The translations under genes and the position numbers were made by a program. Below are positions 1 to 64,000 of a stretch of DNA of 64,000 nt, piece after piece; positions within the stretch are counted from its first letter, which is position 1, and each line of letters opens with the position of its first letter. This DNA comes from Kovacikia minuta CCNUW1 (lineage in GTDB: Bacteria; Cyanobacteriota; Cyanobacteriia; Leptolyngbyales; Leptolyngbyaceae). The stretch covers positions 3,534,001-3,598,000 of the forward strand of contig NZ_CP083582.1 in assembly GCF_020091585.1 (NCBI RefSeq), written 5' to 3'. The notes beneath the pieces are model-generated. The model saw only the letters and a list, made by a program, of their open reading frames with translations, made no database searches and was not told the origin of the DNA.

Positions 1-1256
1 CTGCCTACGAATGGGCATTTGGTGATGTGAATCCGCCTGTGCATGCCTGGTCAGCACTGCATCTCTACCAGATTGAGCAGGAAATTTATGGACGGGCTGA
101 CAAAGGTTTTTTAGAGCGCGTCTTCCAGAAATTGCTGTTGAACTTTACCTGGTGGGTAAACCGGAAGGATATCACAGGCAAAAATATTTTCCAGGGTGGG
201 TTTTTGGGGTTAGACAACATCAGCGTCTTTGACCGCAGCCAACCCCTACCTACAGGTGGACATTTGAATCAGGCAGATGGCACCAGTTGGATGGGCATGT
301 TTTGTCTGAATATGTTGGAGATTGCGCTGGAATTGGCAAAGGACGATCGCAATTACGAAGATATTGCCAGCAAGTTTTTTGAGCACTTTCTCTATATTGC
401 TGACGCGATCGATGGCATTGGCGATAAGGAAATGTCGCTGTGGGATGAGGAGGATGGCTTCTACTACGATGCCCTGCACCTACCCAGCGGACAAAATGAA
501 TTGTTGAAGGTGCGATCGCTGGTCGGTCTAAGTCCAATTTTCGCGATCGCTTCCATCAGTCCCGACTACTGGGAACGGTTCCCCAACTTCATCCGGCGTG
601 CGACCTGGTTTGTTCAAAATCGTCCCGATTTAATTGAAAATATTGCTTCTTTGCAAACCTACAGGGGTGGGCGTAGCTTGCTGGCGATCGTCTCTCCAGA
701 GAAGCTACGTCGAATTCTCCATAAAATGCTGGATGAGAATGAATTTCTCAGTCCCCACGGTATTCGTTCCATTTCTCGTTACCATGCAGACCACCCCTAC
801 ATTTTTCGCTTCCAGGGGCAGGAATTCCGTGTTGATTATGAACCTGCGGAATCCTCCACCGGATTGTTTGGTGGTAACTCCAACTGGCGTGGTCCCGTCT
901 GGTTTCCCATGAACACGCTAATTATTGAGTCTCTGCGCCGCTTCCACCATTGTTTGGGCGACGATTACAAAGTCGAGTGCCCCACTGGTTCAGGTCAGTG
1001 GATGACACTTGGAGAAGTTGCAGCCGAGCTATCCCACCGACTGGTTCGCACATTCCTGAAAGATCCAAACGATCGCCGACCTGTCTACGGTAGCATCGAA
1101 CAATTTCAGACCGATCCCCACTGGCATAATCTGATCTTCTTCCACGAATACTTTCATGGTGACAATGGAGCCGGAATTGGTGCGAACCACCAGACCGGTT
1201 GGACGGGCGAAGTCGCCGTTTTGATTCAACACCTGGAAGCGAAGCAAGGGAAGTAG
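1..1256 (+). CDS. GH63-like glucosidase, C-terminal part (5' end outside window)
   Basis: The frame is open from the first bases of the window, so this is the 3' portion of a longer gene; about 417 codons are visible. The segment matches, from memory, the catalytic (alpha/alpha)6 barrel of MGH1/GH63-type glucosidases: a Trp/Tyr-rich stretch with [10 protein letters not shown] near the start, the loop with GGFLGLDN and [12 protein letters not shown], then [15 protein letters not shown] and a C-terminal [13 protein letters not shown]. Bacterial relatives cleave or transfer glucose on alpha-glucosides; the natural substrate here cannot be read from sequence. The stop is followed within 3 bp by heptamer-repeat sequence. 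The family call is fairly secure, the substrate is not. Confidence 0.75.
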
Positions 1257-1301
1257 GGAGTGGGGAAAAGAGTGTTTTCTACAGCCAGAATGGACTGCGA
1301 T

Positions 1302-1703
1302 ATGAGCAAAAAAATAGAAAATCTTCTCCGCAAAGCCTTACTCGAAGACGGCGAGATGGCACATTCACTCTATGAATATGAGCTGGAAGAACATATCGAC
1401 TACTGGTATGACGGTCTAAAAGCCGATCGCGATGACTTTGTGTTTGCAGTCACAGAAAACACCGGACATGTGGCAATGGTTCTGATCATGCGCGACAAAA
1501 CGCTCTACATCAACGAAGCCGCCAGGGCAGAACTAATGGAATTCTGGGAGGTCAATTATCTGCCTAACATGAAGCGATTAATTCCCATGATGGCGAAGGA
1601 ATTGGCAGACGATATTCTCTCTGTCATCGGGGTGAAAGTTGTCCCCGATAAACCGCCTAAACGGGTATGGCGCAAACCCCGTTCTAATATAAAATCCGGT
1701 TGA
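1302..1703 (+). CDS. Conserved hypothetical protein, about 133 aa
   Basis: I do not recognise a family. The protein is acidic at the N-terminus, with a charged helix (KALLEDGEMAHSLYEYELEEH), a central beta-like stretch (FVFAVTENTGHVAMVLIM) and a basic tail (KPPKRVWRKPRS). No signal peptide or membrane segment is visible. ATG 1302 is chosen over ATG 1290 and GTG 1260 because the protein reads as a compact domain from there; none has a strong ribosome binding site, and GTG 1260 lies inside repeat sequence. The gene is on the same strand as the upstream glucosidase, about 45 bp after it, so cotranscription is possible. Confidence 0.55.
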   Translation: MSKKIENLLRKALLEDGEMAHSLYEYELEEHIDYWYDGLKADRDDFVFAVTENTGHVAMVLIMRDKTLYINEAARAELMEFWEVNYLPNMKRLIPMMAKELADDILSVIGVKVVPDKPPKRVWRKPRSNIKSG

Positions 1704-1731
1704 TTAACAATCAAATATAAATTCGGAAATC

Positions 1732-1765
1732 CTTGTAGAGACGCGATTAATCGCGTCTCTACAAG
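1732..1765. repeat. Perfect 34-bp palindrome
   Basis: The half-site CTTGTAGAGACGCGATT is followed at once by its exact reverse complement, with no loop. It lies about 30 bp past the stop of the preceding gene. Palindromes of the GTAGAGACGCGATTAATCGC type recur between genes in many cyanobacterial genomes. It could act as a transcription terminator or be a passive dispersed repeat; there is no T-run. Confidence 0.85.
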
Positions 1766-1837
1766 ATACGCATGCATACGGATTTGATATCAGACAACCT
1801 TTCAGCCTCCTGCCCTCAGCCCTCCGTCTTCTGCCTT

Positions 1838-2215
1838 CTATGCAACAGAAGCACTTTCATCAACACTTTTTGCAGTGCGCCGAGTTGGACGTTTGCGGTC
1901 TTTCCGGCGGGTTCCGCCTGCCGTCGCGTATTCATTACTGTTTTTGCCAAACTTGGAAGCGACCCCAATCAACATCCGCTCTGATAATTCGGACAGTTCC
2001 GTTTCTGCTTCCTCCGCAGCAATGCTGGCATCGTTTGCGGTAGCCAATACAGTGTTGTAGGTTTCTAATTTCTGACGTGTTTCCTGAATTAACTGCTCAT
2101 AGCTTTCTACGGTCAGTCCATTGCCCAAATCCAGGGAAGTACTCACTGCTTTTAATGCAGCCAAACGGGATTCCGCTTTGTCCAGAATCCGGGAGATTTT
2201 TTTGGGTTTCGGCAT
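1838..2215 (-). CDS. Hypothetical coiled-coil protein, 125 aa
   Basis: The translation is mostly predicted helix: a basic N-terminus (MPKPKKISRILDKAESRL), a long heptad-like segment (YEQLIQETRQKLETYNTVLATA, then an AEEAETELSELSERM stretch) and a very basic tail (RRKDRKRPTRRTAK). This layout suggests a small coiled-coil protein that binds nucleic acid or oligomerises, but I cannot name a family. It is convergent with the upstream gene across the palindrome at 1732-1765. Its start region faces the long gene-free stretch that carries the 21-nt repeat array. Confidence 0.6.
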   Translation of the reverse strand: MPKPKKISRILDKAESRLAALKAVSTSLDLGNGLTVESYEQLIQETRQKLETYNTVLATANDASIAAEEAETELSELSERMLIGVASKFGKNSNEYATAGGTRRKDRKRPTRRTAKSVDESASVA

Positions 2216-2897
2216 AAAATTTGTTCCAACTGATTAAAGGTCAAGCTCAAGCTAACCCATAGGAACTCAAGTTGATGACCGTGAGTTTCGCCAAAAACGT
2301 CACTTTCTTTGCTCTATTTACTTAGAAAATTCAGTAACCTTACGAGTATAGGGAAATCGCAAGCATGGCAATTTAGCCAGGTAATTAGTTTGGTTTTCTG
2401 CCCCATCATCCCATCACCCCCATCACCCCTTCTGCCCTCTGCCTTCTATCTGCTAAACAAACCGAATCAAAATCCGTTTTAATCGAATCAATATCGGCTC
2501 ATCCAGATCAAATAAATGCTTATGGTGAATCAGCATCAGCATAAACGGATCTTATTTCCAGAGGTCGTGATTCAATTTCTGCTTCAACCGAATCAATCTC
2601 CGTTCATGCTGAATCAAAATCCGCTTCAGCCGGATCAATATCCGTTCATCCTGAATCAATTTCGGCTCAAGCTGAATCAATCTCGGTCTTTCCTGAATCA
2701 AGCAGTCATTGCAATGAATCGCCTATAGCGAATAGGTGAAAAGGCGAGGAGGGATCGGGTGGTTTCTAGATGTGTTGTTAAGTGATCGTGTCTTTACAAT
2801 AAGTTGTCGGAGCCGACCACCGTTTCTGTAACAGTACCGGGCGATTGCACTTGTGTACTGGGATAGGCTTAAATTAAGCTAAGATCCTTAGTAAGAG
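2216..2897. other. 680-bp gene-free region with promoter side and repeat array
   Basis: No convincing gene. The first 200 bp should hold the promoter of the leftward gene at 1838-2215. Around 2400-2452 there are CATCACCCC/CTGCC heptamer-like repeats. From 2464 to 2715 it holds the 21-nt array. The remaining 180 bp show nothing I recognise. Confidence 0.7.
2464..2715 (+). repeat. 12-unit degenerate 21-nt tandem repeat array
   Basis: Twelve consecutive 21-bp units with no spacing errors start at 2464, 2485, 2506, 2527, 2548, 2569, 2590, 2611, 2632, 2653, 2674 and 2695. Most begin GAATCAA, and the best-conserved units contain the core TCAATATCCGTTCAT. Units 3-5 are the most diverged; units 6-11 the most alike. 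Because 21 is a multiple of three, one frame reads as heptads (such as LNQNPLQ and LNQFRLK), but the 70-aa frame has no ribosome binding site and looks incidental. There are no unique spacers, so this is not a CRISPR array. Confidence 0.9.
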
Positions 2898-3551
2898 CTA
2901 TTTTATCCCCATCAAACCACATCCTAAATCTAATACCCTCTTCTTGCTAATTAATCTCTCTCCACCTCCAGTAGTATCAAAAAGTTCAACCGCCTCAAAA
3001 AACTTGGTATCACAAATAGAGGAATAGGTTCCGGCAGGGACAAAAGGATTAGGAGGATTAGGTGAAGAATCGATTGAACGCTTCACCAGCATAGTAACTG
3101 GTTGACCATTCCTATTTTCTAAAGGCTGAAGCTGGGAATCTAAACCGTTTTTGTACCAGTAAAACTCTTGCTTTACATATACTACTCCACGCATAGCATT
3201 GTAGCGTTTACCTAAGTGAGGAAAACGATCTGGATCTACCTGACTATTAATCTCATTAATTAAAACTGTTCCATGACTATCAATAAAACTAGCTCTATTA
3301 GATGCAGTTACCTTGATTCCACCGTAAGGCGATTTTGACTGGTTGAGTTCTACTGTCTTACATTGACTTATACCCCATATTGAATCATGTATAGAGGTTA
3401 CTTCAGGATTTTCTTTTGGTGAGAAAGGATATGCAATATGTTTAATAGAGTTACCTTTCACATCAACGTATTGAAGCTTTTCAACAATACAAAAATCCCC
3501 AAGATCTTTGATTTTATTAGATGAAGACTCTAACTCGATTCTTACAGGCAT
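2898..3551 (-). pseudogene. 3' part of an exported-protein gene split by an IS630-type element
   Basis: This 217-codon open frame starts exactly where the left TA of the IS630-type element ends. Joining the codon before the insertion (CTA at 4710-4708) to ATG 3551 gives a continuous frame with the gene at 4708-6030, so this is the C-terminal third of that protein, not an independent gene. The translated part contains NGQPVTMLVKRS, a proline-asparagine stretch (SSPNPPNPFVPAG) and two or three Cys, and has no domain I can name. Rebuilt length is about 658 aa. If still translated, this fragment would lack the export signal. Confidence 0.8.
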
Positions 3552-3557
3552 TATACT

Positions 3558-4085
3558 CTACTCGGCTAAGAACTGGACTTTCTTGAATGACTGAAACTTC
3601 CAACTCATTAGGCTTTTAAGCTCTTCGTGTTTGTTGACGTGCGCTGTGTCAATCAAGGTCGAAATCGCACTCTTAAAGGCAGAGAAATCAGCATAATATT
3701 TAGAGTACAAACACTCTTTACGCACAAATCGCCATAACCGTTCGATTAAATTCAAATGGGGTGAGTAAGACGGTAAGTACACCAAAGTAATTCCCAGTTG
3801 GTTCGCCAATTCAAATACCACGGCACATTTTTGATACCGAGCGTTATCCCACACTAACGTTATCGGGATGCCCAACGCTAAGTCTGATAGTTTCTGCATC
3901 AGTTGGCAAACACTCTCAGCATTGATGTAAGTTTCGTTAGTGACCGTGATAATTTCCAGCGTGAGGGCATTGAGTGCTCCCAGGACGTTAAACCGCTTGC
4001 GACCAGAGGGTGACTTGATAAAAACTCGGCAAAAACACCAGAGATACCCTAAAAAAGTAGTGTGAACAAAATGGGCAGCATCCAC
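3558..4085 (-). CDS. IS630-type transposase, OrfB (catalytic part)
   Basis: Encodes the DDE catalytic core. The first Asp is in FVDAAHF, which lies at the very start of this frame; the second is in LVWDNARYQK; the Glu is in SPHLNLIERLWRFV. Because the FVDAAHF motif sits at the junction, a functional enzyme needs fusion to the upstream frame by slippage on a seven-T run (plus strand A7 at 4086-4092). The stop lies 4 bp inside the left end, so the reading frame runs through the inverted repeat. It is unlikely to be made alone from its own start. Confidence 0.85.
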   Translation of the reverse strand: MDAAHFVHTTFLGYLWCFCRVFIKSPSGRKRFNVLGALNALTLEIITVTNETYINAESVCQLMQKLSDLALGIPITLVWDNARYQKCAVVFELANQLGITLVYLPSYSPHLNLIERLWRFVRKECLYSKYYADFSAFKSAISTLIDTAHVNKHEELKSLMSWKFQSFKKVQFLAE

Positions 4086-4612
4086 AAAAAAACAGCTTGT
4101 TTTCCAGCTTTAGCAGATTCCAGCAGCGGTTCTAGACTCTCTGCTTGAAACCGTTCCTGTTCGGCGATCTTGTCAGGATTACCACTTTTACCAGGCACAA
4201 ACCCGACTTTACGACGTTTCATGCCAATCCGTTTGAGAAAGGCATTGACCTGATTGGGGCTTCTGTGAACCCCAGTGATTTCAGCAATCTTCGACTGGGC
4301 TTCTGCAATCGTTTGAGGAGGATGATTTCTAAAGTAGGTTTCCACACTGGCAGCATGGGCATTCAACTCACTCGGTTGCCCCCGATAATCCAACTGCTTG
4401 AGCCGCTCAATCCCACCTTCAAGATATTGCTTGAGATAACTCGTCAGGGTCGTTTTAGAAATGTTGCACAATCGTCGGATATCTTGGTGCGCCAAACCTT
4501 GGCTTTTTAAGTACAACACTTCCATTTTCTGTTGAACTTTCGGGTGGGGGTGATGGTACCGCTCGTACTTCAACTCCTCAATCATCTGCTCAGTAAATTC
4601 AACCTGAATCAT
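4049..4612 (-). CDS. IS630-type transposase, OrfA (DNA-binding part)
   Basis: Encodes the N-terminal half of the transposase: a helix-turn-helix (VLYLKSQGLAHQDIRRLCNISKTTLTSYL, with RLCNISKTTLTSY as the recognition part) and a second winged segment (TGVHRSPNQVNAFLKRIGM). The frame ends shortly after KQAVFLWML, where the seven-T run allows passage to the OrfB frame to give AVFFVDAAHF. Its ATG overlaps the TGA that ends the truncated host frame (ATGA), a coincidence of insertion. The OrfA/OrfB design with slippage is well known for IS630 relatives. Confidence 0.87.
   Translation of the reverse strand: MIQVEFTEQMIEELKYERYHHPHPKVQQKMEVLYLKSQGLAHQDIRRLCNISKTTLTSYLKQYLEGGIERLKQLDYRGQPSELNAHAASVETYFRNHPPQTIAEAQSKIAEITGVHRSPNQVNAFLKRIGMKRRKVGFVPGKSGNPDKIAEQERFQAESLEPLLESAKAGKQAVFLWMLPILFTLLF
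4086..4092 (-). promoter_or_regulatory. Probable programmed frameshift site (T7) in the IS630 transposase
   Basis: The minus strand reads GCTG-TTTTTTT-GTGGATG. Frame 0 gives AVFLWML and then stops soon after; moving back one base, or adding one T by polymerase slippage, gives AVFFVDAAHF and continues into the catalytic frame. The catalytic Asp is three codons beyond the run. Confidence 0.75.
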
Positions 4613-4707
4613 ACAAGCAGGCTCCCTGCCCTGGTGAAGTGGATAACTTCATCATATCGCTGATGCAATCGCAGGTCTAAAAGTCCAGTTCTTAGAAGCG
4701 GCGAGTA

Positions 4708-6030
4708 TAGATTTTTACGGTCTGGAAGCAAACTAGTAATAGAATTGAGAAAACCGCTTTCATCGCTGTTAACTGATACAAATATTGGTTTTGCAGGTTC
4801 TTCAGAAGTGCAGGATATTATGTACTCCCATCTTGTCTGTGGGTCTTTATTGCCTATCAATGTAATGCCTACCTGTCGTCCCGTTTTAGGAAGTGTAAAC
4901 TGCTGACGACCAGAGCCAGAAGCTGGTCCAACTTCAAAAATTTTCTTGCCGTCATAGTACATTTCTATTCTGTCAGGGATTGTGTAAAACTCATATTGCA
5001 AAGTGACTTTGCTGTCATTACCCCCTTGAGGAATTTCAAATAAATCAGTTCGGGTTTCGCTGGCACCATTTAACCGTTTTTCTCCACATTGCACAGGTGG
5101 TCTACACATTGAATCAGGCAAACCAGCTTCCCCTGGAACTGTGCTGCTTTGCATTGCGTTAGAACTGTAATCTAACGCTTGCTTGACGATCTGGGTTACG
5201 TCTGTCTTGCCCTGTGACATTTGTTTTGCCCATTCAGCCATTGACGTAGAAATCTGATTAACAGACGAATTCACCTCGTTTTGGCAAGTGTTTTGAGATT
5301 GAGCAGTAAAGCTAGAGTGAATGGCGGACTTTTTACGCATCTTTGTCACTTTGTCTTTACTAAAAGTTTGTTGATCACTGTCAACTTTTGCTAGCGTTAC
5401 ACTGTTTTTAACAGTCCCTCTTTTTGAGATTTGAAATGATTCAATCAATTGCCCATTGGAGGACTTAATCACTATCTGATTTGCATGTAGTTCTGCTTTG
5501 CTACCATCTGCAAGAATAATTGCTGAAAGAGCGTTGTTGTTAAATCTAATTCTAAAATTTCTTACTAAATCTTGAGCTTGACGAGTTGTAAATTGAGAGT
5601 TTTTTGATAGCAGTTTGCTACCATCCATCAGAACGTTACTAAATGCAACCTCATAGATTTCAAATTTTGCAGCATCTGGTAAGTTCACTAAATATCGTTG
5701 TTCTGAACTGGTGGAAGACGAAACCATCAAAATTTCGCGCTTACCTGACCTTAAAGGCATTTGACGCGCTACAACAAAGTCGTCAGGGAAAACTCCCCAG
5801 GGCGGCATGACAAGCGGATTTAAACCACCAGACGGCTTTTTCCAGGGTGGTTTGGGTGCGCGATCGCTTGGCAATGCCTCTGGATTTCCCAAACCTCGAT
5901 CTGGCAAATTTATGTCATGTTTTCCTGATAAATTAGGTGTTTGAGATGCGGCAGGAATAATCATGGATTGGGAACCAATATGAAAACAGGCAAATGTTAT
6001 TGCCCACAGCGGAAGATTTTTGAATCGCAT
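4708..6030 (-). pseudogene. 5' part of an exported-protein gene split by IS630
   Basis: 441 host codons precede the insertion; the frame then runs 32 codons into the element and stops at 4609. The N-terminus is a signal peptide (basic MRFKN, hydrophobic core, then a small-residue cleavage zone around PAASQT), so the product is exported. The middle is polar, and residues about 325-420 form a beta-rich segment (VTLQYEFYTIPDRIEMYYDGKKIFEVG) that resembles a carbohydrate- or protein-binding beta-sandwich, with Cys pairs at CRPPVQC. No enzyme motif is seen. Together with 2898-3551 the intact protein would be about 658 aa. Function unknown. Confidence 0.8.
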
Positions 6031-6098
6031 TGTTTCACTCGAAATCTTAAGAAGATAAGGTGAGAGTTTCTCGATACGTAAGTCAACCAGTTAAATCC

Positions 6099-6190
6099 AA
6101 GACCTGCGTAGGATGTGTTAGCGTCAGCGTAACGCATCGAATCCTCGAAATCGGTGCGTCAGGCGTAGCCGTAACGCACCCTACGTCTAC
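6099..6190. repeat. Dispersed palindromic repeat block
   Basis: Two nested palindromes sit side by side: TGCGTAGGATGTGTTAGCG with TAACGCATC, and GGTGCGT...AACGCACCCTACG. This GCGTAGG/CCTACG frame with TAACGCAYC arms is a common intergenic repeat type in cyanobacteria. A related block interrupts the toxin gene at 13858-13975. It lies just upstream of the exported-protein gene and may overlap its promoter. Confidence 0.7.
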
Positions 6191-6211
6191 GTCTCGTTTA
6201 ATTTCCGTTTC

Positions 6212-6442
6212 TCAATAACGAATTGATTCAAAAATAATGGCAGTTGCCATCAAGATTAGAACCAATGCTGATAGGCGAAATAGCCAGTAGCCAAACGCAG
6301 TGATGAGTGCACTGGCAATGTAAGCTGCTCCAAAAATGGATGACAGAAAACAAACTAGAGTAAAGCCAAATAGAAATAGTAGGAAGTATTTCAGGATTTT
6401 GTAGGACAACCTGAATAATGGGCTATGATCGTGTGCTTCCAT
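6212..6442 (-). CDS. Small membrane protein, 76 aa
   Basis: Two or three hydrophobic segments fill most of the protein: residues about 18-33 (LKYFLLFLFGFTLVCF), 37-52 (FGAAYIASALITAFGY) and 55-72. A strong ribosome binding site (GGAGG six bases before ATG 6442) supports the start. I cannot assign a family. It is on the same strand as, and about 180 bp upstream of, the split exported-protein gene, separated from it by a palindromic repeat block, so an operon is not certain. Confidence 0.6.
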   Translation of the reverse strand: MEAHDHSPLFRLSYKILKYFLLFLFGFTLVCFLSSIFGAAYIASALITAFGYWLFRLSALVLILMATAIIFESIRY

Positions 6443-6541
6443 GATGCCTCCAGGAGATTAAACGTGCGGTGAGTCATTTCTCCGATACAAGGGGGATTGT
6501 TTAAGGGCAAAGTATTGAATTAGGCGATAATGGCTATCCAC

Positions 6542-6570
6542 ATCCCCGACTTTCCCAAAAAGTCGGGGAT
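6542..6570. terminator. GC-rich hairpin, possible terminator
   Basis: ATCCCCGACTT and AAGTCGGGGAT form an 11-bp perfect stem with a 7-base loop. It lies between the minus-strand gene ending at 6631 and the small membrane gene starting at 6442. There is no long T-run, so it may instead be a dispersed repeat; a similar ATCCCC hairpin occurs at 43738-43770. Confidence 0.55.
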
Positions 6571-6630
6571 CTAATTCTGGTTTGCAGGTGCCGTGTGTGT
6601 GGAGCGATCGCAAATGTTCAGAAGTAGCCT

Positions 6631-7167
6631 CTAAGGTTTACAGCCTTGACCACCGCTGTTCACACAAAAGGCAAAACTGAGAAATTTACTCTTCTCATTG
6701 CTAACAACTTTGACAATTTCATTCAATTTGAAGAAGAGTCCTCCAATCAGTTGCTGTTGCTGAAGCGGTTTTTGCATGAACCACTCGCTGCTCGAGATGG
6801 TGGCAAACGTAACCTCCCTATCTCGTGCATATTCCATGACGAGCCAGGAGATAATCTCCTGTTCTGGTGCTGACAATCCTTTGTACCAGGTTTGATAGAT
6901 GTTCAAGACTTGTTCGGTTGTCGTATTGCCACTAACAGAACTGCCGGAGCTTGTCGGTTTAATATCCAGGAGTTTAGTGAGTCTATTGACTGCGGCGGTT
7001 GCGAATTGTACGGTTCCCTCAACTTTGTTGATGGTGCGATCGATCGTGTTAATCGCTCGATCAATTGTTGTAAAGATATCGCCTGCAAGTGCTGGCTTTT
7101 GGTTGAGGCTCACTAAAAAAACTGAAGACAAACTGAGGAAAATCCATAAATTAGAGGTTCTAGACAT
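6631..7167 (-). CDS. Exported protein of unknown function, 178 aa
   Basis: Start chosen at ATG 7167, preceded by GGAG at good spacing and opening directly into a Sec signal peptide (MSRTSNLWIFLSLSSVFLVSL, cleavage likely after PALA). An upstream in-frame start at 7269 would bury the signal behind 34 polar residues. The mature protein has an alternating Ile-Asp-Arg segment (FTTIDRAINTIDRTINKVEG, amphipathic), a serine-rich linker and a helical C-terminal domain ending in two Cys (FCVNSGGQGCKP). I do not recognise a family. Confidence 0.65.
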   Translation of the reverse strand: MSRTSNLWIFLSLSSVFLVSLNQKPALAGDIFTTIDRAINTIDRTINKVEGTVQFATAAVNRLTKLLDIKPTSSGSSVSGNTTTEQVLNIYQTWYKGLSAPEQEIISWLVMEYARDREVTFATISSSEWFMQKPLQQQQLIGGLFFKLNEIVKVVSNEKSKFLSFAFCVNSGGQGCKP

Positions 7168-7518
7168 GGTTGCTTTATCTCCAGATGTAACCGACAAAGA
7201 AGTGGTGCTGGTTTCGGCGATCGCGGATTTGAGTAGTGCTTTCATTTGCTTATGCCCTAATGTCTGCAATGAGTGGATGAATTAATTTCAATCTCAACGT
7301 ATTTGAGGCGAGAGAGCCAGGCAAGAATCGGGTTTTAAGCCCGAAGTTAAGGGGTTTATTCAGGGACTTAAGACAACCAATGGGTAGAGCAGCATTTCAG
7401 CTTTCGTGAGAGACACATCTCTGTGGAAGAAAAAATGGCTTAAAATCAGGAAAACCATTTAACTGCCAGAAAATCTGGCTGAGCTGTAAGAATCTGGAAA
7501 TAAGTTCCTGGTAAACCA

Positions 7519-8871
7519 ATGAACGTAGGGCAGTCCAAACGTAGACGGGGTGTGATCCTGACTTCACAGGGATGGAAGAAACTGCGAGAGGCTATCCGTG
7601 AGGTAGAGTATCGAGAAAGTTCAGGAGCACGATTTACTCAAGCGGAATTAGCCTATCGGACTCAACTCGATGAGGGGACGGTTGCCAGGGTCTTGCAGCG
7701 GCAAGTGAAGGTTTCCAAAGGGACGCTTGAGCAGTTTTATGAGGTTTTTGACTTGGAACTGGAGGAAGACGACTACAGTAGACCTCCTGTAAATGATGAA
7801 GATGAGGTGCCAACCATTGAAGGAACTGCTGAAGCAGATAGGACTGAGAGGGTATCCATTGTGCCAGTGATAAAATTCCCCACTCAGGTTGATTGGGGTG
7901 AAGCGGTTGATGTTCCTATCTTCTATGGACGGCTTGAAGAACTCGCTACGCTAGAACGATGGCTTATGCATGATCGGTGTCGTTTGATTGCGCTGTTGGG
8001 CATGGGTGGCATCGGTAAAACTGCTCTGGCAGTCAAGTTGGGAGAGCAAATTAAAGAAGAGTTTGAATATGTGGTGTGGCGCTCACTTCGTAATGCACCT
8101 CTAATTGAGGATGTCCTAACGGGTATAATTCAGTTCCTATCTAATCGACAAGAAATTGATTTATCGAAGTCTCTAGACGCCCTCATCTCATCACTAATGT
8201 ATTATTTGAGTCAACATCGCTGCTTGTTGATCTTAGATAATGCTGAGTCAATTCTACGTGGAGGAGACCGAACAGGACAATATCGTGAAGGGTTTGAAGG
8301 TTATGGAGAACTGATTCGAAGAGTTGGAGAGCTGCACCATCTGAGTTGCTTATTGTTAACTAGTCGAGAGAAACCTAAAGAGATTAGTTTGTTAGAAGGT
8401 AGAATACGCCCTGTTCGCTCTTGTCAGTTAGAAGGTCTTAGTCAAACAGATGGACAAAAAATTTTGCAAGTGGAAGGTGCATTTGGAACTAAGGTTGAGC
8501 AGCGGCAGTTGATCAATCGTTATTCAGGTAATCCATTAGCAGTAAGAATTGCTGCAACAACAGTTCAAACATTATTTTCTGGCAACATATCAATCTTTTT
8601 AGAACAAGGTGCAGCAGTTTTTGGAGATATTCGCGATCTACTAGATCAACAATTCAATCGTCTCTCGGAATTGGATAAAGCAACAATGCGTTGGCTAGCG
8701 ATCAACCGAGAGCCTGTCTCTCTTAAGGAACTACGTGAGGATTTTGTTCTCCCTATTACCCCTCAGAAGCTGTTGGAAACTCTGGAGTCTCTTGAGCGAA
8801 GGTCTTTGATTGAGAAAGCCCTCTGTGACAATATGGATGAGACACCTGACCACTTTCAAATTACTGTCTAG
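7519..8871 (+). pseudogene. HTH/NB-ARC part of a STAND WD40 protein, interrupted by an IS3-family element
   Basis: Residues 1-90 form a DNA-binding-like N-terminal module (FTQAELAYRTQLDEGTVARVLQ). Residues about 150-420 are an NB-ARC ATPase: Walker A GMGGIGKTAL near residue 163, Walker B LLILDNAES near 238, SRE motif LLTSREKP, and GNPLAVRI. The last residues match the point where relatives continue with FTLQNVVMEY; that motif is found at 10385, beyond the mobile element. STAND proteins couple sensing by repeats to nucleotide-driven oligomerisation in signalling or defence; the role here is unknown. The frame ends at TAG 8869, which lies within or beside the element. Confidence 0.82.
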
Positions 8872-8886
8872 TTCAGGTGAACTTCT

Positions 8887-9324
8887 ATGGTGATGCCTTG
8901 TGTCTCCACTCCTGCCCATAACGGCGCTCAAGCATCCGGTGTACGTAATCCCGAAGTGGTAGAAAAAGCACAACGTCGAATTTACACGGCTGAGTACAAG
9001 CTACGGATTCTTCAAGAAACCGACAGTTGTAGTGAAGGACAAATTGGTGCGATTTTGCGGCGTGAGGGACTGTACTCGTCGCACTTGACGACCTGGCGAC
9101 GACAACGACAAGCCGGACAACTGGCAGCGTTAACGGACAACAAGCGGGGGCGCAAACCTATGCCAGCCAATCCTTTGAATGCTGAGGTCGAGCGGTTGCG
9201 ACGGGAGAATGAACGGCTCAGCCAACGGCTGCAACAAGCCGAGTTGATCATCGATATTCAAAAAAAAGCTTGTGCGATCTTAAACATCACGCTGGCGACG
9301 AACACCAGCGACACCAGCGATTGA
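8887..9324 (+). CDS. IS3-family transposase OrfA
   Basis: A 145-aa protein with a helix-turn-helix (YKLRILQETDSCSEGQIGAIL, then YSSHLTTWRRQ) and a C-terminal leucine zipper (NAEVERLRRENERLSQRLQQAE), the usual IS3 OrfA plan. Its TGA overlaps ATG 9324 of orfB (TGATGA), and the two frames also overlap upstream, allowing either coupling or a -1 shift to make the OrfAB fusion. Confidence 0.88.
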   Translation: MVMPCVSTPAHNGAQASGVRNPEVVEKAQRRIYTAEYKLRILQETDSCSEGQIGAILRREGLYSSHLTTWRRQRQAGQLAALTDNKRGRKPMPANPLNAEVERLRRENERLSQRLQQAELIIDIQKKACAILNITLATNTSDTSD

Positions 9325-10328
9325 TGAGTGCCGTTGAACAACTGGCACCGACAATGGGTGTTGCACCGGTTTGTCAGGGATTGGGGGTCAGCCGTGCTAG
9401 CTACTATCGCAAGCAAAAGCCTAAGGGTGAACCCAAACCCAAGCCGAAACCTGAGCGTGCGCTCAGCAATGAGGAACGACAACAGGTTTTGGATCTACTG
9501 CATAGTGACCGTTTTGTAGACCAATCCCCCCAGGAGGTATACGCCACCCTACTCGACGAAGGCACTTATCTATGTTCGATGCGCACGATGTACCGCATCC
9601 TGGCAGACCATGCCGAAGTGAGGGAACGCCGCCATCAATTACGCCACCCCAACTACCAAAAGCCCGAACTGCTGGCAACCGGGGCAAACCAGTTGTGGTC
9701 GTGGGACATCACCAAACTCTATGGACCTTACAAATGGACTTACTACTATCTCTATGTCATCTTGGATGTCTTCAGTCGCTATGTTGTGGGCTGGATGGTC
9801 GCCCACCGGGAATCCGCTTCCCTGGCAGAACGGCTGATTGAGCAAACTACTCAAAAACAACAGATCCAGCCCGGACAGTTAACGATTCATGCTGACCGAG
9901 GAGCCGCGATGACGTCAAAGGCGGTTGCCCTGTTGCTGTCTGACCTCGGTGTGACCAAAACCCATTCTCGTCCCCATGTGTCCAATGACAACCCTTATTC
10001 CGAAGCGCAGTTCAAGACCCTCAAGTACCAGCCTCAATTTCCGAAACAGTTTGGCTCAATTGAAGATGCTCGTACCTTTTGTCAAACCTTTTTCCAGTGG
10101 TATAACCACGACCATCACCATAGCGGTATCGGCTTGTTAACACCTGCGATCTTGCACTACGGACAAGCCCCGGCCGTGACGCAACAAAGACAGCAGGTGT
10201 TGCAAGCTGCATACCTCACCCATCCAGAACGTTTTGTCAAAGGTTTGCCAATGCCTCCTGCCATTCCTACAGAAGCTTGGATTAATCCGCCGGTGGTTTC
10301 CTCTGCCCAGGGACAAGAGCAACACTAA
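9324..10328 (+). CDS. IS3-family transposase OrfB (DDE integrase core)
   Basis: A 334-aa rve-type integrase. The catalytic triad is visible: Asp in WSWDITKLYG, Asp in IHADRGAAM, and Glu in NDNPYSEAQFKTLKY. An upstream helical segment (GVAPVCQGLGVSRASYYR) is the HTH_21-type domain. The frame is open from 9270, so the protein may be made as a fusion with OrfA; ATG 9324 overlaps the orfA stop. No frameshift or missing residue is visible, so the element could be active. Confidence 0.88.
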   Translation: MSAVEQLAPTMGVAPVCQGLGVSRASYYRKQKPKGEPKPKPKPERALSNEERQQVLDLLHSDRFVDQSPQEVYATLLDEGTYLCSMRTMYRILADHAEVRERRHQLRHPNYQKPELLATGANQLWSWDITKLYGPYKWTYYYLYVILDVFSRYVVGWMVAHRESASLAERLIEQTTQKQQIQPGQLTIHADRGAAMTSKAVALLLSDLGVTKTHSRPHVSNDNPYSEAQFKTLKYQPQFPKQFGSIEDARTFCQTFFQWYNHDHHHSGIGLLTPAILHYGQAPAVTQQRQQVLQAAYLTHPERFVKGLPMPPAIPTEAWINPPVVSSAQGQEQH

Positions 10329-10390
10329 TTTCTCGCTCTACGTTGTCTCATTCTTGTTGACACATTCCGAAAGGCTCTACAGGTTTCACA

Positions 10391-12679
10391 TTGCAAAATG
10401 TAGTAATGGAGTATATCACCGATAAGCTAGTGGAACAAATTGCCGAAGAGTTAAAAATCTTCAGTTTTCACCTCTTCAATGACCATGCCTTAATTAAAGC
10501 AACTACTAAAGATTATATACGTAAAGCACAGATTCATTTGATTCTTAAGCCAATTGTTGAACAGTTAACTGATGTAGAGAAACAGTCTACTGCATGGCTA
10601 CAAACGATTCGAAGCAAACCAAAACTTTCTTTGGGATATGCGGCAGGAAATCTTTTGAATCTATTCTGCTACTTGAGTATAAACATAAGTGGCTATGACT
10701 TTTCACATCTAACAATTCGCCAAGTATATCTGAAGGGTTTGAATTTAAACCATGTCAATTTTGCAAACTCTCATTTTGTTACCCTTGCATTGACTCATAC
10801 CTTTGAAGCTGTTTATTCTTTGACATTTAATCCTGACAGCAAAGTTTTAGCGATCTGTGATAGCAATGGAGAGATTCGTTTATGGCGAGTAGTAGATGGG
10901 CAGTATCTCTCAATTTACCAAGGACACACTAACTGGGTTCGAGCAGTTACTTTCAGTCCAGATGGGCAAATGCTTGCCAGTGGCAGTGATGATGAAACTG
11001 TTCGAATTTGGGATTTGAAGCATCATGAATGTTTGCATGTCTTCCAAGAACATACTGGTCGGGTACGGTCAGTTACTTTTAGCCCAAGCGGACAGATACT
11101 TGCAAGCGGTAGTGATGACAAACATATTAGATTTTGGGATCTAAACACTTGGCAATGCTCCTATATATTGCAAGGGCATACTGATGGAGTATGTTCAATC
11201 GCCTTCAGCCCAGACGGACAAATGCTTGCTAGCGGGAGTGGAGATCAAACCATTCGACTTTGGAGTTTAGAAAGTCATGAATGTTTACATGTTTTTCGAG
11301 AACATGCTAGTCGAGTACGATCAGTTGCCTTCAGCCCAGATGGACAAATGCTTGCTAGCAGTAGCGATGATAAAACCATTCGGCTTTGGAATTTAAGAAG
11401 CTATCAATGTTTGCATGTTTTCCAGGAACATACTAATCGGATACGATCAGTTGCCTTCAGTCCAGATGGACAAATGCTTGCCAGCGGGAGTGACGACCAA
11501 ACTGTTCGACTTTGGGATCTGGAGAACTATCAATGTTTACACATCCTCAAAGGACATAGTAATTGGGTACAATCGGTTGCCTTCAGTCCAGATGGACAAA
11601 TGCTTGCCAGCGGGAGTGACGACCAAACTGTTCGACTTTGGGATCTAAAAAATCAGCAATATTGGCATATTTTCCAGGGGTATAGCAATTGGGTATGGTC
11701 AGTTGCCTTCAGTCCAGATGGACAAATGCTTGCCAGTGGGAGTGACGACCAAACTGTTCGACTTTGGAGTCTGAAAAGTCGAGAAAGCCTCTACATTTTT
11801 CAAGGACACAACAACCGCATCCGATCAGTTGCCTTCAATCCAGATGGACAAATGCTTGCCAGTGGTGGTGATGATGGAACGATTCGGCTTTGGGACTTGA
11901 GGAGCTATCAGTGTTTGCACGTTTTCCAAGGATATAGCAGCAATTGGGTATGGTCAATTGCTTTCAGTCCAGATGGACGAATGCTTGCCAGTGGTGGTGA
12001 TGATGGAACGATTCGGCTCTGGGACTTGAGGAGCTATCAGTGTTTGCACGTTTTCCAAGGGCACAACAGCCGTGTACAATCGATTGCTCTTAGTGCAAAC
12101 GGAAAGATGCTTGCTAGCGGTGGTGATGATCACACTGTTCGACTTTGGGATCTGGAGAACTATCAATGTTTGCATATTTTTCAAGAACACAATAATTGGA
12201 TATGGTCAGTTACCTTTAGTCCAGATGGACAAATGCTTGCCAGTGGTGGTGATGACCAAACTATTCGACTTTGGGATCTAGAGAACTATCAATGTTTGCA
12301 CATCTTTAAAGGACATACTGCCAGGATACGAGCAATTGAATTTAATCCATATAAACAAATGCTTGTCAGTAGCGGTGATGATCAAACCATTCGGTTGTGG
12401 GATTTGCGAAGCTATCGATGCTTACATATCCTTCAAGGACATACTAACTGGGTACTGTCAGTTGCTATTAGCCCAGATGGTCAGATACTTGCGAGTGGTA
12501 GTGATGAGGGAAGGATTGTTCTATGGAATGTACAAACAAATGAATATTTGGAAACGTTAAGAACTCCCAGACCTTATGAAGGTATAAATATCTTAGGTGT
12601 TACAGGTTTAACAAGTGCTCAAAGAACTTCTCTAATTGCATTAGGAGCAATAGATAAAAGCTATAGAGAACAAGATTAG
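10391..12679 (+). pseudogene. WD40-repeat part of the interrupted STAND protein
   Basis: Opens with FTLQNVVMEYITDKLVEQ, the standard continuation after an NB-ARC/winged-helix module, then a helical linker (to about residue 135) and 14 WD40 repeats of about 42 residues, most reading FSPDGQMLASGSDDQTVRLWDL. Fourteen repeats fit two seven-bladed propellers. Several repeats are almost identical at DNA level, pointing to recent internal duplication or gene conversion. TTG 10391 is only a nominal start; an in-frame stop lies at 10358-10360 in the element. Intact length with 7519-8871 would be about 1,215 aa. Without the ATPase half this is probably non-functional. Confidence 0.83.
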
Positions 12680-13035
12680 AAATTGCTAGATTCCAAGAAA
12701 TAGTGATCCTATTTGGTTTTTGAAGAAGCTCCGTACATCTGGAGTTTGGCTTTGCCAAACGTTGTGTTTTACAGGAACCACTCAAATAGCTGAGGTGGGG
12801 GCGTCGCACCAGCTACCCTGCATTCCCCTAAACACCCCTCCAAATCTACCGGACTCTTGAATCTCAGCATGGCAAGACCCAAAGTTTTGAGGTGATCGCT
12901 TGCCAGGATTGCAATCGCCCTTCTCCAATCACAGACAGCGATCGCTGTTTAGGAAGATGCAGGGGCGATCGCATCGATACCAATCCAGTCAACCAGAGAA
13001 TTTGATAGAATCTGCTCAGGGATGAGGGTTATAGC
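12680..13035. other. Gene-free stretch with a copy of a dispersed coding-remnant repeat
   Basis: No intact gene. At about 12830-12975 the minus strand carries a copy of the remnant described at 13320-13470 and 14513-14625 (DWRRAIAIL..LKTLGL in translation). HIP1 octamers occur at its end. The 40 bp before ATG 13036 should hold the ribosome-binding region of the small coiled-coil gene. Confidence 0.55.
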
Positions 13036-13302
13036 ATGACCTTTGATGAGATTCAACGAACCCTGGAACAGATGCTTGCTGTCCAGAGGGAACTACAGGA
13101 GAGCCAGTTGCGCCAGCGCCAGGAAATTGATCAGTTGTTGGTATACCATGATCAGTTGTTGGCATATCAGCAAAATCAGCAACGCCTGGTCGATCGTCTG
13201 ATTGGTTACAGCCTTTCAAATGAGTCTGATCATTTGGATCTAGAAGAGCGGATGAATGCTTTGGAGCGGCGAATTAGACGAATTGAGGCAGACGATAATT
13301 GA
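13036..13302 (+). CDS. Small coiled-coil protein, 88 aa
   Basis: Almost entirely predicted coiled coil: EIQRTLEQMLAVQRELQESQLRQRQEIDQLL, then a spacer and EERMNALERRIRRIEADDN. A GATGAGG sequence precedes the ATG. Nothing marks an enzyme. The last about 115 bp, including the stop, are repeated almost exactly at 14377-14490 without the 5' half, so this gene was part of a local segmental duplication. It may be an accessory or toxin-antitoxin-like gene; function unknown. Confidence 0.55.
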   Translation: MTFDEIQRTLEQMLAVQRELQESQLRQRQEIDQLLVYHDQLLAYQQNQQRLVDRLIGYSLSNESDHLDLEERMNALERRIRRIEADDN

Positions 13303-13319
13303 TCTCCTTATTCACGTAT

Positions 13320-13470
13320 CCTCCCTTAACCACTGCTTCAAATCTGCCAGGTGCTTAAATTTTAGCAAGGTGAGATTTAGCGCTTTGAGGCGACCGCTCG
13401 GTCAAGTTGTGATTGCCCTTCTCCAATCTCAGACAGCGATCACGGTTTAGGAAAAGGTGGGGGCGATCGC
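13320..13470 (-). pseudogene. Dispersed remnant of a short coding sequence (copy 2)
   Basis: On the minus strand this stretch reads like the C-terminus of a protein with LKALNLTLLKFKHLADLKQWL-like residues preceded by a DWRRAI segment, with no start. Very similar sequence occurs at 12830-12975 and at 14513-14625, and its GATCGC-rich tail also at 14315-14370. The repeats suggest successive duplication of a decayed gene or of a mobile patch. Confidence 0.5.
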
Positions 13471-13604
13471 GCATTGTTGCTCTGCTGTGGTTTCTTTGGG
13501 AGTTCAAGATTCTGCTGAGTTGGCTGAGGAATTTACATATTGGGAAGCAGCAAATAATAAAGACTGACGCTATCCTGAAATAAAAAGCCCTTCCACAGTC
13601 CATT

Positions 13605-13817
13605 ATGCAACAGATCAAAAAGCAAATCGTTACCGACGAATCAATGCGTCCAATTGCTGTTCTCATTGACTATGAAGATTGGCAGGCGATTGAAAAAATC
13701 CTGGAAACTTATCAACAGCATAATGTTGCCCCTTCTCTTGCTTCCTATGCAGGTGTGCTTTCGCTTTCCATTGATCCATTAGAGTATCAACAGCAGATCC
13801 GAGAGGAATGGACTTGA
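13605..13817 (+). CDS. Antitoxin of a VapBC-like pair, 70 aa
   Basis: The N-terminus (QIVTDESMRPIAVLIDYEDWQAIEKIL) matches the Phd/YefM-like antitoxins that precede PIN-domain toxins in cyanobacteria. The tail SIDPLEYQQQIREEWT is the likely toxin-binding part. The stop TGA 13815-13817 overlaps the toxin's ATG at 13808 in another frame, the usual coupling in type II modules. Such antitoxins bind their own promoter and neutralise the toxin. Since the partner is interrupted, this antitoxin is probably now orphaned. Confidence 0.72.
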   Translation: MQQIKKQIVTDESMRPIAVLIDYEDWQAIEKILETYQQHNVAPSLASYAGVLSLSIDPLEYQQQIREEWT

Positions 13818-14302
13818 ACCAGCCGATAATCCTCATCGATACCAATATTGCGTTGTAAGTAGGTGGGACTAATTAAATATAAAACTTGCGTAGGTTGGGT
13901 TGAGGCACGAAACCCAGCACCTGCATGGGTTACGCTACCGCTAACCCATCCTACGTTTGATTCCACCCAGCTACTTATTATCTGGGTGGACGATTGGCAG
14001 ATCCCCTCCCGTCGGGACAATATCACGTCTCTATCATCACTGAAATGGAACTGCTTTCCTACCCCAGTCTTAGCCCTACCGAAGAGCAACAAATCCGTAG
14101 TTTTTTGGCGCAGATGGTAATTGTTAGGATCGATGACCCGATCAAGAATGCAGCGATTACCCTGCGTAAGCAACATCGACTAAAACTTCCAGATGCCATT
14201 ATTGCAGCGACGGCGCAATCATTAAGTGCTTTGCTATTGACGAATGATCTCAAGTTGTCAAATTTAGGGATTGTCCAGGCTCAATCTATGTCGATGATTT
14301 AA
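13808..14302 (+). pseudogene. PIN-domain toxin (VapC-like), interrupted by a MITE
   Basis: Starts MDLNQPIILIDTNIAL, the classic PIN N-terminus with the first catalytic Asp, then hits TAA 13856. After the 118-bp insertion the frame resumes at TAT-CTG-GGT-GGA (13979 on) and continues to a conserved C-terminus with EMEL, KLPDAIIAATA and LLTNDLKL, all PIN motifs. Removing the insertion and one TA rebuilds ...NIALYYLGGRLADPL and a toxin of about 124 aa. VapC proteins are ribonucleases; this copy cannot be made whole. Confidence 0.85.
13858..13975. mobile_element. 118-bp TA-flanked MITE inside the toxin gene
   Basis: The ends are AGTAGGTGGGACTAATTAAA on the left and, read inward from the right, AGTAGCTGGGTGGAATCAAA: imperfect 20-bp inverted repeats. 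TA lies on each side (13856-13857 and 13976-13977), and excision restores the host frame exactly. There is no transposase. The interior is itself palindromic (GTAGGTTGGGTT with AACCCATCCTAC). TA targeting suggests mobilisation by an IS630/Tc1-type transposase. Confidence 0.85.
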
Positions 14303-14641
14303 ACCGAGCAATCACCCTTTTCCAATCCCAGACAGAGATCGCTTTTCAGAAAGGGAAGGGGCGATCGCAAACACCTGGTGATCGTCTGATTGGTTACAGC
14401 CTTTCAAATGAGTCTGATCATTTGGATCTAGAAGAGCGGAGGAATGCCCTAGAGCGGCGAATTAGACGAATTGAAGCAGACGATAATTGATTCCCCTTCC
14501 TCATTCGCATTTTCCCCTAACCACTGCTCCAAATCTGCCAGGTGCTTGAATTTCAGCAAGGTGAGATCTAGTGCTTTGAGGCGACCGCTCGGTAGAACGG
14601 TGATTGCCCTTCTCCAATCCCAGCCGCCCTAGCGATTTGCT
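14303..14641. other. Gene-free stretch containing duplicated sequence
   Basis: Holds a partial copy of the coiled-coil gene's 3' end (14377-14490), a third copy of the short coding remnant on the minus strand (14513-14625) and a shorter related piece at 14315-14370. No intact gene seen. The sufS stop lies at its right edge. Confidence 0.6.
14377..14490 (+). repeat. Duplicate of the 3' part of the 13036-13302 gene
   Basis: About 114 bp nearly identical to 13187-13302, from the codons for VDRLIGYSLSNESDH to the TGA stop, with a few substitutions (for example GGATGAATGCTTTG becomes GGAGGAATGCCCTA). It lacks the first 50 codons and any start, so it is a dead copy. The downstream remnant repeat was copied with it. 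Confidence 0.85.
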
Positions 14642-15904
14642 CTAGCCAAAAATATCGCCAAAGAACTCAACGGCTTCTTTGAGCGATGCAATGAACGCAT
14701 CAATCTCTTCGCGGGTGTTGTAGAAATAAAGGCTTGCCCGTGCGGTAGATTGAGCGCCGAGATGACGATGGAGGGGTTGGGTGCAGTGATGCCCCGCCCG
14801 AATGGCAATGCCAGCCTGATCCAGAATCGTGGATAGGTCATGGGGATGCACATCGCCAGCGGTAAATGCGGCTAAAGCAGCCCGACCACTGCCATCCGCG
14901 TTGGGTTTAGGACCGTAGGTTCTGATACCCGAAACCTGCTGGAGTTGCTGGAACAGGTAAGCGGTCAGTTCTTCTTCGTAAGCATGGATTTTGTCCACAC
15001 CGATCGCGCTTAAATAATCCACCGCCGCACCAAGGGCGATCGCTTCGGCAATCGCGGGGGTGCCTGCTTCAAACTTGTGTGGCAAATCGGCGTAGGTGGC
15101 ATGATCCAGAAACACATCCGCAATCATTTCACCACCCCCCAGGAAGGGAGGCATGGAGCGCAGCAGAGCCAGCTTGCCGTAAAGAAAGCCAATCCCTGTG
15201 GGGGCGCACATCTTATGCCCAGAAGCCACCAACCAATCACAGTCAATCTCCTGAACGTCGATCGGCATGTGGGGAATACTCTGGCAGGCATCAATCAGCA
15301 CTTTCGCGCCGTAGTTGTGAGCCAGAGCGCAAATCTCTTTCACTGGATTAATGCAACCCAGGGTGTTTGACACATGCACAACTGCAACCAGTTTTGTTTT
15401 ATCCGATAGCAACGATTTGAAATGGTCGAGATCAAATTCTTCCGTTGCCGTTAACTCGACGAATTTCAATACCGCTCCGGTTCGCTGAGCCACAAACTGC
15501 CAGGGAATCAGGTTGCTGTGATGTTCCATTACCGACAGGATGATTTCATCTCCCCTCTGTAATGTATTCATGCCCCAGGAGTAAGCAACCAGGTTAATCG
15601 CTTCGCTGGCGTTACGGGTATAAACGATTTCCTGCCGGGAAGCCGCATTGATAAACGCTGCAACTTTGTCCCTTGCCCCTTCATAGGAATCCGTTGCCCG
15701 TGAACTGAGGGTATGCACACCCCGATGCACATTCGCGTTGTCGTGTTCGTAGTAGTGCTGGAGGGCGTTCAGCACCGCGATCGGCTTTTGGGAGGTCGCC
15801 GCATTGTCCAGATACACCAGCGGCTTACCGTGAATCTGTTCGTTCAGAATCGGAAAGTCGGCACGAACTCTGGCAGCAAGCGTTTTTTCCTGAGTAAAAG
15901 TCAT
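14642..15904 (-). CDS. sufS: Cysteine desulfurase SufS
   Basis: A 420-aa PLP enzyme that removes sulfur from cysteine for iron-sulfur cluster assembly. The PLP lysine is in [20 protein letters not shown]; the PLP-binding VVHVSNTLG and DACQSIPHM segments are present; the active-site Cys is in [12 protein letters not shown], as in SufS/group II desulfurases. Length is normal. It is the last gene of the suf operon, starting 6 bp after the sufD stop, so it is surely cotranscribed. SufE would normally stimulate it; none is in this window. Confidence 0.95.
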
Positions 15905-15910
15905 TGCAGT

Positions 15911-17440
15911 TTAGAAGTGGTTTCTAACGGACTGGGCAAGCGTATCTCGCAGCGACGGCACCGGAATTTCCTTTAGCACATCGTAAGCAAAGGCATAGGT
16001 CAGCAATCGGCGGGCACTTTCGGCATCAATGCCACGACTTTGCAGGTAGAAAACCTCATCGCTGTCGAGCTGGCTGACCGTTGCCCCGTGGGCACATTTG
16101 ACGTTATCGGCAGTGATTTCTAACTGGGGTTTGGTGTCTACCCTGGCTTTTTCGGAAAGCAACAATGTGCTGCTGAGCTGTCCGGCATCCGTCAGTTGGG
16201 CGGGTTTCGGTACAAGGATCTTGCCATTAAACACAGCATGGGCGCGGTCATCCACGATGCATTTGTGAATTTGATGGCTGGTGCCGTGGGGTTTGGTGAA
16301 GGAAATCAAGCTATGGGTATCGGCTACCTGCTCATCACCAATCAGCGTCAGTCCGTTGAGCGTCGTCTCTGTCTGCTCTCCGGTCTGGTAAACCTCTAGG
16401 TTGTGACGCGAAAGTTTTGCGCCATAGCTGATGGCATTGCAGGTGTAACGAGAATCGCGTGCTTGCGATACAGCCGTTTTACCAATGTGAAAAGCTTCTT
16501 GGCTATCCCTCTGAATCCTAGTGTGATTCACCTCAGCATTCTCACCAACCCATATTTCTGTTACGGGATTCGTGAAATAAGCACCGTCGTACAGCGTGAC
16601 GTACTCTTCAATAAGTGTGAGTTTACTACCTGATTCAGCGACCACAATGCACCGAGGATGAGCGATCGAGGCGCGATCACGAGGTGTTGCAATAAACAGA
16701 AGCTGAATAGGGATTGAAACATCTACATTTTTGGGAACAAAAATAACTGCGGCATCAGTAAAGCTTGCTGTGTTGAGCGCCGTGAATACATCCTCGGTTC
16801 CCGCTAACGTTGCCAAATGACCTTGAAGTAGTCTTCGCACATCCTCAGTTCCCGCTAGAGACTCTGAGGTGTTAAATACTGTAGCAAGTTCCTCAGCTTT
16901 CAATGGCGGTATAGAGGAGGGGAGTGAGGCGTTGATTGACGTGAACGTTTCCTCATTTTCCGTTAGCATTTCCAGAATGTTTGGAGGCAGCTTTCGTTCC
17001 CTCTTCAAAAGGCTGCTGACAACCAATCCTTCAGGTAAACTTGCCCTTATTTCAAATTCAGAACCAGCAGGAATACCATTTTCAAACGTTAGGCGAATTT
17101 TAGCCTCTGATAGAGGAAGTCGTTGTCTCTCTGCCTCATTAACTTTGGATGCAGGATACCCTGAGCTAAAGCTGTTTTCTAGAAGTGCCGACAAATCGGT
17201 AAAACGCCACTCTTCGTCGCGTGTAGAGGGAATAGCACTTTTGAGAACAACTTCAGTCGCCCGATCTCGCAGGTCTTGCAACCAAGCGTTCGTACCTGCG
17301 TCTTCTGTATTTGCATCCACGTATGAGGATTTGAAGTCAGAACGTAGATCTAGCAAGCTTTTAAGATAAGCAGCCCGATCGCCCCTCGCTTTCCCATTCG
17401 TCACTGCCTCATCAGAAACCGTAGAAACCTGACCTGTCAT
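15911..17440 (-). CDS. sufD: SufD, Fe-S cluster scaffold component
   Basis: A 509-aa SufD protein. The C-terminal beta-helix is typical: ETTLNGLTLIGDEQVADTHSLI, HAVFNGKILVPKPAQLTDAGQ, and CAHGATVSQLDSDEVFYLQSRGI. It forms the SufBC2D scaffold with SufB and SufC. It is longer than the usual 440-460 residues: between LPEGLVVSSL and EDVFTALNTASFTDAAV lies an extra stretch of about 50 residues, with LAGTEDV occurring twice, which suggests an internal duplication. The frame is intact, so the insert may be tolerated. It sits 40 bp after sufC. Confidence 0.93.
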   Translation of the reverse strand: MTGQVSTVSDEAVTNGKARGDRAAYLKSLLDLRSDFKSSYVDANTEDAGTNAWLQDLRDRATEVVLKSAIPSTRDEEWRFTDLSALLENSFSSGYPASKVNEAERQRLPLSEAKIRLTFENGIPAGSEFEIRASLPEGLVVSSLLKRERKLPPNILEMLTENEETFTSINASLPSSIPPLKAEELATVFNTSESLAGTEDVRRLLQGHLATLAGTEDVFTALNTASFTDAAVIFVPKNVDVSIPIQLLFIATPRDRASIAHPRCIVVAESGSKLTLIEEYVTLYDGAYFTNPVTEIWVGENAEVNHTRIQRDSQEAFHIGKTAVSQARDSRYTCNAISYGAKLSRHNLEVYQTGEQTETTLNGLTLIGDEQVADTHSLISFTKPHGTSHQIHKCIVDDRAHAVFNGKILVPKPAQLTDAGQLSSTLLLSEKARVDTKPQLEITADNVKCAHGATVSQLDSDEVFYLQSRGIDAESARRLLTYAFAYDVLKEIPVPSLRDTLAQSVRNHF

Positions 17441-17479
17441 CGTATTACTACCTCAACAACCCCTTTCATCCTTTAGCCT

Positions 17480-18280
17480 TCATCCCTCATCCCTCACTTC
17501 GCCCCCAACTGCCTCCTCTTCGCGCACCCAGTCATAGCCGCGATCTTCCAGTTCCAGCGCCAACTCTTTGCCGCCTGTGGTGATAATGCGTCCGCCTTCC
17601 ATAACGTGAACGTAATCCGGTTCGATGTAGTTGAGCAGGCGTTGATAGTGGGTGATGAGGACGATCGCGTTATCGGGCGCTCTCAGTTGATTCACCCCAC
17701 CCGCTACAATTTTGAGCGCATCAATATCCAGACCAGAATCGGTTTCATCCAGAATCCCTAATTTTGGCTCCAGCATTGCCATTTGCAGGATTTCGTTGCG
17801 CTTCTTCCCCCCGCCAGAGAAACCTTCGTTCAAACTGCGGCTGAGGAATGCCGGGTTCATTTTGACCACATCCAGCTTTTGGCGCACCAGTTCGTCAAAA
17901 TCAAACGCATCCAGTTCCTCTAAACCCTGGTGTTTGCGCTTGGAGTTGTAGGCAACGCGCAAAAAGTCCAGGTTGCTGACACCGGGAATTTCGATCGGAT
18001 ATTGGAACGCCAGGAAAATGCCCGATCTTGCCCGTTCCTCCGGTTCCATTTCCAGCAAATTCTTGCCCAGAAACAGGATTTCTCCACCTGTAACGGTGTA
18101 ATCCGGGTGCCCTGCCAGTACCTTGGAAAAGGTGCTTTTGCCAGAACCATTCGGTCCCATAATGGCGTGAATTTCACCCGCTTTGACTTCCAGATTCAAT
18201 CCTTTCAGAATCTGAATCTCATCTACTTCAGCGGTCAAATTTTGCACCGAAAGAATTACTTCACTACTTTCATTAATCAC
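17480..18280 (-). CDS. sufC: SufC, ABC-type ATPase of Fe-S assembly
   Basis: A 266-aa ABC ATPase: Walker [11 protein letters not shown]-loop FQYP, signature SGGGKKRNE, Walker [13 protein letters not shown] and switch His in LITHYQR. SufC powers the SufBC2D scaffold. The last dozen residues are acidic ([14 protein letters not shown]), a little longer than usual. An unrelated gene (18308-18931) separates it from sufB, where the two are normally adjacent. Downstream, sufD starts 40 bp away. Confidence 0.95.
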
Positions 18281-18307
18281 TGACTTTTACCTCTTTATTC
18301 CTGATCC

Positions 18308-18931
18308 TTAAAGCTGCCCAATTCGTTTTAAGATTCTGAATACTTCGTATATTCCATTAACTTGATTGAGTGTTCCAAATTGGTCAGAAATTGCATATTG
18401 AGGTGGGTTCCCTTGAACCAATTTGACAAACTGAAATATTCCGCCTGTAGCCATCATGCCGAATCCCGGTCTGGATGAATGGGGATTTGCCAGCATATAA
18501 GCCAAAAGCTGTGCCAACCCTGCTTCTGTCGAAAAGGAAAATCCTTTAGATTCGATTACCATGATCCAAAACTGCTCTTTCACTAGCAGAATATCCACTT
18601 GACCTCGAATTACAACGCCTTCATCTTCTTCAGAGATTTCGATCGATTTCTCTGTCTGAATATGAAAGGGTGGTAAGTAAAAATCTGCCAGGAATAGCAT
18701 TGGTCCCAGAATGGAAACTTGAACCGCTCTTTCCTGTATCGGTGGATGGTCAACCAGGTTCAGAAACCCTTCCTTAACCTTATTAAGAAACTGTTTTTCT
18801 GAATCAGTAAGTTCTGGTAGATCCTCCCGCCATTCTCCGAAAAACTGATCGTCTCGACGGCGTTGTAGCCCAAAAGTGTCGATCAAAACTCGTAGATTAA
18901 CGTTACTAGCCTGGAGTGTTTGAACCATCAT
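18308..18931 (-). CDS. PD-(D/E)XK nuclease-like protein inside the suf operon
   Basis: A 207-aa protein with a restriction-endonuclease-like core: helix, then GQVDILLVKEQFWIMVIESKGF, which supplies Asp in GQVDILL and Glu-x-Lys in ESKG, the PD-(D/E)XK pattern. Proteins of this type are common, fast-moving genes in cyanobacteria, often labelled restriction endonuclease-like; their substrate is unknown. It sits between sufB (14 bp downstream of the sufB stop) and sufC (27 bp before its start), on the same strand, so it should be cotranscribed with Fe-S genes. An insertion that kept the operon intact is the simplest reading. Confidence 0.75.
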   Translation of the reverse strand: MMVQTLQASNVNLRVLIDTFGLQRRRDDQFFGEWREDLPELTDSEKQFLNKVKEGFLNLVDHPPIQERAVQVSILGPMLFLADFYLPPFHIQTEKSIEISEEDEGVVIRGQVDILLVKEQFWIMVIESKGFSFSTEAGLAQLLAYMLANPHSSRPGFGMMATGGIFQFVKLVQGNPPQYAISDQFGTLNQVNGIYEVFRILKRIGQL

Positions 18932-18945
18932 TCATCACCAAAAAT

Positions 18946-20382
18946 CTACCCAACCGAACCTTCAAGTTTGAGGCTGAGGAGGCGATCGGCTTCCACCGCA
19001 AATTCCATCGGCAACTGGTTAAACACATCCTTACAGAAGCCGCTAATCATCATCGAAATCGCGTCTTCAGCAGAGATGCCACGTTGAGAGAAATAGAACA
19101 ACTGGTCTTCCCCAATTTTGGAGGTCGAAGCTTCGTGTTCCACTTTGCCCGTATTGTTCTGCACCTGGATGTAGGGGAAGGTATTCGCCTGGGCGTTATC
19201 GCCAATCAGCATCGAGTCGCACTGGGAATAGTTGCGAGCACCCTTGGCTTTCGGTCCAATCTTGACCAAGCCGCGATAACTGTTCTTGGATTGCCCCGCC
19301 GAGATGCCTTTAGAAATAATCGTGCTGCGGGTATTCTTGCCAATGTGAACCATCTTGGTGCCCGTATCTGCCTGCTGATGGTGGTTCGTTAGCGCTACAG
19401 AATAAAACTCGCCCACCGAGTTGTCGCCCACCAGCACACAGCTAGGATACTTCCAGGTAATCGCCGAACCCGTTTCAACCTGAGTCCAGGAGATCTTGGA
19501 GTTGACGCCCTGGCACAGCCCCCGCTTGGTCACGAAGTTGTAAATCCCGCCCTTGCCGTTAGCGTCGCCAGCGTACCAGTTCTGCACAGTGGAGTATTTA
19601 ATTTCGGCGTTGTCCAGTGCTACCAGTTCGACCACAGCGGCGTGAAGCTGGTTAGTGTCGTACATGGGAGCGGTACAACCTTCCAGATAGCTCACAGAAC
19701 TGCCTTCTTCCGCCACGATCAGCGTCCGTTCAAACTGCCCCGAATCGCCGTTATTGATCCGGAAATAGGTGGAAAGCTCCATCGGGCATTTGGTGCCTTT
19801 GGGGATGTAGACAAAGGAGCCATCGCTAAACACAGCGGAATTAAGCGCCGCAAAATAGTTGTCGCCGACGGGAACGACGCTACCAAGGTACTTCTGCACC
19901 AGTTCAGGATGCTCCTGCACCGCTTCGGAAATGGAACAGAAGATGACTCCCTCTTTTGCCAGCTTTTCCTTGAAGGTGGTGGCAACAGAGACACTATCGA
20001 AAATGGCATCAACCGCAACATTGGTGAGGCGCTTTTGCTCTGAAAGCGGAATACCTAATTTCTCGAAGGTGTCCAACAGTTCAGGATCGACCTCTTCCAA
20101 GCTCTTCTTTTTCTCTTTAACCTTAGGAGCAGAGTAGTAGATGATGTTCTGGTAGTCGATCGCTGGATAACTCGCGTTCTGCCAGGTTGGTTCGGTCATT
20201 TTGAGCCACTGACGATACGCCCGCAACCGAAACTCCAGCATGAATTCCGGCTCTTCTTTCTTAGCCGAAATCAAACGAATCACGTCTTCACTTAAACCAC
20301 GGGGAATGGTGTCAGACTCGATGTTGGTGATGAACCCGTACTTGTAAGGTTGGTTAACCAGGTTTTGGACGATCGTGCTCAT
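18946..20382 (-). CDS. sufB: SufB, Fe-S cluster scaffold core
   Basis: A 478-aa SufB of normal length. Typical segments: [24 protein letters not shown] at the N-terminus, [79 protein letters not shown] and the C-terminal [21 protein letters not shown], with the conserved Cys in QCDSMLIGD. SufB receives sulfur from SufS/SufE and builds the cluster. It starts about 86 bp after the ftrC stop across a heptamer-repeat tract, so it may be expressed both from the ftrC promoter and from one within that gap. Confidence 0.96.
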
Positions 20383-20398
20383 GGGTCAGTTTCTCTCT

Positions 20399-20436
20399 CA
20401 AGGAATTTTGAATTTTGAATTTTGAATTTTGAATTG
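20399..20436. repeat. Heptamer tandem repeat (GAATTTT)
   Basis: Five near-perfect copies of TTTTGAA/GAATTTT between ftrC and sufB. It belongs to the short tandemly repeated repetitive (STRR) class known from cyanobacteria. Confidence 0.8.
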
Positions 20437-20467
20437 TAAGAACTCAAAATCCGCAACTCATAACTCT

Positions 20468-20831
20468 CTAGTATTGATTAGTGATGGTTCTAATTTCCTC
20501 AAAGGAAATTTCCTGCTGCTCTCCAGAAAAGTCATTTTCAGGGGTCAGGAACAGCATGCAGTGGCATTCTTTGCGCTCCCGCATGGGGACACAGGGGCAG
20601 TTCCAGTAGGCTGCCTCGACCTCTGCTTTTTTGTCTTCGTAGTGGCGGCAGGGGCAGAGGGGGGGAGCCAAGCTCATCCTTATGTTTAGCAAGCCCTTCA
20701 ATTACAACCGCCGTAACTCCTGGGTCGATGCAGAAGAAGGTATTCGTGCGTTTGGCATAGGTTTCTGAAAAATGCCTCATAGCCTCAAGGCTTTTATCGG
20801 TTGCTTTTGTAGGTTGGGCGTCAGTATTCAT
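20468..20831 (-). pseudogene. ftrC: Ferredoxin-thioredoxin reductase catalytic subunit, frame broken by one extra base
   Basis: FtrC uses a [4Fe-4S] cluster and a disulfide to pass electrons from ferredoxin to thioredoxin. All expected Cys motifs are present but in two frames: FFCIDPGVTAVVIEGLAKHKDELGS, then LCPCRHYED, WNCPCVPMRE and CHCMLFLTP. The break is at a seven-G run (plus strand 20659-20665); with six G the protein would read DELGSPLCPCRHYED and be about 120 aa. ATG 20831 is the conserved start. Since FtrC is important and the break is in a homopolymer, sequencing error is likely. It is divergent from sufR and the first gene before sufB. Confidence 0.88.
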
Positions 20832-20860
20832 GGGCTTGCGCGACAAGAGAACGGATCGAT

Positions 20861-20866
20861 TCTATA
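20861..20866 (-). promoter_or_regulatory. Possible -10 element of the ftrC-suf operon
   Basis: The minus strand reads TATAGA(AT) about 30 bp before ATG 20831. The first CAAC-N6-GTTG operator lies just upstream of it. Prediction by eye only; no clear -35 match was fixed. Confidence 0.4.
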
Positions 20867-20873
20867 ATTAAAA

Positions 20874-20887
20874 CAACACAAATGTTG
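20874..20887. promoter_or_regulatory. SufR-type operator 1 (CAAC-N6-GTTG)
   Basis: CAAC-ACAAAT-GTTG matches the inverted repeat bound by SufR in Synechocystis. It lies in the divergent sufR-ftrC region, next to the putative -10 of the leftward operon, where bound SufR should block transcription. Confidence 0.8.
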
Positions 20888-20913
20888 CTTAACTTCATTT
20901 TAGGGTACTTTAG

Positions 20914-20927
20914 CAACCAGTTTGTTG
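20914..20927. promoter_or_regulatory. SufR-type operator 2 (CAAC-N6-GTTG)
   Basis: CAAC-CAGTTT-GTTG, 40 bp from operator 1 centre to centre. Paired sites of this form between sufR and the suf genes are the known arrangement. This one lies nearer sufR and may give autoregulation. Confidence 0.8.
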
Positions 20928-21015
20928 TCAAAGTCCTGATTAAGCTAAATTTGTTTTGTCCGCACACCGTTTGGTTTCGTAACCAATGGATGTCAGCGTT
21001 ATCCCTGGAGAAAGC

Positions 21016-21669
21016 ATGACCGCTACTCAGCAAAACTCCACCAAACAGGACATCCTGCATCATTTGTTGAAGCACGGGCAGGCTACTGCACAAGAGTTGG
21101 CTGAAACTTTGCAAGTAAGCCCCCAGGCAACTCGCCGCCACCTGAAGGATTTGGAAGCTGAAGGATTGATTGAACATCAAGTGGTTCAGACGGGAATGGG
21201 GCGTCCCAACTATATCTATACACTCAGCAAAGAAGGGCGCGATCGCTTCCCGGTTCGCTACGACGAATTCGCCGTCTCCCTGCTCGATACCCTGGCGGAA
21301 ACGGTTGGTCCGGATCAGGTCGGTTCCATTCTGCGGAAACAATGGGAACGCAAAGCCCTGGAGTACCGCGAGAAATTAGGCGACGGTTCCCTTAAAGAGC
21401 GGGTCGCAAAACTGGTGGAACTGCGACGAACGGAAGGCTACATGGCCGAGTGCTATGCCATCAATGCCGATGGCGTTGAGGTGGAAGGGGGCGATCGCTT
21501 CATCCTGACGGAATACAACTGCGCCATTTCCCACATTGCCGAATCCTTCCCCAGCGTTTGCGGTCACGAACTGGAAATGTTCGCTGTTGCCCTCGATTGC
21601 CATGTGGAACGAACCCACTGGCTGGTGAATGGAGAACACCGCTGTGGCTATTTAATTCAGCCGAAGTAA
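21016..21669 (+). CDS. sufR: SufR, Fe-S cluster-sensing repressor of the suf operon
   Basis: A 217-aa DeoR/ArsR-like winged-helix regulator: HTH in ATAQELAETLQVSPQATRRHLKDLEAEGLIEHQ, and four C-terminal Cys (YNC, SVC, LDC, HRC) spaced 12, 12 and 14 residues, which ligate the [4Fe-4S] sensor. Holo-SufR represses suf; cluster loss under oxidative stress or iron lack relieves it. ATG 21016 is preferred to 20986 because GGAG lies 5 bp upstream and the homologous start MTATQQ follows. It is divergent from ftrC-sufBCDS with two operators in between. Confidence 0.95.
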   Translation: MTATQQNSTKQDILHHLLKHGQATAQELAETLQVSPQATRRHLKDLEAEGLIEHQVVQTGMGRPNYIYTLSKEGRDRFPVRYDEFAVSLLDTLAETVGPDQVGSILRKQWERKALEYREKLGDGSLKERVAKLVELRRTEGYMAECYAINADGVEVEGGDRFILTEYNCAISHIAESFPSVCGHELEMFAVALDCHVERTHWLVNGEHRCGYLIQPK

Positions 21670-21696
21670 CTTCAGTGATTAAAGAGGGTTTTGCTA

Positions 21697-22050
21697 GTGA
21701 GTTGGGTGACAGATGTGATTCTCCTATATAGCTTGGGAGAGGTCTGGGCGGATTATATGGAACCAGCTGAAGCTGACGAGCATGGAGAACCAGTTGAAGA
21801 ACCGTTACCGCTGAGGAATATTAATTCTTGGTTAGTAGAGAATCACTGGCAACCTTTGAACCGATTGGATGAGTACGTCAATACAGGAAAATCGATGCAA
21901 GCTTGTGTATATGGCGGAGCCTACAACTTCTTAAAAGTGAATGAGTTTATCGAGTTAGTCAAATCGCAACCCTGGCGAGAACCACAGAATGTGCAAATCC
22001 TCATCCAAGACGAAGAAGATGAGCGGTTCACCCTACACGATTTATCTTAA
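21697..22050 (+). CDS. Hypothetical protein, 117 aa
   Basis: I do not recognise a family. The protein is acidic with a helical N-terminus (WVTDVILLYSLGEVWADYMEP), a Pro/Glu linker, and a C-terminal alpha/beta segment with ACVYGGAYNFLKVNEFIELVKSQPW and VQILIQDEEDERFTL. No membrane or signal segment. GTG 21697 is preferred over TTG 21691, with AGAGGG about 10 bp upstream. It is 10 bp before the DUF433 gene and probably cotranscribed, which hints at a two-gene accessory unit. Confidence 0.6.
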   Translation: MSWVTDVILLYSLGEVWADYMEPAEADEHGEPVEEPLPLRNINSWLVENHWQPLNRLDEYVNTGKSMQACVYGGAYNFLKVNEFIELVKSQPWREPQNVQILIQDEEDERFTLHDLS

Positions 22051-22060
22051 AAACAAATGT

Positions 22061-22420
22061 ATGCCAGTTGTCATAGCTAAATCTTATGTAGAGTATCGGA
22101 ACGATGCTTATTGGGTCAAAGAAACCCGAATTTGCCTCGACTCCGTTGTTTATGTCTTCCGAAGTAGATTATCACCTGAAAGCATTGTTCAGTCTTTTCC
22201 GTTGCTGACACTTGAACAGGTTTATGGGGCGATCGCCTTTTATCTTGCTAATCAGGCTGAGATTGATGCTTATTTAACAGCCGAGGAAGCCGCATTCAAC
22301 GCGATGCCCCAACCCCTGCAAACCGCTGATCCTGCTTTGCATAACAAGCTGATGGCGGCTAAGGCAGCAAGGCAGCAGGCAGAAGAATGGGTAAATTGCA
22401 TTGCAAAGTTACCTCTTTGA
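22061..22420 (+). CDS. DUF433-family protein (antitoxin-like), 119 aa
   Basis: Contains the DUF433 pattern: TRICLDSVVYVFRSRLSPESIVQSFPLLTLEQVYGAIAFYLANQAEIDAYL, a small winged-HTH usually paired with a PIN/Mut7-C-like DUF5615 toxin. The usual toxin is absent; the upstream partner is an unrelated 117-aa protein. ATG 22061 gives the normal start (MPVVIAKSYVEYRNDAYW); no good ribosome binding site is visible, so coupling with the gene ending at 22050 is plausible. Confidence 0.7.
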   Translation: MPVVIAKSYVEYRNDAYWVKETRICLDSVVYVFRSRLSPESIVQSFPLLTLEQVYGAIAFYLANQAEIDAYLTAEEAAFNAMPQPLQTADPALHNKLMAAKAARQQAEEWVNCIAKLPL

Positions 22421-22433
22421 CGCAAGCAACAGT

Positions 22434-23234
22434 TCAAAGTCGCGGGTTTTGCTCTTTGAGTAGAGTATTTACCCAAGCTAAATTGTCGCCTTGTAATTGC
22501 GGAACTGGATTGAGGTTGTAATCGATTTCCATTTCCAGACGGTTCAGGTCATAAACGTTGTGAAGTAAGGATTGCAAATCGACGATCGGTTCCCCAACTT
22601 CGGGATCTTCATTGGAACGAAGCGGGAGTGGAAAGAGAGGAATACGATCGCGTAGACCAAACGGGTAGAGATCAGCCTTGGGACGCTGTTCACTGCGACT
22701 AACCAAAATCTGATAGTCACTGGCCAGATTGTCTGGTCCCATCGGCATTCGCTTGCCATTACGGAGCAAATCAATCTCAACTAAATGGGTGGCACTGCTC
22801 AAAATTTTCTGACGTTTCTCCAGATATTCCCTGCGTCCCTCCCCCTCGCGTTTATTCTTAGGCGAGAGAATCTCAATTACAGCAACGACTTCCCGTGTCC
22901 GAATCCGCCGCACCTCCAAGTACCATTCTCGAATGGTCGCAGGCATCGGCAATGTAACGCTGACGGGGGACGAAAGAGTTGCCGCTAAAGCAGTATTTTC
23001 TCTGTTAGAAGCTCGAGTCGTTCCGCTGTCTCGAATTACAACATCATCAGGAATTCCCACCAAAAGGGATTCCTCACTATCCTGATAAACTCGTTCTTCG
23101 ACCGCAACCCGGTAGCGATCGTCCAACTGACTGTTGAGTGTTCTTGCGAACTCAGCAATCAGCAGTTTATGGACTTCTCTCCAGAGAACGGGATTCTCCA
23201 AATAAGGATTCATCCCAGGGAATGGAGACGGCAT
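22434..23234 (-). CDS. DUF4058 family protein
   Basis: A 266-aa DUF4058 protein starting with the diagnostic MPSPFPGMNPYLENP. Further features: VRRIRTREVVAVIEILSPKNKREGEGRREYLEKR, a nuclease-like helix-strand (VIEILSPKNK) similar to the Uma2/PD-(D/E)XK fold, then LVEIDLLRNG. The family is very abundant in cyanobacteria and planctomycetes; its function is unknown, with a nuclease relation suspected. ATG 23234 is chosen from the family start; the open frame runs on upstream to 23459 without support. It is convergent with the DUF433 gene. Confidence 0.88.
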   Translation of the reverse strand: MPSPFPGMNPYLENPVLWREVHKLLIAEFARTLNSQLDDRYRVAVEERVYQDSEESLLVGIPDDVVIRDSGTTRASNRENTALAATLSSPVSVTLPMPATIREWYLEVRRIRTREVVAVIEILSPKNKREGEGRREYLEKRQKILSSATHLVEIDLLRNGKRMPMGPDNLASDYQILVSRSEQRPKADLYPFGLRDRIPLFPLPLRSNEDPEVGEPIVDLQSLLHNVYDLNRLEMEIDYNLNPVPQLQGDNLAWVNTLLKEQNPRL

Positions 23235-23324
23235 TGCAAACTCCCTAGCAAATACGCTGCTGTAATTGCACTTTAACACCTGTACGCTAAGCTGATAGCT
23301 AATCGCTGATGGCTGAAAGCTCCT

Positions 23325-23702
23325 ATGGAACCCTCTACCGAATTCCTCACCCCGGAAGAATCTGCCGAAGTGGATAAGGCGCTGATGACTGCCCACGACA
23401 AGTTTGCCACGCGGGTGGCAATTTATGCGCTGCGATCGCTGAAACAAATTGCTCAACAAAATAGTGTGGCGATCGCAACCTTAGACTCTCAGCAGATTGA
23501 AGATTGGGTCTATCAGGATGAGAGTTTGCGGCAGGGCATCGATCGGGAGTTCAAACAATTTTTTTCTCACCTGGTCATTTCTTCGCAGACACCCTTAAAG
23601 CGAGCCGCAGAGGAAGCAGGAGTGGCGATCGAAGGTTTGACTGTGCCCCAGGTGGTTGCCTGGTTTGAACGCAACGCAAAACGGAAGTTAGAAGAAACGT
23701 AA
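23325..23702 (+). CDS. Conserved hypothetical protein, 125 aa
   Basis: A soluble, helical protein (EFLTPEESAEVDKALMTAHDKFATRVAIYALRSLKQIA) with an acidic middle and a basic C-terminal helix. I know similar proteins only as cyanobacterial hypotheticals. The second half (QTPLKRAAEEAGVAIEGLTVPQVVAWFERNAKRKLEE) is predicted helical. It is divergent from the DUF4058 gene. Confidence 0.65.
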   Translation: MEPSTEFLTPEESAEVDKALMTAHDKFATRVAIYALRSLKQIAQQNSVAIATLDSQQIEDWVYQDESLRQGIDREFKQFFSHLVISSQTPLKRAAEEAGVAIEGLTVPQVVAWFERNAKRKLEET

Positions 23703-24001
23703 TATTGCCCCTCAAAGCAGCAGGCAGTGGGAGGGGAATGTAATGCTTTCTCCTAAAATTTTGTTGTTTCAGAAATGAAGAGTAAGATAGACTGCTTGCA
23801 ATCATTGATTTTTATTGGAAGAGATTGAAATTCCAGTTTTTGATTCCGCGTATATAACGATATGCAGGCAATTTACTGGGCGTTTGTTTGGTGAATTTAG
23901 TGCGGTGTTACGATTTCCGTTTATCTTTATGACTAACGATCAGGGCTTCACACTTTTCACCTTTCACCCCTCACTTTCAAGTTGCCGTTGCCGTTTGCCC
24001 T

Positions 24002-26098
24002 ATGACTAGAAATCAGGGAGTCCCAGACCGTCAGCCTCCAGGCAAGTTTTCGCATCCTCGCCGCAGAGATGTTTCAGTTCCGCGATCGGCCAATTCTGCC
24101 AATCCGGTTGAGAATCCCAATTCTGCCTACCGAGGAATTGAACCAAACCCTGGGAGCGATCAAACCAGACAGTCAGGACAACCCCTGAGACCCTATCTTC
24201 GTTCTAGAACCGGGCAGGGTGCTGCTTCCCAGCAGATCATGGAGCCAGAAGCCACGGTGCAGGCTTCCCCACAAACTGAGGCTGCTCCTTTCAGGCAGCG
24301 ATTTGCCTGGTTCGGGTGGTTATCAAGCTGGAAATTTTGGTTGATTGCAACCCCGCTCATCTTTACCGGATCGGGGGTCATTGCCGTGGTGCTGTTACTC
24401 AAAATTCCTGGAATGCCGAACTGCCCCGCCATTTTTTGGCCTCTGGCTTCGGCTTCGTTGCGATTTGAGTGTGCCAGGCTGGCAGCCGGTAAGCAAACGC
24501 CCAAAGATTTGCTGGAGGCAATTAAACTGCTAGATTCCTTGCCACCCGATCATGCGATGCGGGCGGAGGCAAATCGATTGGTTGAAGAATGGTCCCAGGA
24601 TGTTTTGAAACTGGCGGAGAAAGATTTTAACGCAGGCAAGTTGGCAGAAGCGATCGCCGCTGCCCGCCAAATTCCCACCAAAACCTCGGCTTATAAACTA
24701 GTCGAGGATCGAATTAAACATTGGCAATCGATTTGGGTGAAGGCGGAGGGGATTTACAAACAGGCAGAAAAGGAACTGCGACAGCAAAACTGGCAACAAG
24801 CATTTGCCCACGCCTTGCGCCTGCGAGAGGTAGAAAATACCTACTGGCAGACGGTCAAGTTTGACGAGTTGCGGGAAAATATTACCACTGCCAGAGAGGA
24901 TGGAAATAAATTAGGACGGGCTTACCGTCTGGCAGATGAGGGGGGGCTAAAAAATTTACAGGATGCGATCAAGCTGGCGGAGTCCATCAAGCCCAGCAGC
25001 TACATTTATGAAGCGGCTCAAAAGGCAATTCCCAAATTTGGGCTAAAAATGATCAACCTGGCGCAGGCAACCCTGGAGCAACGAGACCTGCAAGGGGCGC
25101 TGGCAATTCTGGACAAGATTCCTGAAAAGGCAAACTTGAAGGAAGCAGTACGGGACTTCACGGTGCTGGCGACAGCTCAAGCCCAGGTCTGGCAAAATAC
25201 GATTCCAGCTTTGGAAGATGCCATTTCCCAGCTTCAAAGAATTGCCCCCGATCGCCCTTTATACTCCAGGGCACAAAAACTCATCACCCGCTGGCAGCTT
25301 GAAATTGAGGCAATTTCCCAATTAGATAAGGCAAAAGTGCTTGCCCAGGCGGGTTCTGTGGATGATTTGACCGCCGGAATTGCGGAGGCATCCCAGGTTG
25401 ACAAATCCAATCCCCGCTGGGCTGAAGTTCAACGCCAGATTGCCCAGTGGCACGCTCAAATTCAGACGATTCAAGATCGCCCAATTCTGGATCTGGCAGA
25501 TCAGGCTGCGGCTCCAGGGGATATGGATTCGCTCAAAACCGCGATCGCCCAGGCAAACCAGATTGGTAAAGGACGTGCCCTGTACAAAGAAGCCCAGGGC
25601 AAAGTGCAACAATGGACGGCTCAAATTCAAGAAATTCAAGATCAACCAATTCTGGATCAGGCACGGGAATACGCGAACGGGGGTGACTTGCAATCGGCAG
25701 TCAACCTGGCTCAGCAAATCCAGTCCGGGCGATCGCTCTACTCCCCTGCCCAGGCAGATATTCGCAAATGGCGCGACCAGCTTCATGCTCAAGCGGTACA
25801 AGCCCAGGCACAACAAACCATGCAGCAGGCATATGCCCTGGCAAATTCGGGTTCTCCGAGTGCGCTGGCAAATGCGATTCAACTGGCAGGGGGGGTTCCT
25901 GCCTCCAGTCCGCTTAAATCGGATGCCAGCAATGCTGTGAATGAATGGAGCCAACAATTATTGCAAGCAGCCCAAACCCAGGCTGCCTATGATGTTCCAG
26001 GGGCGATCGCGGCTGCCGAAAAAATTCCTCCCCGCGCTACGACCTACACCCAGGCTCAACAACTAATCCAGTCCTGGAAGCGATTACTGGGTCAGTAG
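24002..26098 (+). CDS. Membrane-anchored protein with long helical repeats, 698 aa
   Basis: Residues 1-107 are polar, proline/arginine-rich and cytoplasmic; one membrane segment lies at about 109-132 (FWLIATPLIFTGSGVIAVVLLL); the rest is a series of about 50-residue helical repeats with the pattern A..LA..G.L..AI..A..I......Y..AQ..I..W. Repeats such as IQEIQDQPILDQAREYANGGDLQSAVNLAQQI and IQTIQDRPILDLADQAAAPGDM are nearly alike. The fold should be a TPR/Sel1-like solenoid. Relatives are usually labelled chromosome segregation ATPase, but there is no P-loop here. A scaffold role in the periplasm is my guess. Confidence 0.7.
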   Translation: MTRNQGVPDRQPPGKFSHPRRRDVSVPRSANSANPVENPNSAYRGIEPNPGSDQTRQSGQPLRPYLRSRTGQGAASQQIMEPEATVQASPQTEAAPFRQRFAWFGWLSSWKFWLIATPLIFTGSGVIAVVLLLKIPGMPNCPAIFWPLASASLRFECARLAAGKQTPKDLLEAIKLLDSLPPDHAMRAEANRLVEEWSQDVLKLAEKDFNAGKLAEAIAAARQIPTKTSAYKLVEDRIKHWQSIWVKAEGIYKQAEKELRQQNWQQAFAHALRLREVENTYWQTVKFDELRENITTAREDGNKLGRAYRLADEGGLKNLQDAIKLAESIKPSSYIYEAAQKAIPKFGLKMINLAQATLEQRDLQGALAILDKIPEKANLKEAVRDFTVLATAQAQVWQNTIPALEDAISQLQRIAPDRPLYSRAQKLITRWQLEIEAISQLDKAKVLAQAGSVDDLTAGIAEASQVDKSNPRWAEVQRQIAQWHAQIQTIQDRPILDLADQAAAPGDMDSLKTAIAQANQIGKGRALYKEAQGKVQQWTAQIQEIQDQPILDQAREYANGGDLQSAVNLAQQIQSGRSLYSPAQADIRKWRDQLHAQAVQAQAQQTMQQAYALANSGSPSALANAIQLAGGVPASSPLKSDASNAVNEWSQQLLQAAQTQAAYDVPGAIAAAEKIPPRATTYTQAQQLIQSWKRLLGQ

Positions 26099-26145
26099 AA
26101 ATAGAAGTTAAAATAGAATATCGCTCAGTCTAAAATTTTGAGTCT

Positions 26146-27640
26146 ATGACGATTGCTGCCCCGATCAAAACCCAGTACGAAGCGGTTATTGGACTGGAAA
26201 CCCACGTTCAATTAAAGACTGATACGAAGATTTTCTGTAATTGCGCCACTACCTTTGGCAGCACGCCCAACACCCAGGTTTGCCCCGTTTGTATGGGCAT
26301 GCCCGGAGTTTTGCCCGTGCTGAACCAGAAGGTGTTGGAATATGCTGTCAAAGCAGGGTTGGCGCTCAACTGTCAGATTGCCGCCTACAGCAAGTTTGAC
26401 CGCAAACAATACTTCTATCCTGACCTGCCCAAGGATTACCAGATTTCCCAGTATGACCTGCCGATCGCCGAACACGGTTGGCTCGAAATTGAACTGGTGG
26501 ATAAGGAAAGCGGCACCTCGACCCGTAAGAAAATTGGGATTACCCGCCTGCATATGGAAGAGGATGCAGGAAAACTGGTGCAGTGGTGGTAGCGATCGCC
26601 TCTCAGGGTCTACCTATTCCCTCGTAGACTACAACCGCACAGGCGTTCCCCTGGCAGAAATTGTCTCCGAGCCAGATATGCGTTCTGGGCAAGAAGCAGC
26701 TGAGTATGCCCAGGAGTTGCGGCGAATTCTGCGCTACCTGGGGGTGAGTGATGGCAACATGCAGGAAGGTTCCCTCCGCTGTGATGTCAACATTTCCGTT
26801 CGTCCCGTAGGGCAAAAAGAATTCGGGGTTAAGGTCGAAATCAAAAATATGAACTCGTTTAACGCCATTCAACGGGCGATCGAGTACGAAATTGAGCGGC
26901 AGACCGAAGCCATTGAGGCTGGAGAGCGGATCATCCAGGAAACGCGCCTGTGGGAAGAAGGTTCCCAACGCACCATCAGCATGCGAACAAAGGAAGGTTC
27001 CAGCGACTATCGTTACTTCCCTGAACCGGATCTGGGTCCCATAGAAGTTCCCACTACCCAGCTAGAGCAATGGCGATCGGAATTACCCGAACTGCCCCAT
27101 CAAAAACGCCAGCGCTATGAAAGCGAACTCGGTTTGTCCGCCTATGACGCACGGGTGCTGACCGACGATCGGGCAAAGGCAGAATACTTTGAGGCAACCG
27201 TGGCAGCAGGTGCCCCCCCCAAACCGGCCGCCAACTGGATCATGGGTGACATCAGCGCCTACCTGAATGCCAACAACGATTTGAGCATTACCGACCTGGC
27301 ACTGAAGCCCAGGGAACTGGCAGAGTTGGTCGGCTTGATCGAAAGCAACACCATTAGCACCACTGCCGCTAAAACCGTTCTCCCCAAACTGTTAAGTGAG
27401 GGAGGTTCCCCCACCCAACGGGTTGAGCAGGAAGGGTTGATCCAGATTTCTGATACCAGCGTCATTGAGGCGGCGATCGCAGAAGTCCTGGCTGCTTTTC
27501 CAAAAGAACTGGAGCAGTACCGCAACGGCAAAACCAAAATGCTGGGCTTCTTCGTTGGGCAGGTAATGAAAAAAACCAGCGGTCGAGCCGATCCCAAGCT
27601 GACCAATCAACTGCTAAGTCAGCGGCTTAACGAGGCTTAA
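26146..27640 (+). pseudogene. gatB: GatB, aspartyl/glutamyl-tRNA amidotransferase subunit B, one-base frame break
   Basis: GatB, with GatA and GatC, converts Glu-tRNA(Gln) to Gln-tRNA(Gln), essential in cyanobacteria. N-terminal frame: [27 protein letters not shown]-like Cys motif ([15 protein letters not shown]). The frame breaks near 26583, where an extra G turns the expected LVHGG into LVQWW-stop; beyond it SDRLSGSTYSLVDYNRTGVPLAEIVSEPD follows normally to the YqeY-like tail. With the G removed the product is about 497 aa, the usual length. As the gene is essential, an error in the sequence is the simplest explanation; otherwise another copy must exist. Confidence 0.92.
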
Positions 27641-27817
27641 GGTGATAGGTGGCAGGTGATAGGTGGCAGGGAACAACCAGTAACTTGAGTCTGTCTTTGT
27701 GTTCTTTATCTGCTGGATCACAAAAACGAGGAAATTCTTTGCTAAAAAAACATAATAGGGGTGTCACCCCTCACCCCCTAGATGGCATACTGTGATAAGT
27801 AGATGCACCCTGATGAT

Positions 27818-27850
27818 AGGGGGAGGCGCTTTAGCGGCTCTCCCTTTTTT
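27818..27850 (+). terminator. Possible rho-independent terminator of gatB
   Basis: An imperfect stem (GGGGGAGGCGCT with AGCGGCTCTCCC) is followed by a run of eight T. About 180 bp past the gatB stop. Confidence 0.55.
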
Positions 27851-27919
27851 TTGTCAGAAGTAAGAAAATTTTAAGTTTTGATACCCAATTAAATAGTCTT
27901 CATGGCACATCAACATCCT

Positions 27920-27947
27920 GTAGGGGCGTTTGGCCAAACGCCCCTAC
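27920..27947. repeat. Perfect 28-bp palindrome (GTAGGGGCG type)
   Basis: GTAGGGGCGTTTGG is followed immediately by its exact reverse complement. This is a well-known dispersed repeat in cyanobacteria; another GTAGGGGC arm occurs at 43874. Confidence 0.85.
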
Positions 27948-28183
27948 CAGAGCTGTTGCGTTTTCAATTCAAATTGCTCTGAGTTTGAGGGGAGATGGGA
28001 TCATTGCCCTCTAGCCTGTTGTCCTCTTGTCCCCTTACCTCCCCGATCTTCGTGTCCCCGTATTTCCGTGTCCCTTTCTGCCTTCTGCCCTTCTACTTCC
28101 TAATTGCTACCAGCCAACAACTAATCACCAATAACCTTGCTATAATCCCCTCTCAGGCAACCTAGCGAGTGGAGGCAGACATT

Positions 28184-29425
28184 GTGGCAGACTGGCAAGA
28201 AATTCCCGGTGGTGTTACCGCACCCAAAGGGTACAAGGCAGCGGGCATGGCAGCGGGGTTGAAGCCATCGGGATTGCCAGATTTAGCATTGATCGTTTCA
28301 GAGGTAGAGGCGATCGCCGCAGGTATCTTTACCACCAGTGTGGTGAGAGCCGCTTGCGTAGACTACTGCCGGGAAAGACTCCAGGCGAAACAAATTGCCC
28401 AGGCAATTTTGTGTAACGCGGGGCAGGCAAATGCTGCAACCGGCACCAAAGGTTGGGAAGACGCCCTGGATAGTGCCCATTCCCTCAGTCAACAGCTAAA
28501 CATTGCACCGGAATCCATTTTGCTGGCATCCACTGGTGTGATTGGACGCCGAATTAAAATGGATGCCCTCAAAGCTGCCCTACCCCAGTTGGTTGGTTCT
28601 CTCTCGGAAACAGGTTCAGACGCTACCGCTAAAGCGATTATGACAACGGATCTGGTGCCAAAATCGATCGCCCTGGAGACGACCTTCAACGATCGTCCTG
28701 TCCGCATTGGTGGGATTGCCAAAGGGTCGGGGATGATTCATCCCAACATGGCGACAATGCTGGCATTTGTCACCTGTGATGCCGCAGTGTCTCCCCACCT
28801 CTGGCAACAGATGTTGAGCCGCGCGGGCGATCGCAGCTTTAACCAGATCACCGTTGATGGCGATACCAGTACCAATGATTCTCTGATCGCTCTAGCGAAT
28901 GGAGCATCCCGCACCCCTGCTATCACTGAAGCAGGACCGGAAGCCGAAAAGCTAGAGGCAATGCTGACCGAAGTTTGTATTTATCTGGCAAAGTCGATCG
29001 CCCGTGATGGCGAAGGGGCAACCTGCTTAATTGAAGTCCAGGTTTCTGGCGCACCGGATGACAAAGCTGCTCGTCAACTTGCCCGCACGATCGCCGGTTC
29101 TTCCCTGGTCAAGTCTGCCATCTTTGGACGGGACCCCAACTGGGGCAGAATTGCGGGAGCCGCAGGACGGGCAGGCGTCTCGTTCAATCAGGATGACTTG
29201 CAAATCAAGCTGGGCAATTTCCTGATGATGCAGAACGGTCAACCCCAGGACTTCGATCGTGTCGCTGCCAATGCCTACCTGAAAACCGCTGCTGCTGGTG
29301 CCTACTTAAAAGAAGACACCGTACTGATCTCGGTCAGCGTCGGCAACGGTTCTGGTTCTGGCATTGCCTGGGGTTGCGACCTCAGTTACGATTACGTCAA
29401 AATTAACGCCGAGTACACCACCTAA
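28184..29425 (+). CDS. argJ: Bifunctional ornithine acetyltransferase / N-acetylglutamate synthase ArgJ
   Basis: A 413-aa ArgJ that recycles the acetyl group in arginine synthesis (N-acetylornithine + glutamate to ornithine + N-acetylglutamate). Seen: GVTAPKGYKAAGMAAGLK at the N-terminus, the self-cleavage site in KGSGMIHPNMATMLAF (cleavage between Ala and the nucleophile Thr), TVDGDTSTNDS, and GRDPNWGRIAGAAGRAGV. GTG 28184 is chosen over GTG 28169 because GGAGG lies 8 bp upstream and the product starts (V)ADWQEIPGG as in relatives. The gene looks intact. Confidence 0.95.
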   Translation: MADWQEIPGGVTAPKGYKAAGMAAGLKPSGLPDLALIVSEVEAIAAGIFTTSVVRAACVDYCRERLQAKQIAQAILCNAGQANAATGTKGWEDALDSAHSLSQQLNIAPESILLASTGVIGRRIKMDALKAALPQLVGSLSETGSDATAKAIMTTDLVPKSIALETTFNDRPVRIGGIAKGSGMIHPNMATMLAFVTCDAAVSPHLWQQMLSRAGDRSFNQITVDGDTSTNDSLIALANGASRTPAITEAGPEAEKLEAMLTEVCIYLAKSIARDGEGATCLIEVQVSGAPDDKAARQLARTIAGSSLVKSAIFGRDPNWGRIAGAAGRAGVSFNQDDLQIKLGNFLMMQNGQPQDFDRVAANAYLKTAAAGAYLKEDTVLISVSVGNGSGSGIAWGCDLSYDYVKINAEYTT

Positions 29426-29442
29426 AACCAGAGGTGAGTTGG

Positions 29443-29997
29443 ATGGAGCCACCTAGCGTTGAAACAAACTTAAATCAGCGGATTGCGATCGTCGGAACCA
29501 GTGGAGCGGGCAAAACAACTCTGGCGCGGCAAATATCTCAGCAAATGGGAATTCCCCATGTTGAGTTAGATGCCCTCCATTGGCAACCCAACTGGGTAGA
29601 GACTCCCACAGAGGTGTTTCAAATCCAGGTAGCGGAGGCATTAAGCGGCGATCGCTGGGTGGTAGATGGCAACTACAATAAAGTGCGGCATGTCATTTGG
29701 AGCCGAGCAGATACGATCGTCTGGTTAGATTACCCATTTCCAGTGGTGCTGGGGCGGCTTCTAAAGCGAACGGTTTGGCGCGTTACCACCCGTCAGGAAT
29801 TGTGGAATGGCAACCGCGAAGGTCTACGCGAAACCTTCAGCCAGGATTCCATCCTTCTCTGGATGATCCGCACCCACTGGCAGCACCGGAAAACCTACCC
29901 GCTATTATTCCAACAACCAGAATACGCCCACCTTAAAGTAGTACGCCTATCTTCCCCACAGGCAGCGCAACAGTGGTTAGTGATCAGGAGTCCGTGA
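29443..29997 (+). CDS. P-loop kinase, adenylate kinase-like / topology modulation type
   Basis: A 184-aa NTPase with Walker A GTSGAGKTTLAR, an LDALHW segment, DGNYNKVRHVIWSRADTIVWLDYPF and KRT/RR arms. This matches the small nucleotide kinases annotated as topology modulation protein or AAA-like kinase in many bacteria; the true substrate is unknown. ATG 29443 has GAGGTGA six bases upstream, so the GTG at 29434 is not needed. It lies 17 bp after argJ and probably shares its mRNA. Confidence 0.8.
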   Translation: MEPPSVETNLNQRIAIVGTSGAGKTTLARQISQQMGIPHVELDALHWQPNWVETPTEVFQIQVAEALSGDRWVVDGNYNKVRHVIWSRADTIVWLDYPFPVVLGRLLKRTVWRVTTRQELWNGNREGLRETFSQDSILLWMIRTHWQHRKTYPLLFQQPEYAHLKVVRLSSPQAAQQWLVIRSP

Positions 29998-30055
29998 TCA
30001 AGAGGCAGTTGTAGTGACTTGTTATACTACATCCGTAAGATTTACCTTTCTGTTT

Positions 30056-30493
30056 TTAGTCATCTCTAGTAGCTTCATCGGGTGGATGCCACCCAGCAGA
30101 TATCCAAGCTTGCCTGACCGTCACAGCATAAGGGTTGTTTAACTGTAGAGCCAGAACAGTAGCACGACCAGTGGCAGTTAATCCTGAAATGTAGGCACCA
30201 TTTTCTGCCCAAGCAAAATGGCGTATCCATCTTTGCTCACGAGGGTTAAATAATCTAACATTACGATTCGTTACTGGATCTTTAGCGTGGGTTTGCACAC
30301 CCTTATAAGAGTTACACAAGCGACAGGCAAGCCACAAATTTTCTTCCTCATCAGATCCACCTGCTGCTTTGGGGATGATGTGTTCGACCTCTAGAACTCC
30401 CAAAACATACTTCTGAAAACTACGGCAATAACCACACTGATTGTTTGCCTCTGCCCGCACTCTCATTCGAACTTCTTCAGATACTTGACCCAC
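30056..30493 (-). CDS. HNH endonuclease of cassette A
   Basis: A 145-aa HNH nuclease. Zinc-type Cys pairs: NQCGYCRSF and ACRLCNSYKG; HNH core: LEVEHIIPKAAGGSDEEENLWLAC. Then LFNPREQRWIRHFAW and GLTATGRATVLALQLNNP, a motif shared with the HNH gene at 57718-58131. GTG 30493 starts inside the end of the upstream gene (17-nt overlap), so translation is coupled. The partner is an antitoxin-like protein. HNH nucleases in small pairs like this are often presumed selfish or defensive, but I know no tested function. Confidence 0.82.
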   Translation of the reverse strand: MGQVSEEVRMRVRAEANNQCGYCRSFQKYVLGVLEVEHIIPKAAGGSDEEENLWLACRLCNSYKGVQTHAKDPVTNRNVRLFNPREQRWIRHFAWAENGAYISGLTATGRATVLALQLNNPYAVTVRQAWISAGWHPPDEATRDD

Positions 30494-30878
30494 TGCTCAT
30501 TGGTTCCATTAACTTACGCTTCACAGCCTCAGAGAGAGCAGTCGCTTTGCGTAAAAGTCCTTCTTGGTAAACTTGCATGAGGGCTTGCAATTCTAAGCGC
30601 TCATCTTCAATCAAAGAACCTGCCTGCTGGCGATCGAGCAGTTCACTTAATCGAGCATCTTGGTCTGGCTCCATTTGAAATTCTGTCAGAGCTAAAACTT
30701 GTTCATTAGAAAGATCAGAGATCGGTTCGAGATCGAGAATATCTGCCCTTATCGGTGGAATGGAAAGTTGAATTGTATCCACCAAAACACTGGCAATATC
30801 TCGATTTGCTAATCGTGCAAAACGCTCAGCACGTTGATAAATCTCGTCTGGCAAAGTAATTGTGATTTGGGTACTCAT
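30477..30878 (-). CDS. Small partner of HNH cassette A, RHH-like N-terminus
   Basis: A 133-aa protein. The N-terminus (MSTQITITLPDEIYQRAERFARLANRDIASVLVDTIQL) has the look of a ribbon-helix-helix/CopG DNA-binding arm. The C-terminal half (RLSELLDRQQAGSLIEDERLELQALMQVYQEGLLRKATAL) resembles the whole C-terminal part of the 69-aa partner in cassette B (LQLLLDRQDEGDTLSQTEQQEAEGL). It overlaps the HNH gene by 17 nt. An antitoxin or autoregulator role is an inference. Confidence 0.7.
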   Translation of the reverse strand: MSTQITITLPDEIYQRAERFARLANRDIASVLVDTIQLSIPPIRADILDLEPISDLSNEQVLALTEFQMEPDQDARLSELLDRQQAGSLIEDERLELQALMQVYQEGLLRKATALSEAVKRKLMEPMSSGSSI

Positions 30879-30893
30879 AGTTATATTCCCATG

Positions 30894-31346
30894 CTATTTG
30901 CGTGGATTTGGTTGTTTTCTCATGTTATTTTTTGCAGAGTTGTCAGTAGCTTCAGCAGTTTCAACAAGGTTCTGTTCATCAACTATTTGGGCTTTCCGAT
31001 CTACAGCAGGCTCACTCGTAGAAAGAGCAGCCCACTCAGTACCAAAATCGGGATATTTCAACTCATTCTGTTTAACTGTAAAGAAAGGTGAATAACGGCA
31101 AAAATCACTTCTTTCGATTTTTCTGCCAGTGATTGATTTCTCAATAGCACTTAATAGATGAGATTTGCCAGATTCGTTAGCACCAACAACAGTTGTAATT
31201 TGGTTTTCAATCGGAACCTCAATGTATGGGTAAAAAGCCTCATCGATCTTCTCCCAAGGCTTGGGTTTTACCCGATCGTCGCTTTTTCTTAAGAAGTCGT
31301 CGTTGAAAGACTTGTAGAACCGGATAAAGACTGTCTTAAGATGCAT
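30894..31346 (-). pseudogene. AAA-family ATPase, N-terminal fragment only
   Basis: A 150-aa frame starting with an SMC/RecF-like ATPase N-terminus: LKTVFIRFYKSFNDDF, then Walker A VVGANESGKSHLLSAIE and DFCRYSPFFTVKQNELKYPDFGTEW. In relatives this is only the first fifth of a 500-650-aa protein with signature, Walker B and H-loop far downstream; here it ends with a polar, low-complexity tail (NLVETAEATDNSAKNNMRKQPNPRK) and a stop. No other frame continues it. It is likely a truncation by deletion; the following gene is the antitoxin-like gene of cassette A. Confidence 0.7.
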
Positions 31347-31408
31347 AGATTCCCACTAAGGGTTAAGCAGTAGAACAAATTTATAACTGAATAACTGATA
31401 ACTGGCTC

Positions 31409-32815
31409 CTACTCAGAATCCGGCAATAACTCCTCAGGATCGACAATCTCAGGATTGATTGTTTCTGGATTAACCATTTCTGGAAGCAGTTCCAACTTTG
31501 TCTCGCGCTTCAACTGGGAGAAAATGCGGTATTTGTCTGGATCAAACATGAAAGTAGTGGGAGTTGGCTCATCCACTTCCATTTTGATCAGGTTGTACTG
31601 AACGTTTTCAGTATGAATCGTGAAGGTGACATTAAAAACTTCGAGAAAGTTAACGACCCAGGCGCACTCATCCTCAGGGTAGTTCTGGTAATACTTGATC
31701 AGTTGAGCGATGCAGGCTTCCAGATGGGTGCGGGCATGTTTACAAATAAGGATAGTTTTGAGCAACACAATCACCAGAGTAACCGGGTTCCCCTGGGAAA
31801 GCAGCAAAATAAATAGTTGTGAAGGTTCTTCCTGATTTTCAGTCGTCAGGTACTCAATCACACGGTTACAGGTTCTCAGGATCAATGCGTTCGAGACGGT
31901 TTCTTCATTATGCGATGCATAAAGAATATCTAATTTTTCGGCTAGTTTTGTTTGTAATGCCTCAACAAACTCCTGATTTTCGATCGCAAAGGTAAGATAT
32001 TGCTGAAGACTCAGCTTAAACTCCTTGTAAGGAAGATTTTTGATCTGATTGGTAAAAATATTTGCCAGGTTAGAGTAGCTAAACGGTCCCCGTTTCGCCA
32101 CAATCGCCTTGATCAAACGCAACACCTCGTCCCCCAAAGCAGTCGGATTCTTGGGAACGCGTTGGGCAGGTGCTTTGGTTTGGGATCGGGCGATATACAT
32201 GGCCAGATCAAACTTGAACCGATCTTTAAGCTGTTTTGATAAGGTTCTGGCTGCTTCTCGTTGCTCAATGGGGTTGCGTAAATCAATATATTGAGGAACC
32301 AGTAGATAGGAGGTATAACGGGCAGCCCAGGGACCACGATCGTGGTCTTCGTATCGAGAAGCAAACAGCTTCAGTTCTTCAAAATCCTTACTGCCAACAA
32401 AGTTCTCAACCCATTGCCGCAGGCGTTTGAGTGTCGGAGATGCGGTTTTGCGATTAATTGAAAGTTCCGAAAAAGTTTTGATTAAATCTTGAATAGGCTT
32501 GTAATTCCGGGTAGCGTCCCAGTTGTTGACTAAAATGTAACAGCAGCGTTTGAGGGTATTTCTAAACTCCTCTTCATTATTCGAGAAAACAATCTCGTAT
32601 AACGCTTGCATCGCGTCTGCACTAATCGAGTCAACATGGTAAACAAACAACCGTTTGAACTCTAGCAGAACCTCTTCAGGGGGCCACTTTTTTACAACTC
32701 CCAGGAAGAAATGATAGATCGACTCCTGAGCTTGTTGAATGCTTCGCCCTGACTTGTTCATTCGGGCGGGCGTTTCGTTGGGGTAGATTTTGTCCAGAGC
32801 ATCCCTGATCATCAT
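31409..32815 (-). CDS. Conserved hypothetical protein, 468 aa
   Basis: A soluble, largely helical protein; no signal, membrane segment or catalytic motif. Residues 1-230 contain IYHFFLGVVKKWPPEEVLLEFKRLF and YTSYLLVPQYIDLRNPIEQREAARTL; a short degenerate repeat PEMVNPETINPEIVDPEELLP closes it. I have seen similar full-length proteins only as cyanobacterial hypotheticals; repetitive helices may form a HEAT-like scaffold. MIRDALDKIYPNETP (second Met) is the likely start. It lies next to the truncated ATPase but is intact. Confidence 0.65.
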   Translation of the reverse strand: MMIRDALDKIYPNETPARMNKSGRSIQQAQESIYHFFLGVVKKWPPEEVLLEFKRLFVYHVDSISADAMQALYEIVFSNNEEEFRNTLKRCCYILVNNWDATRNYKPIQDLIKTFSELSINRKTASPTLKRLRQWVENFVGSKDFEELKLFASRYEDHDRGPWAARYTSYLLVPQYIDLRNPIEQREAARTLSKQLKDRFKFDLAMYIARSQTKAPAQRVPKNPTALGDEVLRLIKAIVAKRGPFSYSNLANIFTNQIKNLPYKEFKLSLQQYLTFAIENQEFVEALQTKLAEKLDILYASHNEETVSNALILRTCNRVIEYLTTENQEEPSQLFILLLSQGNPVTLVIVLLKTILICKHARTHLEACIAQLIKYYQNYPEDECAWVVNFLEVFNVTFTIHTENVQYNLIKMEVDEPTPTTFMFDPDKYRIFSQLKRETKLELLPEMVNPETINPEIVDPEELLPDSE

Positions 32816-33617
32816 ATAAGCATGGGATTAGTCAGTTTTACGGTAGCGAACAATAGAAAGCAACCAGCTCCATAGGATTTCTATAGTTGGAAACAGTTAA
32901 CTTCCGTCTAATAAACGAAGCTAATCTAATTACCAGACCAAAAAAACTTACCTGCTCCATATGATGAATAACTGCTTTGACCAACATCGCAACTCAATAG
33001 GGAACAGCTAGCCAATTGCAAAACCCTGATGACATTAGCGGAACTATGAAAACCAAATTGAAAGCACCCAGCGTGAAAACACTTAGTGTTCCATCATAGT
33101 CGGACATTTGTCCAGCGTACCAGGTGATAGGCAATAACGAGGGACGTGACAGTTATCGGCAAAAGCCGTGACCTCAGTCACATCATAGTAACTTTGCACG
33201 CCACGAAATGCTCATATCATCTCCGTATATACACTCGTCTCCTTTGACTTTCCCGAAAGTGCGACCCTGAAGGCACATCATTGCATTTGAGTTTCATCGG
33301 AAAGCCCCTGTCCTAACAGATTCCTTTGACCCTAAAGTAATTGCAAAGTTTGTTTGGGAGAACCAAACGACGTATCAGAAATCATCCTGTACCTTTAGAT
33401 TACCGATAGATATACCAGGTGTACTCTCTCGTAGTATAGATTTCTTGAAACTTTGAATGTATCACAATAAACACGGAACTGGTTAGAATTACAGAAATGA
33501 TATAACGGATGTGTAGGGTTCAGGGGTCAGGGAATTGAGAATTCAAAATTCTCAATTCCCTGACCCCTGTCCGTCCATCTCTCTTCTGCCCTCTGCCTTC
33601 TGCCTTCTGCCCTCTCC
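32816..33617. other. 800-bp region without a recognised gene
   Basis: No coding frame above 30 codons looks real. The first 150 bp should contain the promoter of the leftward 468-aa gene. The middle (33000-33480) is AT-rich, non-repetitive and not low-complexity, unlike the other gaps; it could hide a non-coding RNA or very short peptide. A minus-strand frame of 26 codons at about 33218-33300 is the only notable one. At 33521-33569 is a perfect hairpin, and 33585-33617 is CTTCTGC-type heptamer repeat. No tRNA was found. Confidence 0.55.
33521..33569. repeat. Perfect hairpin: 23-bp stem, 3-base loop
   Basis: CAGGGGTCAGGGAATTGAGA plus ATT forms one arm, CAA the loop, and the exact complement follows. 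Built from the same GGGTCAGGGG/AATTCAAAATTC motifs that occur singly elsewhere in the window. Could terminate the crr6-side transcript. Confidence 0.85.
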
Positions 33618-34097
33618 CTAACGATTGAGCACATCAAACAGCCCATCGTCCAATTCATACCCAAGCATTTGAGTCATGGATTTGAGTCTGGATTTGCCTT
33701 CAATTTTCTGGTGTTTGAGCCAGGCTGTGATGACAAAGACCTTCTGCATGACAAAAATTTCCAATGCTTCCGGGTTAAATTGGATTCCATCTTTCGGATG
33801 AAACTGGTGAGGAACCAGCATCGCCGTGTAGCGGACAAGTTCGCCAGCTTTCCAATCCAGCAGAAAAGGAAGCCAGGGATAGAGGGAATCCAGCCGGATA
33901 AACCAGAGTCGGATTTCGGGAATTTCGGATAGCTCTCTGGGGTCCTCTGGTGCTCTAGGATAATCAATTTGAAATTGCAGTTGCTGAGTCTGCGGTTCGA
34001 GCAACTCTTTCTCTAATAGGGGTTCGATCGCGACGAGAGCAGGTGTTAAATCGAGGGAATGGATGGAATCGGGGAGGAGGGCAATCGTAAGGGACAT
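33618..34097 (-). CDS. CRR6-family NdhI maturation factor
   Basis: A 159-aa protein matching CRR6, which is needed to fold NdhI into the NDH-1 complex of cyanobacteria and plants. Diagnostic segments: DPRELSEIPEIRLWFIRLDSLYPWLPFLLDWKAGELVRYTAMLVPHQF and SRLKSMTQMLGYELDD. ATG 34097 (MSLTIALL) is the family start; the open frame runs further upstream to 34169 without support. It is on the same strand as and 13 bp from the CocE-like gene. Confidence 0.9.
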   Translation of the reverse strand: MSLTIALLPDSIHSLDLTPALVAIEPLLEKELLEPQTQQLQFQIDYPRAPEDPRELSEIPEIRLWFIRLDSLYPWLPFLLDWKAGELVRYTAMLVPHQFHPKDGIQFNPEALEIFVMQKVFVITAWLKHQKIEGKSRLKSMTQMLGYELDDGLFDVLNR

Positions 34098-34110
34098 GGG
34101 AAGGGGGGGG

Positions 34111-35763
34111 TCAAGGTTGAGAAAAACTTGAAACAGGAAGCAGGAGATGGGAGGGACGATCGTCCCCACTATAAACGGTCACCGTGATAATTTGTTGATC
34201 AATTAAACGCGTGTTGCCAGGCGGAGTACCCCTACCATCATTGACCGGGTAGGCAGGAAAGCAGGCAGCGCTGAGACTAAGCCGCAGAGCATTTCCTGGT
34301 CTGAGGCAGATACAGACAGATTGAAGCGTAATTTGCACTGGTGAAGCTGACTGCCCAGGGTTAATGCGTCGGTAGCCCTGGCTAAAAGGATAGACGCCGC
34401 CATTGGCATCCACTTCAGATAAAACAGCGCACAGGTCGAAGCTGGGCGTATCTGCACCACAGTGAATTGAAGCAAAAACCTCCCCCGCCAGATACAAAGC
34501 CTTAGACAAAGGTGCGGAGGTATAGGTCAGAATATCGCTACGGCAGTCGAGGCTCGCGCGATCGTAGGCACCAGCGGGAAAGGCGGCATGCCCCCCAAGC
34601 GCAGGCACGGGTCGCCAGGGGTCGTGGATGAGGGTGTCGGGCGTAGGAGGTGGAGAGTAGGGAGTGGGGAGTAGGGTACCGTCGCAATCGTCGATGCTGG
34701 CAAGCCCAGAACTGGAAAGGAAGAAGGGGGTGGGGGGATGGGAAGACCAACTATGAAAGGAACGCCATTGGTTGCTACCCATTTCAAAAAGGAGAATTGG
34801 CGGTTCGTTCAGTAAGCCAGTGTCAATGCCTTTGAGGAAGTGATCAAACCAGCGGATTTGGAGCCGATCGCAGGGACTTGTTGCTTCTGCTCCAAAATCC
34901 ACTGCGCCAACCTTCCGTCCCCAGGGTAGGTGTGGCCAGGGACCGATCAGCAACTGTTGACGATAGGTACTGCGAGCTGCCATTGCTTTGTACAGGTTGA
35001 GTGTACCTCGCAGGTAGGTATCGAACCAACCACCCATATGCAGCATGGGCAAATCCACATTCTGTAAACAGGTCTTAGGTGAGAGCCTCTCCCAATATTC
35101 GCCAGGTTCAGAATGGTCCAGCCACTCCGGGTAGTAGGAATCGGGTGCAAGTGTTTCTAAAAGGCTGGAACGGGCTGGAATTGGGTCACTAAAAGTCAGT
35201 GTTTTGGCAGCAGCGGAGAGTGCCTGGTGGGCAGCCCCATCTCCCTTTAAGCGTGCCGTCTCGATTGCCAGTTGAATGGCCCACCCCAAATTTGCCTGCA
35301 AACAAAATGCGCCTCCTTCATACGCCCAGTCCGTATATAGGTCGTAGCCCACCATGGCGGGACAAATTGTTTTCAACGGGGCAGGTTGGGGCGCGGCTGC
35401 ATAAAGCTGGGTCATGCCCTGGTAGGAGAAGCCATACATGCCAACTTCGCCTGTGCTACCCGGCAAATTTGCCGCCCACAGGATTGTATCGTAGCCATCG
35501 TTTATCTCATGGGCAAACAGTTTGAATTCTCCCTCGGAAGTGCCCCGCCCGCGCACATCCTGAATGACGACCAGATAGCCATGAGCCGCGTACCAGGTGG
35601 GCGGGGCATACACAACCGTAGACGCGATCGCCCGTCCATAGGGCTGGCGCATCAACAACACCGGAAACGGACCTGCCGCATCCGGATAGTAAAGATCAGC
35701 ATCTAGCCGCACCCCATCACGAGTCAGCATGGACGCAGTTTGTTTCGGACGGACTGGGAACAT
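34111..35763 (-). CDS. CocE/NonD-family hydrolase (X-Pro peptidase-like)
   Basis: A 550-aa alpha/beta hydrolase of the CocE/X-Pro dipeptidyl peptidase S15 group: DGVRLDADLYYPDAAGPFPVLLMRQPYGR, DVRGRGTSEGEF, nucleophile Ser in MYGFSYQGMTQ, and the C-terminal beta-sandwich with DRASLDCRSDILTYTSAPL. Substrate unknown (acyl ester or peptide). A stretch GTLLPTPYSPPPTPDT near residue 370 is translated heptamer repeat (34640-34682) inserted in frame. Start set at ATG 35763; it overlaps or abuts the malQ stop. Confidence 0.87.
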   Translation of the reverse strand: MFPVRPKQTASMLTRDGVRLDADLYYPDAAGPFPVLLMRQPYGRAIASTVVYAPPTWYAAHGYLVVIQDVRGRGTSEGEFKLFAHEINDGYDTILWAANLPGSTGEVGMYGFSYQGMTQLYAAAPQPAPLKTICPAMVGYDLYTDWAYEGGAFCLQANLGWAIQLAIETARLKGDGAAHQALSAAAKTLTFSDPIPARSSLLETLAPDSYYPEWLDHSEPGEYWERLSPKTCLQNVDLPMLHMGGWFDTYLRGTLNLYKAMAARSTYRQQLLIGPWPHLPWGRKVGAVDFGAEATSPCDRLQIRWFDHFLKGIDTGLLNEPPILLFEMGSNQWRSFHSWSSHPPTPFFLSSSGLASIDDCDGTLLPTPYSPPPTPDTLIHDPWRPVPALGGHAAFPAGAYDRASLDCRSDILTYTSAPLSKALYLAGEVFASIHCGADTPSFDLCAVLSEVDANGGVYPFSQGYRRINPGQSASPVQITLQSVCICLRPGNALRLSLSAACFPAYPVNDGRGTPPGNTRLIDQQIITVTVYSGDDRPSHLLLPVSSFSQP

Positions 35764-35768
35764 TTTCC

Positions 35769-37304
35769 CTACCACCCCTTTGGTGCCCGTCCAAAAAGTT
35801 TGGTCAAATTCCGTAACCGATCGCGCACTTCATCCGATAATTCTTCACCGCGATAGCGCCATTCCCAGTTGCCCTCAGGTTTGCCAGGAAAGTTCATGCG
35901 GGCACTGCTGCCATGTCCCAAGACATCTTGCATGGGAATGATCGCCACATTGGCGATCGACCCCAAAGCGGTGCGAATCAGGTTCCAGTGGATGCCCTCT
36001 TTGCCCGTTCCGCCCAGGTAATCGAGGGCAATTTCCCGTTCGTAATCGTTGAGGGACTCGAACCAACCAACCGTGGTGTCGTTGTCATGGGTTCCGGTGT
36101 AAACCACACAGTTGCGTGGGTAATTAAACGGCAAAAAAGGATTCGCCGGATCAGACCCAAAGGCAAAATGAAGCACCTTCATACCAGGGAATTCAAACCG
36201 ATCGCGGAGTTCCTCCACGCCTGGCGTAATGACCCCCAGATCCTCCGCCATGATTGGCAATTCTCCCAACTCTTGCCTCAAGGTTTCAAAAAAGGCATAT
36301 CCGGGGGCTTTTACCCATCTGCCTTTCATTGCGGTGGTTTCTCCCTTGGGAACTGCCCAAAACGCCTCAAATCCCCGGAAATGGTCAATCCGGATATAAT
36401 CGACGTAATCTCGCAACACTCGGAAGCGCTGTATCCACCAATCAAAGTTGGTCTTTCGGAGCCGCCCCCAGTTGTAGGTTGGGTTGCCCCAGAGTTGCCC
36501 GGTAGCACTGAAGTAATCAGGTGGAACCCCTGCCATCATGGCAGGTTCGCCCGTGTTCACATCCAGAGAAAAGTTTTCTGGACGAGACCAGACATCTGAG
36601 CTATCGTGGGCGACGTAAATAGGAATGTCTCCCACAATGTAAATTCCCTGGGAATTGGCGTAGCGTTTCAAGTCTGACCACTGGCGGGAGAATTCAAATT
36701 GCAGATATTTCTGGAAAAAAATCTCTCCGGGTAGCCGCATCCGATATTTTTCTAAAGTTTGGCGATCGCGTTGTGCCAGCTTCGGCTCCCACTGATTCCA
36801 GCTTGCCCCATCCAGAGCTTCCTTCAGTGCCATGAACAGGGCGTAGTCCTCCAACCAGTAAGCTTTACTCTGGCAGAATTGAGTAAATTCATCCTTCAAC
36901 TCTGGCGAAGCCTTCTCCCTAAAGTTCTCATAGGCTTTTTTTAGAAGCCGCATCTTGCACTGAATCGCCGCATCAAAATCAACCTTTTCATGCGGAAAAT
37001 CGGGTAGACCTGCAAAATCCTCATCGCTGAGCAAACCCTGATCCCTCAGTAGCTCTGGACTAATTAATAGGGGATTGCCCGCCATTGCGGAATAGCACAT
37101 ATAAGGAGAATTACCATATCCCGTGGGTCCCAACGGCAGAACCTGCCAGAGTTGCTGTCCGCTCTGGGCTAAAAAGTCAACAAAGCGGCGCGCACGAAAG
37201 CCCAAATCCCCAATCCCAAAGCGACTGGGAAAGGAGGTGGGATGCAACAAGATGCCGCTGACACGGCAATAGGACAACACAGGTTTTGAACCGGGGTAAT
37301 TCAT
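35769..37304 (-). CDS. malQ: 4-alpha-glucanotransferase (amylomaltase) MalQ
   Basis: A 511-aa GH77 enzyme that transfers malto-oligosaccharide segments in glycogen metabolism. Catalytic residues: nucleophile Asp in YIRIDHFRGFEAFW, acid Glu in IMAEDLGVIT, and the stabilising Asp in TGTHDNDTTVGW. The GDIPIYVAHDSSDVW stretch is typical. Normal length for the bacterial type; starts MNYPGSKPVLSYCRVSGILLHPTSFPS. It is on the same strand as the CocE-like gene, and the two together may form an operon with crr6. Confidence 0.94.
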   Translation of the reverse strand: MNYPGSKPVLSYCRVSGILLHPTSFPSRFGIGDLGFRARRFVDFLAQSGQQLWQVLPLGPTGYGNSPYMCYSAMAGNPLLISPELLRDQGLLSDEDFAGLPDFPHEKVDFDAAIQCKMRLLKKAYENFREKASPELKDEFTQFCQSKAYWLEDYALFMALKEALDGASWNQWEPKLAQRDRQTLEKYRMRLPGEIFFQKYLQFEFSRQWSDLKRYANSQGIYIVGDIPIYVAHDSSDVWSRPENFSLDVNTGEPAMMAGVPPDYFSATGQLWGNPTYNWGRLRKTNFDWWIQRFRVLRDYVDYIRIDHFRGFEAFWAVPKGETTAMKGRWVKAPGYAFFETLRQELGELPIMAEDLGVITPGVEELRDRFEFPGMKVLHFAFGSDPANPFLPFNYPRNCVVYTGTHDNDTTVGWFESLNDYEREIALDYLGGTGKEGIHWNLIRTALGSIANVAIIPMQDVLGHGSSARMNFPGKPEGNWEWRYRGEELSDEVRDRLRNLTKLFGRAPKGW

Positions 37305-37606
37305 AGTAGAGAGAGAGAGAAGGAAAGATACAGGGGGTAGGATAGGGAATAAAAAATAGAGGAATTAAAAGGCAGAACCAGTTACAGGGTATAGGGTACT
37401 TGGGTAAAGGGATTAAAAAATAGATCCGCTAAACACTGAATAGATCCGAATTTCAAAAACAATTTCGTCTAACTTGCCAGAGTCTACCGTAATCTTCCGT
37501 TAGACTGTATCACCCAGCAGAAAGAAGACGGTAGGAGAAAACCCTAAAGGTAAGGCTGTCTAACAACTCATCTACTATAATTTGGCTAACAACCAGGTAT
37601 TGACTA
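37305..37606. other. Intergenic region, no gene
   Basis: A GA-repeat (GAGAGAGAGAG) follows the malQ start region, with GGGTAGGATAGGG and AGGGTATAGGGTAC repeats. No recognisable regulatory site beyond the expected divergent promoters for malQ and the TVP38 gene. Confidence 0.5.
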
Positions 37607-38266
37607 ATGCTTTTTGATGGGATTGTTCCCGTAGCTGGGAGTTTAGGTCAGGTTAATCCCCAGGCAATTTTGCAGAATGCCTTGCTGTGGGTGCAGAACC
37701 TGGGAGCGATCGGCACGATCGCATTCATCGCAATTTATGTTCTAGCAACCATTCTTTTCATCCCCGCTTCATTTCTAACCCTGGGAGGAGGTGCCCTTTT
37801 TGGGGTCGTTTGGGGAACGGTTTTTGTTTTTGTAGGGGCTTCAGTGGGTGCCACCCTTGCCTTTTTGATTGGCAGATACCTGGCACAGGGTTGGGTGATC
37901 AAGCAAATCGAGGGAAATGATAAGTTGAGCGCGATTAATGCAGCGATTGCCAGGGAAGGCTTCAAAATTGTTCTGTTGACCCGACTTTCGCCAATTTTTC
38001 CGTTTAATTTGTTGAACTATGCGCTTAGCATTACGCAGGTTTCCCTCAAAGACTATCTTTACGGATTCATCGGGATGGTTCCAGGAACAGTCCTGTATGT
38101 TTATCTTGGAGCAGTGATTGGGGATGTTGCTGACCTGACGAGCAAGCGAGAACGCACCTCAACAGAATGGATACTTTATGGAGTTGGTTTAGTTGCAACG
38201 GTAGCTGTGGTAATTTATGTCACGCAGCTTGCCCGAAAGGCACTGAATGAAAGGCTTGAATTATGA
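37607..38266 (+). CDS. TVP38/TMEM64-family membrane protein (SNARE-associated/DedA superfamily)
   Basis: A 219-aa polytopic membrane protein: segments at about 37-58 (IGTIAFIAIYVLATILFIPASF), 63-88, then the family motif FKIVLLTRLSPIFPFNLLNYALSITQVSLKDYLYGFIGMVPGTVLYVYLGA, and a last segment near 191-210. The GRYLAQGW/RLSP pattern marks the VTT domain. The family is tied to membrane homeostasis and lipid scrambling; no substrate is proven here. Stands alone. Confidence 0.85.
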   Translation: MLFDGIVPVAGSLGQVNPQAILQNALLWVQNLGAIGTIAFIAIYVLATILFIPASFLTLGGGALFGVVWGTVFVFVGASVGATLAFLIGRYLAQGWVIKQIEGNDKLSAINAAIAREGFKIVLLTRLSPIFPFNLLNYALSITQVSLKDYLYGFIGMVPGTVLYVYLGAVIGDVADLTSKRERTSTEWILYGVGLVATVAVVIYVTQLARKALNERLEL

Positions 38267-38468
38267 TGTAAGCAGATACTTTAAGACCTGCGATCGTTCT
38301 GCATAGGGGCTTGGTAATATCGGGGAAGTTCCTCCTGGCCCGATGCAATTGATTGAAGTCAATGCATCAACGGTTGCTGATGTTGAACTTTATCCTTCAC
38401 CCTTTGTCTTTCCTTTTGTCCTCTCCTTTTTAAATAAACTGTTTCGATAAAAGTTTTGGGAGGTTTGT

Positions 38469-39023
38469 ATGGGTTCCAAAGCTGAGTGGTCGTTGTTTGA
38501 TTGGGAAACAAATCGAGATGAAATGGACGTGCAATCCCTTTTGCGAAGGTATGCCCAGGGAGAGCGAAATTTTCGAGAGTTGAATCTTAGTGGTTTTGGA
38601 TTATGGCGGATTGACCTGAGTGGGGCGGATTTGGGAGGAGCGGATCTGGTCGGTGCAGATTTACGGGAGGCAAACCTGAAAGGCGTAAACCTGAGTGGGG
38701 CAAATCTAACGGGGGCAAATCTGCGGCGGGCAAACCTGACCGAGGCAAAGTTGATTCTGACCATGATGCGGGGGGCAAATCTGGAGCGGGCAGAGTTGAC
38801 GAAGGCAATTTTGAACAAAACAGATTTGCGCTGGGCAAATTTGAGTGGGGCAAACTTAAGTGGTGCCGATCTGAGTCGTGCAAATTTGATGGATGGTAAC
38901 CTGGCTGGTGCGATCGTCAGAGGTGCAAACCTGAAACAGGCAAAGTGGAACTTAAGCCAGACCGACCTGAACCAGGTCGATTTGGGTTGGGCAATCATGC
39001 CCGATGGCACGGTTCATGAATAG
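38469..39023 (+). CDS. Pentapeptide-repeat protein, 184 aa
   Basis: From residue about 35 the protein is a run of A(D/N)LxX pentapeptides (LSGADLGGADLVGADLREANLKGVNLSGANLTG...), which fold as a right-handed quadrilateral beta-helix. No other domain; cytoplasmic. Such proteins are very common in cyanobacteria with mostly unknown roles. GGGAGG lies 8 bp before the ATG. The minus strand over this gene also stays open but is only a mirror of the repeat codons. Confidence 0.88.
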   Translation: MGSKAEWSLFDWETNRDEMDVQSLLRRYAQGERNFRELNLSGFGLWRIDLSGADLGGADLVGADLREANLKGVNLSGANLTGANLRRANLTEAKLILTMMRGANLERAELTKAILNKTDLRWANLSGANLSGADLSRANLMDGNLAGAIVRGANLKQAKWNLSQTDLNQVDLGWAIMPDGTVHE

Positions 39024-39027
39024 GCAC

Positions 39028-40122
39028 TCAAATTTCTACGGTGACCACCGATCCCTGAGGCGGGTTCTGTTCGATCGTAATCTTACCTCCGTGGGCTTCA
39101 GCAACCATTTTGCAGAAAGCCAGGGAAAGTCCGATCTGAGAAGTTCCACAGGTCAGCGTTCCTGACTCATATTGGGACAGGATAGATTGCTGCAAATCTT
39201 TACTGAGGCTGGAACCTTGATCGACTACTCGAACCAGGGCATGCCTGACAGATTCCGATCGGTCAGGAAGTTCAATCTGCACCGTAATGGTGCTGCCTGT
39301 AGGCGAAGACTGGATTGCGTTGGCAATTAAATTGTCGAGCAGTCGATGGAACAGGTTCGTATCGATCGCCACCCATCGCCTTTGCTCCGAAAGTTCCAGC
39401 AGGAGTTGGATTTGCTTGGCGTCGGCGATCGGCTGAAAATTAGCAATCACGACTTCTGCCAATTCGCATAAATCCACTTCCACCCGATTCAGCACCAACC
39501 GACCCGATTCCATCTTTGCCAGTCTGACCAGACCATTAATCACCGCATCAATCTCTGACCCAGCCGCATAAACCAGTTCAGCCCGTTGCCGATCCTGAGG
39601 TTCCAGGTTGCTTTGTAACAGTAGGTGGCTTCCCAATAGCACCGTAGACATCGGTTGGCGCAGATCTTCCACAACCAACTTAGACAAATCCCGACGCAAA
39701 TTCAGCGTAGCTTGCAGGGCATCATACTGCTGCTTGATGCGGAGCATCGAACGAACACGGGCACGCAGTTCTAAACCATTGACGGGTTTAGTCAAAAAAT
39801 CATCGGCTCCCGATTCGAGCGATCGTGCCAGATCCTCCTTAGAATCTAAGGCTGTCACCATAATTACGGGAATGGGTTGCCAGTTGGGATTTGCCTTAAC
39901 CCGACGACAGGTTTCAATCCCATCTAACTCTGGCATCATGACATCCAACAAAATGACATCCGGAAGAGGCACGTCAGGCGGACTCGACTCCAAACGGTTC
40001 AAAGCTTCTATGCCACTGTCAAAATAGGTCAGGCGATACCCTTCCCGCCGCAGCAATAGCTCAATCACCTCGAACCCATTTGGTTCGTCATCAACCACCC
40101 ATACCGATTGCATCCGATCCAT
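39028..40122 (-). CDS. Receiver domain fused to a histidine-kinase-like module lacking the usual His
   Basis: Residues 1-125: receiver domain with Asp pair in VVDDEP, phospho-acceptor Asp in VILLDVMMPELDG, Thr in IMVTALDS and Lys in LTKPVNG. Residues about 140-225: a dimerisation-like helix pair where the H-E-L-R-x-P box reads VVEDLRQPM, so the phospho-acceptor His is replaced by Glu. Residues 250-362: HATPase with N-box LLDNLIANAIQ, and ISLAFCKMVAEAHGGKI-type G2 region. It may act as a sensor scaffold instead of a kinase. ATG 40122 has GGAG eight bases upstream. It is convergent with the pentapeptide gene. Confidence 0.82.
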   Translation of the reverse strand: MDRMQSVWVVDDEPNGFEVIELLLRREGYRLTYFDSGIEALNRLESSPPDVPLPDVILLDVMMPELDGIETCRRVKANPNWQPIPVIMVTALDSKEDLARSLESGADDFLTKPVNGLELRARVRSMLRIKQQYDALQATLNLRRDLSKLVVEDLRQPMSTVLLGSHLLLQSNLEPQDRQRAELVYAAGSEIDAVINGLVRLAKMESGRLVLNRVEVDLCELAEVVIANFQPIADAKQIQLLLELSEQRRWVAIDTNLFHRLLDNLIANAIQSSPTGSTITVQIELPDRSESVRHALVRVVDQGSSLSKDLQQSILSQYESGTLTCGTSQIGLSLAFCKMVAEAHGGKITIEQNPPQGSVVTVEI

Positions 40123-40388
40123 CCCAGCCACTCCCCAACTTTTAACCGGACATCCTCAACCAAACGGAGAGAATTCTACCGATTTAAACAGATCTCCCGT
40201 GGATGTTTGCCTCGAACCCAATCCCCCCAGTCCCCGTTGGTAGTATCGCACACCGCTGAAAGTTCCATACCCCTATCCACCCCATTGAACCCTGCTTTTG
40301 GAGGAAGTCTGAAGACCGGGAAAGCTCGGAGAATAGACTAGTTTGTTATTTTTCATACCTCCGCTATCCTTTTCCCGATTGATGACCT

Positions 40389-41672
40389 ATGAAGTTTAGA
40401 GCCAAACAATTCCTGCCTGCTATGCCTGCATTGCGATCGCGCAACTATCGGCTCTTCTTCTTTGGGCAGGGAATTTCTTTAATTGGCAATTGGATGACTC
40501 TAACAGCGACGATTTGGCTGGTTTATCATCTAACCAATTCAGCTCTGATGCTGGGGATTGTAGGGTTTGCCAGTCAGTTTCCTAACTTTGTCTTGACCCC
40601 GTTTGCCGGGGTGTTAGTAGACCAATGGAATCGCCATAAGACCATCATCGTGACGCAAGTTCTGGCGATGATCCAATCGCTAACGTTGGCAACCCTAGCA
40701 CTGACAAACTCGATCCAGATCTGGCAAATCATCGTTCTTAGCATCTGTCAGGGTTGCATCAATGCCTTTGATATGCCAGCCCGCCAGGCATTTGTCGTAA
40801 AAATGGTAGACCGCAAAGAGGACTTAGGAAACGCGATCGCCCTCAACTCTTCCATTTTTAGCGGTGCCCGCCTGATTGGTCCAGCGATCGCAGGAATTGT
40901 CATCGCCGCCGTCGGAACGGGCACCTGCTTTCTGATCGATGGGGTGAGTTACATCGCGGTTATCGCGGGCTTGCTGGCAATGAAATTGCCCCCCTTGCCG
41001 GGAGGAATTCCGAAATCCTCAAACACTATCCTGCAACAGTTAAAGGAAGGGTTTGACTATGCCTTTGGGTTTCCACCCATCCGTTCAATTTTGTTATTAA
41101 TTGCCCTGGTCAGCTTTGTCGGCATGCCCTACACCACCCTGGCACCAATTTTTGCCCGTGAAATACTGCACGGTGGTCCGGAAACGCTCGGCTTTTTGAT
41201 GGCAGCCGCAGGGTTGGGAGCATTGCTGTCAGCAGGTTACCTGAGTACTCGACCCAGTGTGCTGGGATTGACCAAGTTAATTGCGATCGCCCCCGCGATT
41301 TTTGGTGCAGCCCTAATCACCTTTGCCTTTTCCCGCGTTCTGTGGCTTTCCCTCCTCGCAATGTTGGTGCTTGGCATGAGCCTGATTCTGCAACACACCT
41401 CTGGCAATACCGTCCTGCAAACGATCGTGGATGAGGACAAACGAGGCAGAGTATTGAGTTTTTACCTGATGGCATTTACCAGTATGGTTACCTTCGGCAA
41501 TCTACTAGCAGGCACCCTTGCCAGTTGGATTGGCGCACCTGACACCCTCACAATTGGCGGTGTTCTCTGCATTGCAGGTTCTCTAGCCTTTATCCGCCAA
41601 TTACCCAGCATGCGAAATCATATCCGCCCCATTTACCGCCGCATAGGAGTACTCCCTCAAACTCCGACCTGA
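40389..41672 (+). CDS. MFS transporter (EntS/MFS_3-like exporter)
   Basis: A 427-aa 12-helix transporter. The start LPAMPALRSRNYRLFFFGQGISLIGNWMTLTATIWLVYHLTNSALMLGIVGFASQFPNF and the DQWNRHKTIIVTQ loop match the MFS_3 group, which includes the enterobactin exporter EntS. Central loop near 195-225, last helix LTIGGVLCIAGSLAFI. Cargo unknown; drug or siderophore export is a family inference. Alone on this strand. Confidence 0.85.
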   Translation: MKFRAKQFLPAMPALRSRNYRLFFFGQGISLIGNWMTLTATIWLVYHLTNSALMLGIVGFASQFPNFVLTPFAGVLVDQWNRHKTIIVTQVLAMIQSLTLATLALTNSIQIWQIIVLSICQGCINAFDMPARQAFVVKMVDRKEDLGNAIALNSSIFSGARLIGPAIAGIVIAAVGTGTCFLIDGVSYIAVIAGLLAMKLPPLPGGIPKSSNTILQQLKEGFDYAFGFPPIRSILLLIALVSFVGMPYTTLAPIFAREILHGGPETLGFLMAAAGLGALLSAGYLSTRPSVLGLTKLIAIAPAIFGAALITFAFSRVLWLSLLAMLVLGMSLILQHTSGNTVLQTIVDEDKRGRVLSFYLMAFTSMVTFGNLLAGTLASWIGAPDTLTIGGVLCIAGSLAFIRQLPSMRNHIRPIYRRIGVLPQTPT

Positions 41673-41853
41673 TCGATTGGATGCCCGATTTTAATCGAAG
41701 ATAAACCGCGATCGCTCATGTCTCTTAGAAGCTGAGAAGACAAACCACGAACATTGGTATTTGTACGATTTAGATTGGCGCGCCTGCTTGGCTGCCAGCC
41801 ATTTGTGGGCATGCTTTGATTACAGCATTAACAGGTTTAAGCCTGCCACAACT

Positions 41854-42078
41854 ATGATTCGCCTCAAAACTGCAATCCCGATCTTGTTGGTTCTGACTTT
41901 GATTTTTGTTGGCTTTGGTGATCAATTTTTACCCCAACCGCTGAAGGGTGCCAGCTACAAAACCCGGACTGCCCTGAATCAAATGATGGAATCGTCGTTT
42001 AAAGTATGGCAGCCCAAGAGCAAACCCTATGGGCGAACTGAGAAGGCACTGGAGGATGCGGAAAAGGGGAAGAATTAG
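41854..42078 (+). CDS. Small membrane-anchored protein, 74 aa
   Basis: One N-terminal membrane segment (IPILLVLTLIFVGFGDQFLP) followed by a positively charged tail (ASYKTRTALNQMMESSFKVWQPKSKPYGRTEKALED). Similar short proteins with KTR...FKVWQPK occur in many cyanobacteria as hypotheticals. ATG 41854 is chosen; the frame is open upstream to 41761 without support. It lies about 75 bp before leuB. Confidence 0.7.
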   Translation: MIRLKTAIPILLVLTLIFVGFGDQFLPQPLKGASYKTRTALNQMMESSFKVWQPKSKPYGRTEKALEDAEKGKN

Positions 42079-42154
42079 TCAGGTGGCAGGTGGTAGAGGG
42101 TATGATAGAATGCCGCATTTCTTTCTCGTGGCATATCAGCACAGGTGATACCCT

Positions 42155-43237
42155 ATGACCCAGCACTATCGAATTACGCTTCTTCCAGGCGATGGGATCG
42201 GTCCTGAAATTATGGCAGTTGCAGTGACAGTGCTGAAAACGGTAGCGGAACAACTGGATCTGTCTTTTGAATTTCAGGAAGCTCTGATGGGGGGAGCAGC
42301 GATCGATGCCAAGGGTGAACCCCTTCCAATGGAAACCCTGGAAGTGTGTAGAAATAGCGATGCGGTTCTGCTGTCAGCGATCGGGGGGGATCAGTGGGAT
42401 ACTTTGCCGCGCCATTTGCGCCCCGAAACCGGACTGCTGGGGCTAAGGGCGGGTTTGGGGCTGTTTGCCAATCTGCGTCCCGCAAAAATTTTGCCTCAGT
42501 TAATTGATGCCTCAAGTCTCAAGCGGGAAGTGGTAGACGGCGTAGATATTATGGTCGTGCGGGAACTGACAGGTGGCGTTTATTTTGGTCAGCCCAAAGG
42601 AATTTTTACTACCGAAACGGGGGAAAAACGGGGGGTAAACACGATGGCCTACACCGAGTCCGAAATCGATCGGATCGGGCGGGTGGCATTTGAAACCGCA
42701 CTGAAGCGCGGGAAAAAATTGTGTTCAGTGGATAAGGCAAACGTGCTGGAAGTTTCCCAGTTGTGGCGTGATCGTATGACGACCTTAGCTGCCGAGTACC
42801 CCGATGTCGAACTCTCCCACATGTATGTGGATAATGCCGCCATGCAACTTTTGCGCTGGCCCAAACAATTTGACACGATTGTCACCAGCAATCTATTTGG
42901 CGATATTCTTTCAGATGCTGCGGCAATGCTAACGGGCAGCATTGGCATGTTACCCTCCGCCAGTTTGGGGGCATCCGGTCCAGGTCTGTTTGAACCTGTG
43001 CATGGTTCCGCTCCCGATATCGCTGGACAGGATAAGGCAAATCCCCTGGCGATGGTACTCAGCGCTGCAATGATGTTGCGTTATGGATTAAATCAAGCGA
43101 TCGCAGCGGATCGAATTGAGCAAGCTGTGCTAAAAGTGTTAGACCAGGGCGACAGAACAGCGGATATTATGTCTGAGGGCATGACGTTGCTGGGTTGTCA
43201 GGCAATGGGAAATGCCCTGATTCAGGCGATTTCATGA
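42155..43237 (+). CDS. leuB: 3-isopropylmalate dehydrogenase LeuB
   Basis: A 360-aa NAD-dependent dehydrogenase of leucine synthesis. Motifs: [14 protein letters not shown] at the N-terminus, [35 protein letters not shown] (substrate and Mg site), [14 protein letters not shown], and the NAD-binding [20 protein letters not shown]. Length and start ([13 protein letters not shown]) are normal. Single gene, no leuCD nearby. Confidence 0.95.
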
Positions 43238-43244
43238 ATATCCC

Positions 43245-43565
43245 TTGCCTAAACCGTACAAGTATACTAGAGTCGAGCAAAACAATAGGGGTAGACAGGT
43301 GGTATACGTATCACAAAAACAAACGCATAGTAGTCGAGTGGATGATTCAGATTTCACATCTCTGCTAGATCCCTCCCTGATCCGTTCGGCGAGGCAAATC
43401 TACACAACCTATTACGAAGTCCATCCTGGGCTGATTCAACGTCCGATCGGAGTCGCAATTAACCGTTTCACCCATCGAGGAAAACTAATTTTTTCAGGCA
43501 AACCTGTTCTCCTACCACAGGAGTGCTTTGTTCCGTTTAGCCAGATTGAGTCGGAATTGTATTAG
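43245..43565 (+). CDS. Hypothetical protein, about 106 aa (start uncertain)
   Basis: An open frame directly after leuB, with TTG as nominal start and no better codon near it; ATG 43235 belongs to a different frame that stops after 44 codons. The translation (KYTRVEQNNRGRQVVYVSQKQTHSSRVDDSDF, then IQRPIGVAINRFTHRGKLIFSGKPVLLPQECFVPF) reads like a real soluble domain. I cannot assign it. It may have lost its start. Confidence 0.45.
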   Translation: MPKPYKYTRVEQNNRGRQVVYVSQKQTHSSRVDDSDFTSLLDPSLIRSARQIYTTYYEVHPGLIQRPIGVAINRFTHRGKLIFSGKPVLLPQECFVPFSQIESELY

Positions 43566-43712
43566 GGACTAGGAGCTAAGGGCTAGGGGCTAGATTCCCA
43601 TGACCCTCCCCCAACCCCCAAGCATGAAAATAAGGAGCCAGCAGCCAGGAGTTAGGAGGACTATTCCAGATTCTGGCTCCTGGGTTCTATTTTTTAGTCA
43701 GGAGTTATCGCC

Positions 43713-43804
43713 GAATGGCACTGACTCAAGGAGTTTTAGATCCCCGGATTCTTCGAGAATCTGGGGATCTGTGCGCTTAATTTTTGCTTATTTCAGTGCC
43801 ATTC
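43713..43804. repeat. Nested inverted repeat with inner hairpin
   Basis: Outer arms GAATGGCACTGA and TCAGTGCCATTC are exact complements and enclose an inner hairpin (43738-43770) of AGATCCCCGGATTCT and AGAATCTGGGGATCT with one mismatch. The nesting is characteristic of MITE or relict insertion ends. Confidence 0.7.
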
Positions 43805-43828
43805 AGTTATAGCCATAGCGATGAAGGT

Positions 43829-43964
43829 TAGACCTGATTGACTGACAAAATTACTGGAAGGCGCATTCTACTGTAGGGGCAGGTTTTACCGAAATGCTGA
43901 CCGTAAGGCGATCTCAAACTGGCTAAACCTGCCCTTACAGAGATTTGTCAGCCAATCAGGATTA
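43829..43964. mobile_element. MITE-like element, about 136 bp
   Basis: 21-bp imperfect terminal inverted repeats (TAGACCTGATTGACTGACAA on the left, TAATCCTGATTGGCTGACAA read inward from the right) surround an inner inverted repeat (TGTAGGGGCAGGTTTTA with AAACCTGCCCTTACA). No reading frame inside. Target duplication not resolved. Confidence 0.6.
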
Positions 43965-44189
43965 GGACATTTCATATCACTGAAACTCCTTATCCCTGGT
44001 TATTTCTTCCCTGACCCCTGACCCCTGACACCCGCTATAGAACCTGGAGATTTTGGATTTTAGATTTTGGATTTTAGATTGGTTTCCACAGTGTGGGTAC
44101 ACTCTTGATGGATAGTGAGCTGAGGGTTAGGAACCGTTTTTTCTCTAGCCCCTAGCTCCTGACCCCTGATCCCTAGCCCCTAACCTCGC

Positions 44190-45012
44190 ATGGATTTTTT
44201 GCTTGAGTTACCTGCCACACTGATTGTTTTTGCCTTAGGAGCGTCAGTAGGCAGTTTCTTGAATGTGGTCATTTACCGTCTGCCCGCAGGGCTATCGCTG
44301 CTGCATCCGCCATCTCGTTGCCCAAAGTGCTTGCATCGGCTGCGCAAGCACGAAAATGTCCCCGTGTTGGGCTGGTTCTGGCTTAAAGGACGCTGTGCCC
44401 ACTGCAAAACGCCCATTTCTGCCCGTTATCCCCTGGTAGAAGGCGCAACTGGAATTTTATTTGTTCTGAGCTTCTGGATGTTTGGATGGTCCTGGCAAAC
44501 CATCGGCTATTGGTTTTTTTTAAGTTGGCTTCTGTCCCTATCTTTGATTGATCTGGATACCATGACCCTGCCCAACCCCCTGACCCAATCGGGGCTTGTG
44601 GCGGGGTTAGTTTTTCAGGCGGTTTCTGGGTACTTGACCACTTCCACCCTGGCAGGTTCTCTGAGCCAATTGATGCAGGGAATTGGGGGAGCAGTTCTGG
44701 GGTTGTGGCTGTTAGACCTGATTACGATCGCAGGCACCTTTGCCCTGGGACAAGCTGCAATGGGTGGTGGAGATGCCAAACTGTCGAGCCATGATGGGGG
44801 CCTGGTTAGGCTGGAAATACCTACTACTCGCAGGCTTCCTCGCCTGCGCGATCGGAGCCTTTGTGGGAGGAGGGGCGATCGCCCTCGGTTGGCTCAACCG
44901 CCGCCAACCCATGCCCTTTGGTCCCTTCCTGGCATTGGGATCAGTCCTGGCTGCCTTCTGGGGACAGGCGATCGTCTCAACCTATTTGAGTATCTTTTTT
45001 CCCTTAGTATAA
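44190..45012 (+). pseudogene. pilD: Prepilin peptidase / N-methyltransferase, one-base frame break
   Basis: PilD cleaves and methylates type IV prepilins. Seen: membrane segments, the two Cys pairs of the methylase loop (CPKCLHRLRKHE and CAHCKTPISARY), catalytic Asp in SLIDLDTMTLPNPL and GGGDAKL. The frame then goes wrong: in the frame of the N-terminus it reads SSHDGGLVRLEIPTTRRLP, while the +1 frame gives AMMGAWLGWKYLLLAGFL and the last helices ending FFPLV. A single extra base within 44784-44790 explains it. Corrected length about 274 aa. Either a recent mutation or a sequencing error. Confidence 0.85.
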
Positions 45013-45099
45013 AAGGCAGAGGGCAGAAGGGAATAGGTATCAAAGTTCCCTTGTGAAGTTTCCCCAACCAATCACGAACAATCAATCAACGATCACTAA

Positions 45100-45165
45100 T
45101 TCCCCAACTCAAAACTTAAAACTTAGAACTTAAAACTCTTAATTCTTAATTCTTAATTCTCAATT
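45100..45165. repeat. Heptamer repeat tract (AAAACTT / AATTCTT)
   Basis: Tandem AAAACTTAAAACTTAG, then CTTAATTCTTAATTCT, directly before the start of the TPR/FkbM gene. STRR-class repeat. Confidence 0.75.
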
Positions 45166-45168
45166 CCC

Positions 45169-47964
45169 ATGTCCAATTCCCCTCTGCTCAGCGCTGCTCA
45201 ACAGCATTATCAGGCAGGACAACTGGCTGAGGCAGAAAGGCTGTTTGCCCAAGCACTGGAAAGCCAACCTCAAAATATCAAGTTACTTTCCTGGCTGGCT
45301 CTCATTGCCAACCGGCTGGGTAAATTAGAGGAGAGTATCGCCTACTATAAGCGGATTCTGGCATTGAATCCGAAGGCGGCTGAGGCACACAGCAATTTGG
45401 GATCGGTTTTGTGTAAACAGGGGCAGATGGCAGCGGCGATCGCCCACCATCGCCAGGCTCTGGCTCTGATGCCAAAGGATGCTGATGCCCATTACAACCT
45501 GGGAGTAGCCCTCTATGAGGCGGGGCAGCTAGAAGAAGCCATCGCCCATTATCAGCAAACGGTGGCACAAAACCCCAACCATGTCAGTGCCCACACCAAT
45601 TTGGGAATGGCATTTTACCAGCAGGGAAAGCTGGAGGCAGCGGCTGATCACTACAATCGAGCGATCGCGCTCAATCCCGATCATGTCAATGCGCTAAATG
45701 GGTTGGGGGTGGTGTTATTTCACCTGGGCCAGTTGGAGGAAGCAATCGGGCACTATCAACGAGCGATCAGCCTCAACCCTGAGCAGGTGAGTGCCTACAA
45801 CAATCTGGGAACGGTCTATCAGAAACAGGGTAAGCCGAAGCAGGCAATGGCTCAGTATGAACGGGCGATCGCGCTCAACCCCAACCATGCCAGTGCCTAC
45901 GATAATTTAGGCACCGTTTTGCAAGAGCAGGGCAGGTTAGCGGAAGCCATTGCCCATTATCGGCAAGCGATTACCCTTGATCCCAATGCTGCCAATGCCT
46001 ACAACAACCTCGGATCGGCACTCAAAGAACAGGGCAACTTATCAGAAGCCGTTGCCTGTTGTCAGCAGGCAATTCGCCTGCAACCGAACCATGCCGATGC
46101 CCACAATAACTATGCCAGCAGCCTGGTAGAACAGGGCAAATTCGGGGAGGCGATCGTCCATTACGAACAAGCCATTCATTATCAACCAGAGCACGTCAAC
46201 GCTCACCTCAACCTGGGCATCATTCTGCTCATGTTAGGCGACTTTCAGCGGGGATTTAAGGAATACCATTGGCGCTGGCGCAGCAAACAGTGTCCCGATT
46301 TGCGCTATCCCCAGGCGCTTTGGGATGGTTCAGACCTGACCGGCAAGGTGATTTTGCTTACCGCCGAGCAGGGGTTTGGGGATACCATTCAGTTCGCCCG
46401 CTACGCTCCCCTGGTTGCCCAACGAGGGGGCTGCGTTATTGTTGCTTGCCAGAAACCGTTGTTGCGCCTCCTGAGTTCCTTACCGGGGATCGACCAATGC
46501 GTCGATCGCGACAAAGTAAACGTCCAGACCCACGTTCACATCCCCTTGCTGGATTTACCCCTGATTCTGGGCACCACCCCAGAGAGCATTCCGGCACAGA
46601 TGCCTTACTTGAGTGGGGCGGTGTCTACCTTTTCCCCACTCCCCACACCCCACTCCCCACACCTCCTCAAGATCGGTTTCGTCTGGGCATCCAACCCAGA
46701 TAACTCTACGGCTAAAAAGCGCTCCTGTCCTCTGTCCTATTTCCTGCCACTGCTGAAAATTCCAGGCATTGGACTCTACAGCTTGCAGAAGGATGTGCCA
46801 GAGTCAGATGCCGTACTCCTGGAGGCGCAACCGGAGATTCAGGATTTGCGTCCCCTGATCAAGGACTTTGCGGATACAGCAGCAGCGATCGCCCAGCTCG
46901 ATCTGGTGATTAGCGTAGATACTGCCGTAGCGCATCTAGCAGGGGCATTGGGCAAACCCGTGTGGACTCTGCTGCCCTACGTTGCCGACTGGCGCTGGCT
47001 ACTTCAACGCGAAGATAGCCCCTGGTACCCCACGATGCACCTGTTTCGCCAAACGCAACCGGGAGATTGGGCAGGGGTGTTTGAACGAGTTATCGCGAGA
47101 TTGGAGGAGAGTGGGGAACGGGGAGAAAACCGATTCCCCCCATCCCCTTCCCCCTATCAAAACTCAAAACTTAAAACTCAAAACTCCACCCCACTCCCCA
47201 CTCCCCACTCCCCACTCCCCATTTCCTGCCGTCACGGTACCCTCCTGTATAACCCCAACGACGATGTTGGCAAATCGCTAGAACTTTACGGGGAGTGGAG
47301 TGAGGGTGAAGTTGGTTTGTTTCAATCATTACTGAAATCAGGGGATACGGTTGTGGAGGTGGGCGCAAATATTGGTGCCCATACGGTGGTGTTTGCAAAA
47401 GCGGTGGGAACCTCAGGAAAGGTGGTGGCGATCGAGCCTGAACGCCTGCGGTTTCAAACCCTGTGTGCCAATCTTGCCCTCAACGGTTTCACCAATGCCT
47501 ATTGTTACCCCGTTCTTCTGGGGGAAACTGGCGTTACCCAGGCTTCTGGATCAAATCCTTCAACCGAAGGGGTAATTCGCCCTGGCAATACTGCCTCCGA
47601 TCTCCGTCAATTTTTTTCCCTGGATAATTTTGAACTGCCCCATTGCCATTTCTTCAAAATAGATGCTTCGGGGCAGGAGTTAGAAATTTTCCATCGCGCA
47701 ATTCACACGATTCAACAGTCTCAACCCACCCTATACCTCAGAAATTGCTCCCCTCAAGCGAACCACCGCCTGATTCAGTTTCTGGACGATTTAGGTTATC
47801 AACTTTACTGGCACCGTCCGTCCCTCTACAACCCAAATAATTTCTTTCAAAATTCTCAAAATATTTTTGGTACAGCAATTTCTGTGAACATTTTGGGTTT
47901 TCACCGCAACCACCGCATCAAAGTAGACGGAATGGAGCAAATACGGAAAATCGATTTTTCGTAA
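45169..47964 (+). CDS. TPR protein with glycosyltransferase-like and FkbM methyltransferase domains, 931 aa
   Basis: Residues 1-350: about ten TPRs (A..LYEAGQLEEAIAHYQQ). Residues about 365-645: a SPINDLY/heptosyltransferase-like glycosyltransferase region with LLTAEQGFGDTIQFARYAPLVAQRGG, VISVDTAVAHLAGALGKPVWTLLPY and WRWLLQREDSPWYP. Residues about 690-860: FkbM methyltransferase with GDTVVEVGANIGAHTVVFAKAVG and AIEPE. Two linkers are translated heptamer repeats: SPLPTPHSPH (46625-46668) and PSPSPYQNSKLKTQNSTPLPTPHSPLP (47140-47220). Probable role in surface-glycan or glycoprotein modification. Start chosen at the first ATG. Confidence 0.85.
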   Translation: MSNSPLLSAAQQHYQAGQLAEAERLFAQALESQPQNIKLLSWLALIANRLGKLEESIAYYKRILALNPKAAEAHSNLGSVLCKQGQMAAAIAHHRQALALMPKDADAHYNLGVALYEAGQLEEAIAHYQQTVAQNPNHVSAHTNLGMAFYQQGKLEAAADHYNRAIALNPDHVNALNGLGVVLFHLGQLEEAIGHYQRAISLNPEQVSAYNNLGTVYQKQGKPKQAMAQYERAIALNPNHASAYDNLGTVLQEQGRLAEAIAHYRQAITLDPNAANAYNNLGSALKEQGNLSEAVACCQQAIRLQPNHADAHNNYASSLVEQGKFGEAIVHYEQAIHYQPEHVNAHLNLGIILLMLGDFQRGFKEYHWRWRSKQCPDLRYPQALWDGSDLTGKVILLTAEQGFGDTIQFARYAPLVAQRGGCVIVACQKPLLRLLSSLPGIDQCVDRDKVNVQTHVHIPLLDLPLILGTTPESIPAQMPYLSGAVSTFSPLPTPHSPHLLKIGFVWASNPDNSTAKKRSCPLSYFLPLLKIPGIGLYSLQKDVPESDAVLLEAQPEIQDLRPLIKDFADTAAAIAQLDLVISVDTAVAHLAGALGKPVWTLLPYVADWRWLLQREDSPWYPTMHLFRQTQPGDWAGVFERVIARLEESGERGENRFPPSPSPYQNSKLKTQNSTPLPTPHSPLPISCRHGTLLYNPNDDVGKSLELYGEWSEGEVGLFQSLLKSGDTVVEVGANIGAHTVVFAKAVGTSGKVVAIEPERLRFQTLCANLALNGFTNAYCYPVLLGETGVTQASGSNPSTEGVIRPGNTASDLRQFFSLDNFELPHCHFFKIDASGQELEIFHRAIHTIQQSQPTLYLRNCSPQANHRLIQFLDDLGYQLYWHRPSLYNPNNFFQNSQNIFGTAISVNILGFHRNHRIKVDGMEQIRKIDFS

Positions 47965-48069
47965 AAATCCAAGTCATTCACCTGAGATTAAGCGTTCCAA
48001 CGGCTTTGCTGTTGAACGACGGGTACGGAAATCCCGATACAATAGAATGCCGTCCGTTCGGAGGAATTC

Positions 48070-49137
48070 ATGGCTACATCGCCGCTATCGAATCCGTCTG
48101 AGTCAATTCACACTGATATTATTCGCTTACTTGAACGTCTGCCCAACTCAAAACATGGAGAGTTGATTCAGTTAGCTCTGGCGACAATCGTGAGAATGGC
48201 AGAGGATGACATTGATCGATTGGACTGGAAAATCTTCAATGCCTCCCTTCAGGACATGGAACGGGCATTTAAGACCTTCTATCCCTATCGCCATGTACGG
48301 AAAATCGCTATTTTTGGTTCTGCCCGAATCGGTGAGGATTGCCCGGAATATCAGATGGCAGTGGAATTTGCCCGCGCCATTACCGAACAAGGATTTATGG
48401 TGATTACGGGAGCGGGGGGCGGCATTATGCAGGCGGGCAACGAGGGGGCAGGGCGGGATAAATCCTTCGGTTTGAATATCCAGCTTCCCTTTGAGCAGGG
48501 GGCCAACCCCTTTATTGAGGGCGATCGCAAACTCATTCCATTCAAGTATTTCTTTACCCGTAAGCTTTTTTTTCTGCGCGAAAGTGATGCCCTGGCGCTC
48601 TTTCCTGGCGGATTTGGAACCCAAGACGAGGCGTTTGAGTGTCTCACCCTGAGCCAAACGGGTAAATCTTCCCCCATGCCCCTCGTATTAATTGACAAAC
48701 CCGGTGGCAACTACTGGAATGATTGGAACGATTACATTCACAAGCAATTACTCGATCGTGGGCTGATTAGCCCGGAAGATCCCAGCATTTACACCATTAC
48801 CGACCAAATTGACGTAGCATGCGAGGCGATCGCCAGTTTTTACCGTGTATTCCACTCCTGTCGCTATGTCGGCAATCGGCTGGTGCTGCGGCTCAACTCT
48901 GAACTAACCGACGAAAACGTGGCATGGCTGAACGAAAATTTCAGCGACATTCTGGTAAAAGGACGGATCGAAAAAAGCGCTCCCCTTCCTCAGGAAGCCC
49001 AGGACGCAAGAATTGGAGTCTCCCGCCTGCTCCTTTATTTCAACCAGAGAGATTTAGGACGCCTTTATCAACTGATTGGAGAAGTCAATCGGTTGGGAAT
49101 TCCACGGGAAGAGTCCCGCCATCCAGAACGGAAGTGA
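48070..49137 (+). CDS. LOG-family protein (TIGR00730-like Rossmann protein)
   Basis: A 355-aa protein. The LOG core is clear: IAIFGSARIGEDCPEYQMAVEFARAI, TGAGGGIMQAGNEGAG, and ALFPGGFGTQDEAFECLTLSQTGK (the PGGxGTxxE motif of cytokinin-activating phosphoribohydrolases). An N-terminal helical region (about 75 residues) and a C-terminal domain of 100 residues are extra and typical for the larger cyanobacterial variant. GGAGG lies seven bases upstream. Activity on nucleoside monophosphates is inferred from the family only. Confidence 0.87.
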   Translation: MATSPLSNPSESIHTDIIRLLERLPNSKHGELIQLALATIVRMAEDDIDRLDWKIFNASLQDMERAFKTFYPYRHVRKIAIFGSARIGEDCPEYQMAVEFARAITEQGFMVITGAGGGIMQAGNEGAGRDKSFGLNIQLPFEQGANPFIEGDRKLIPFKYFFTRKLFFLRESDALALFPGGFGTQDEAFECLTLSQTGKSSPMPLVLIDKPGGNYWNDWNDYIHKQLLDRGLISPEDPSIYTITDQIDVACEAIASFYRVFHSCRYVGNRLVLRLNSELTDENVAWLNENFSDILVKGRIEKSAPLPQEAQDARIGVSRLLLYFNQRDLGRLYQLIGEVNRLGIPREESRHPERK

Positions 49138-49320
49138 GGCAGGCGAGAAAGTATGAATGATGAATTGAGGGTTCTAAGTTCTAAGTTTTGAATTGCGAAC
49201 CAGCGACTAGGGGACAGGGAGCAGTGAACAGTGAACAGCGATTGACAACTCACAACCGATTCCCCCTTCTGCCCTCTGCCTTTCGCTATATTGGAAATGC
49301 CTACTCCAACTGAGGTTTCA

Positions 49321-49719
49321 ATGGAACTTGGAGAGCAACTCAACCGCCAGCGGGTGAAGCATATTGTCAGTAGCTACCAGCTAGATAGCGAGGATGCTGA
49401 GGCGTTCAATGGCTATCTGGAGGAATTGTTGAACGCCTATTCCTTTCCCCTGATAGAGTTGGCGATCGTTGAAACCCTGGTAGACAACTGGATAACGATA
49501 CCCATGCCCAAAGGTCACAGGTTTCTGGTGCAGGTTCATGACCTGATGAAAAGCTGGGAAAGTCGGATGATTGAACCCAACGGCTTTTCTGAGCGCGGCA
49601 TGGTCAGCACCATCGCTCCAGAACAGTTCCGACAGATCACCGGGCTTGACCCCACGCCCATTTTTGGCCCCCTGACCTCTTCACAACCCCCAACCTATCC
49701 GCTGAGCAGTGGGTTTTGA
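49321..49719 (+). CDS. Conserved hypothetical protein, 132 aa
   Basis: No known domain. Helical: LGEQLNRQRVKHIVSSYQLDSEDAEAFNGYLEELLNAYSFPLIELAIVETLVDNWITI, then GHRFLVQVHDLMKSWES. The protein is like several cyanobacterial hypotheticals that follow this size and pattern. ATG 49321 has GAGG six bases upstream; an alternative ATG at 49297 would add eight residues. Followed by a Pro-rich tail. Confidence 0.6.
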   Translation: MELGEQLNRQRVKHIVSSYQLDSEDAEAFNGYLEELLNAYSFPLIELAIVETLVDNWITIPMPKGHRFLVQVHDLMKSWESRMIEPNGFSERGMVSTIAPEQFRQITGLDPTPIFGPLTSSQPPTYPLSSGF

Positions 49720-49725
49720 GATGAC

Positions 49726-49893
49726 TTAGGCAGAATTTTGCTGCTCGCGACGCTCCTTCAAGGCTTTATCAACGAGCTTTGCAACCAACCAGGAAAGCGA
49801 TCGTTCCTCTGCTTGTGCCCATTCTTCCAGTTCCCGCTTCAATTCTGGAGGAACGTAGGCAACCACTCTGTCTAGATCTGTCTTTCCACCCAT
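49726..49893 (-). CDS. Small ribbon-helix-helix-like protein, 55 aa
   Basis: A short frame on the minus strand: MGGKTDLDRVVAYVPPELK, then RELEEWAQAEERSLSWLVAKLVDKALKERREQ. The strand-helix-helix order (RVVAYVPPELKRELEEWAQ...SLSWLVAKLVDKAL) matches RHH/CopG antitoxin or repressor proteins. No toxin partner is adjacent: its left neighbour is convergent and unrelated, and the right one is map. Its upstream region is shared with the map promoter. Confidence 0.65.
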   Translation of the reverse strand: MGGKTDLDRVVAYVPPELKRELEEWAQAEERSLSWLVAKLVDKALKERREQQNSA

Positions 49894-50098
49894 GCTGAAA
49901 GCCTGCTTTGCGTTTTGCCTGTAATCTGTGAAAAATTTTTCAGAGTTTCAATCCAAAAAATAATCTCAACCCTTCCCGATTCCTCAACTCTAAGTTGACA
50001 GACGACCTAGCTACAGGATACAAGCAATACCCTGATCTGTGTCAAGCTGTGCTATGCTGGCACAGCAAGAGGATAATCGAGTGGCAACCCATTAAAGT

Positions 50099-50920
50099 AT
50101 GAACAATCAAAATTTGCTTTCTATTAGCCAAAATCCATCGCGATCGCCCACCAATCAGGGAATTGTCCTACTCTCCCGTCGGGAATTGGACAGAATGCGT
50201 CGGGTTGGAAAGCTTGCTGCAAATCTACTCAGGCATCTTGAACCAATGGTTCAACCAGGAGTTAGCACCCAGGCACTCAATGACGAAGCAGAACGCTGGA
50301 CGCAGGCGCAGGGCGCTATCAGCGCTCCCCTGGGTTACGCCCCTGACGGTCATCCTCCCTTTCCCCGTTCAATCTGCACCAGTGTTAATGAGGTTGTATG
50401 TCATGGAATTCCCAGCCCTAAGCAGATTTTGAAGGATGGGGATATCATCAATATCGATGTCACCCTGATTCTAGATGGGTATCATGGCGACACCTCAAAA
50501 ACGTTTTTGGTTGGCAACCCACCTACCCCTGCACAAAAACTGGTTGAAGTTACACAAGAAAGTATGATGCGAGGCATCAACGAAGTGAAGCCCGGAGCAA
50601 GAGTTGGGGATATCGGGGCAGCCATTCAAACCTATGCCGAAGCGAACGGATTTTCTGTCGTGCGCGAGATGGTGGGCCACGGCGTTGGTAGACAGTTTCA
50701 TATGGAACCGCAGATTCCCCATTATGGAAACCGAGGTGCCGGGCTAAAACTGCGTCCAGGTATGGTTTTTACGATCGAACCCATGCTCAACGAAGGGCAT
50801 TATGGCATCAAGGTTTTGGGCGATCGGTGGACAGTGATTACCAAAGACAAAAAGCGTTCAGCCCAATTTGAACACACCGTTGCTGTCACAGAAACAGGCG
50901 TAGAAATTTTTACCCTCTAG
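50099..50920 (+). CDS. map: Type I methionine aminopeptidase
   Basis: A 273-aa enzyme that removes the initiator Met. Metal ligands in order: Asp in INIDVTL, Asp in GYHGDTSKT, His in GHGVGRQFH, Glu in FTIEPML, and Glu in AQFEHTVAVT. The first 25 residues (MNNQNLLSISQNPSRSPTNQGIVLL) are an extension before the usual core. The gene appears intact. It is divergent from the 55-aa RHH-like gene. Confidence 0.94.
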   Translation: MNNQNLLSISQNPSRSPTNQGIVLLSRRELDRMRRVGKLAANLLRHLEPMVQPGVSTQALNDEAERWTQAQGAISAPLGYAPDGHPPFPRSICTSVNEVVCHGIPSPKQILKDGDIINIDVTLILDGYHGDTSKTFLVGNPPTPAQKLVEVTQESMMRGINEVKPGARVGDIGAAIQTYAEANGFSVVREMVGHGVGRQFHMEPQIPHYGNRGAGLKLRPGMVFTIEPMLNEGHYGIKVLGDRWTVITKDKKRSAQFEHTVAVTETGVEIFTL

Positions 50921-51024
50921 TTTTTGTTCAATCTGAACGGTTTGCGTAAGTTCGGATAGCAAAATTGTTCGCAAAGGTTCAGGAGTTGCCGCAAAATAAG
51001 AAAATTCATCAGCCTCCAGGAAGC

Positions 51025-52887
51025 ATGCCCGATTCTTCAGTGGATTCTGCAAAAACTCGCGATCGCCTGATTGACCTCTACTACGACTTGTCTCCGTTGG
51101 AACAACTGATGGTGCAGTTGTTTTCGGTGATTTATGAGCCGATCAGCAGGGCTTCCTTTGCCCTCTGCCTGAATCAGATAGGCGCACAGGACAAAAACGG
51201 GAAACTGTTTACGGCTCAGACTTTGAAGCCCTACATCGATCGCCTTCTAGAATTGGGCTTACTGGTGCAGGGAGGAGGGTTAGGTCCCCAATGTCACCCC
51301 TTGCTGGCAGAAGTTGCCACCCGTGATGCGGTGCGGGTTGGACGGTTTGAAACCCTCGCCAAAGCCGTACAGGAAAAGTTTCCTGTGTCCACCCGCTGGA
51401 AGGGTGGTCCCCGTTATTTCACCAGCAAGCGGCAACTGATTCGGGAAGTTCGGATTGGCATTTACCGTCAGGATTTTAAGTTTGTCACTCAGCAGCTTGA
51501 GGATTACGCCAAATACAACTATTCCAAGGAAAAGATTTCGATCACCGAGATTTTTCAAGAAGTCGCTAATAACCCCTTTGACCCAGACTGGTTTCGTCAC
51601 CTGCCCCCAGAATTCTTTGAAAATGGGCTGGCCAGCATTTTGAATGATTCCATGCTGCACCTGACCTCTGCCGATGGTGCCTTTGCCCTGCTTCAGACCA
51701 GTGTTGCCAAAGCAGAAAAGCAGGACTCCGTTTTATTCCCTGTGCTGCTCATCGAACAATTGATGATTCGGGGCAGGTTGTCAGAGGCACAACGGGAACT
51801 GGAACGGATTTCTAACTTGTACTCGAATAACTTTGATGCCCTTTGGGGTTGGTTGAAGTTTCTGCGCGGAGAGAATGAAGCAGCGATCGCTCACTATACC
51901 AGTGGCTTGCAAGCCCTCAAAAAAGGCACAGGCAAAAAGAAGATCTTCTTCCACGGGATGACCGGACTGTTTTTTGTCCTGGCATTGCTGAAGCAGGGTT
52001 CCCCCGATCGCCTCAACGAAGCATTAGGGTATGCCAGCCTCTCCCGTGAAGCCAAACATTGGCTCAGCCCAACTTACACCGTGTTGGAAAGGGTGATCAA
52101 ACTCCAGCAGGGAGATTTGTCCCAGAAAGAAATCATCCTCAACACCGCTCCCTTGCAACAACAGCAAAGTTTAGAAACCCTATTCCGTTCCCTCTGCCTT
52201 TACTGGGTGGATGCAGATGCTGCAAAACGCCACCTACCAAAAGTGCTGGAACCGTTCTTCAAACAAGCTGAAACTGCTGGATACCGCTGGTTGGCAATGG
52301 AAGCAGCGGAACTTCTGTCCCGGTTTAAATCCCGAAGTTCCTACAATAAACAGGCAATTGCTCTGCAAAAGAGCATAGGCGTTGGTTCCCTGGTCAACCT
52401 GATTGAACCGCAGGAAGCCTGGGAACTGTCCCTGAACGCGCTGGCAAATATGCGGTCTGAAAAATCGCAGACGATCGCTCCTAAACCGGAGACCAACCAA
52501 CGTCTCGCCTGGACAATCACCTACTATTCCAACGGTTGTGTCCTGCAACCCCGCGAGCAGTCAATTAATGCCAAAGGCGAATGGAGCAAGGGACGACCGA
52601 TCGCCCTCAAACGTCTGAAAAATAACCTGGAGGATTTTGCCTACCTCACTCCCCAGGATCGGCGGATTTGTTCTTACATCAAATCCTATTCCTATGGTTG
52701 GGGAAAAACTGATTATACCTTTGGGGAAAAGGCAATTGCCGCGTTGATTGGTCATCCAATCGTCTTTTGGGAAGACTCACCCGGAACACGGGTTGAAGTG
52801 GTCAAAGGGGAACCAGAACTGCTGGTTAAAAAAGGGAAAAATGACCAGCTAACCATTGCAATTCTCCCCCGAACTGAAGGAGAGTAA
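51025..52887 (+). CDS. N-terminal part of an SNF2-type helicase in a separate frame, 620 aa
   Basis: Starts at ATG 51025 (GGAAGC upstream, start MPDSSVDSAKTRDRLIDLYYDLSPLEQLMVQLFSVIYEPIS). Helical and TPR-like regions follow (QRELERISNLYSNNFDALWGWLKFLRGENEAAIAHYTSGL). It stops at 52887, overlapping the SNF2 frame by 32 nt. In relatives I believe this region and the ATPase form one protein of about 1,400 aa. Removing one A near 52860 would join ...LTIA to FSPELKESKDLLVVKET. It is therefore probably the front half of a frameshifted gene, though a genuine two-gene pair is possible. Confidence 0.75.
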   Translation: MPDSSVDSAKTRDRLIDLYYDLSPLEQLMVQLFSVIYEPISRASFALCLNQIGAQDKNGKLFTAQTLKPYIDRLLELGLLVQGGGLGPQCHPLLAEVATRDAVRVGRFETLAKAVQEKFPVSTRWKGGPRYFTSKRQLIREVRIGIYRQDFKFVTQQLEDYAKYNYSKEKISITEIFQEVANNPFDPDWFRHLPPEFFENGLASILNDSMLHLTSADGAFALLQTSVAKAEKQDSVLFPVLLIEQLMIRGRLSEAQRELERISNLYSNNFDALWGWLKFLRGENEAAIAHYTSGLQALKKGTGKKKIFFHGMTGLFFVLALLKQGSPDRLNEALGYASLSREAKHWLSPTYTVLERVIKLQQGDLSQKEIILNTAPLQQQQSLETLFRSLCLYWVDADAAKRHLPKVLEPFFKQAETAGYRWLAMEAAELLSRFKSRSSYNKQAIALQKSIGVGSLVNLIEPQEAWELSLNALANMRSEKSQTIAPKPETNQRLAWTITYYSNGCVLQPREQSINAKGEWSKGRPIALKRLKNNLEDFAYLTPQDRRICSYIKSYSYGWGKTDYTFGEKAIAALIGHPIVFWEDSPGTRVEVVKGEPELLVKKGKNDQLTIAILPRTEGE

Positions 52888-55231
52888 GGATCTGTTAGTG
52901 GTGAAGGAAACCCCCACCCGCCTCAAGGTGATTGAAATTACCCCTGAACATCGCCGGATTGCCGAAATTTTGGGTCAGAAAAATCGACTGGAAGTGCCCG
53001 CTCAAGCGAAGGAACGGGTTTTATCCGCGATTAATGCTGTCTCTGGGATTGTGACAGTCCATTCCGACATCGGCGGCGGGGTTACCAGCGCTGAAGAGGT
53101 GCCCTCCGACCCCAAACCCCACATTCACCTGCTGCCTGCCGGTGCTGGCTTGAAGGTGGCAGTGTTAACCCGTCCCTTTTCCCAAGCTGGTCCCTACTAC
53201 CGTCCGGGGGCGGGAGGGGGCACCGTCATTGCCGAAATCAAAGGGAAACGGTTGCAAACCACCCGTGATTTGCTGGCAGAAAAGCGGCTTGCCAATGCTG
53301 CGATCGCCGCCTGCCCAACCCTGGTTCGCCATGACGAAGCGGACGGGGAATGGTGGATTGAATCGCCAGAAGACTGTTTGGAACTCCTGGTAGAACTGCA
53401 AGCCCTGGGAGAGAGTGTGGTTCTGGAATGGCCCGAAGGCGAGAAATTACGGGTCAGCCACCAGGCAACCTTGAAGGATTTTCAGCTCAAAATTCAGCGC
53501 CAGAACGATTGGTTTGCAACGAGCGGTGAGTTAAAGCTGGATAACAATCTGGTATTGGACATGCAGCAGTTGATGGAACTGCTCGATCAAACCTCTGGAC
53601 GCTTTGTCCCCCTGGGTGACGGGCAATTTCTGGCGCTGACCCAGGAGTTTCGCAAACGGTTGGATGAGCTGCGCGCATTTTCCGAAAAGTCGGGGAAAGG
53701 CTTGCGCCTGCACCCCCTGGCAGCCCTGGCAGTAGAAGACTGGATGGAAGAAGTTGGAGATCTGAAAGCCGACAAGCACTGGAAGGAGCATATCAAACGG
53801 CTGAAGGAAGTCCAAAACTTTGAGCCAACCCTGCCGTCTACCCTCCAGGCAGACCTGCGCGATTACCAGATTGATGGCTTTCGCTGGCTGGCGCGACTGG
53901 CTCACTGGGGCGTGGGTGCCTGCCTTGCCGACGATATGGGCTTGGGAAAAACGCTGCAATCGCTGGCAGTTATCTTGACCCGCGCCGCAGAAGGTCCAAC
54001 CCTGGTGGTGGCACCACTCTCCGTCGGCATGAATTGGATCAGCGAAGCCCAGCGATTTGCACCCACCCTGAATGTGCTTCAGTTTGGCAACAGCGATCGC
54101 CAGAAGCTCCTCGACAACCTCAAACCTTTGGATTTGCTGGTATGCAGCTACGGCTTATTGCAGCAGGAAGAAGTGGCAGAGATGTTGGCAAAGGTGCAGT
54201 GGCAGACGATTGTGTTGGACGAAGCCCAATCGATCAAAAACTTTGCCACGAAACGATCGCAAGCAGCCATGAACCTGCAAGGCGGCTTCAAGCTAATTAC
54301 CACCGGAACGCCGATCGAAAACCACCTGGGCGAACTCTGGAACCTGTTTCGGTTCATTAATCCGGGGCTACTTGGCTCCCTGGATAGCTTCAACCAGCGC
54401 TTTGCCACTCCGATCGAACGCTATCAAGACAAACAGGCACGCAATCGGCTGAAAAAGCTGGTTCAACCCTTTTTACTACGACGAACCAAAAGTCAGGTGT
54501 TGGAAGAACTCCCCTCCCGCACCGAAATTTTGTTGCATGTGGAATTGACCCAGGAGGAAATGGCATTTTACGAAGCCCTCCGCCGAGACGCGATCGCCCG
54601 CCTCTCAGAAAGCGATGCCACAGCTGGAGCCAAACATCTGCAAGTGCTGGCAGAAATTATGAAACTGCGTCGCGCCTGCTGCAATACCCAGCTCGTTAAG
54701 CCTGAAATTTCCCTGCCCAGTTCTAAACTGCATCTGTTTGGCGAAGTGCTGGGAGAACTGCTAGACAACCGCCACAAGGCCCTTGTATTTAGCCAGTTTG
54801 TCGATCACCTGCACCTGATTCGGGATTATTTAGACCAGCAAAAAATTCACTATCAATATCTGGATGGCAGCACACCTGCGAAGGAACGCAAAAAACGGGT
54901 CGATGCCTTCCAGGCAGGCGAAGGCGATGTTTTTCTGATCAGCCTCAAAGCAGGCGGAACCGGGTTAAACCTGACCGCTGCGGATTATGTTATCCACATG
55001 GACCCCTGGTGGAATCCAGCCGTCGAAGATCAGGCCAGCGATCGCGCCCACCGCATCGGACAGCACCGCCCCGTCACAATTTACCGTATCGTGGCAAAAA
55101 ACACGATCGAAGACAAAATCGTCGCTCTCCATCAACACAAACGCGATCTCGCCGACAGCCTCCTGGAAGGCACAGACATGAGCGGCAAGATCTCAACTGA
55201 TGAGCTACTGCGGTTGATCAGTGAAGGCTGA
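52856..55231 (+). CDS. SNF2-family DEAD/DEAH helicase, C-terminal part, about 790 aa
   Basis: An SNF2 ATPase: motif I DDMGLGKTLQS, motif II VLDEAQSIKN, motif III TGTPIENHLGELW, the C-lobe with LVFSQFVDHLHLIRDYL, motif V SLKAGGTGLNL and motif VI QASDRAHRIGQ. Residues 1-320 are the HepA/RapA-like N-terminal domain (including EDWMEEVGDLK). The nominal TTG 52856 start is inside the upstream frame, with no ribosome binding site. See the preceding entry for the probable one-base frameshift. Function: DNA or RNA-protein remodelling; target unknown. Confidence 0.87.
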   Translation: MQFSPELKESKDLLVVKETPTRLKVIEITPEHRRIAEILGQKNRLEVPAQAKERVLSAINAVSGIVTVHSDIGGGVTSAEEVPSDPKPHIHLLPAGAGLKVAVLTRPFSQAGPYYRPGAGGGTVIAEIKGKRLQTTRDLLAEKRLANAAIAACPTLVRHDEADGEWWIESPEDCLELLVELQALGESVVLEWPEGEKLRVSHQATLKDFQLKIQRQNDWFATSGELKLDNNLVLDMQQLMELLDQTSGRFVPLGDGQFLALTQEFRKRLDELRAFSEKSGKGLRLHPLAALAVEDWMEEVGDLKADKHWKEHIKRLKEVQNFEPTLPSTLQADLRDYQIDGFRWLARLAHWGVGACLADDMGLGKTLQSLAVILTRAAEGPTLVVAPLSVGMNWISEAQRFAPTLNVLQFGNSDRQKLLDNLKPLDLLVCSYGLLQQEEVAEMLAKVQWQTIVLDEAQSIKNFATKRSQAAMNLQGGFKLITTGTPIENHLGELWNLFRFINPGLLGSLDSFNQRFATPIERYQDKQARNRLKKLVQPFLLRRTKSQVLEELPSRTEILLHVELTQEEMAFYEALRRDAIARLSESDATAGAKHLQVLAEIMKLRRACCNTQLVKPEISLPSSKLHLFGEVLGELLDNRHKALVFSQFVDHLHLIRDYLDQQKIHYQYLDGSTPAKERKKRVDAFQAGEGDVFLISLKAGGTGLNLTAADYVIHMDPWWNPAVEDQASDRAHRIGQHRPVTIYRIVAKNTIEDKIVALHQHKRDLADSLLEGTDMSGKISTDELLRLISEG

Positions 55232-55392
55232 TATAGCAGGTGGTAGGTGGCAGGTGGTAGGTGGTAGGGAAGAAGTAGCCAATGATAAAGGGTTTCAGCG
55301 GTACAAGATGTCCTAATCTTTATGGCTATGGCATAACCAGCCTGTGGGAGAGGGGCGATCGGACTATGGGAGAGGGGCGATCGTGCGTCACA
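55232..55392. repeat. Heptamer repeats and GGGAGAGGGGCGATCG boxes
   Basis: GGTGGTAGGTGGCAGGTGG heptamers at 55239-55270 precede two copies of GTGGGAGAGGGGCGATCG-type sequence (about 55345-55385). Related boxes recur at 56190-56215, 56276-56290, 56331-56345 and 57056-57095. Confidence 0.65.
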
Positions 55393-55758
55393 TCACAAGA
55401 TCTCATCTATTACAACTGAACCGCCTTCGTAAAAATCTATACTGAGGTGATAGTCTTCAAGTAGTGCAGTACCGATCAGGGGACGACGACCCAGAGCAAG
55501 AACAGCAACATCGCGCTCTACTCCACACCACAGAATTGTTGCTAGGTAAACCTGGGTCATGATATTTGTATCGTCGGCCAAGTTTGCACTCATGCGGGTG
55601 AAGTAAGGCAAGCCAAGAGTCGCAACCAAATTGGGTGGCAAGGTAAGGGCACCTTCAAAACCTGTATCAACAACGCACTCGATCGCTACATCAGGTTTTC
55701 CAGGAGGTCGAATAATTAAATTAATCCGTGCTTGTAGCCCAGTAACGGTTCCATGAAT
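55393..55758 (-). CDS. Clan AA retropepsin-like aspartic protease with a non-standard start
   Basis: About 121 aa. The frame reads HGTVTGLQARINLIIRPPG, then VVDTGFEGALTLPPNLVATLGL (the active-site D-T-G of a retropepsin-like fold), ending LIGTALLEDYHLSIDFYEGGSVV. Relatives begin MIHG or similar; here the equivalent codons are GTA-ATT-CAT-GGA with no ATG, GTG or TTG, so ATT (55758) may serve, or the gene is silenced by mutation. Its start overlaps the stop of the preceding gene. The first conventional start (TTG 55641) would lack the catalytic Asp. Confidence 0.7.
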   Translation of the reverse strand: MHGTVTGLQARINLIIRPPGKPDVAIECVVDTGFEGALTLPPNLVATLGLPYFTRMSANLADDTNIMTQVYLATILWCGVERDVAVLALGRRPLIGTALLEDYHLSIDFYEGGSVVIDEIL

Positions 55759-56030
55759 TACAACGCAGTCCGAGTCAAAGTACCACCGATCGAGTACACA
55801 GCATTAAAGCCGATACGTTCTGTCCAGGTGACTGCATCTGGATTTCTTGCTCGCAATCGACGAACAGTTTCTAGCAAGTCATCATTGATTTCGTAGTCAC
55901 CAGTTACAATATCTATCGAAATAATTTTGCCAATGTTGTCCGCTGTTTCCACTTGAGTACGGATTGCTTTTTCATAAAGCTCTTTGCCACGTCGAGCAAT
56001 TTCATTGTCACCATAGTCAAGGTGTTTCAT
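55758..56030 (-). CDS. Small partner of the aspartic-protease cassette, 90 aa
   Basis: MKHLDYGDNEIARRGKELYEKAIRTQVETADNIGKIISIDIVTGDYEINDD, then DAVTWTERIGFNAVYSIGGTLTRT. This short protein precedes clan AA aspartic proteases in many cyanobacteria, with stop and start overlapping as here. Function unknown; a toxin-antitoxin-like relation is often suspected. ATG 56030 matches the family start; ATG 56048 is also in frame. Confidence 0.75.
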   Translation of the reverse strand: MKHLDYGDNEIARRGKELYEKAIRTQVETADNIGKIISIDIVTGDYEINDDLLETVRRLRARNPDAVTWTERIGFNAVYSIGGTLTRTAL

Positions 56031-56048
56031 AGGAGCAATCTTCCCCAT

Positions 56049-56347
56049 GGACTGTCAAATTCCTGAATCTATCGTAGAGCAAAATCAAAGAGCTTGGTGA
56101 TTCAGCTATTTTGACTACGAATTACTTTCAGAGCGCGATCGCATCTTTTGTGCAGGATGTTAAGCGAACCAATTTGAGCGCGATAATCAGGCGATCGGAC
56201 TACGGGAGAGGGACGATCTCACTCATTGTTGCAATGCCTATTGATGTTGGGTTTCGCGAACTCAATCTAGTCTTGGGTGAGGGGCGATCGTACTGGGAAT
56301 GCTGGGTTCGTGCCTTAACTCAGCCTACAAGAAAGGGGCGATCGTAC
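56049..56347. other. Gene-free stretch with HIP1-type boxes and a repeat
   Basis: The 83-codon frame at 56111-56362 is HIP1/MITE-like repeat and I do not accept it. Contains three GGCGATCG boxes and a GGGTTTCGCGAACTCAA / ATGCTGGGTTCGTGCC block related to the interior of the MITE at 13858. Confidence 0.5.
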
Positions 56348-56584
56348 TCACTCCTCAACTGATGCCAGTAATTGTTTCCGAATCTCTTCAGGCAATTCCA
56401 CAATGACAAATCGGCTCTGAGGATAAAGGTAATCCTCACCAGACTCATCAATCACTCGTAGACAGCCTACTTCATCTGCTTTTGGGTCTGAGAGAACTCG
56501 ATAAACCTTCCAGGCTTCGAGATCTCCATCTTCTTCGCCAGCGATACAAATTGCAAATTGAATATCTAGCTCTGCTGTGTGCAT
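56348..56584 (-). CDS. Conserved small protein, 78 aa
   Basis: HTAELDIQFAICIAGEEDGDLEAWKVYRVLSDPKADEVGCLRVIDESGEDYLYPQSRFVIVELPEEIRKQL: a compact acidic domain that I have seen only as a cyanobacterial hypothetical, usually located just after a short basic protein of the type remnant at 56590-56745. Here the 5-bp gap to that remnant preserves the pairing. Function unknown; accessory gene. Confidence 0.65.
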   Translation of the reverse strand: MHTAELDIQFAICIAGEEDGDLEAWKVYRVLSDPKADEVGCLRVIDESGEDYLYPQSRFVIVELPEEIRKQLLASVEE

Positions 56585-56589
56585 CGGTT

Positions 56590-56745
56590 TCAGTCCAAGA
56601 CCCGCTTAACTTTCATTTTACGCCGACCTACCCCATGTGCTTCATACCAGTGCAGTTCAGCTTGACGAACCTCACCGTTCGGAAATTGCACAAGTCCAAT
56701 TCCTTTAAGCTTGCGCCAACGACGACCCCCAAAATGATGTTGGTA
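56590..56745 (-). pseudogene. Basic small-protein remnant fused to toxin start
   Basis: The frame reads HFGGRRWRKLKGIGLVQFPNGEVRQAELHWYEAHGVGRRKMKVKRVLD before a TGA, with no start codon; a stop lies just upstream. In another frame the same junction begins VRVLIDTNIILG, the start of a PIN-domain toxin, right after the antitoxin at 56759. So the toxin was cut after about 12 codons and replaced by the C-terminal part of an unrelated small gene. Confidence 0.75.
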
Positions 56746-56758
56746 TCAATTAAAACTC

Positions 56759-56989
56759 TCACTGAAGATACTTCTCCACCCGTCGCTCTTCTAACATGAC
56801 GGCTACTTCTTCATCGGTTGGGGCAGGCTGGTCTGTTTTTAATAAGCCCCTCATCCGTTGAATTGCACCAGAGCGATCAGGTTGGGCAACAGTTGTATCT
56901 TGCAGGGATTCAACGATGGCAGAGATCAGTGCAAGGCGATCGCTGGGTGGCAACTTGAAGATTTGTGCTTTTAGTTCTTGCAACAACAT
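56759..56989 (-). CDS. Orphan type II antitoxin, 76 aa
   Basis: QELKAQIFKLPPSDRLALISAIVESLQDT, then the tail MRGLLKTDQPAPTDEEVAVMLEERRVEKYLQ, which precedes VapC toxins in cyanobacteria. GGGAG lies seven bases upstream of the ATG. Its TGA overlaps a GTG that opens IDTNIIL in another frame (GTGA), the expected toxin start, but the toxin is cut off after a few residues. So only the antitoxin of this pair remains intact. Confidence 0.75.
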   Translation of the reverse strand: MLLQELKAQIFKLPPSDRLALISAIVESLQDTTVAQPDRSGAIQRMRGLLKTDQPAPTDEEVAVMLEERRVEKYLQ

Positions 56990-57099
56990 AAATGACTCCC
57001 AGATTCAACGGGATTTATCATCCAGTATGAGCGATCTCATCCTTGATGACTAAAGCGAGGGGCGATCGCAATACAGGAGAGGGGCAATCGGATCGGAGG

Positions 57100-57294
57100 T
57101 TACCAACGAGACGGCATACCACGAATTGCACGAAACAAGATAAGAGTACCTAATGGGACCATCAATACAAACGCAGCAATTCCTGCTTGCGTTCCACCCA
57201 AAACAAATGTACAAACCATTCCTCCAGTATAAATTACAGAACCAGCTATGAGAAAAGCACTAGCTTGTATCACTTTTGCTAAATCAGTAGCCAT
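57100..57294 (-). CDS. Small two-helix membrane protein, 64 aa
   Basis: Two hydrophobic segments (FLIAGSVIYTGGMVCTFVLGG and GIAAFVLMVPLGTLILF) in a protein that ends RAIRGMPSRW. No family. GGCGATCG-containing repeat lies just 3' of it. Modest support: codon frame is clean but no good ribosome binding site. Confidence 0.45.
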   Translation of the reverse strand: MATDLAKVIQASAFLIAGSVIYTGGMVCTFVLGGTQAGIAAFVLMVPLGTLILFRAIRGMPSRW

Positions 57295-57507
57295 ATTTTT
57301 TGATCACCTACGAAGGTTAATGGTGTGTTCAACGTTACACCTAATGAGTAAGCATCCATAGTTCCGGGATCAGCCAGCACTGCTACGGACTATACTCTCT
57401 TCTTAAGAAATTAAACAGCAACATTATAGGTTGGGCCCAGGGCTTTAAGATGTTATTTGTGCCTTGCGTCTACAACGAACACAGCGCTCAGATAAGCTAA
57501 TCGCCCT

Positions 57508-57717
57508 ATGTCCGAAATTATTGAGATTCCAATCGAACTAGCCCAATTCCAGCTTCCTCAAGCAGTTCAAGCACGCTTGCAACTTCTGTTAGATCGTCAA
57601 GATGAGGGTGATACGCTATCTCAAACAGAACAACAGGAAGCAGAAGGGCTGGTTGAACTGGCAGAATTTTTATCTCTACTGCGTTTGCGCTCAACACGAG
57701 TAACAAAGCAGGCATAA
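57508..57717 (+). CDS. Small partner of HNH cassette B, 69 aa
   Basis: MSEIIEIPIELAQFQLPQAVQARLQLLLDRQDEGDTLSQTEQQEAEGLVELAEFLSLLRLR. A short strand, then LLLDRQ and an acidic helix, matching the C-terminal half of the cassette A partner. Its stop is directly followed by the ATG of the HNH gene (TAA-ATG at 57715-57720), so both are surely one transcription unit. Antitoxin/regulator role inferred from arrangement only. Confidence 0.7.
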   Translation: MSEIIEIPIELAQFQLPQAVQARLQLLLDRQDEGDTLSQTEQQEAEGLVELAEFLSLLRLRSTRVTKQA

Positions 57718-58131
57718 ATGACAGCGATTCCAGCTTCTCTACGCCGATTAGTCATTCAAAGAGCTGATAACCGTTGTGAATATTGTGGCGTATCGCAAAT
57801 TGGTCAGGTGGCTACCTTCCATATTGACCACATTGTTCCTGTCGTAGCAGGTGGCGAAACGGCTGCGGCAAATTTGGCGCTTGCCTGTGTTTCCTGCTCA
57901 CTTCGCAAGGGCGCACGGCAGGCTCTTGAGGACTTGGAGACGGGTGAAGTTGTCTTCATCTTTAATCCTCGTCAACAGGTCTGGAAAGAACACTTTCGTT
58001 GGAACGATGTACACGTTGTCGGGTTGACCGCTACAGGTCGAGCAACGGTGCGAGCACTGGATTTGAATCGACCCATGCTGTTAGCAATTCGGGCAGAAGA
58101 GGCATTGCTGGGTCGTCATCCGCCGCCATAA
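57718..58131 (+). CDS. HNH endonuclease of cassette B
   Basis: A 137-aa HNH nuclease: NRCEYCGVSQ and ACVSCSLRKG Cys pairs, HIDHIVPVVAGGETAAANLALAC core, FNPRQQVWKEHFRW, and GLTATGRATVRALDLNRP. It is clearly homologous with the cassette A protein (30056-30493): both share the spaced motif C-x2-C, DHI/EHI, GG, NL-x-LAC, FNPR-x-Q-x-W-x2-HF, GLTATGRATV. The active sites look complete. Confidence 0.83.
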   Translation: MTAIPASLRRLVIQRADNRCEYCGVSQIGQVATFHIDHIVPVVAGGETAAANLALACVSCSLRKGARQALEDLETGEVVFIFNPRQQVWKEHFRWNDVHVVGLTATGRATVRALDLNRPMLLAIRAEEALLGRHPPP

Positions 58132-58253
58132 ACCTGCCTTTGTGAGTGTTCCTCGATCGGTTTGGGAATCCTGATGACTATGCCTTGAAACCATCTCCCC
58201 CCGATGGGCAACATTCTGATTTACCCATTCACTCATTCAATCAGGAGCATCCC

Positions 58254-58757
58254 ATGCCGTATCAAAACATTAGTGCCACCCTTTCCGAGCAAGAGATTGA
58301 GCAGGTCAAAGCGGCGTTTGCCACGATTCAAGAAAAGCTGCCCTTTCTAGTCAATTTAACGACTGAGGAACGGCGTAGGCTGCTTAAAATGGGCGATAAA
58401 AGCCTTGCGTTTGTTAGTAATAGCCTGACGATCGCGCAGGCGAACCCGGATGTGTTGCCTGCCAGCTTTGATGTAGCAGAATTTGCGCGGGATTATCGGT
58501 TAATGACGGTTCTGACTGAGTTTTTGTTTAGCCTGCGGCAGTTGACTGAACAGGTGGATGACACGCTGATGGCAGTCAGCAGTGAAGCGATGAGCAGTAG
58601 CCTGGGCGTGTATGACTATATCAAGATGGCGGCAAAGACTCGACCGGGGTTGAAAAGCTCGGCGGAGCAGTTGGGGGAGCGGTTTAAGGCGATCAAAGGA
58701 CGACCGTCAAAGGGGGCGACGAGTCATTCGGCAGAGGCACGGGTGGAAGTGGGTTGA
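58254..58757 (+). CDS. Conserved hypothetical protein, 167 aa
   Basis: Begins MPYQNISATLSEQEIEQVKAAFATIQEKLPFLVNLTTEERRRLLKMGDKSLAFVSNSL. Helical throughout (FDVAEFARDYRLMTVLTEFLFSLRQLTEQVDDTLMAVSSEAMSSSLGVYDYIKMAAKTRPGLK) with a polar, low-complexity tail. Similar proteins are widespread hypotheticals in cyanobacteria and planctomycetes. AGGAG lies seven bases before ATG 58254; the frame is open upstream to 58146 without support. The second 21-nt repeat array starts about 80 bp past its stop. Confidence 0.7.
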   Translation: MPYQNISATLSEQEIEQVKAAFATIQEKLPFLVNLTTEERRRLLKMGDKSLAFVSNSLTIAQANPDVLPASFDVAEFARDYRLMTVLTEFLFSLRQLTEQVDDTLMAVSSEAMSSSLGVYDYIKMAAKTRPGLKSSAEQLGERFKAIKGRPSKGATSHSAEARVEVG

Positions 58758-59227
58758 GAAGGTGTCGGATGTCAGGTGTCGGGTGTCAGGTGCTGCTATC
58801 GAACATTCTTTCATCCGCCTCTGATCCTCTTTAATGAGTTATTGATAGTCGTAAATGAGATTGACTCTGGTGACTCATGGGTATTGGGTAGTCGTGAATG
58901 AGTTCCCAATAGTCATTAATGAGTATTGAATAGGCGTGAATGAGTATTGAATAGGCGTGAATGAGTATTGAATAGGCGTGAATGAGGTGTGGGAGGCTCT
59001 TTAATGAGTCTCCCATTTGCTTTAAAGAGTGATTGATCGCCATAAATGAGCTTTCCCACCCGCTTTAATGAGTCGTCGATCGTCTTTAATGAGGAAATTG
59101 CTCCAATATCCTTCATCTTTATCCCTTTCCTACCACCTGCCACCTTACGCCCAAGTTTCTCATATAACTGTGCCAAATCTAGGGATTTCGCTTATAGTGA
59201 ATCCGTTAAAGATCGATCGCGGTTTGC
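58758..59227. other. 470-bp gene-free region holding the second repeat array
   Basis: GGTGTCAGGTGTCG heptamers at 58765-58795, then the 21-nt array, then CCTACCACCTGCCACC-type heptamer and the minC promoter region. Nothing else seen. Confidence 0.65.
58836..59090 (-). repeat. 12-unit degenerate 21-22-nt tandem repeat array
   Basis: Units start with GAG at 58836, 58857, 58879 (GGG), 58900, 58921, 58942, 58963, 58984, 59006, 59027, 59048 and 59070. Units 5-7 are identical (core GAGTATTGAATAGGCGTGAA); three units are 22 nt. On the minus strand the core TCAATACTCATTCA matches 11 of 14 positions of the array 1 core TCAATATCCGTTCA. Open frames over it (LIHAYSI heptads) are incidental. No spacers. 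Confidence 0.88.
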
Positions 59228-60034
59228 ATGACTGACGCCTCATCTTCCTCAATCCCCATTGTCCCTGAAGACTCAGTGGAGGTCGATCGGGATCAGCAGG
59301 TTCGCCTCAAAAGTGAGGGCGGAAAGATATTGCTGCTGCTGCCACCGGAAGGAGAGGGGGATGAATCGGATTCAGCAATGGTTTTCACCTGGGATGAAAT
59401 CTGGCACCAATTTAAGCAACGGCTGAATGCGGGCGATCGATTCTGGCAGCCGGATACCACGGTTCATTTAATTGCCAGAGATCGACTGCTGGATGTGCGT
59501 CAACTCCAGGCGATCGCCGATGCCCTGACGGACGTTCAACTCCAGCTCAAGCGGGTCTATACCAGCCGCCGCCAAACGGCTGTTGCAGCGGCAACGGCGG
59601 GTTACTCAGTCGAGCAGCAACCTTCCATTGCCCACCTGAACCAGTCCAGCCAGGAATCCGGGCAGGCACTTGCCGATCCACTCTATTTGGAAACCACTCT
59701 CCGCTCTGGTGCCGATATCCGCCATAACGGCACCGTCGTTGTGTTAGGAGATCTCAATCCGGGTAGCTCCGTCACCGCAGAGGGCGATATTCTAGTCTGG
59801 GGGCGTCTGCGAGGAGTAGCCCATGCTGGCAGCAAAGGCAATGCCCGCTGCCTGATCATGGCGCTCAAAATGGAACCCACCCAAATCCGAATTGCCGATT
59901 TTGTTGCCAGGGCACCCGAAGCACCCCCTGCCCAATACTATCCAGAAGTTGCCTACGTCACCCCTAAAGGCAGTATCCACATTGCCAGCGCGATCAATTT
60001 TTCCCGATCGCAGACAAAGGGGAGTGGGGAGTAG
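59228..60034 (+). CDS. minC: Septum-site determining protein MinC
   Basis: A 268-aa MinC, inhibitor of FtsZ-ring assembly. The C-terminal beta-helix is clear: VVVLGDLNPGSSVTAEGDILVWGRLRGVAHAGSKGNARCLIMALKMEPTQIRIADFVARAPE. The N-terminal FtsZ-binding domain is divergent (FTWDEIWHQFKQRLNAGDRFW), as in other cyanobacteria. First gene of minC-minD-minE; separated from minD by 250 bp of heptamer repeats (60003-60218). Confidence 0.92.
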   Translation: MTDASSSSIPIVPEDSVEVDRDQQVRLKSEGGKILLLLPPEGEGDESDSAMVFTWDEIWHQFKQRLNAGDRFWQPDTTVHLIARDRLLDVRQLQAIADALTDVQLQLKRVYTSRRQTAVAAATAGYSVEQQPSIAHLNQSSQESGQALADPLYLETTLRSGADIRHNGTVVVLGDLNPGSSVTAEGDILVWGRLRGVAHAGSKGNARCLIMALKMEPTQIRIADFVARAPEAPPAQYYPEVAYVTPKGSIHIASAINFSRSQTKGSGE

Positions 60035-60218
60035 GGGGAAAGGAGTAGGGGGAAAGGGGTAGGGGAGAGGGGAAAGGGGAAAGGGGAAAGGGGAAAGGAT
60101 AAAAGATAAAATATTTCTTCACGCCCTCACCTTTTTACCCCTCACTTAAAACTCAAAGCTTAAAACTCAAAACTTAAAACTCAAAACTTAAAACTTTTAT
60201 CCTTCATCCTTTATCCTT
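60003..60218. repeat. Heptamer repeat tract between minC and minD
   Basis: In order: GGGGAGTAGGGGGAAAG and AGGGGAAAGGGGAAAGG heptamer/near-heptamer runs (60019-60105), ACTTAAAACTCAAAGCTTAAAACTCAAAAC units (60147-60195), and CTTCATCCTTTATC units (60199-60218). Three unrelated heptamer families sit next to each other. Confidence 0.75.
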
Positions 60219-60286
60219 GTTAAAACCACTCAGGGAAGTCCACCAGAACGTAAGCAGTATCATTTAATTAATCACCTCCTCATTTC

Positions 60287-61093
60287 ATGAATCGCATCAT
60301 CGTCGTCACATCGGGTAAGGGAGGGGTGGGTAAAACCACCACTACAGCTAATCTGGGCATGGCTCTGGCAAGACGGGGGCGTAAGGTTGCTGTAATCGAT
60401 GCAGATTTCGGTTTACGCAATCTAGACCTGTTACTCGGACTGGAAAATCGGGTTGTTTATACGGCAGTGGATGTTCTGGCGGGGCAATGCCGCCTGGAGC
60501 AGGCCCTTGTTAAAGACAAACGACAACCGAACCTGGTTCTGTTGCCAGCGGCACAAAACCGAACCAAAGATGCCGTCAAGCCAGAGCAAATGAAGAAAAT
60601 CGCGGGTGCAATGGCAAGGGTTTACGAATATATTTTGATCGATTGTCCCGCTGGGATTGAGATGGGGTTTCAGAATGCGATCGCCGCTGCCCAGGAAGCC
60701 CTGATCGTCACCACGCCAGAAATTTCGGCGGTTCGCGATGCCGATCGGGTGGTGGGATTACTCGAAGCCAATAATATCAAGAACATTCACCTCATCATTA
60801 ACCGCATTCGTCCGGCTATGGTGCAGGCAAACGACATGATGTCGGTCGAAGATGTGCGAGAGATCCTGGCAGTTCCCCTGATTGGGGTTGTTCCCGATGA
60901 CGAGAAGGTGATTGTATCAACCAACAAAGGTGAGCCACTGGTGCTGGCAGAAAATCCATCCCTGGCGGGTAACGCCTTCGACAACATCGCTCGCCGTCTA
61001 GAAGGAGAGAAAGTTGAATTTCTGGATTTAACTGCCAATAACGATGGTTTCTTCTCCCGCATCAAAAAAGTTCTCAATAAAAAACTCTTCTAA
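60287..61093 (+). CDS. minD: Septum-site determining ATPase MinD
   Basis: A 268-aa ParA/MinD ATPase: deviant Walker A VTSGKGGVGKTTTTANLG, switch II LIDCPAGIEMGFQNAIAAA, and a C-terminal amphipathic membrane-targeting helix (FFSRIKKVLNKKLF). MinD places MinC at the membrane and is driven by MinE. Normal length and start. Between minC and minE. Confidence 0.96.
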   Translation: MNRIIVVTSGKGGVGKTTTTANLGMALARRGRKVAVIDADFGLRNLDLLLGLENRVVYTAVDVLAGQCRLEQALVKDKRQPNLVLLPAAQNRTKDAVKPEQMKKIAGAMARVYEYILIDCPAGIEMGFQNAIAAAQEALIVTTPEISAVRDADRVVGLLEANNIKNIHLIINRIRPAMVQANDMMSVEDVREILAVPLIGVVPDDEKVIVSTNKGEPLVLAENPSLAGNAFDNIARRLEGEKVEFLDLTANNDGFFSRIKKVLNKKLF

Positions 61094-61217
61094 AGAGAGG
61101 AGGGATGGGGATGGGGAATGAAAGATGTCTTTCTAAAGCCCAAGGTTCCCATTCTCTGTCTTTTCCATTTTCATCCCTCCGTCCTCCGCCCTCATCCCTT
61201 CATTCATTCCCTGCTCC

Positions 61218-61650
61218 ATGCTGCTTGAATTCCTAGAACGCTTGTTTCTCCGACCTGGTGACACCAGTCGCCAGCAAGTGAAGAATCGCCTGAAGTTGGT
61301 TCTGGCACACGATCGTACTGACATTTCGCCAGAGTCCCTGGAGGCCATGCGGAAGGAAATTTTGGCAGTCGTTTCCCGCTATGTAGAGCTGGATACGGAA
61401 AGCATGGATTTCTCTTTAGAAAGCAGCGAACGCGCAACTGCCCTGATTGCCAACCTCCCGATCTCGCCGGGTTCTCCCCCCACCCGAAGAACCTCCCGTT
61501 GCCAATTCTGCTGAACCCGATGTCTCTCAATTAAGCCTGGAACTTCCCGAACTAGACCTGGATCTATCCGATCCCCAGCCCGCTTCTGCCAATCTAACCT
61601 CCGCGCCTCCCCCACCGCCCCCCAAAACCGAATCTACCGCCCTCGAATAA
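61218..61650 (+). pseudogene. minE: MinE, cell division topological factor, one-base frame break near the end
   Basis: MinE stimulates MinD ATPase and sets the mid-cell site. The frame reads [81 protein letters not shown], the whole MinE core, then breaks; in the next frame [14 protein letters not shown] continues as an acidic, proline-rich extension ending ESTALE at 61650. One extra base at about 61464 explains it. Even as sequenced the core domain is complete (97 aa, with a wrong short tail). An extension of this length is unusual for MinE. Confidence 0.85.
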
Positions 61651-61738
61651 CCAGTACCTTCCACTGTCGAAAAGATTTTTATTAAGCTATCTTTCTCCAC
61701 TCCCCACACCCTACTCCCCACACCCCATACCCCATTCC

Positions 61739-62620
61739 GTGATTACTGGCAAAACCAAATTACTGGGTGTCATCGGGCATCCCGTAGAGCATTCCCTCTC
61801 GCCCATCATGCATGGTGCGGCGATCGCCCATTTAGGGGTGGATTATGTTTACATTCCCCTGCCTGTCAAACCTGAAGACTTAAAACAGGCGGTAGATGGG
61901 TTCGCAGTGATCGGTTTGCAGGGCTTCAACATCACCATTCCCCACAAACAGGCAATTCTGCCATTACTTGCCGAAGTATCCAGTATTGCCAGGGCGGTGG
62001 GTGCCGTCAACACGGTCTGGCGAACCGAGACAGGTTGGAACGGGACAAACACGGATGTTGAAGGATTTCTATCGCCCTTACAAGAATTGGGGCGGGACTG
62101 GACTCAGGCAAATGTGGTGGTTTTGGGTAACGGAGGGGCAGCCAGAGCCGTCGTAGCGGGTTGTGCCCAGTTAGGCTGTGCCGAAATCCAGGTGGTTGGA
62201 CGCGACGACCAAAAGCTAGAGAACTTTTTGCACAGTTGGATGAATTCTTCCCTTTCGGTTAATTTGCAAGTTCATACCTGGAACAACTTACCGGAGCTTC
62301 TGCCTGACACAACCCTACTCGTCAACACCACACCCATTGGCATGTCACCCCACCTTGATCGATCGCCCCTGAATCCTTCAGAAGTTGAACTGCTGTCTGC
62401 CGATGTGATCGCCTACGACTTGATTTACACGCCTCGCCCCACTCTGTTTTTGCAACAGGCAAAACAACGGGGAGCGATCGCAATTGATGGTCTGGAAATG
62501 CTTATCCAGCAAGGAGCCGCCGCCCTCAAAATTTGGCTCCAGCAGCCCGTCCCCGTTGAGGTGATGCGGCAGTCGTTACAGGAGCATTTAGGGGAAGGAG
62601 TGGGAAAGAATAAAGATTAA
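61739..62620 (+). CDS. aroE: Shikimate dehydrogenase AroE
   Basis: A 293-aa NADP-dependent enzyme of the shikimate path. Seen: LGVIGHPVEHSLSPIMHGAA (substrate Ser and His), GFNITIPHKQAILPLL (catalytic Lys), NTDVEGFLSPL (Asn/Asp), nucleotide motif VVLGNGGAARAVVAG, and DLIYTPRPTLFLQQAKQRGA. GTG 61739 is the family start. Stands after minE with 88 bp of CCCCACACC repeats between. Confidence 0.95.
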   Translation: MITGKTKLLGVIGHPVEHSLSPIMHGAAIAHLGVDYVYIPLPVKPEDLKQAVDGFAVIGLQGFNITIPHKQAILPLLAEVSSIARAVGAVNTVWRTETGWNGTNTDVEGFLSPLQELGRDWTQANVVVLGNGGAARAVVAGCAQLGCAEIQVVGRDDQKLENFLHSWMNSSLSVNLQVHTWNNLPELLPDTTLLVNTTPIGMSPHLDRSPLNPSEVELLSADVIAYDLIYTPRPTLFLQQAKQRGAIAIDGLEMLIQQGAAALKIWLQQPVPVEVMRQSLQEHLGEGVGKNKD

Positions 62621-62830
62621 AAGAGTTTTAAGTTCTAAATTTTAAGTTTTAAGTTGGGAACGGGTTACTTGTCCTTTGTCATTCGTCATTGGTTTACTCT
62701 TCCAACTCCCGTCTCTTCCCCATCCCATTCCCTATCCCCTGCTCCCTCAAACCGCAAAACTTAAAACTTAAAACTCTTTTCCCCTCCAACGCGGGTTAGG
62801 ATACAACTAGAGGGTTAACAGGTCTTAACA
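62621..62830. repeat. Intergenic heptamer repeats (AAGTTTTAAGTT class)
   Basis: TTTTAAGTTCTAAATTTTAAGTTTTAAGTT at 62624-62655, CCATCCCATTCCC runs, and AAAACTTAAAACTTAAAACTC at 62755-62776. No gene. Confidence 0.65.
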
Positions 62831-63178
62831 ATGGTAGAACGTCCAATTAAAAAGTCAGAGCGTCAGGCAAAACCAGCCGCAGGGGAGGGAAGCGATCTCA
62901 CTCCCACCGAATCTTCCAGAGAATCTGCCCCCCGGAGCAAAGACCGGGGTAAGGGCAAGGGCAAAAAAGGGGCACGCCAGGAGGAACCCAAACAAGCGAT
63001 TAATCCCGCTTTGATGCGCGGTCCCAAACCTGTCAAAGCCAAACCTCCCGTTGAGGAAGCACCTGCGGAAGAGGAAGTTCAGCCTGCTGAGGAAGTTCAG
63101 GCAGAAGCGGAAGCGGAAGCATCGCCAGAAGTTGCCGAAACAGAAATACCTGCGGAAGAAGCTCCTGCTGAGGCATGA
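62831..63178 (+). CDS. Low-complexity charged protein, 115 aa
   Basis: A basic first half (KKSERQAKPAAG, KDRGKGKGKKGARQEEPKQ), the short motif INPALMRGPKPVKAKPPVEE, then an acidic Glu/Ala tail. It looks intrinsically disordered. Cyanobacterial genomes carry similar Lys-then-Glu proteins near here with PALMRGPKPVK conserved; function unknown. The ATG is preceded by AACAGG, and codon frame is clean. Confidence 0.65.
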   Translation: MVERPIKKSERQAKPAAGEGSDLTPTESSRESAPRSKDRGKGKGKKGARQEEPKQAINPALMRGPKPVKAKPPVEEAPAEEEVQPAEEVQAEAEAEASPEVAETEIPAEEAPAEA

Positions 63179-63478
63179 GGAAAGAAAGGATAGGATGAAG
63201 GATCAAAGTTTAAGGCTGTGTTGAAGTGAATGAAGCAGTGAACAGCGAAAGGGATGAAGAGATCCACGGGATGATAGTTTTATTTTTTATCCTTCATCCT
63301 TTATCTTTTCCCTGCTACCCACCACCTGCCACCTTTTTCCTCCCCTCCCTCTATTGAGAAAGTTGAATCTTTTTTAAGTAACCTCCCGGATACTAAAAAG
63401 AGTCATTATTTCCGCAAAAGTGTCCGAGAACATGCGTAGAATTGACTCGATATAGCTAATCAATTCTGGGGGATTGTC
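63179..63478. other. Intergenic region before ccmK3
   Basis: Carries CTTCATCCTTTATC heptamers (63289-63306) and CCACCACCTGCCACC (63318-63332). The last 100 bp, ending GGGGGATTGTC before ATG 63479, hold the ribosome binding site and probably the promoter of the ccmK pair. Confidence 0.55.
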
Positions 63479-63790
63479 ATGCCGCTTGCAGTTGGAGTCA
63501 TTCAAACGGATGGGTTTCCGCCCGTGCTAGCAGCAGCGGATGCGATGCTCAAGGCAGGTCGAGTCACGTTGGTTTACTATGGCTTGGCGGAGCGGGCAGA
63601 ATTTCTGGTTGCGGTGCGTGGACCCACATCCGAAGTCAGGAGGGCGGTTGAAGCCGGAATTGAGGCAGCCAACACGACACCTCCTGGTGGTAGGCTGGTT
63701 TCTCATTACCTTGTGCCGAACCCGCCAGAGAATGTTGAGTCAGTCCTGCCGTTAGAATTTACCGCTAAGGTCGAGCGCTTTCGCGTTTAA
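63479..63790 (+). CDS. ccmK3: Carboxysome shell protein CcmK3 (BMC domain)
   Basis: A 103-aa BMC-domain protein: MPLAVGVIQTDGFPPVLAAADAMLKAGRVTLVYYGLAERAEFLVAVRG, then VSHYLVPNPPENVESVLPLEFTAKVERFRV. The GVIQTxGFPPVLAAADAMLKAGRVTLVYY signature is that of CcmK3, the minor shell paralogue encoded apart from the main ccm operon with CcmK4. CcmK3 forms mixed hexamers with CcmK4 and is thought to tune shell permeability. Next gene is ccmK4. Confidence 0.85.
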   Translation: MPLAVGVIQTDGFPPVLAAADAMLKAGRVTLVYYGLAERAEFLVAVRGPTSEVRRAVEAGIEAANTTPPGGRLVSHYLVPNPPENVESVLPLEFTAKVERFRV

Positions 63791-63973
63791 TTCAATTAGA
63801 TAGGAATAGCTAAAATCGGGAATCCTTCGGGGAGTGTTTGTTTGCTTACACCAGTCGTCAGAAAAGTTAGACCCAGTGGCAGGAGTGAACCCAGCCCCCC
63901 TGGCTGTTTTACCTCTAACCCCTAACCCCTGACACCTATTACCTGCTATCGTTTGATTTTTCAGGAGAAAATA

Positions 63974-64000
63974 ATGCCAAAAGCGGTTGGTTCAATTGAA
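63974..64000 (+). CDS. ccmK4: CcmK4-like shell protein, first nine codons only
   Basis: The window ends after ATG and MPKAVGSIE. The start AVGSIE matches CcmK4 (AVGSIETKGFPG in relatives), and position after ccmK3 supports this. GGAG lies 8 bases upstream (AGGAGAAAATA). The 183-bp gap includes CTAACCCCTAACCCC heptamer repeats at about 63915-63930. Confidence 0.65.

Follow-up and report, generated by a model that had tools for sequence, protein, structure and literature searches.

An HNH gene and its small helical-hairpin partner recur together in several bacterial phyla and look, from their sequences, most like an unrecognised toxin-antitoxin-type module

The window analysed here is a stretch of 64,000 nucleotides from Kovacikia minuta CCNUW1 (NZ_CP083582.1, positions 3,534,001 to 3,598,000 of the forward strand), and it carries two small cassettes, A and B, each with a gene for an HNH-type protein next to a smaller partner gene. 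In cassette B the two genes lie on the same strand and in the same frame with zero gap, and the coordinates of the ORF list bear out the direct contact of the partner stop and the HNH start (TAA-ATG) described in the first-pass annotation. The features referred to below are the following, in window positions:

57508-57717, plus strand: partner gene B, 69 aa, stop TAA at 57715-57717; candidate antitoxin without a DNA-binding arm
57559-57603, plus strand: helix 1 of the partner B hairpin, aa 18-32 including LLDRQ (AlphaFold2 block pLDDT ~92; profile match to partner A)
57622-57711, plus strand: helix 2 of the partner B hairpin, aa 39-68 (AlphaFold2; residues 66-69 with pLDDT <50)
57718-58131, plus strand: HNH nuclease gene B, 137 aa, ATG at 57718; candidate toxin, PtuB-like
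57826-57831, plus strand: catalytic-type D37-H38 of HNH B (HNH alignment; motif counts)
57871-57873, plus strand: N52 of the HNH motif, invariant in the HNH alignment
57886-57900, plus strand: C57-x2-C60-S61 of HNH B, second zinc-type knuckle, with S61 as the third HNH-motif position
30056-30493, minus strand: HNH nuclease gene A, its start overlapping partner A by 17 bases
30477-30878, minus strand: partner gene A, 133 aa, with an RHH-like arm (aa ~1-44) and the hairpin (aa ~68-120)

The motifs that had been reported as common to the two HNH proteins are indeed present in both, with C20-x2-C23, D37-H38-I, NLALAC, FNPRQQVW and GLTATGRATV in HNH B and C-x2-C, EHI, NLWLAC, FNPREQRW and GLTATGRATV in HNH A, and the two proteins match with an E-value of 4.4e-27 and 43% identity. 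As single sequences the partners match weakly (E 0.134); as profiles (hhalign) they align over residues 11-62 of B and 64-114 of A with a probability of 92.6 and E 4.5e-7. The aligned part is the helical hairpin that carries LLDRQDEG in partner B and LLDRQQAG in partner A, and it is the sole part that the two have in common, as had been claimed. The first-pass annotation had also named a lack of relationship between the partners in profile searches as the outcome that would count against it; the searches found them to be related, and its proposal is therefore not refuted on its own terms.

A search of the 8.56-Mb, three-contig genome with HNH B returned ten HNH places, six of which are close paralogues. 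All six have a small same-strand ORF directly upstream, with start-stop gaps of -26 to +2, and no partner of this type was found at the four places that belong to other HNH families (L007-L010). The earlier description of a repeated pair was right in that cassettes A and B are paralogous, and its frame of two cassettes was too small, as the genome holds six. A solo RHH-class partner with no HNH gene is also present in this genome (L253, C1:4895722-4898078).

A scan of 57300-58260 found no sigma-70-like promoter site, and the two weak terminator-like sites that it returned lie inside the cassette B genes, where shuffled sequences give an expected mean of 0.9. About 500 bases from cassette B there is a 76-aa ORF (56759-56989, minus strand) with a weak match to PF09720 'Unstab_antitox', a putative addiction module component (17.3 bits, below the cut-off of 23.3). 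Just upstream of cassette A lies a 150-aa P-loop fragment (30894-31346, minus strand) with weak matches to AriA, GajA, Old and PtuA, which resembles the beginning of an OLD-type ATPase that has been truncated; no ORF like it recurs among the neighbours of the pairs examined.

The pairing was surveyed in a set of 216 loci made up of the six from this genome, 30 and 100 from a phylum search (292 genomes, the 130 loci being taken among the matches listed), and 80 named-genome loci that are the best 80 of at least 538 relatives. These hold 218 HNH genes, 215 of them distinct (the set includes repeats), and an LLDRQ-type partner gene found by iterated phmmer lies just upstream of 213 (210 of the 215 distinct genes), so that these loci hold no fewer than 210 distinct HNH-partner pairs, or about 150 non-redundant ones. 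With phmmer at E<1e-5, every one of the 213 partners falls into a single linked family. The five exceptions comprise three HNH genes at sequence ends (L204, L096 and L091), one whose start is gone and which has a transposase-like stretch directly upstream (L159), and one that is a real, intact solo gene (L194). Counted to the closest start, the gaps of the 213 pairs peak at -4 (61 pairs), 0 (22) and +2 (19), and the arrangement is that of type II toxin-antitoxin loci, with two small genes, the antitoxin-type one first, that usually overlap or touch. The region downstream of the HNH gene served as a control and gave partner matches in 4 of 211 cases, three of which are adjacent second cassettes, and a comparison of same-strand ORFs of at least 110 aa near the pair found no other neighbour family in more than 4 loci. 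Three long HNH ORFs that had been candidates for natural fusions (L075, L100 and L103) are due to over-extension of the start site.

The 80 named loci hold 81 HNH genes, of which 79 are paired with the partner and the other two lie at contig ends. The paired genes belong to Cyanobacteriota (34), Planctomycetota (15), Verrucomicrobiota (7), Chloroflexota (6), Acidobacteriota (5), Myxococcota (4) and Armatimonadota (2), with 6 unassigned, so that seven named phyla carry the pair. In the phylum search the HNH protein was found at E<=1e-15 in 69 of the 292 genomes, with up to 11 copies per genome among the matches listed. The second HNH gene of L125 (minus strand) and L035 represent a more distant sister branch, whose partner is of the type '...LTEILHFLAKLPSPQEVLNLRL + hairpin' and which stands in tandem with an 80-aa-class pair; the HNH-partner family extends beyond the genes counted in this survey.

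Relatives also occur in 33 PLSDB plasmid records, of which the 30 listed are cyanobacterial by name. The four plasmid records that were opened have a gene annotated 'hypothetical protein' upstream of the HNH gene, and among them one pair lies directly before parA/parB and two lie beside integrases; a tblastn search of plasmids with partner B gave no match. Matches in phage records were partial (seven records, at most 67% of the query), and among 29 loci on viral contigs L277 alone matched over most of the protein's length.

The partners fall into six main classes with 73, 55, 43, 13, 13 and 11 members, plus five singletons, with partner B in the first, short class and partner A in the third. 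In profile comparisons the B class matches the A class (E 4.5e-7), the 80-aa class (E 3.3e-10) and, weakly, the RelB/Phd-like class (E 1e-4, probability 57), and the A class joins both the RelB/Phd-like class (E 2.3e-9) and the fifth arm class (E 7e-10). Across the classes the N-terminal arm is RHH-type, RelB/Phd-like, of another kind or absent, and the hairpin stays. The view of the LLDRQ segment as a module shared by the partners is thus well supported, and the further suggestion that it may interact with the HNH protein is plausible. The partners are also the more acidic members, with a pI below that of the HNH protein in 177 of 188 pairs.

Since the TAA between the two genes is in frame, partner B and HNH B could be folded as one fused chain, for which AlphaFold2 gives a disordered start followed by the hairpin (aa 18-32 and 39-68, block pLDDT ~92) and a pTM of 0.65, in a single-chain model whose output comes without contacts. 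Partner A is modelled as a beta/coil-helix-helix arm followed by the hairpin at 71-86 and 91-120 (pLDDT 81.6, pTM 0.50). Its residues 1-44 resemble Arc, CopG and RHH antitoxin folds (Z 5.4-6.1) and its residues 68-120 the YnzC fold (Z 6.9, 27% identity over 52 residues), modest Z values that are not to be trusted alone; the structural alignments of both partner A and HNH B covered Foldseek's own candidates only. By sequence, 3 of 27 A-class members match the FitA-like RHH family (PF22513), once above the cut-off, and 11 of 13 fourth-class members have a RelB-like match at E<=0.01, with L002 below the cut-off. Partner A has no Pfam match, and partner B was assigned to no family by Pfam, NCBIfam (above cut-off), PADLOC or PHROGs. 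On the strength of the model, the arm of partner A looks RHH-like. For the hairpin core, the RHH-class partner profile finds YnzC first by sequence in the PDB (E 0.0053, below usual significance), a second, independent partner profile matches it at E 0.092, and NCBIfam DUF896 is matched at E 0.03-0.1. A remote kinship with UPF0291/YnzC (DUF896), itself a helical hairpin, is possible from these matches and the models, at a level below usual significance and for a shape, the two-helix hairpin, that matches easily.

HNH B belongs to the HNH family PF01844 (42.7 bits, cut-off 21.4). It has the D37-H38 and N52 of the motif, with Ser61 in place of the usual Asn or His at the third position. A pattern search recovered the DH and N in 162 of 190 genes, the other 28 falling outside the pattern; at the third position 60 of 61 B-class genes have Ser, and 102 genes from the other classes have Asn. 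The closest known relative is PtuB, the HNH protein of Septu and of the type I-A retrons (Ec78/Eco7, Ec83), to which the likeness extends over the whole length in both sequence and fold. HNH B matches the PADLOC PtuB model at E 1.2e-11 over aa 10-127, four PADLOC PtuB models match all six paralogues of the genome, and the six best PDB matches of HNH B are PtuB chains from Septu and retron complexes, with Z 9.3-10.3 over 124-130 residues and retron-Eco7 PtuB at Z 10.3. The next fold matches are Cas9 HNH domains, with ~62 residues aligned; Foldseek alone gave HNH B no match below E 0.001. The cassette proteins are shorter (137-154 aa) than the listed PtuB chains (205-234 residues), and their partner, a hairpin protein of 69-133 aa, is unlike the PtuA ATPase of Septu. 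Filing the pair under Septu was considered, since its HNH protein matches PtuB, and was rejected because the PtuA ATPase gene that adjoins PtuB in Septu does not recur near the pair: among the same-strand ORFs of at least 110 aa compared there, no recurrent family is an ATPase partner, and no PtuA gene was found among the ORFs beside cassette B.

The two genes are lost unequally. Among the 213 pairs the HNH gene is intact in 194, broken in 18 (ten with both HNH pieces visible, eight as truncated matches) and at an edge in 1. No frame breaks were found in the 213 partners, and a truncation check, in which 16 flagged partners were judged by eye, revealed a partner stop beside an intact HNH gene at L132 and L158 and damage to both genes at L150. 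A broken HNH gene with a partner is therefore seen at 18 loci and the reverse at 2. With a partner of ~96 aa and an HNH protein of ~143 aa, the binomial chance of two or fewer partner lesions out of 20 is ~0.004, for loci that are non-independent and that include some broken HNH genes from drafts or MAGs, which may be sequencing errors.

Partners are also found by themselves. Of 52 places with an RHH-class partner at E<=1e-30, 33 have an HNH gene (25 checked directly, 8 by coordinates), 5 a broken one and 13 none, with 1 at an edge; L260, one of the 13, has a shortened partner. The 15 places with a B-class partner divide into six with an intact HNH gene, two with a broken one, three with none by profile, and four where the partner is damaged or partial and at most an HNH remnant is left. 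At L315, one of the three, both HNH ends are kept around a deletion. L320 has a B-class partner 2.7 kb upstream of a complete pair (L308). The few close pairs of solo partners, L260 among them, give dN/dS values of 0.13-0.75, which are weak evidence because they rest on few changes. For the cassettes as a whole, 38 close pairs, a few of which repeat genes (L006/L013; L050/L048 and L165/L160), give a median dN/dS of 0.14 for the partner and 0.13 for the HNH gene, and both genes are under purifying selection. This pattern of loss is what a toxin and its antitoxin would leave, without being proof of it. A tree of the HNH proteins with 149 rows needs 10 changes of partner class, which is the minimum (shuffled mean 85.6), and this indicates that the pairs diversified together; tight linkage of adjacent genes alone would give the same matched trees.

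On balance we favour, with some reserve, the reading of cassette B as a copy of a mobile module of two genes with type II toxin-antitoxin-like character, in which the hairpin is the constant part. This reading draws on the operon-like order, the near-obligate pairing and its controls, the hairpin that is kept while the arms vary, the likeness in fold to PtuB, the lower pI of the partners, the asymmetry of loss, the selection on both genes and the plasmid copies. The second gene would encode a small PtuB-related nuclease of the HNH (His-Me finger) kind that acts as the toxin, perhaps on tRNA or on DNA, and the first a small acidic helical-hairpin protein that would bind and restrain this nuclease. 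In some classes an N-terminal arm of antitoxin DNA-binding type (RHH, RelB/Phd-like) would add autoregulation. From this reading we infer nuclease activity and toxicity for the one protein and neutralisation by the hairpin for the other, and since the arm is absent in cassette B, partner B would be expected to neutralise HNH B without an RHH operator-binding arm. The module resembles type II systems of the FitA/VapB, RelB and Phd/YefM types in its small two-gene operon with the regulator-type gene first, its acidic partner, the antitoxin-type arms of some classes, its orphan partners and its plasmid copies, and differs from them in having a PtuB-like HNH protein as the candidate toxin and a partner core that belongs to no named family. 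Type II antitoxins combine a DNA-binding domain with a toxin-binding region, and the RHH-like arm of the A class, which would correspond to the former, is missing in B.

Several observations speak against a toxin-antitoxin system, namely the solo HNH gene L194, the intact HNH genes beside stop-containing partners (L132, L158) and the fused-chain model, which docks the two proteins without confidence (pTM 0.65). By analogy, the related PtuB of retron-Eco7 also weighs against it, as this protein is stated in the relevant passages of PMC11555353 to be non-toxic alone and to need PtuA. The partner could for this reason instead be a subunit that the nuclease needs for its activation or targeting, much as PtuB needs PtuA; the pair would then be a small defence nuclease and no toxin-antitoxin system, with a hairpin that would dock the HNH protein and an arm that, if present, would guide it to DNA. 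This is the main rival, which we regard as rather unlikely. The PtuB likeness of the HNH protein fits it, as does the requirement for both PtuA and PtuB in the growth arrest by retron-Eco7 (same passages), and an HNH protein that is of no use by itself would likewise hardly ever be found alone. An idle partner, however, should decay, and partners persist without an HNH gene at 13 of 52 strong RHH places and 3 of 15 B-partner places, with low solo dN/dS values (0.13-0.75) from a few close pairs that involve few changes. The exchange of antitoxin-type arms is moreover something more usual in antitoxins.

HNH domains are common in homing endonucleases, and the several copies per genome (up to 11, among the matches listed) and the integrases beside plasmid copies would suit a homing-type or other selfish nuclease whose partner is a mere transcriptional regulator or hitch-hiker. 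We consider this improbable, as the armless B-class partner is retained under purifying selection, no flanking gene or target site recurs, and the best fold match over the whole chain is PtuB and no homing nuclease. Wide spread over phyla and purifying selection would equally be seen for a bacterial housekeeping pair in nucleic-acid repair or processing, unrelated to conflict, which is less probable still given the patchy occurrence of the HNH protein (69 of 292 phylum genomes at E<=1e-15), its frequent decay and the plasmid copies.

Two described systems come close to the module in different ways. In the NetFlax pair D29-D51, as given in part of PMC10440598, D51 has an HNH nuclease domain as in PtuB and belongs to a toxin-antitoxin-type network, and its cognate D29 is a PtuA-like AAA ATPase, unlike the hairpin partner of the cassettes. 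The mycobacterial ArsR protein MSMEG_6762 and its HNH nuclease (PMC9416677) likewise tie an HNH protein to cell death and a DNA-binding regulator, in a likeness by description only; there the ArsR protein regulates HNH expression, and the MSMEG_6762-6760 pair, according to the portion of that report concerned with it, did not behave as the predicted toxin and antitoxin. The term 'HNH' is absent from the main text of Makarova 2009 (PMC2701414) and from that of Kopfmann 2016, and a description of the HNH-hairpin pair was not found in the open-licence literature searched. For Septu EcB88, the H and N residues of PtuB are reported to be required for defence, and cleavage of tRNA-Tyr is reported in the same study.

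A broader and more tentative possibility, to which we give limited credence, is that the cassettes form an unnamed toxin-antitoxin superfamily, present in seven or more phyla, whose PtuB-like HNH nuclease, standing alone, would be restrained by one conserved two-helix hairpin that evolution has joined to three or more kinds of arm, or to none. On this view the nuclease of Septu and the type I-A retrons would share this origin and be under another restraint (an ATPase, or a reverse transcriptase with msDNA), and tRNA may be what the cassette nuclease cuts, as it is for PtuAB of Septu and retron-Eco7.

Found repeatedly across several bacterial phyla, the pair, judged by its sequences, looks most like an unrecognised toxin-antitoxin-type module. 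If this is right, hundreds of genes annotated as 'HNH endonuclease' and 'hypothetical protein' would make up a single family of toxin-antitoxin type, whose nuclease fold is not listed for two-gene toxin-antitoxin modules in the open-licence literature searched, and toxin-antitoxin pairs would be linked to the effector of Septu and retrons. The armless partner B would be a minimal neutraliser of 69 aa, in which toxin-binding is separable from the DNA-binding part.
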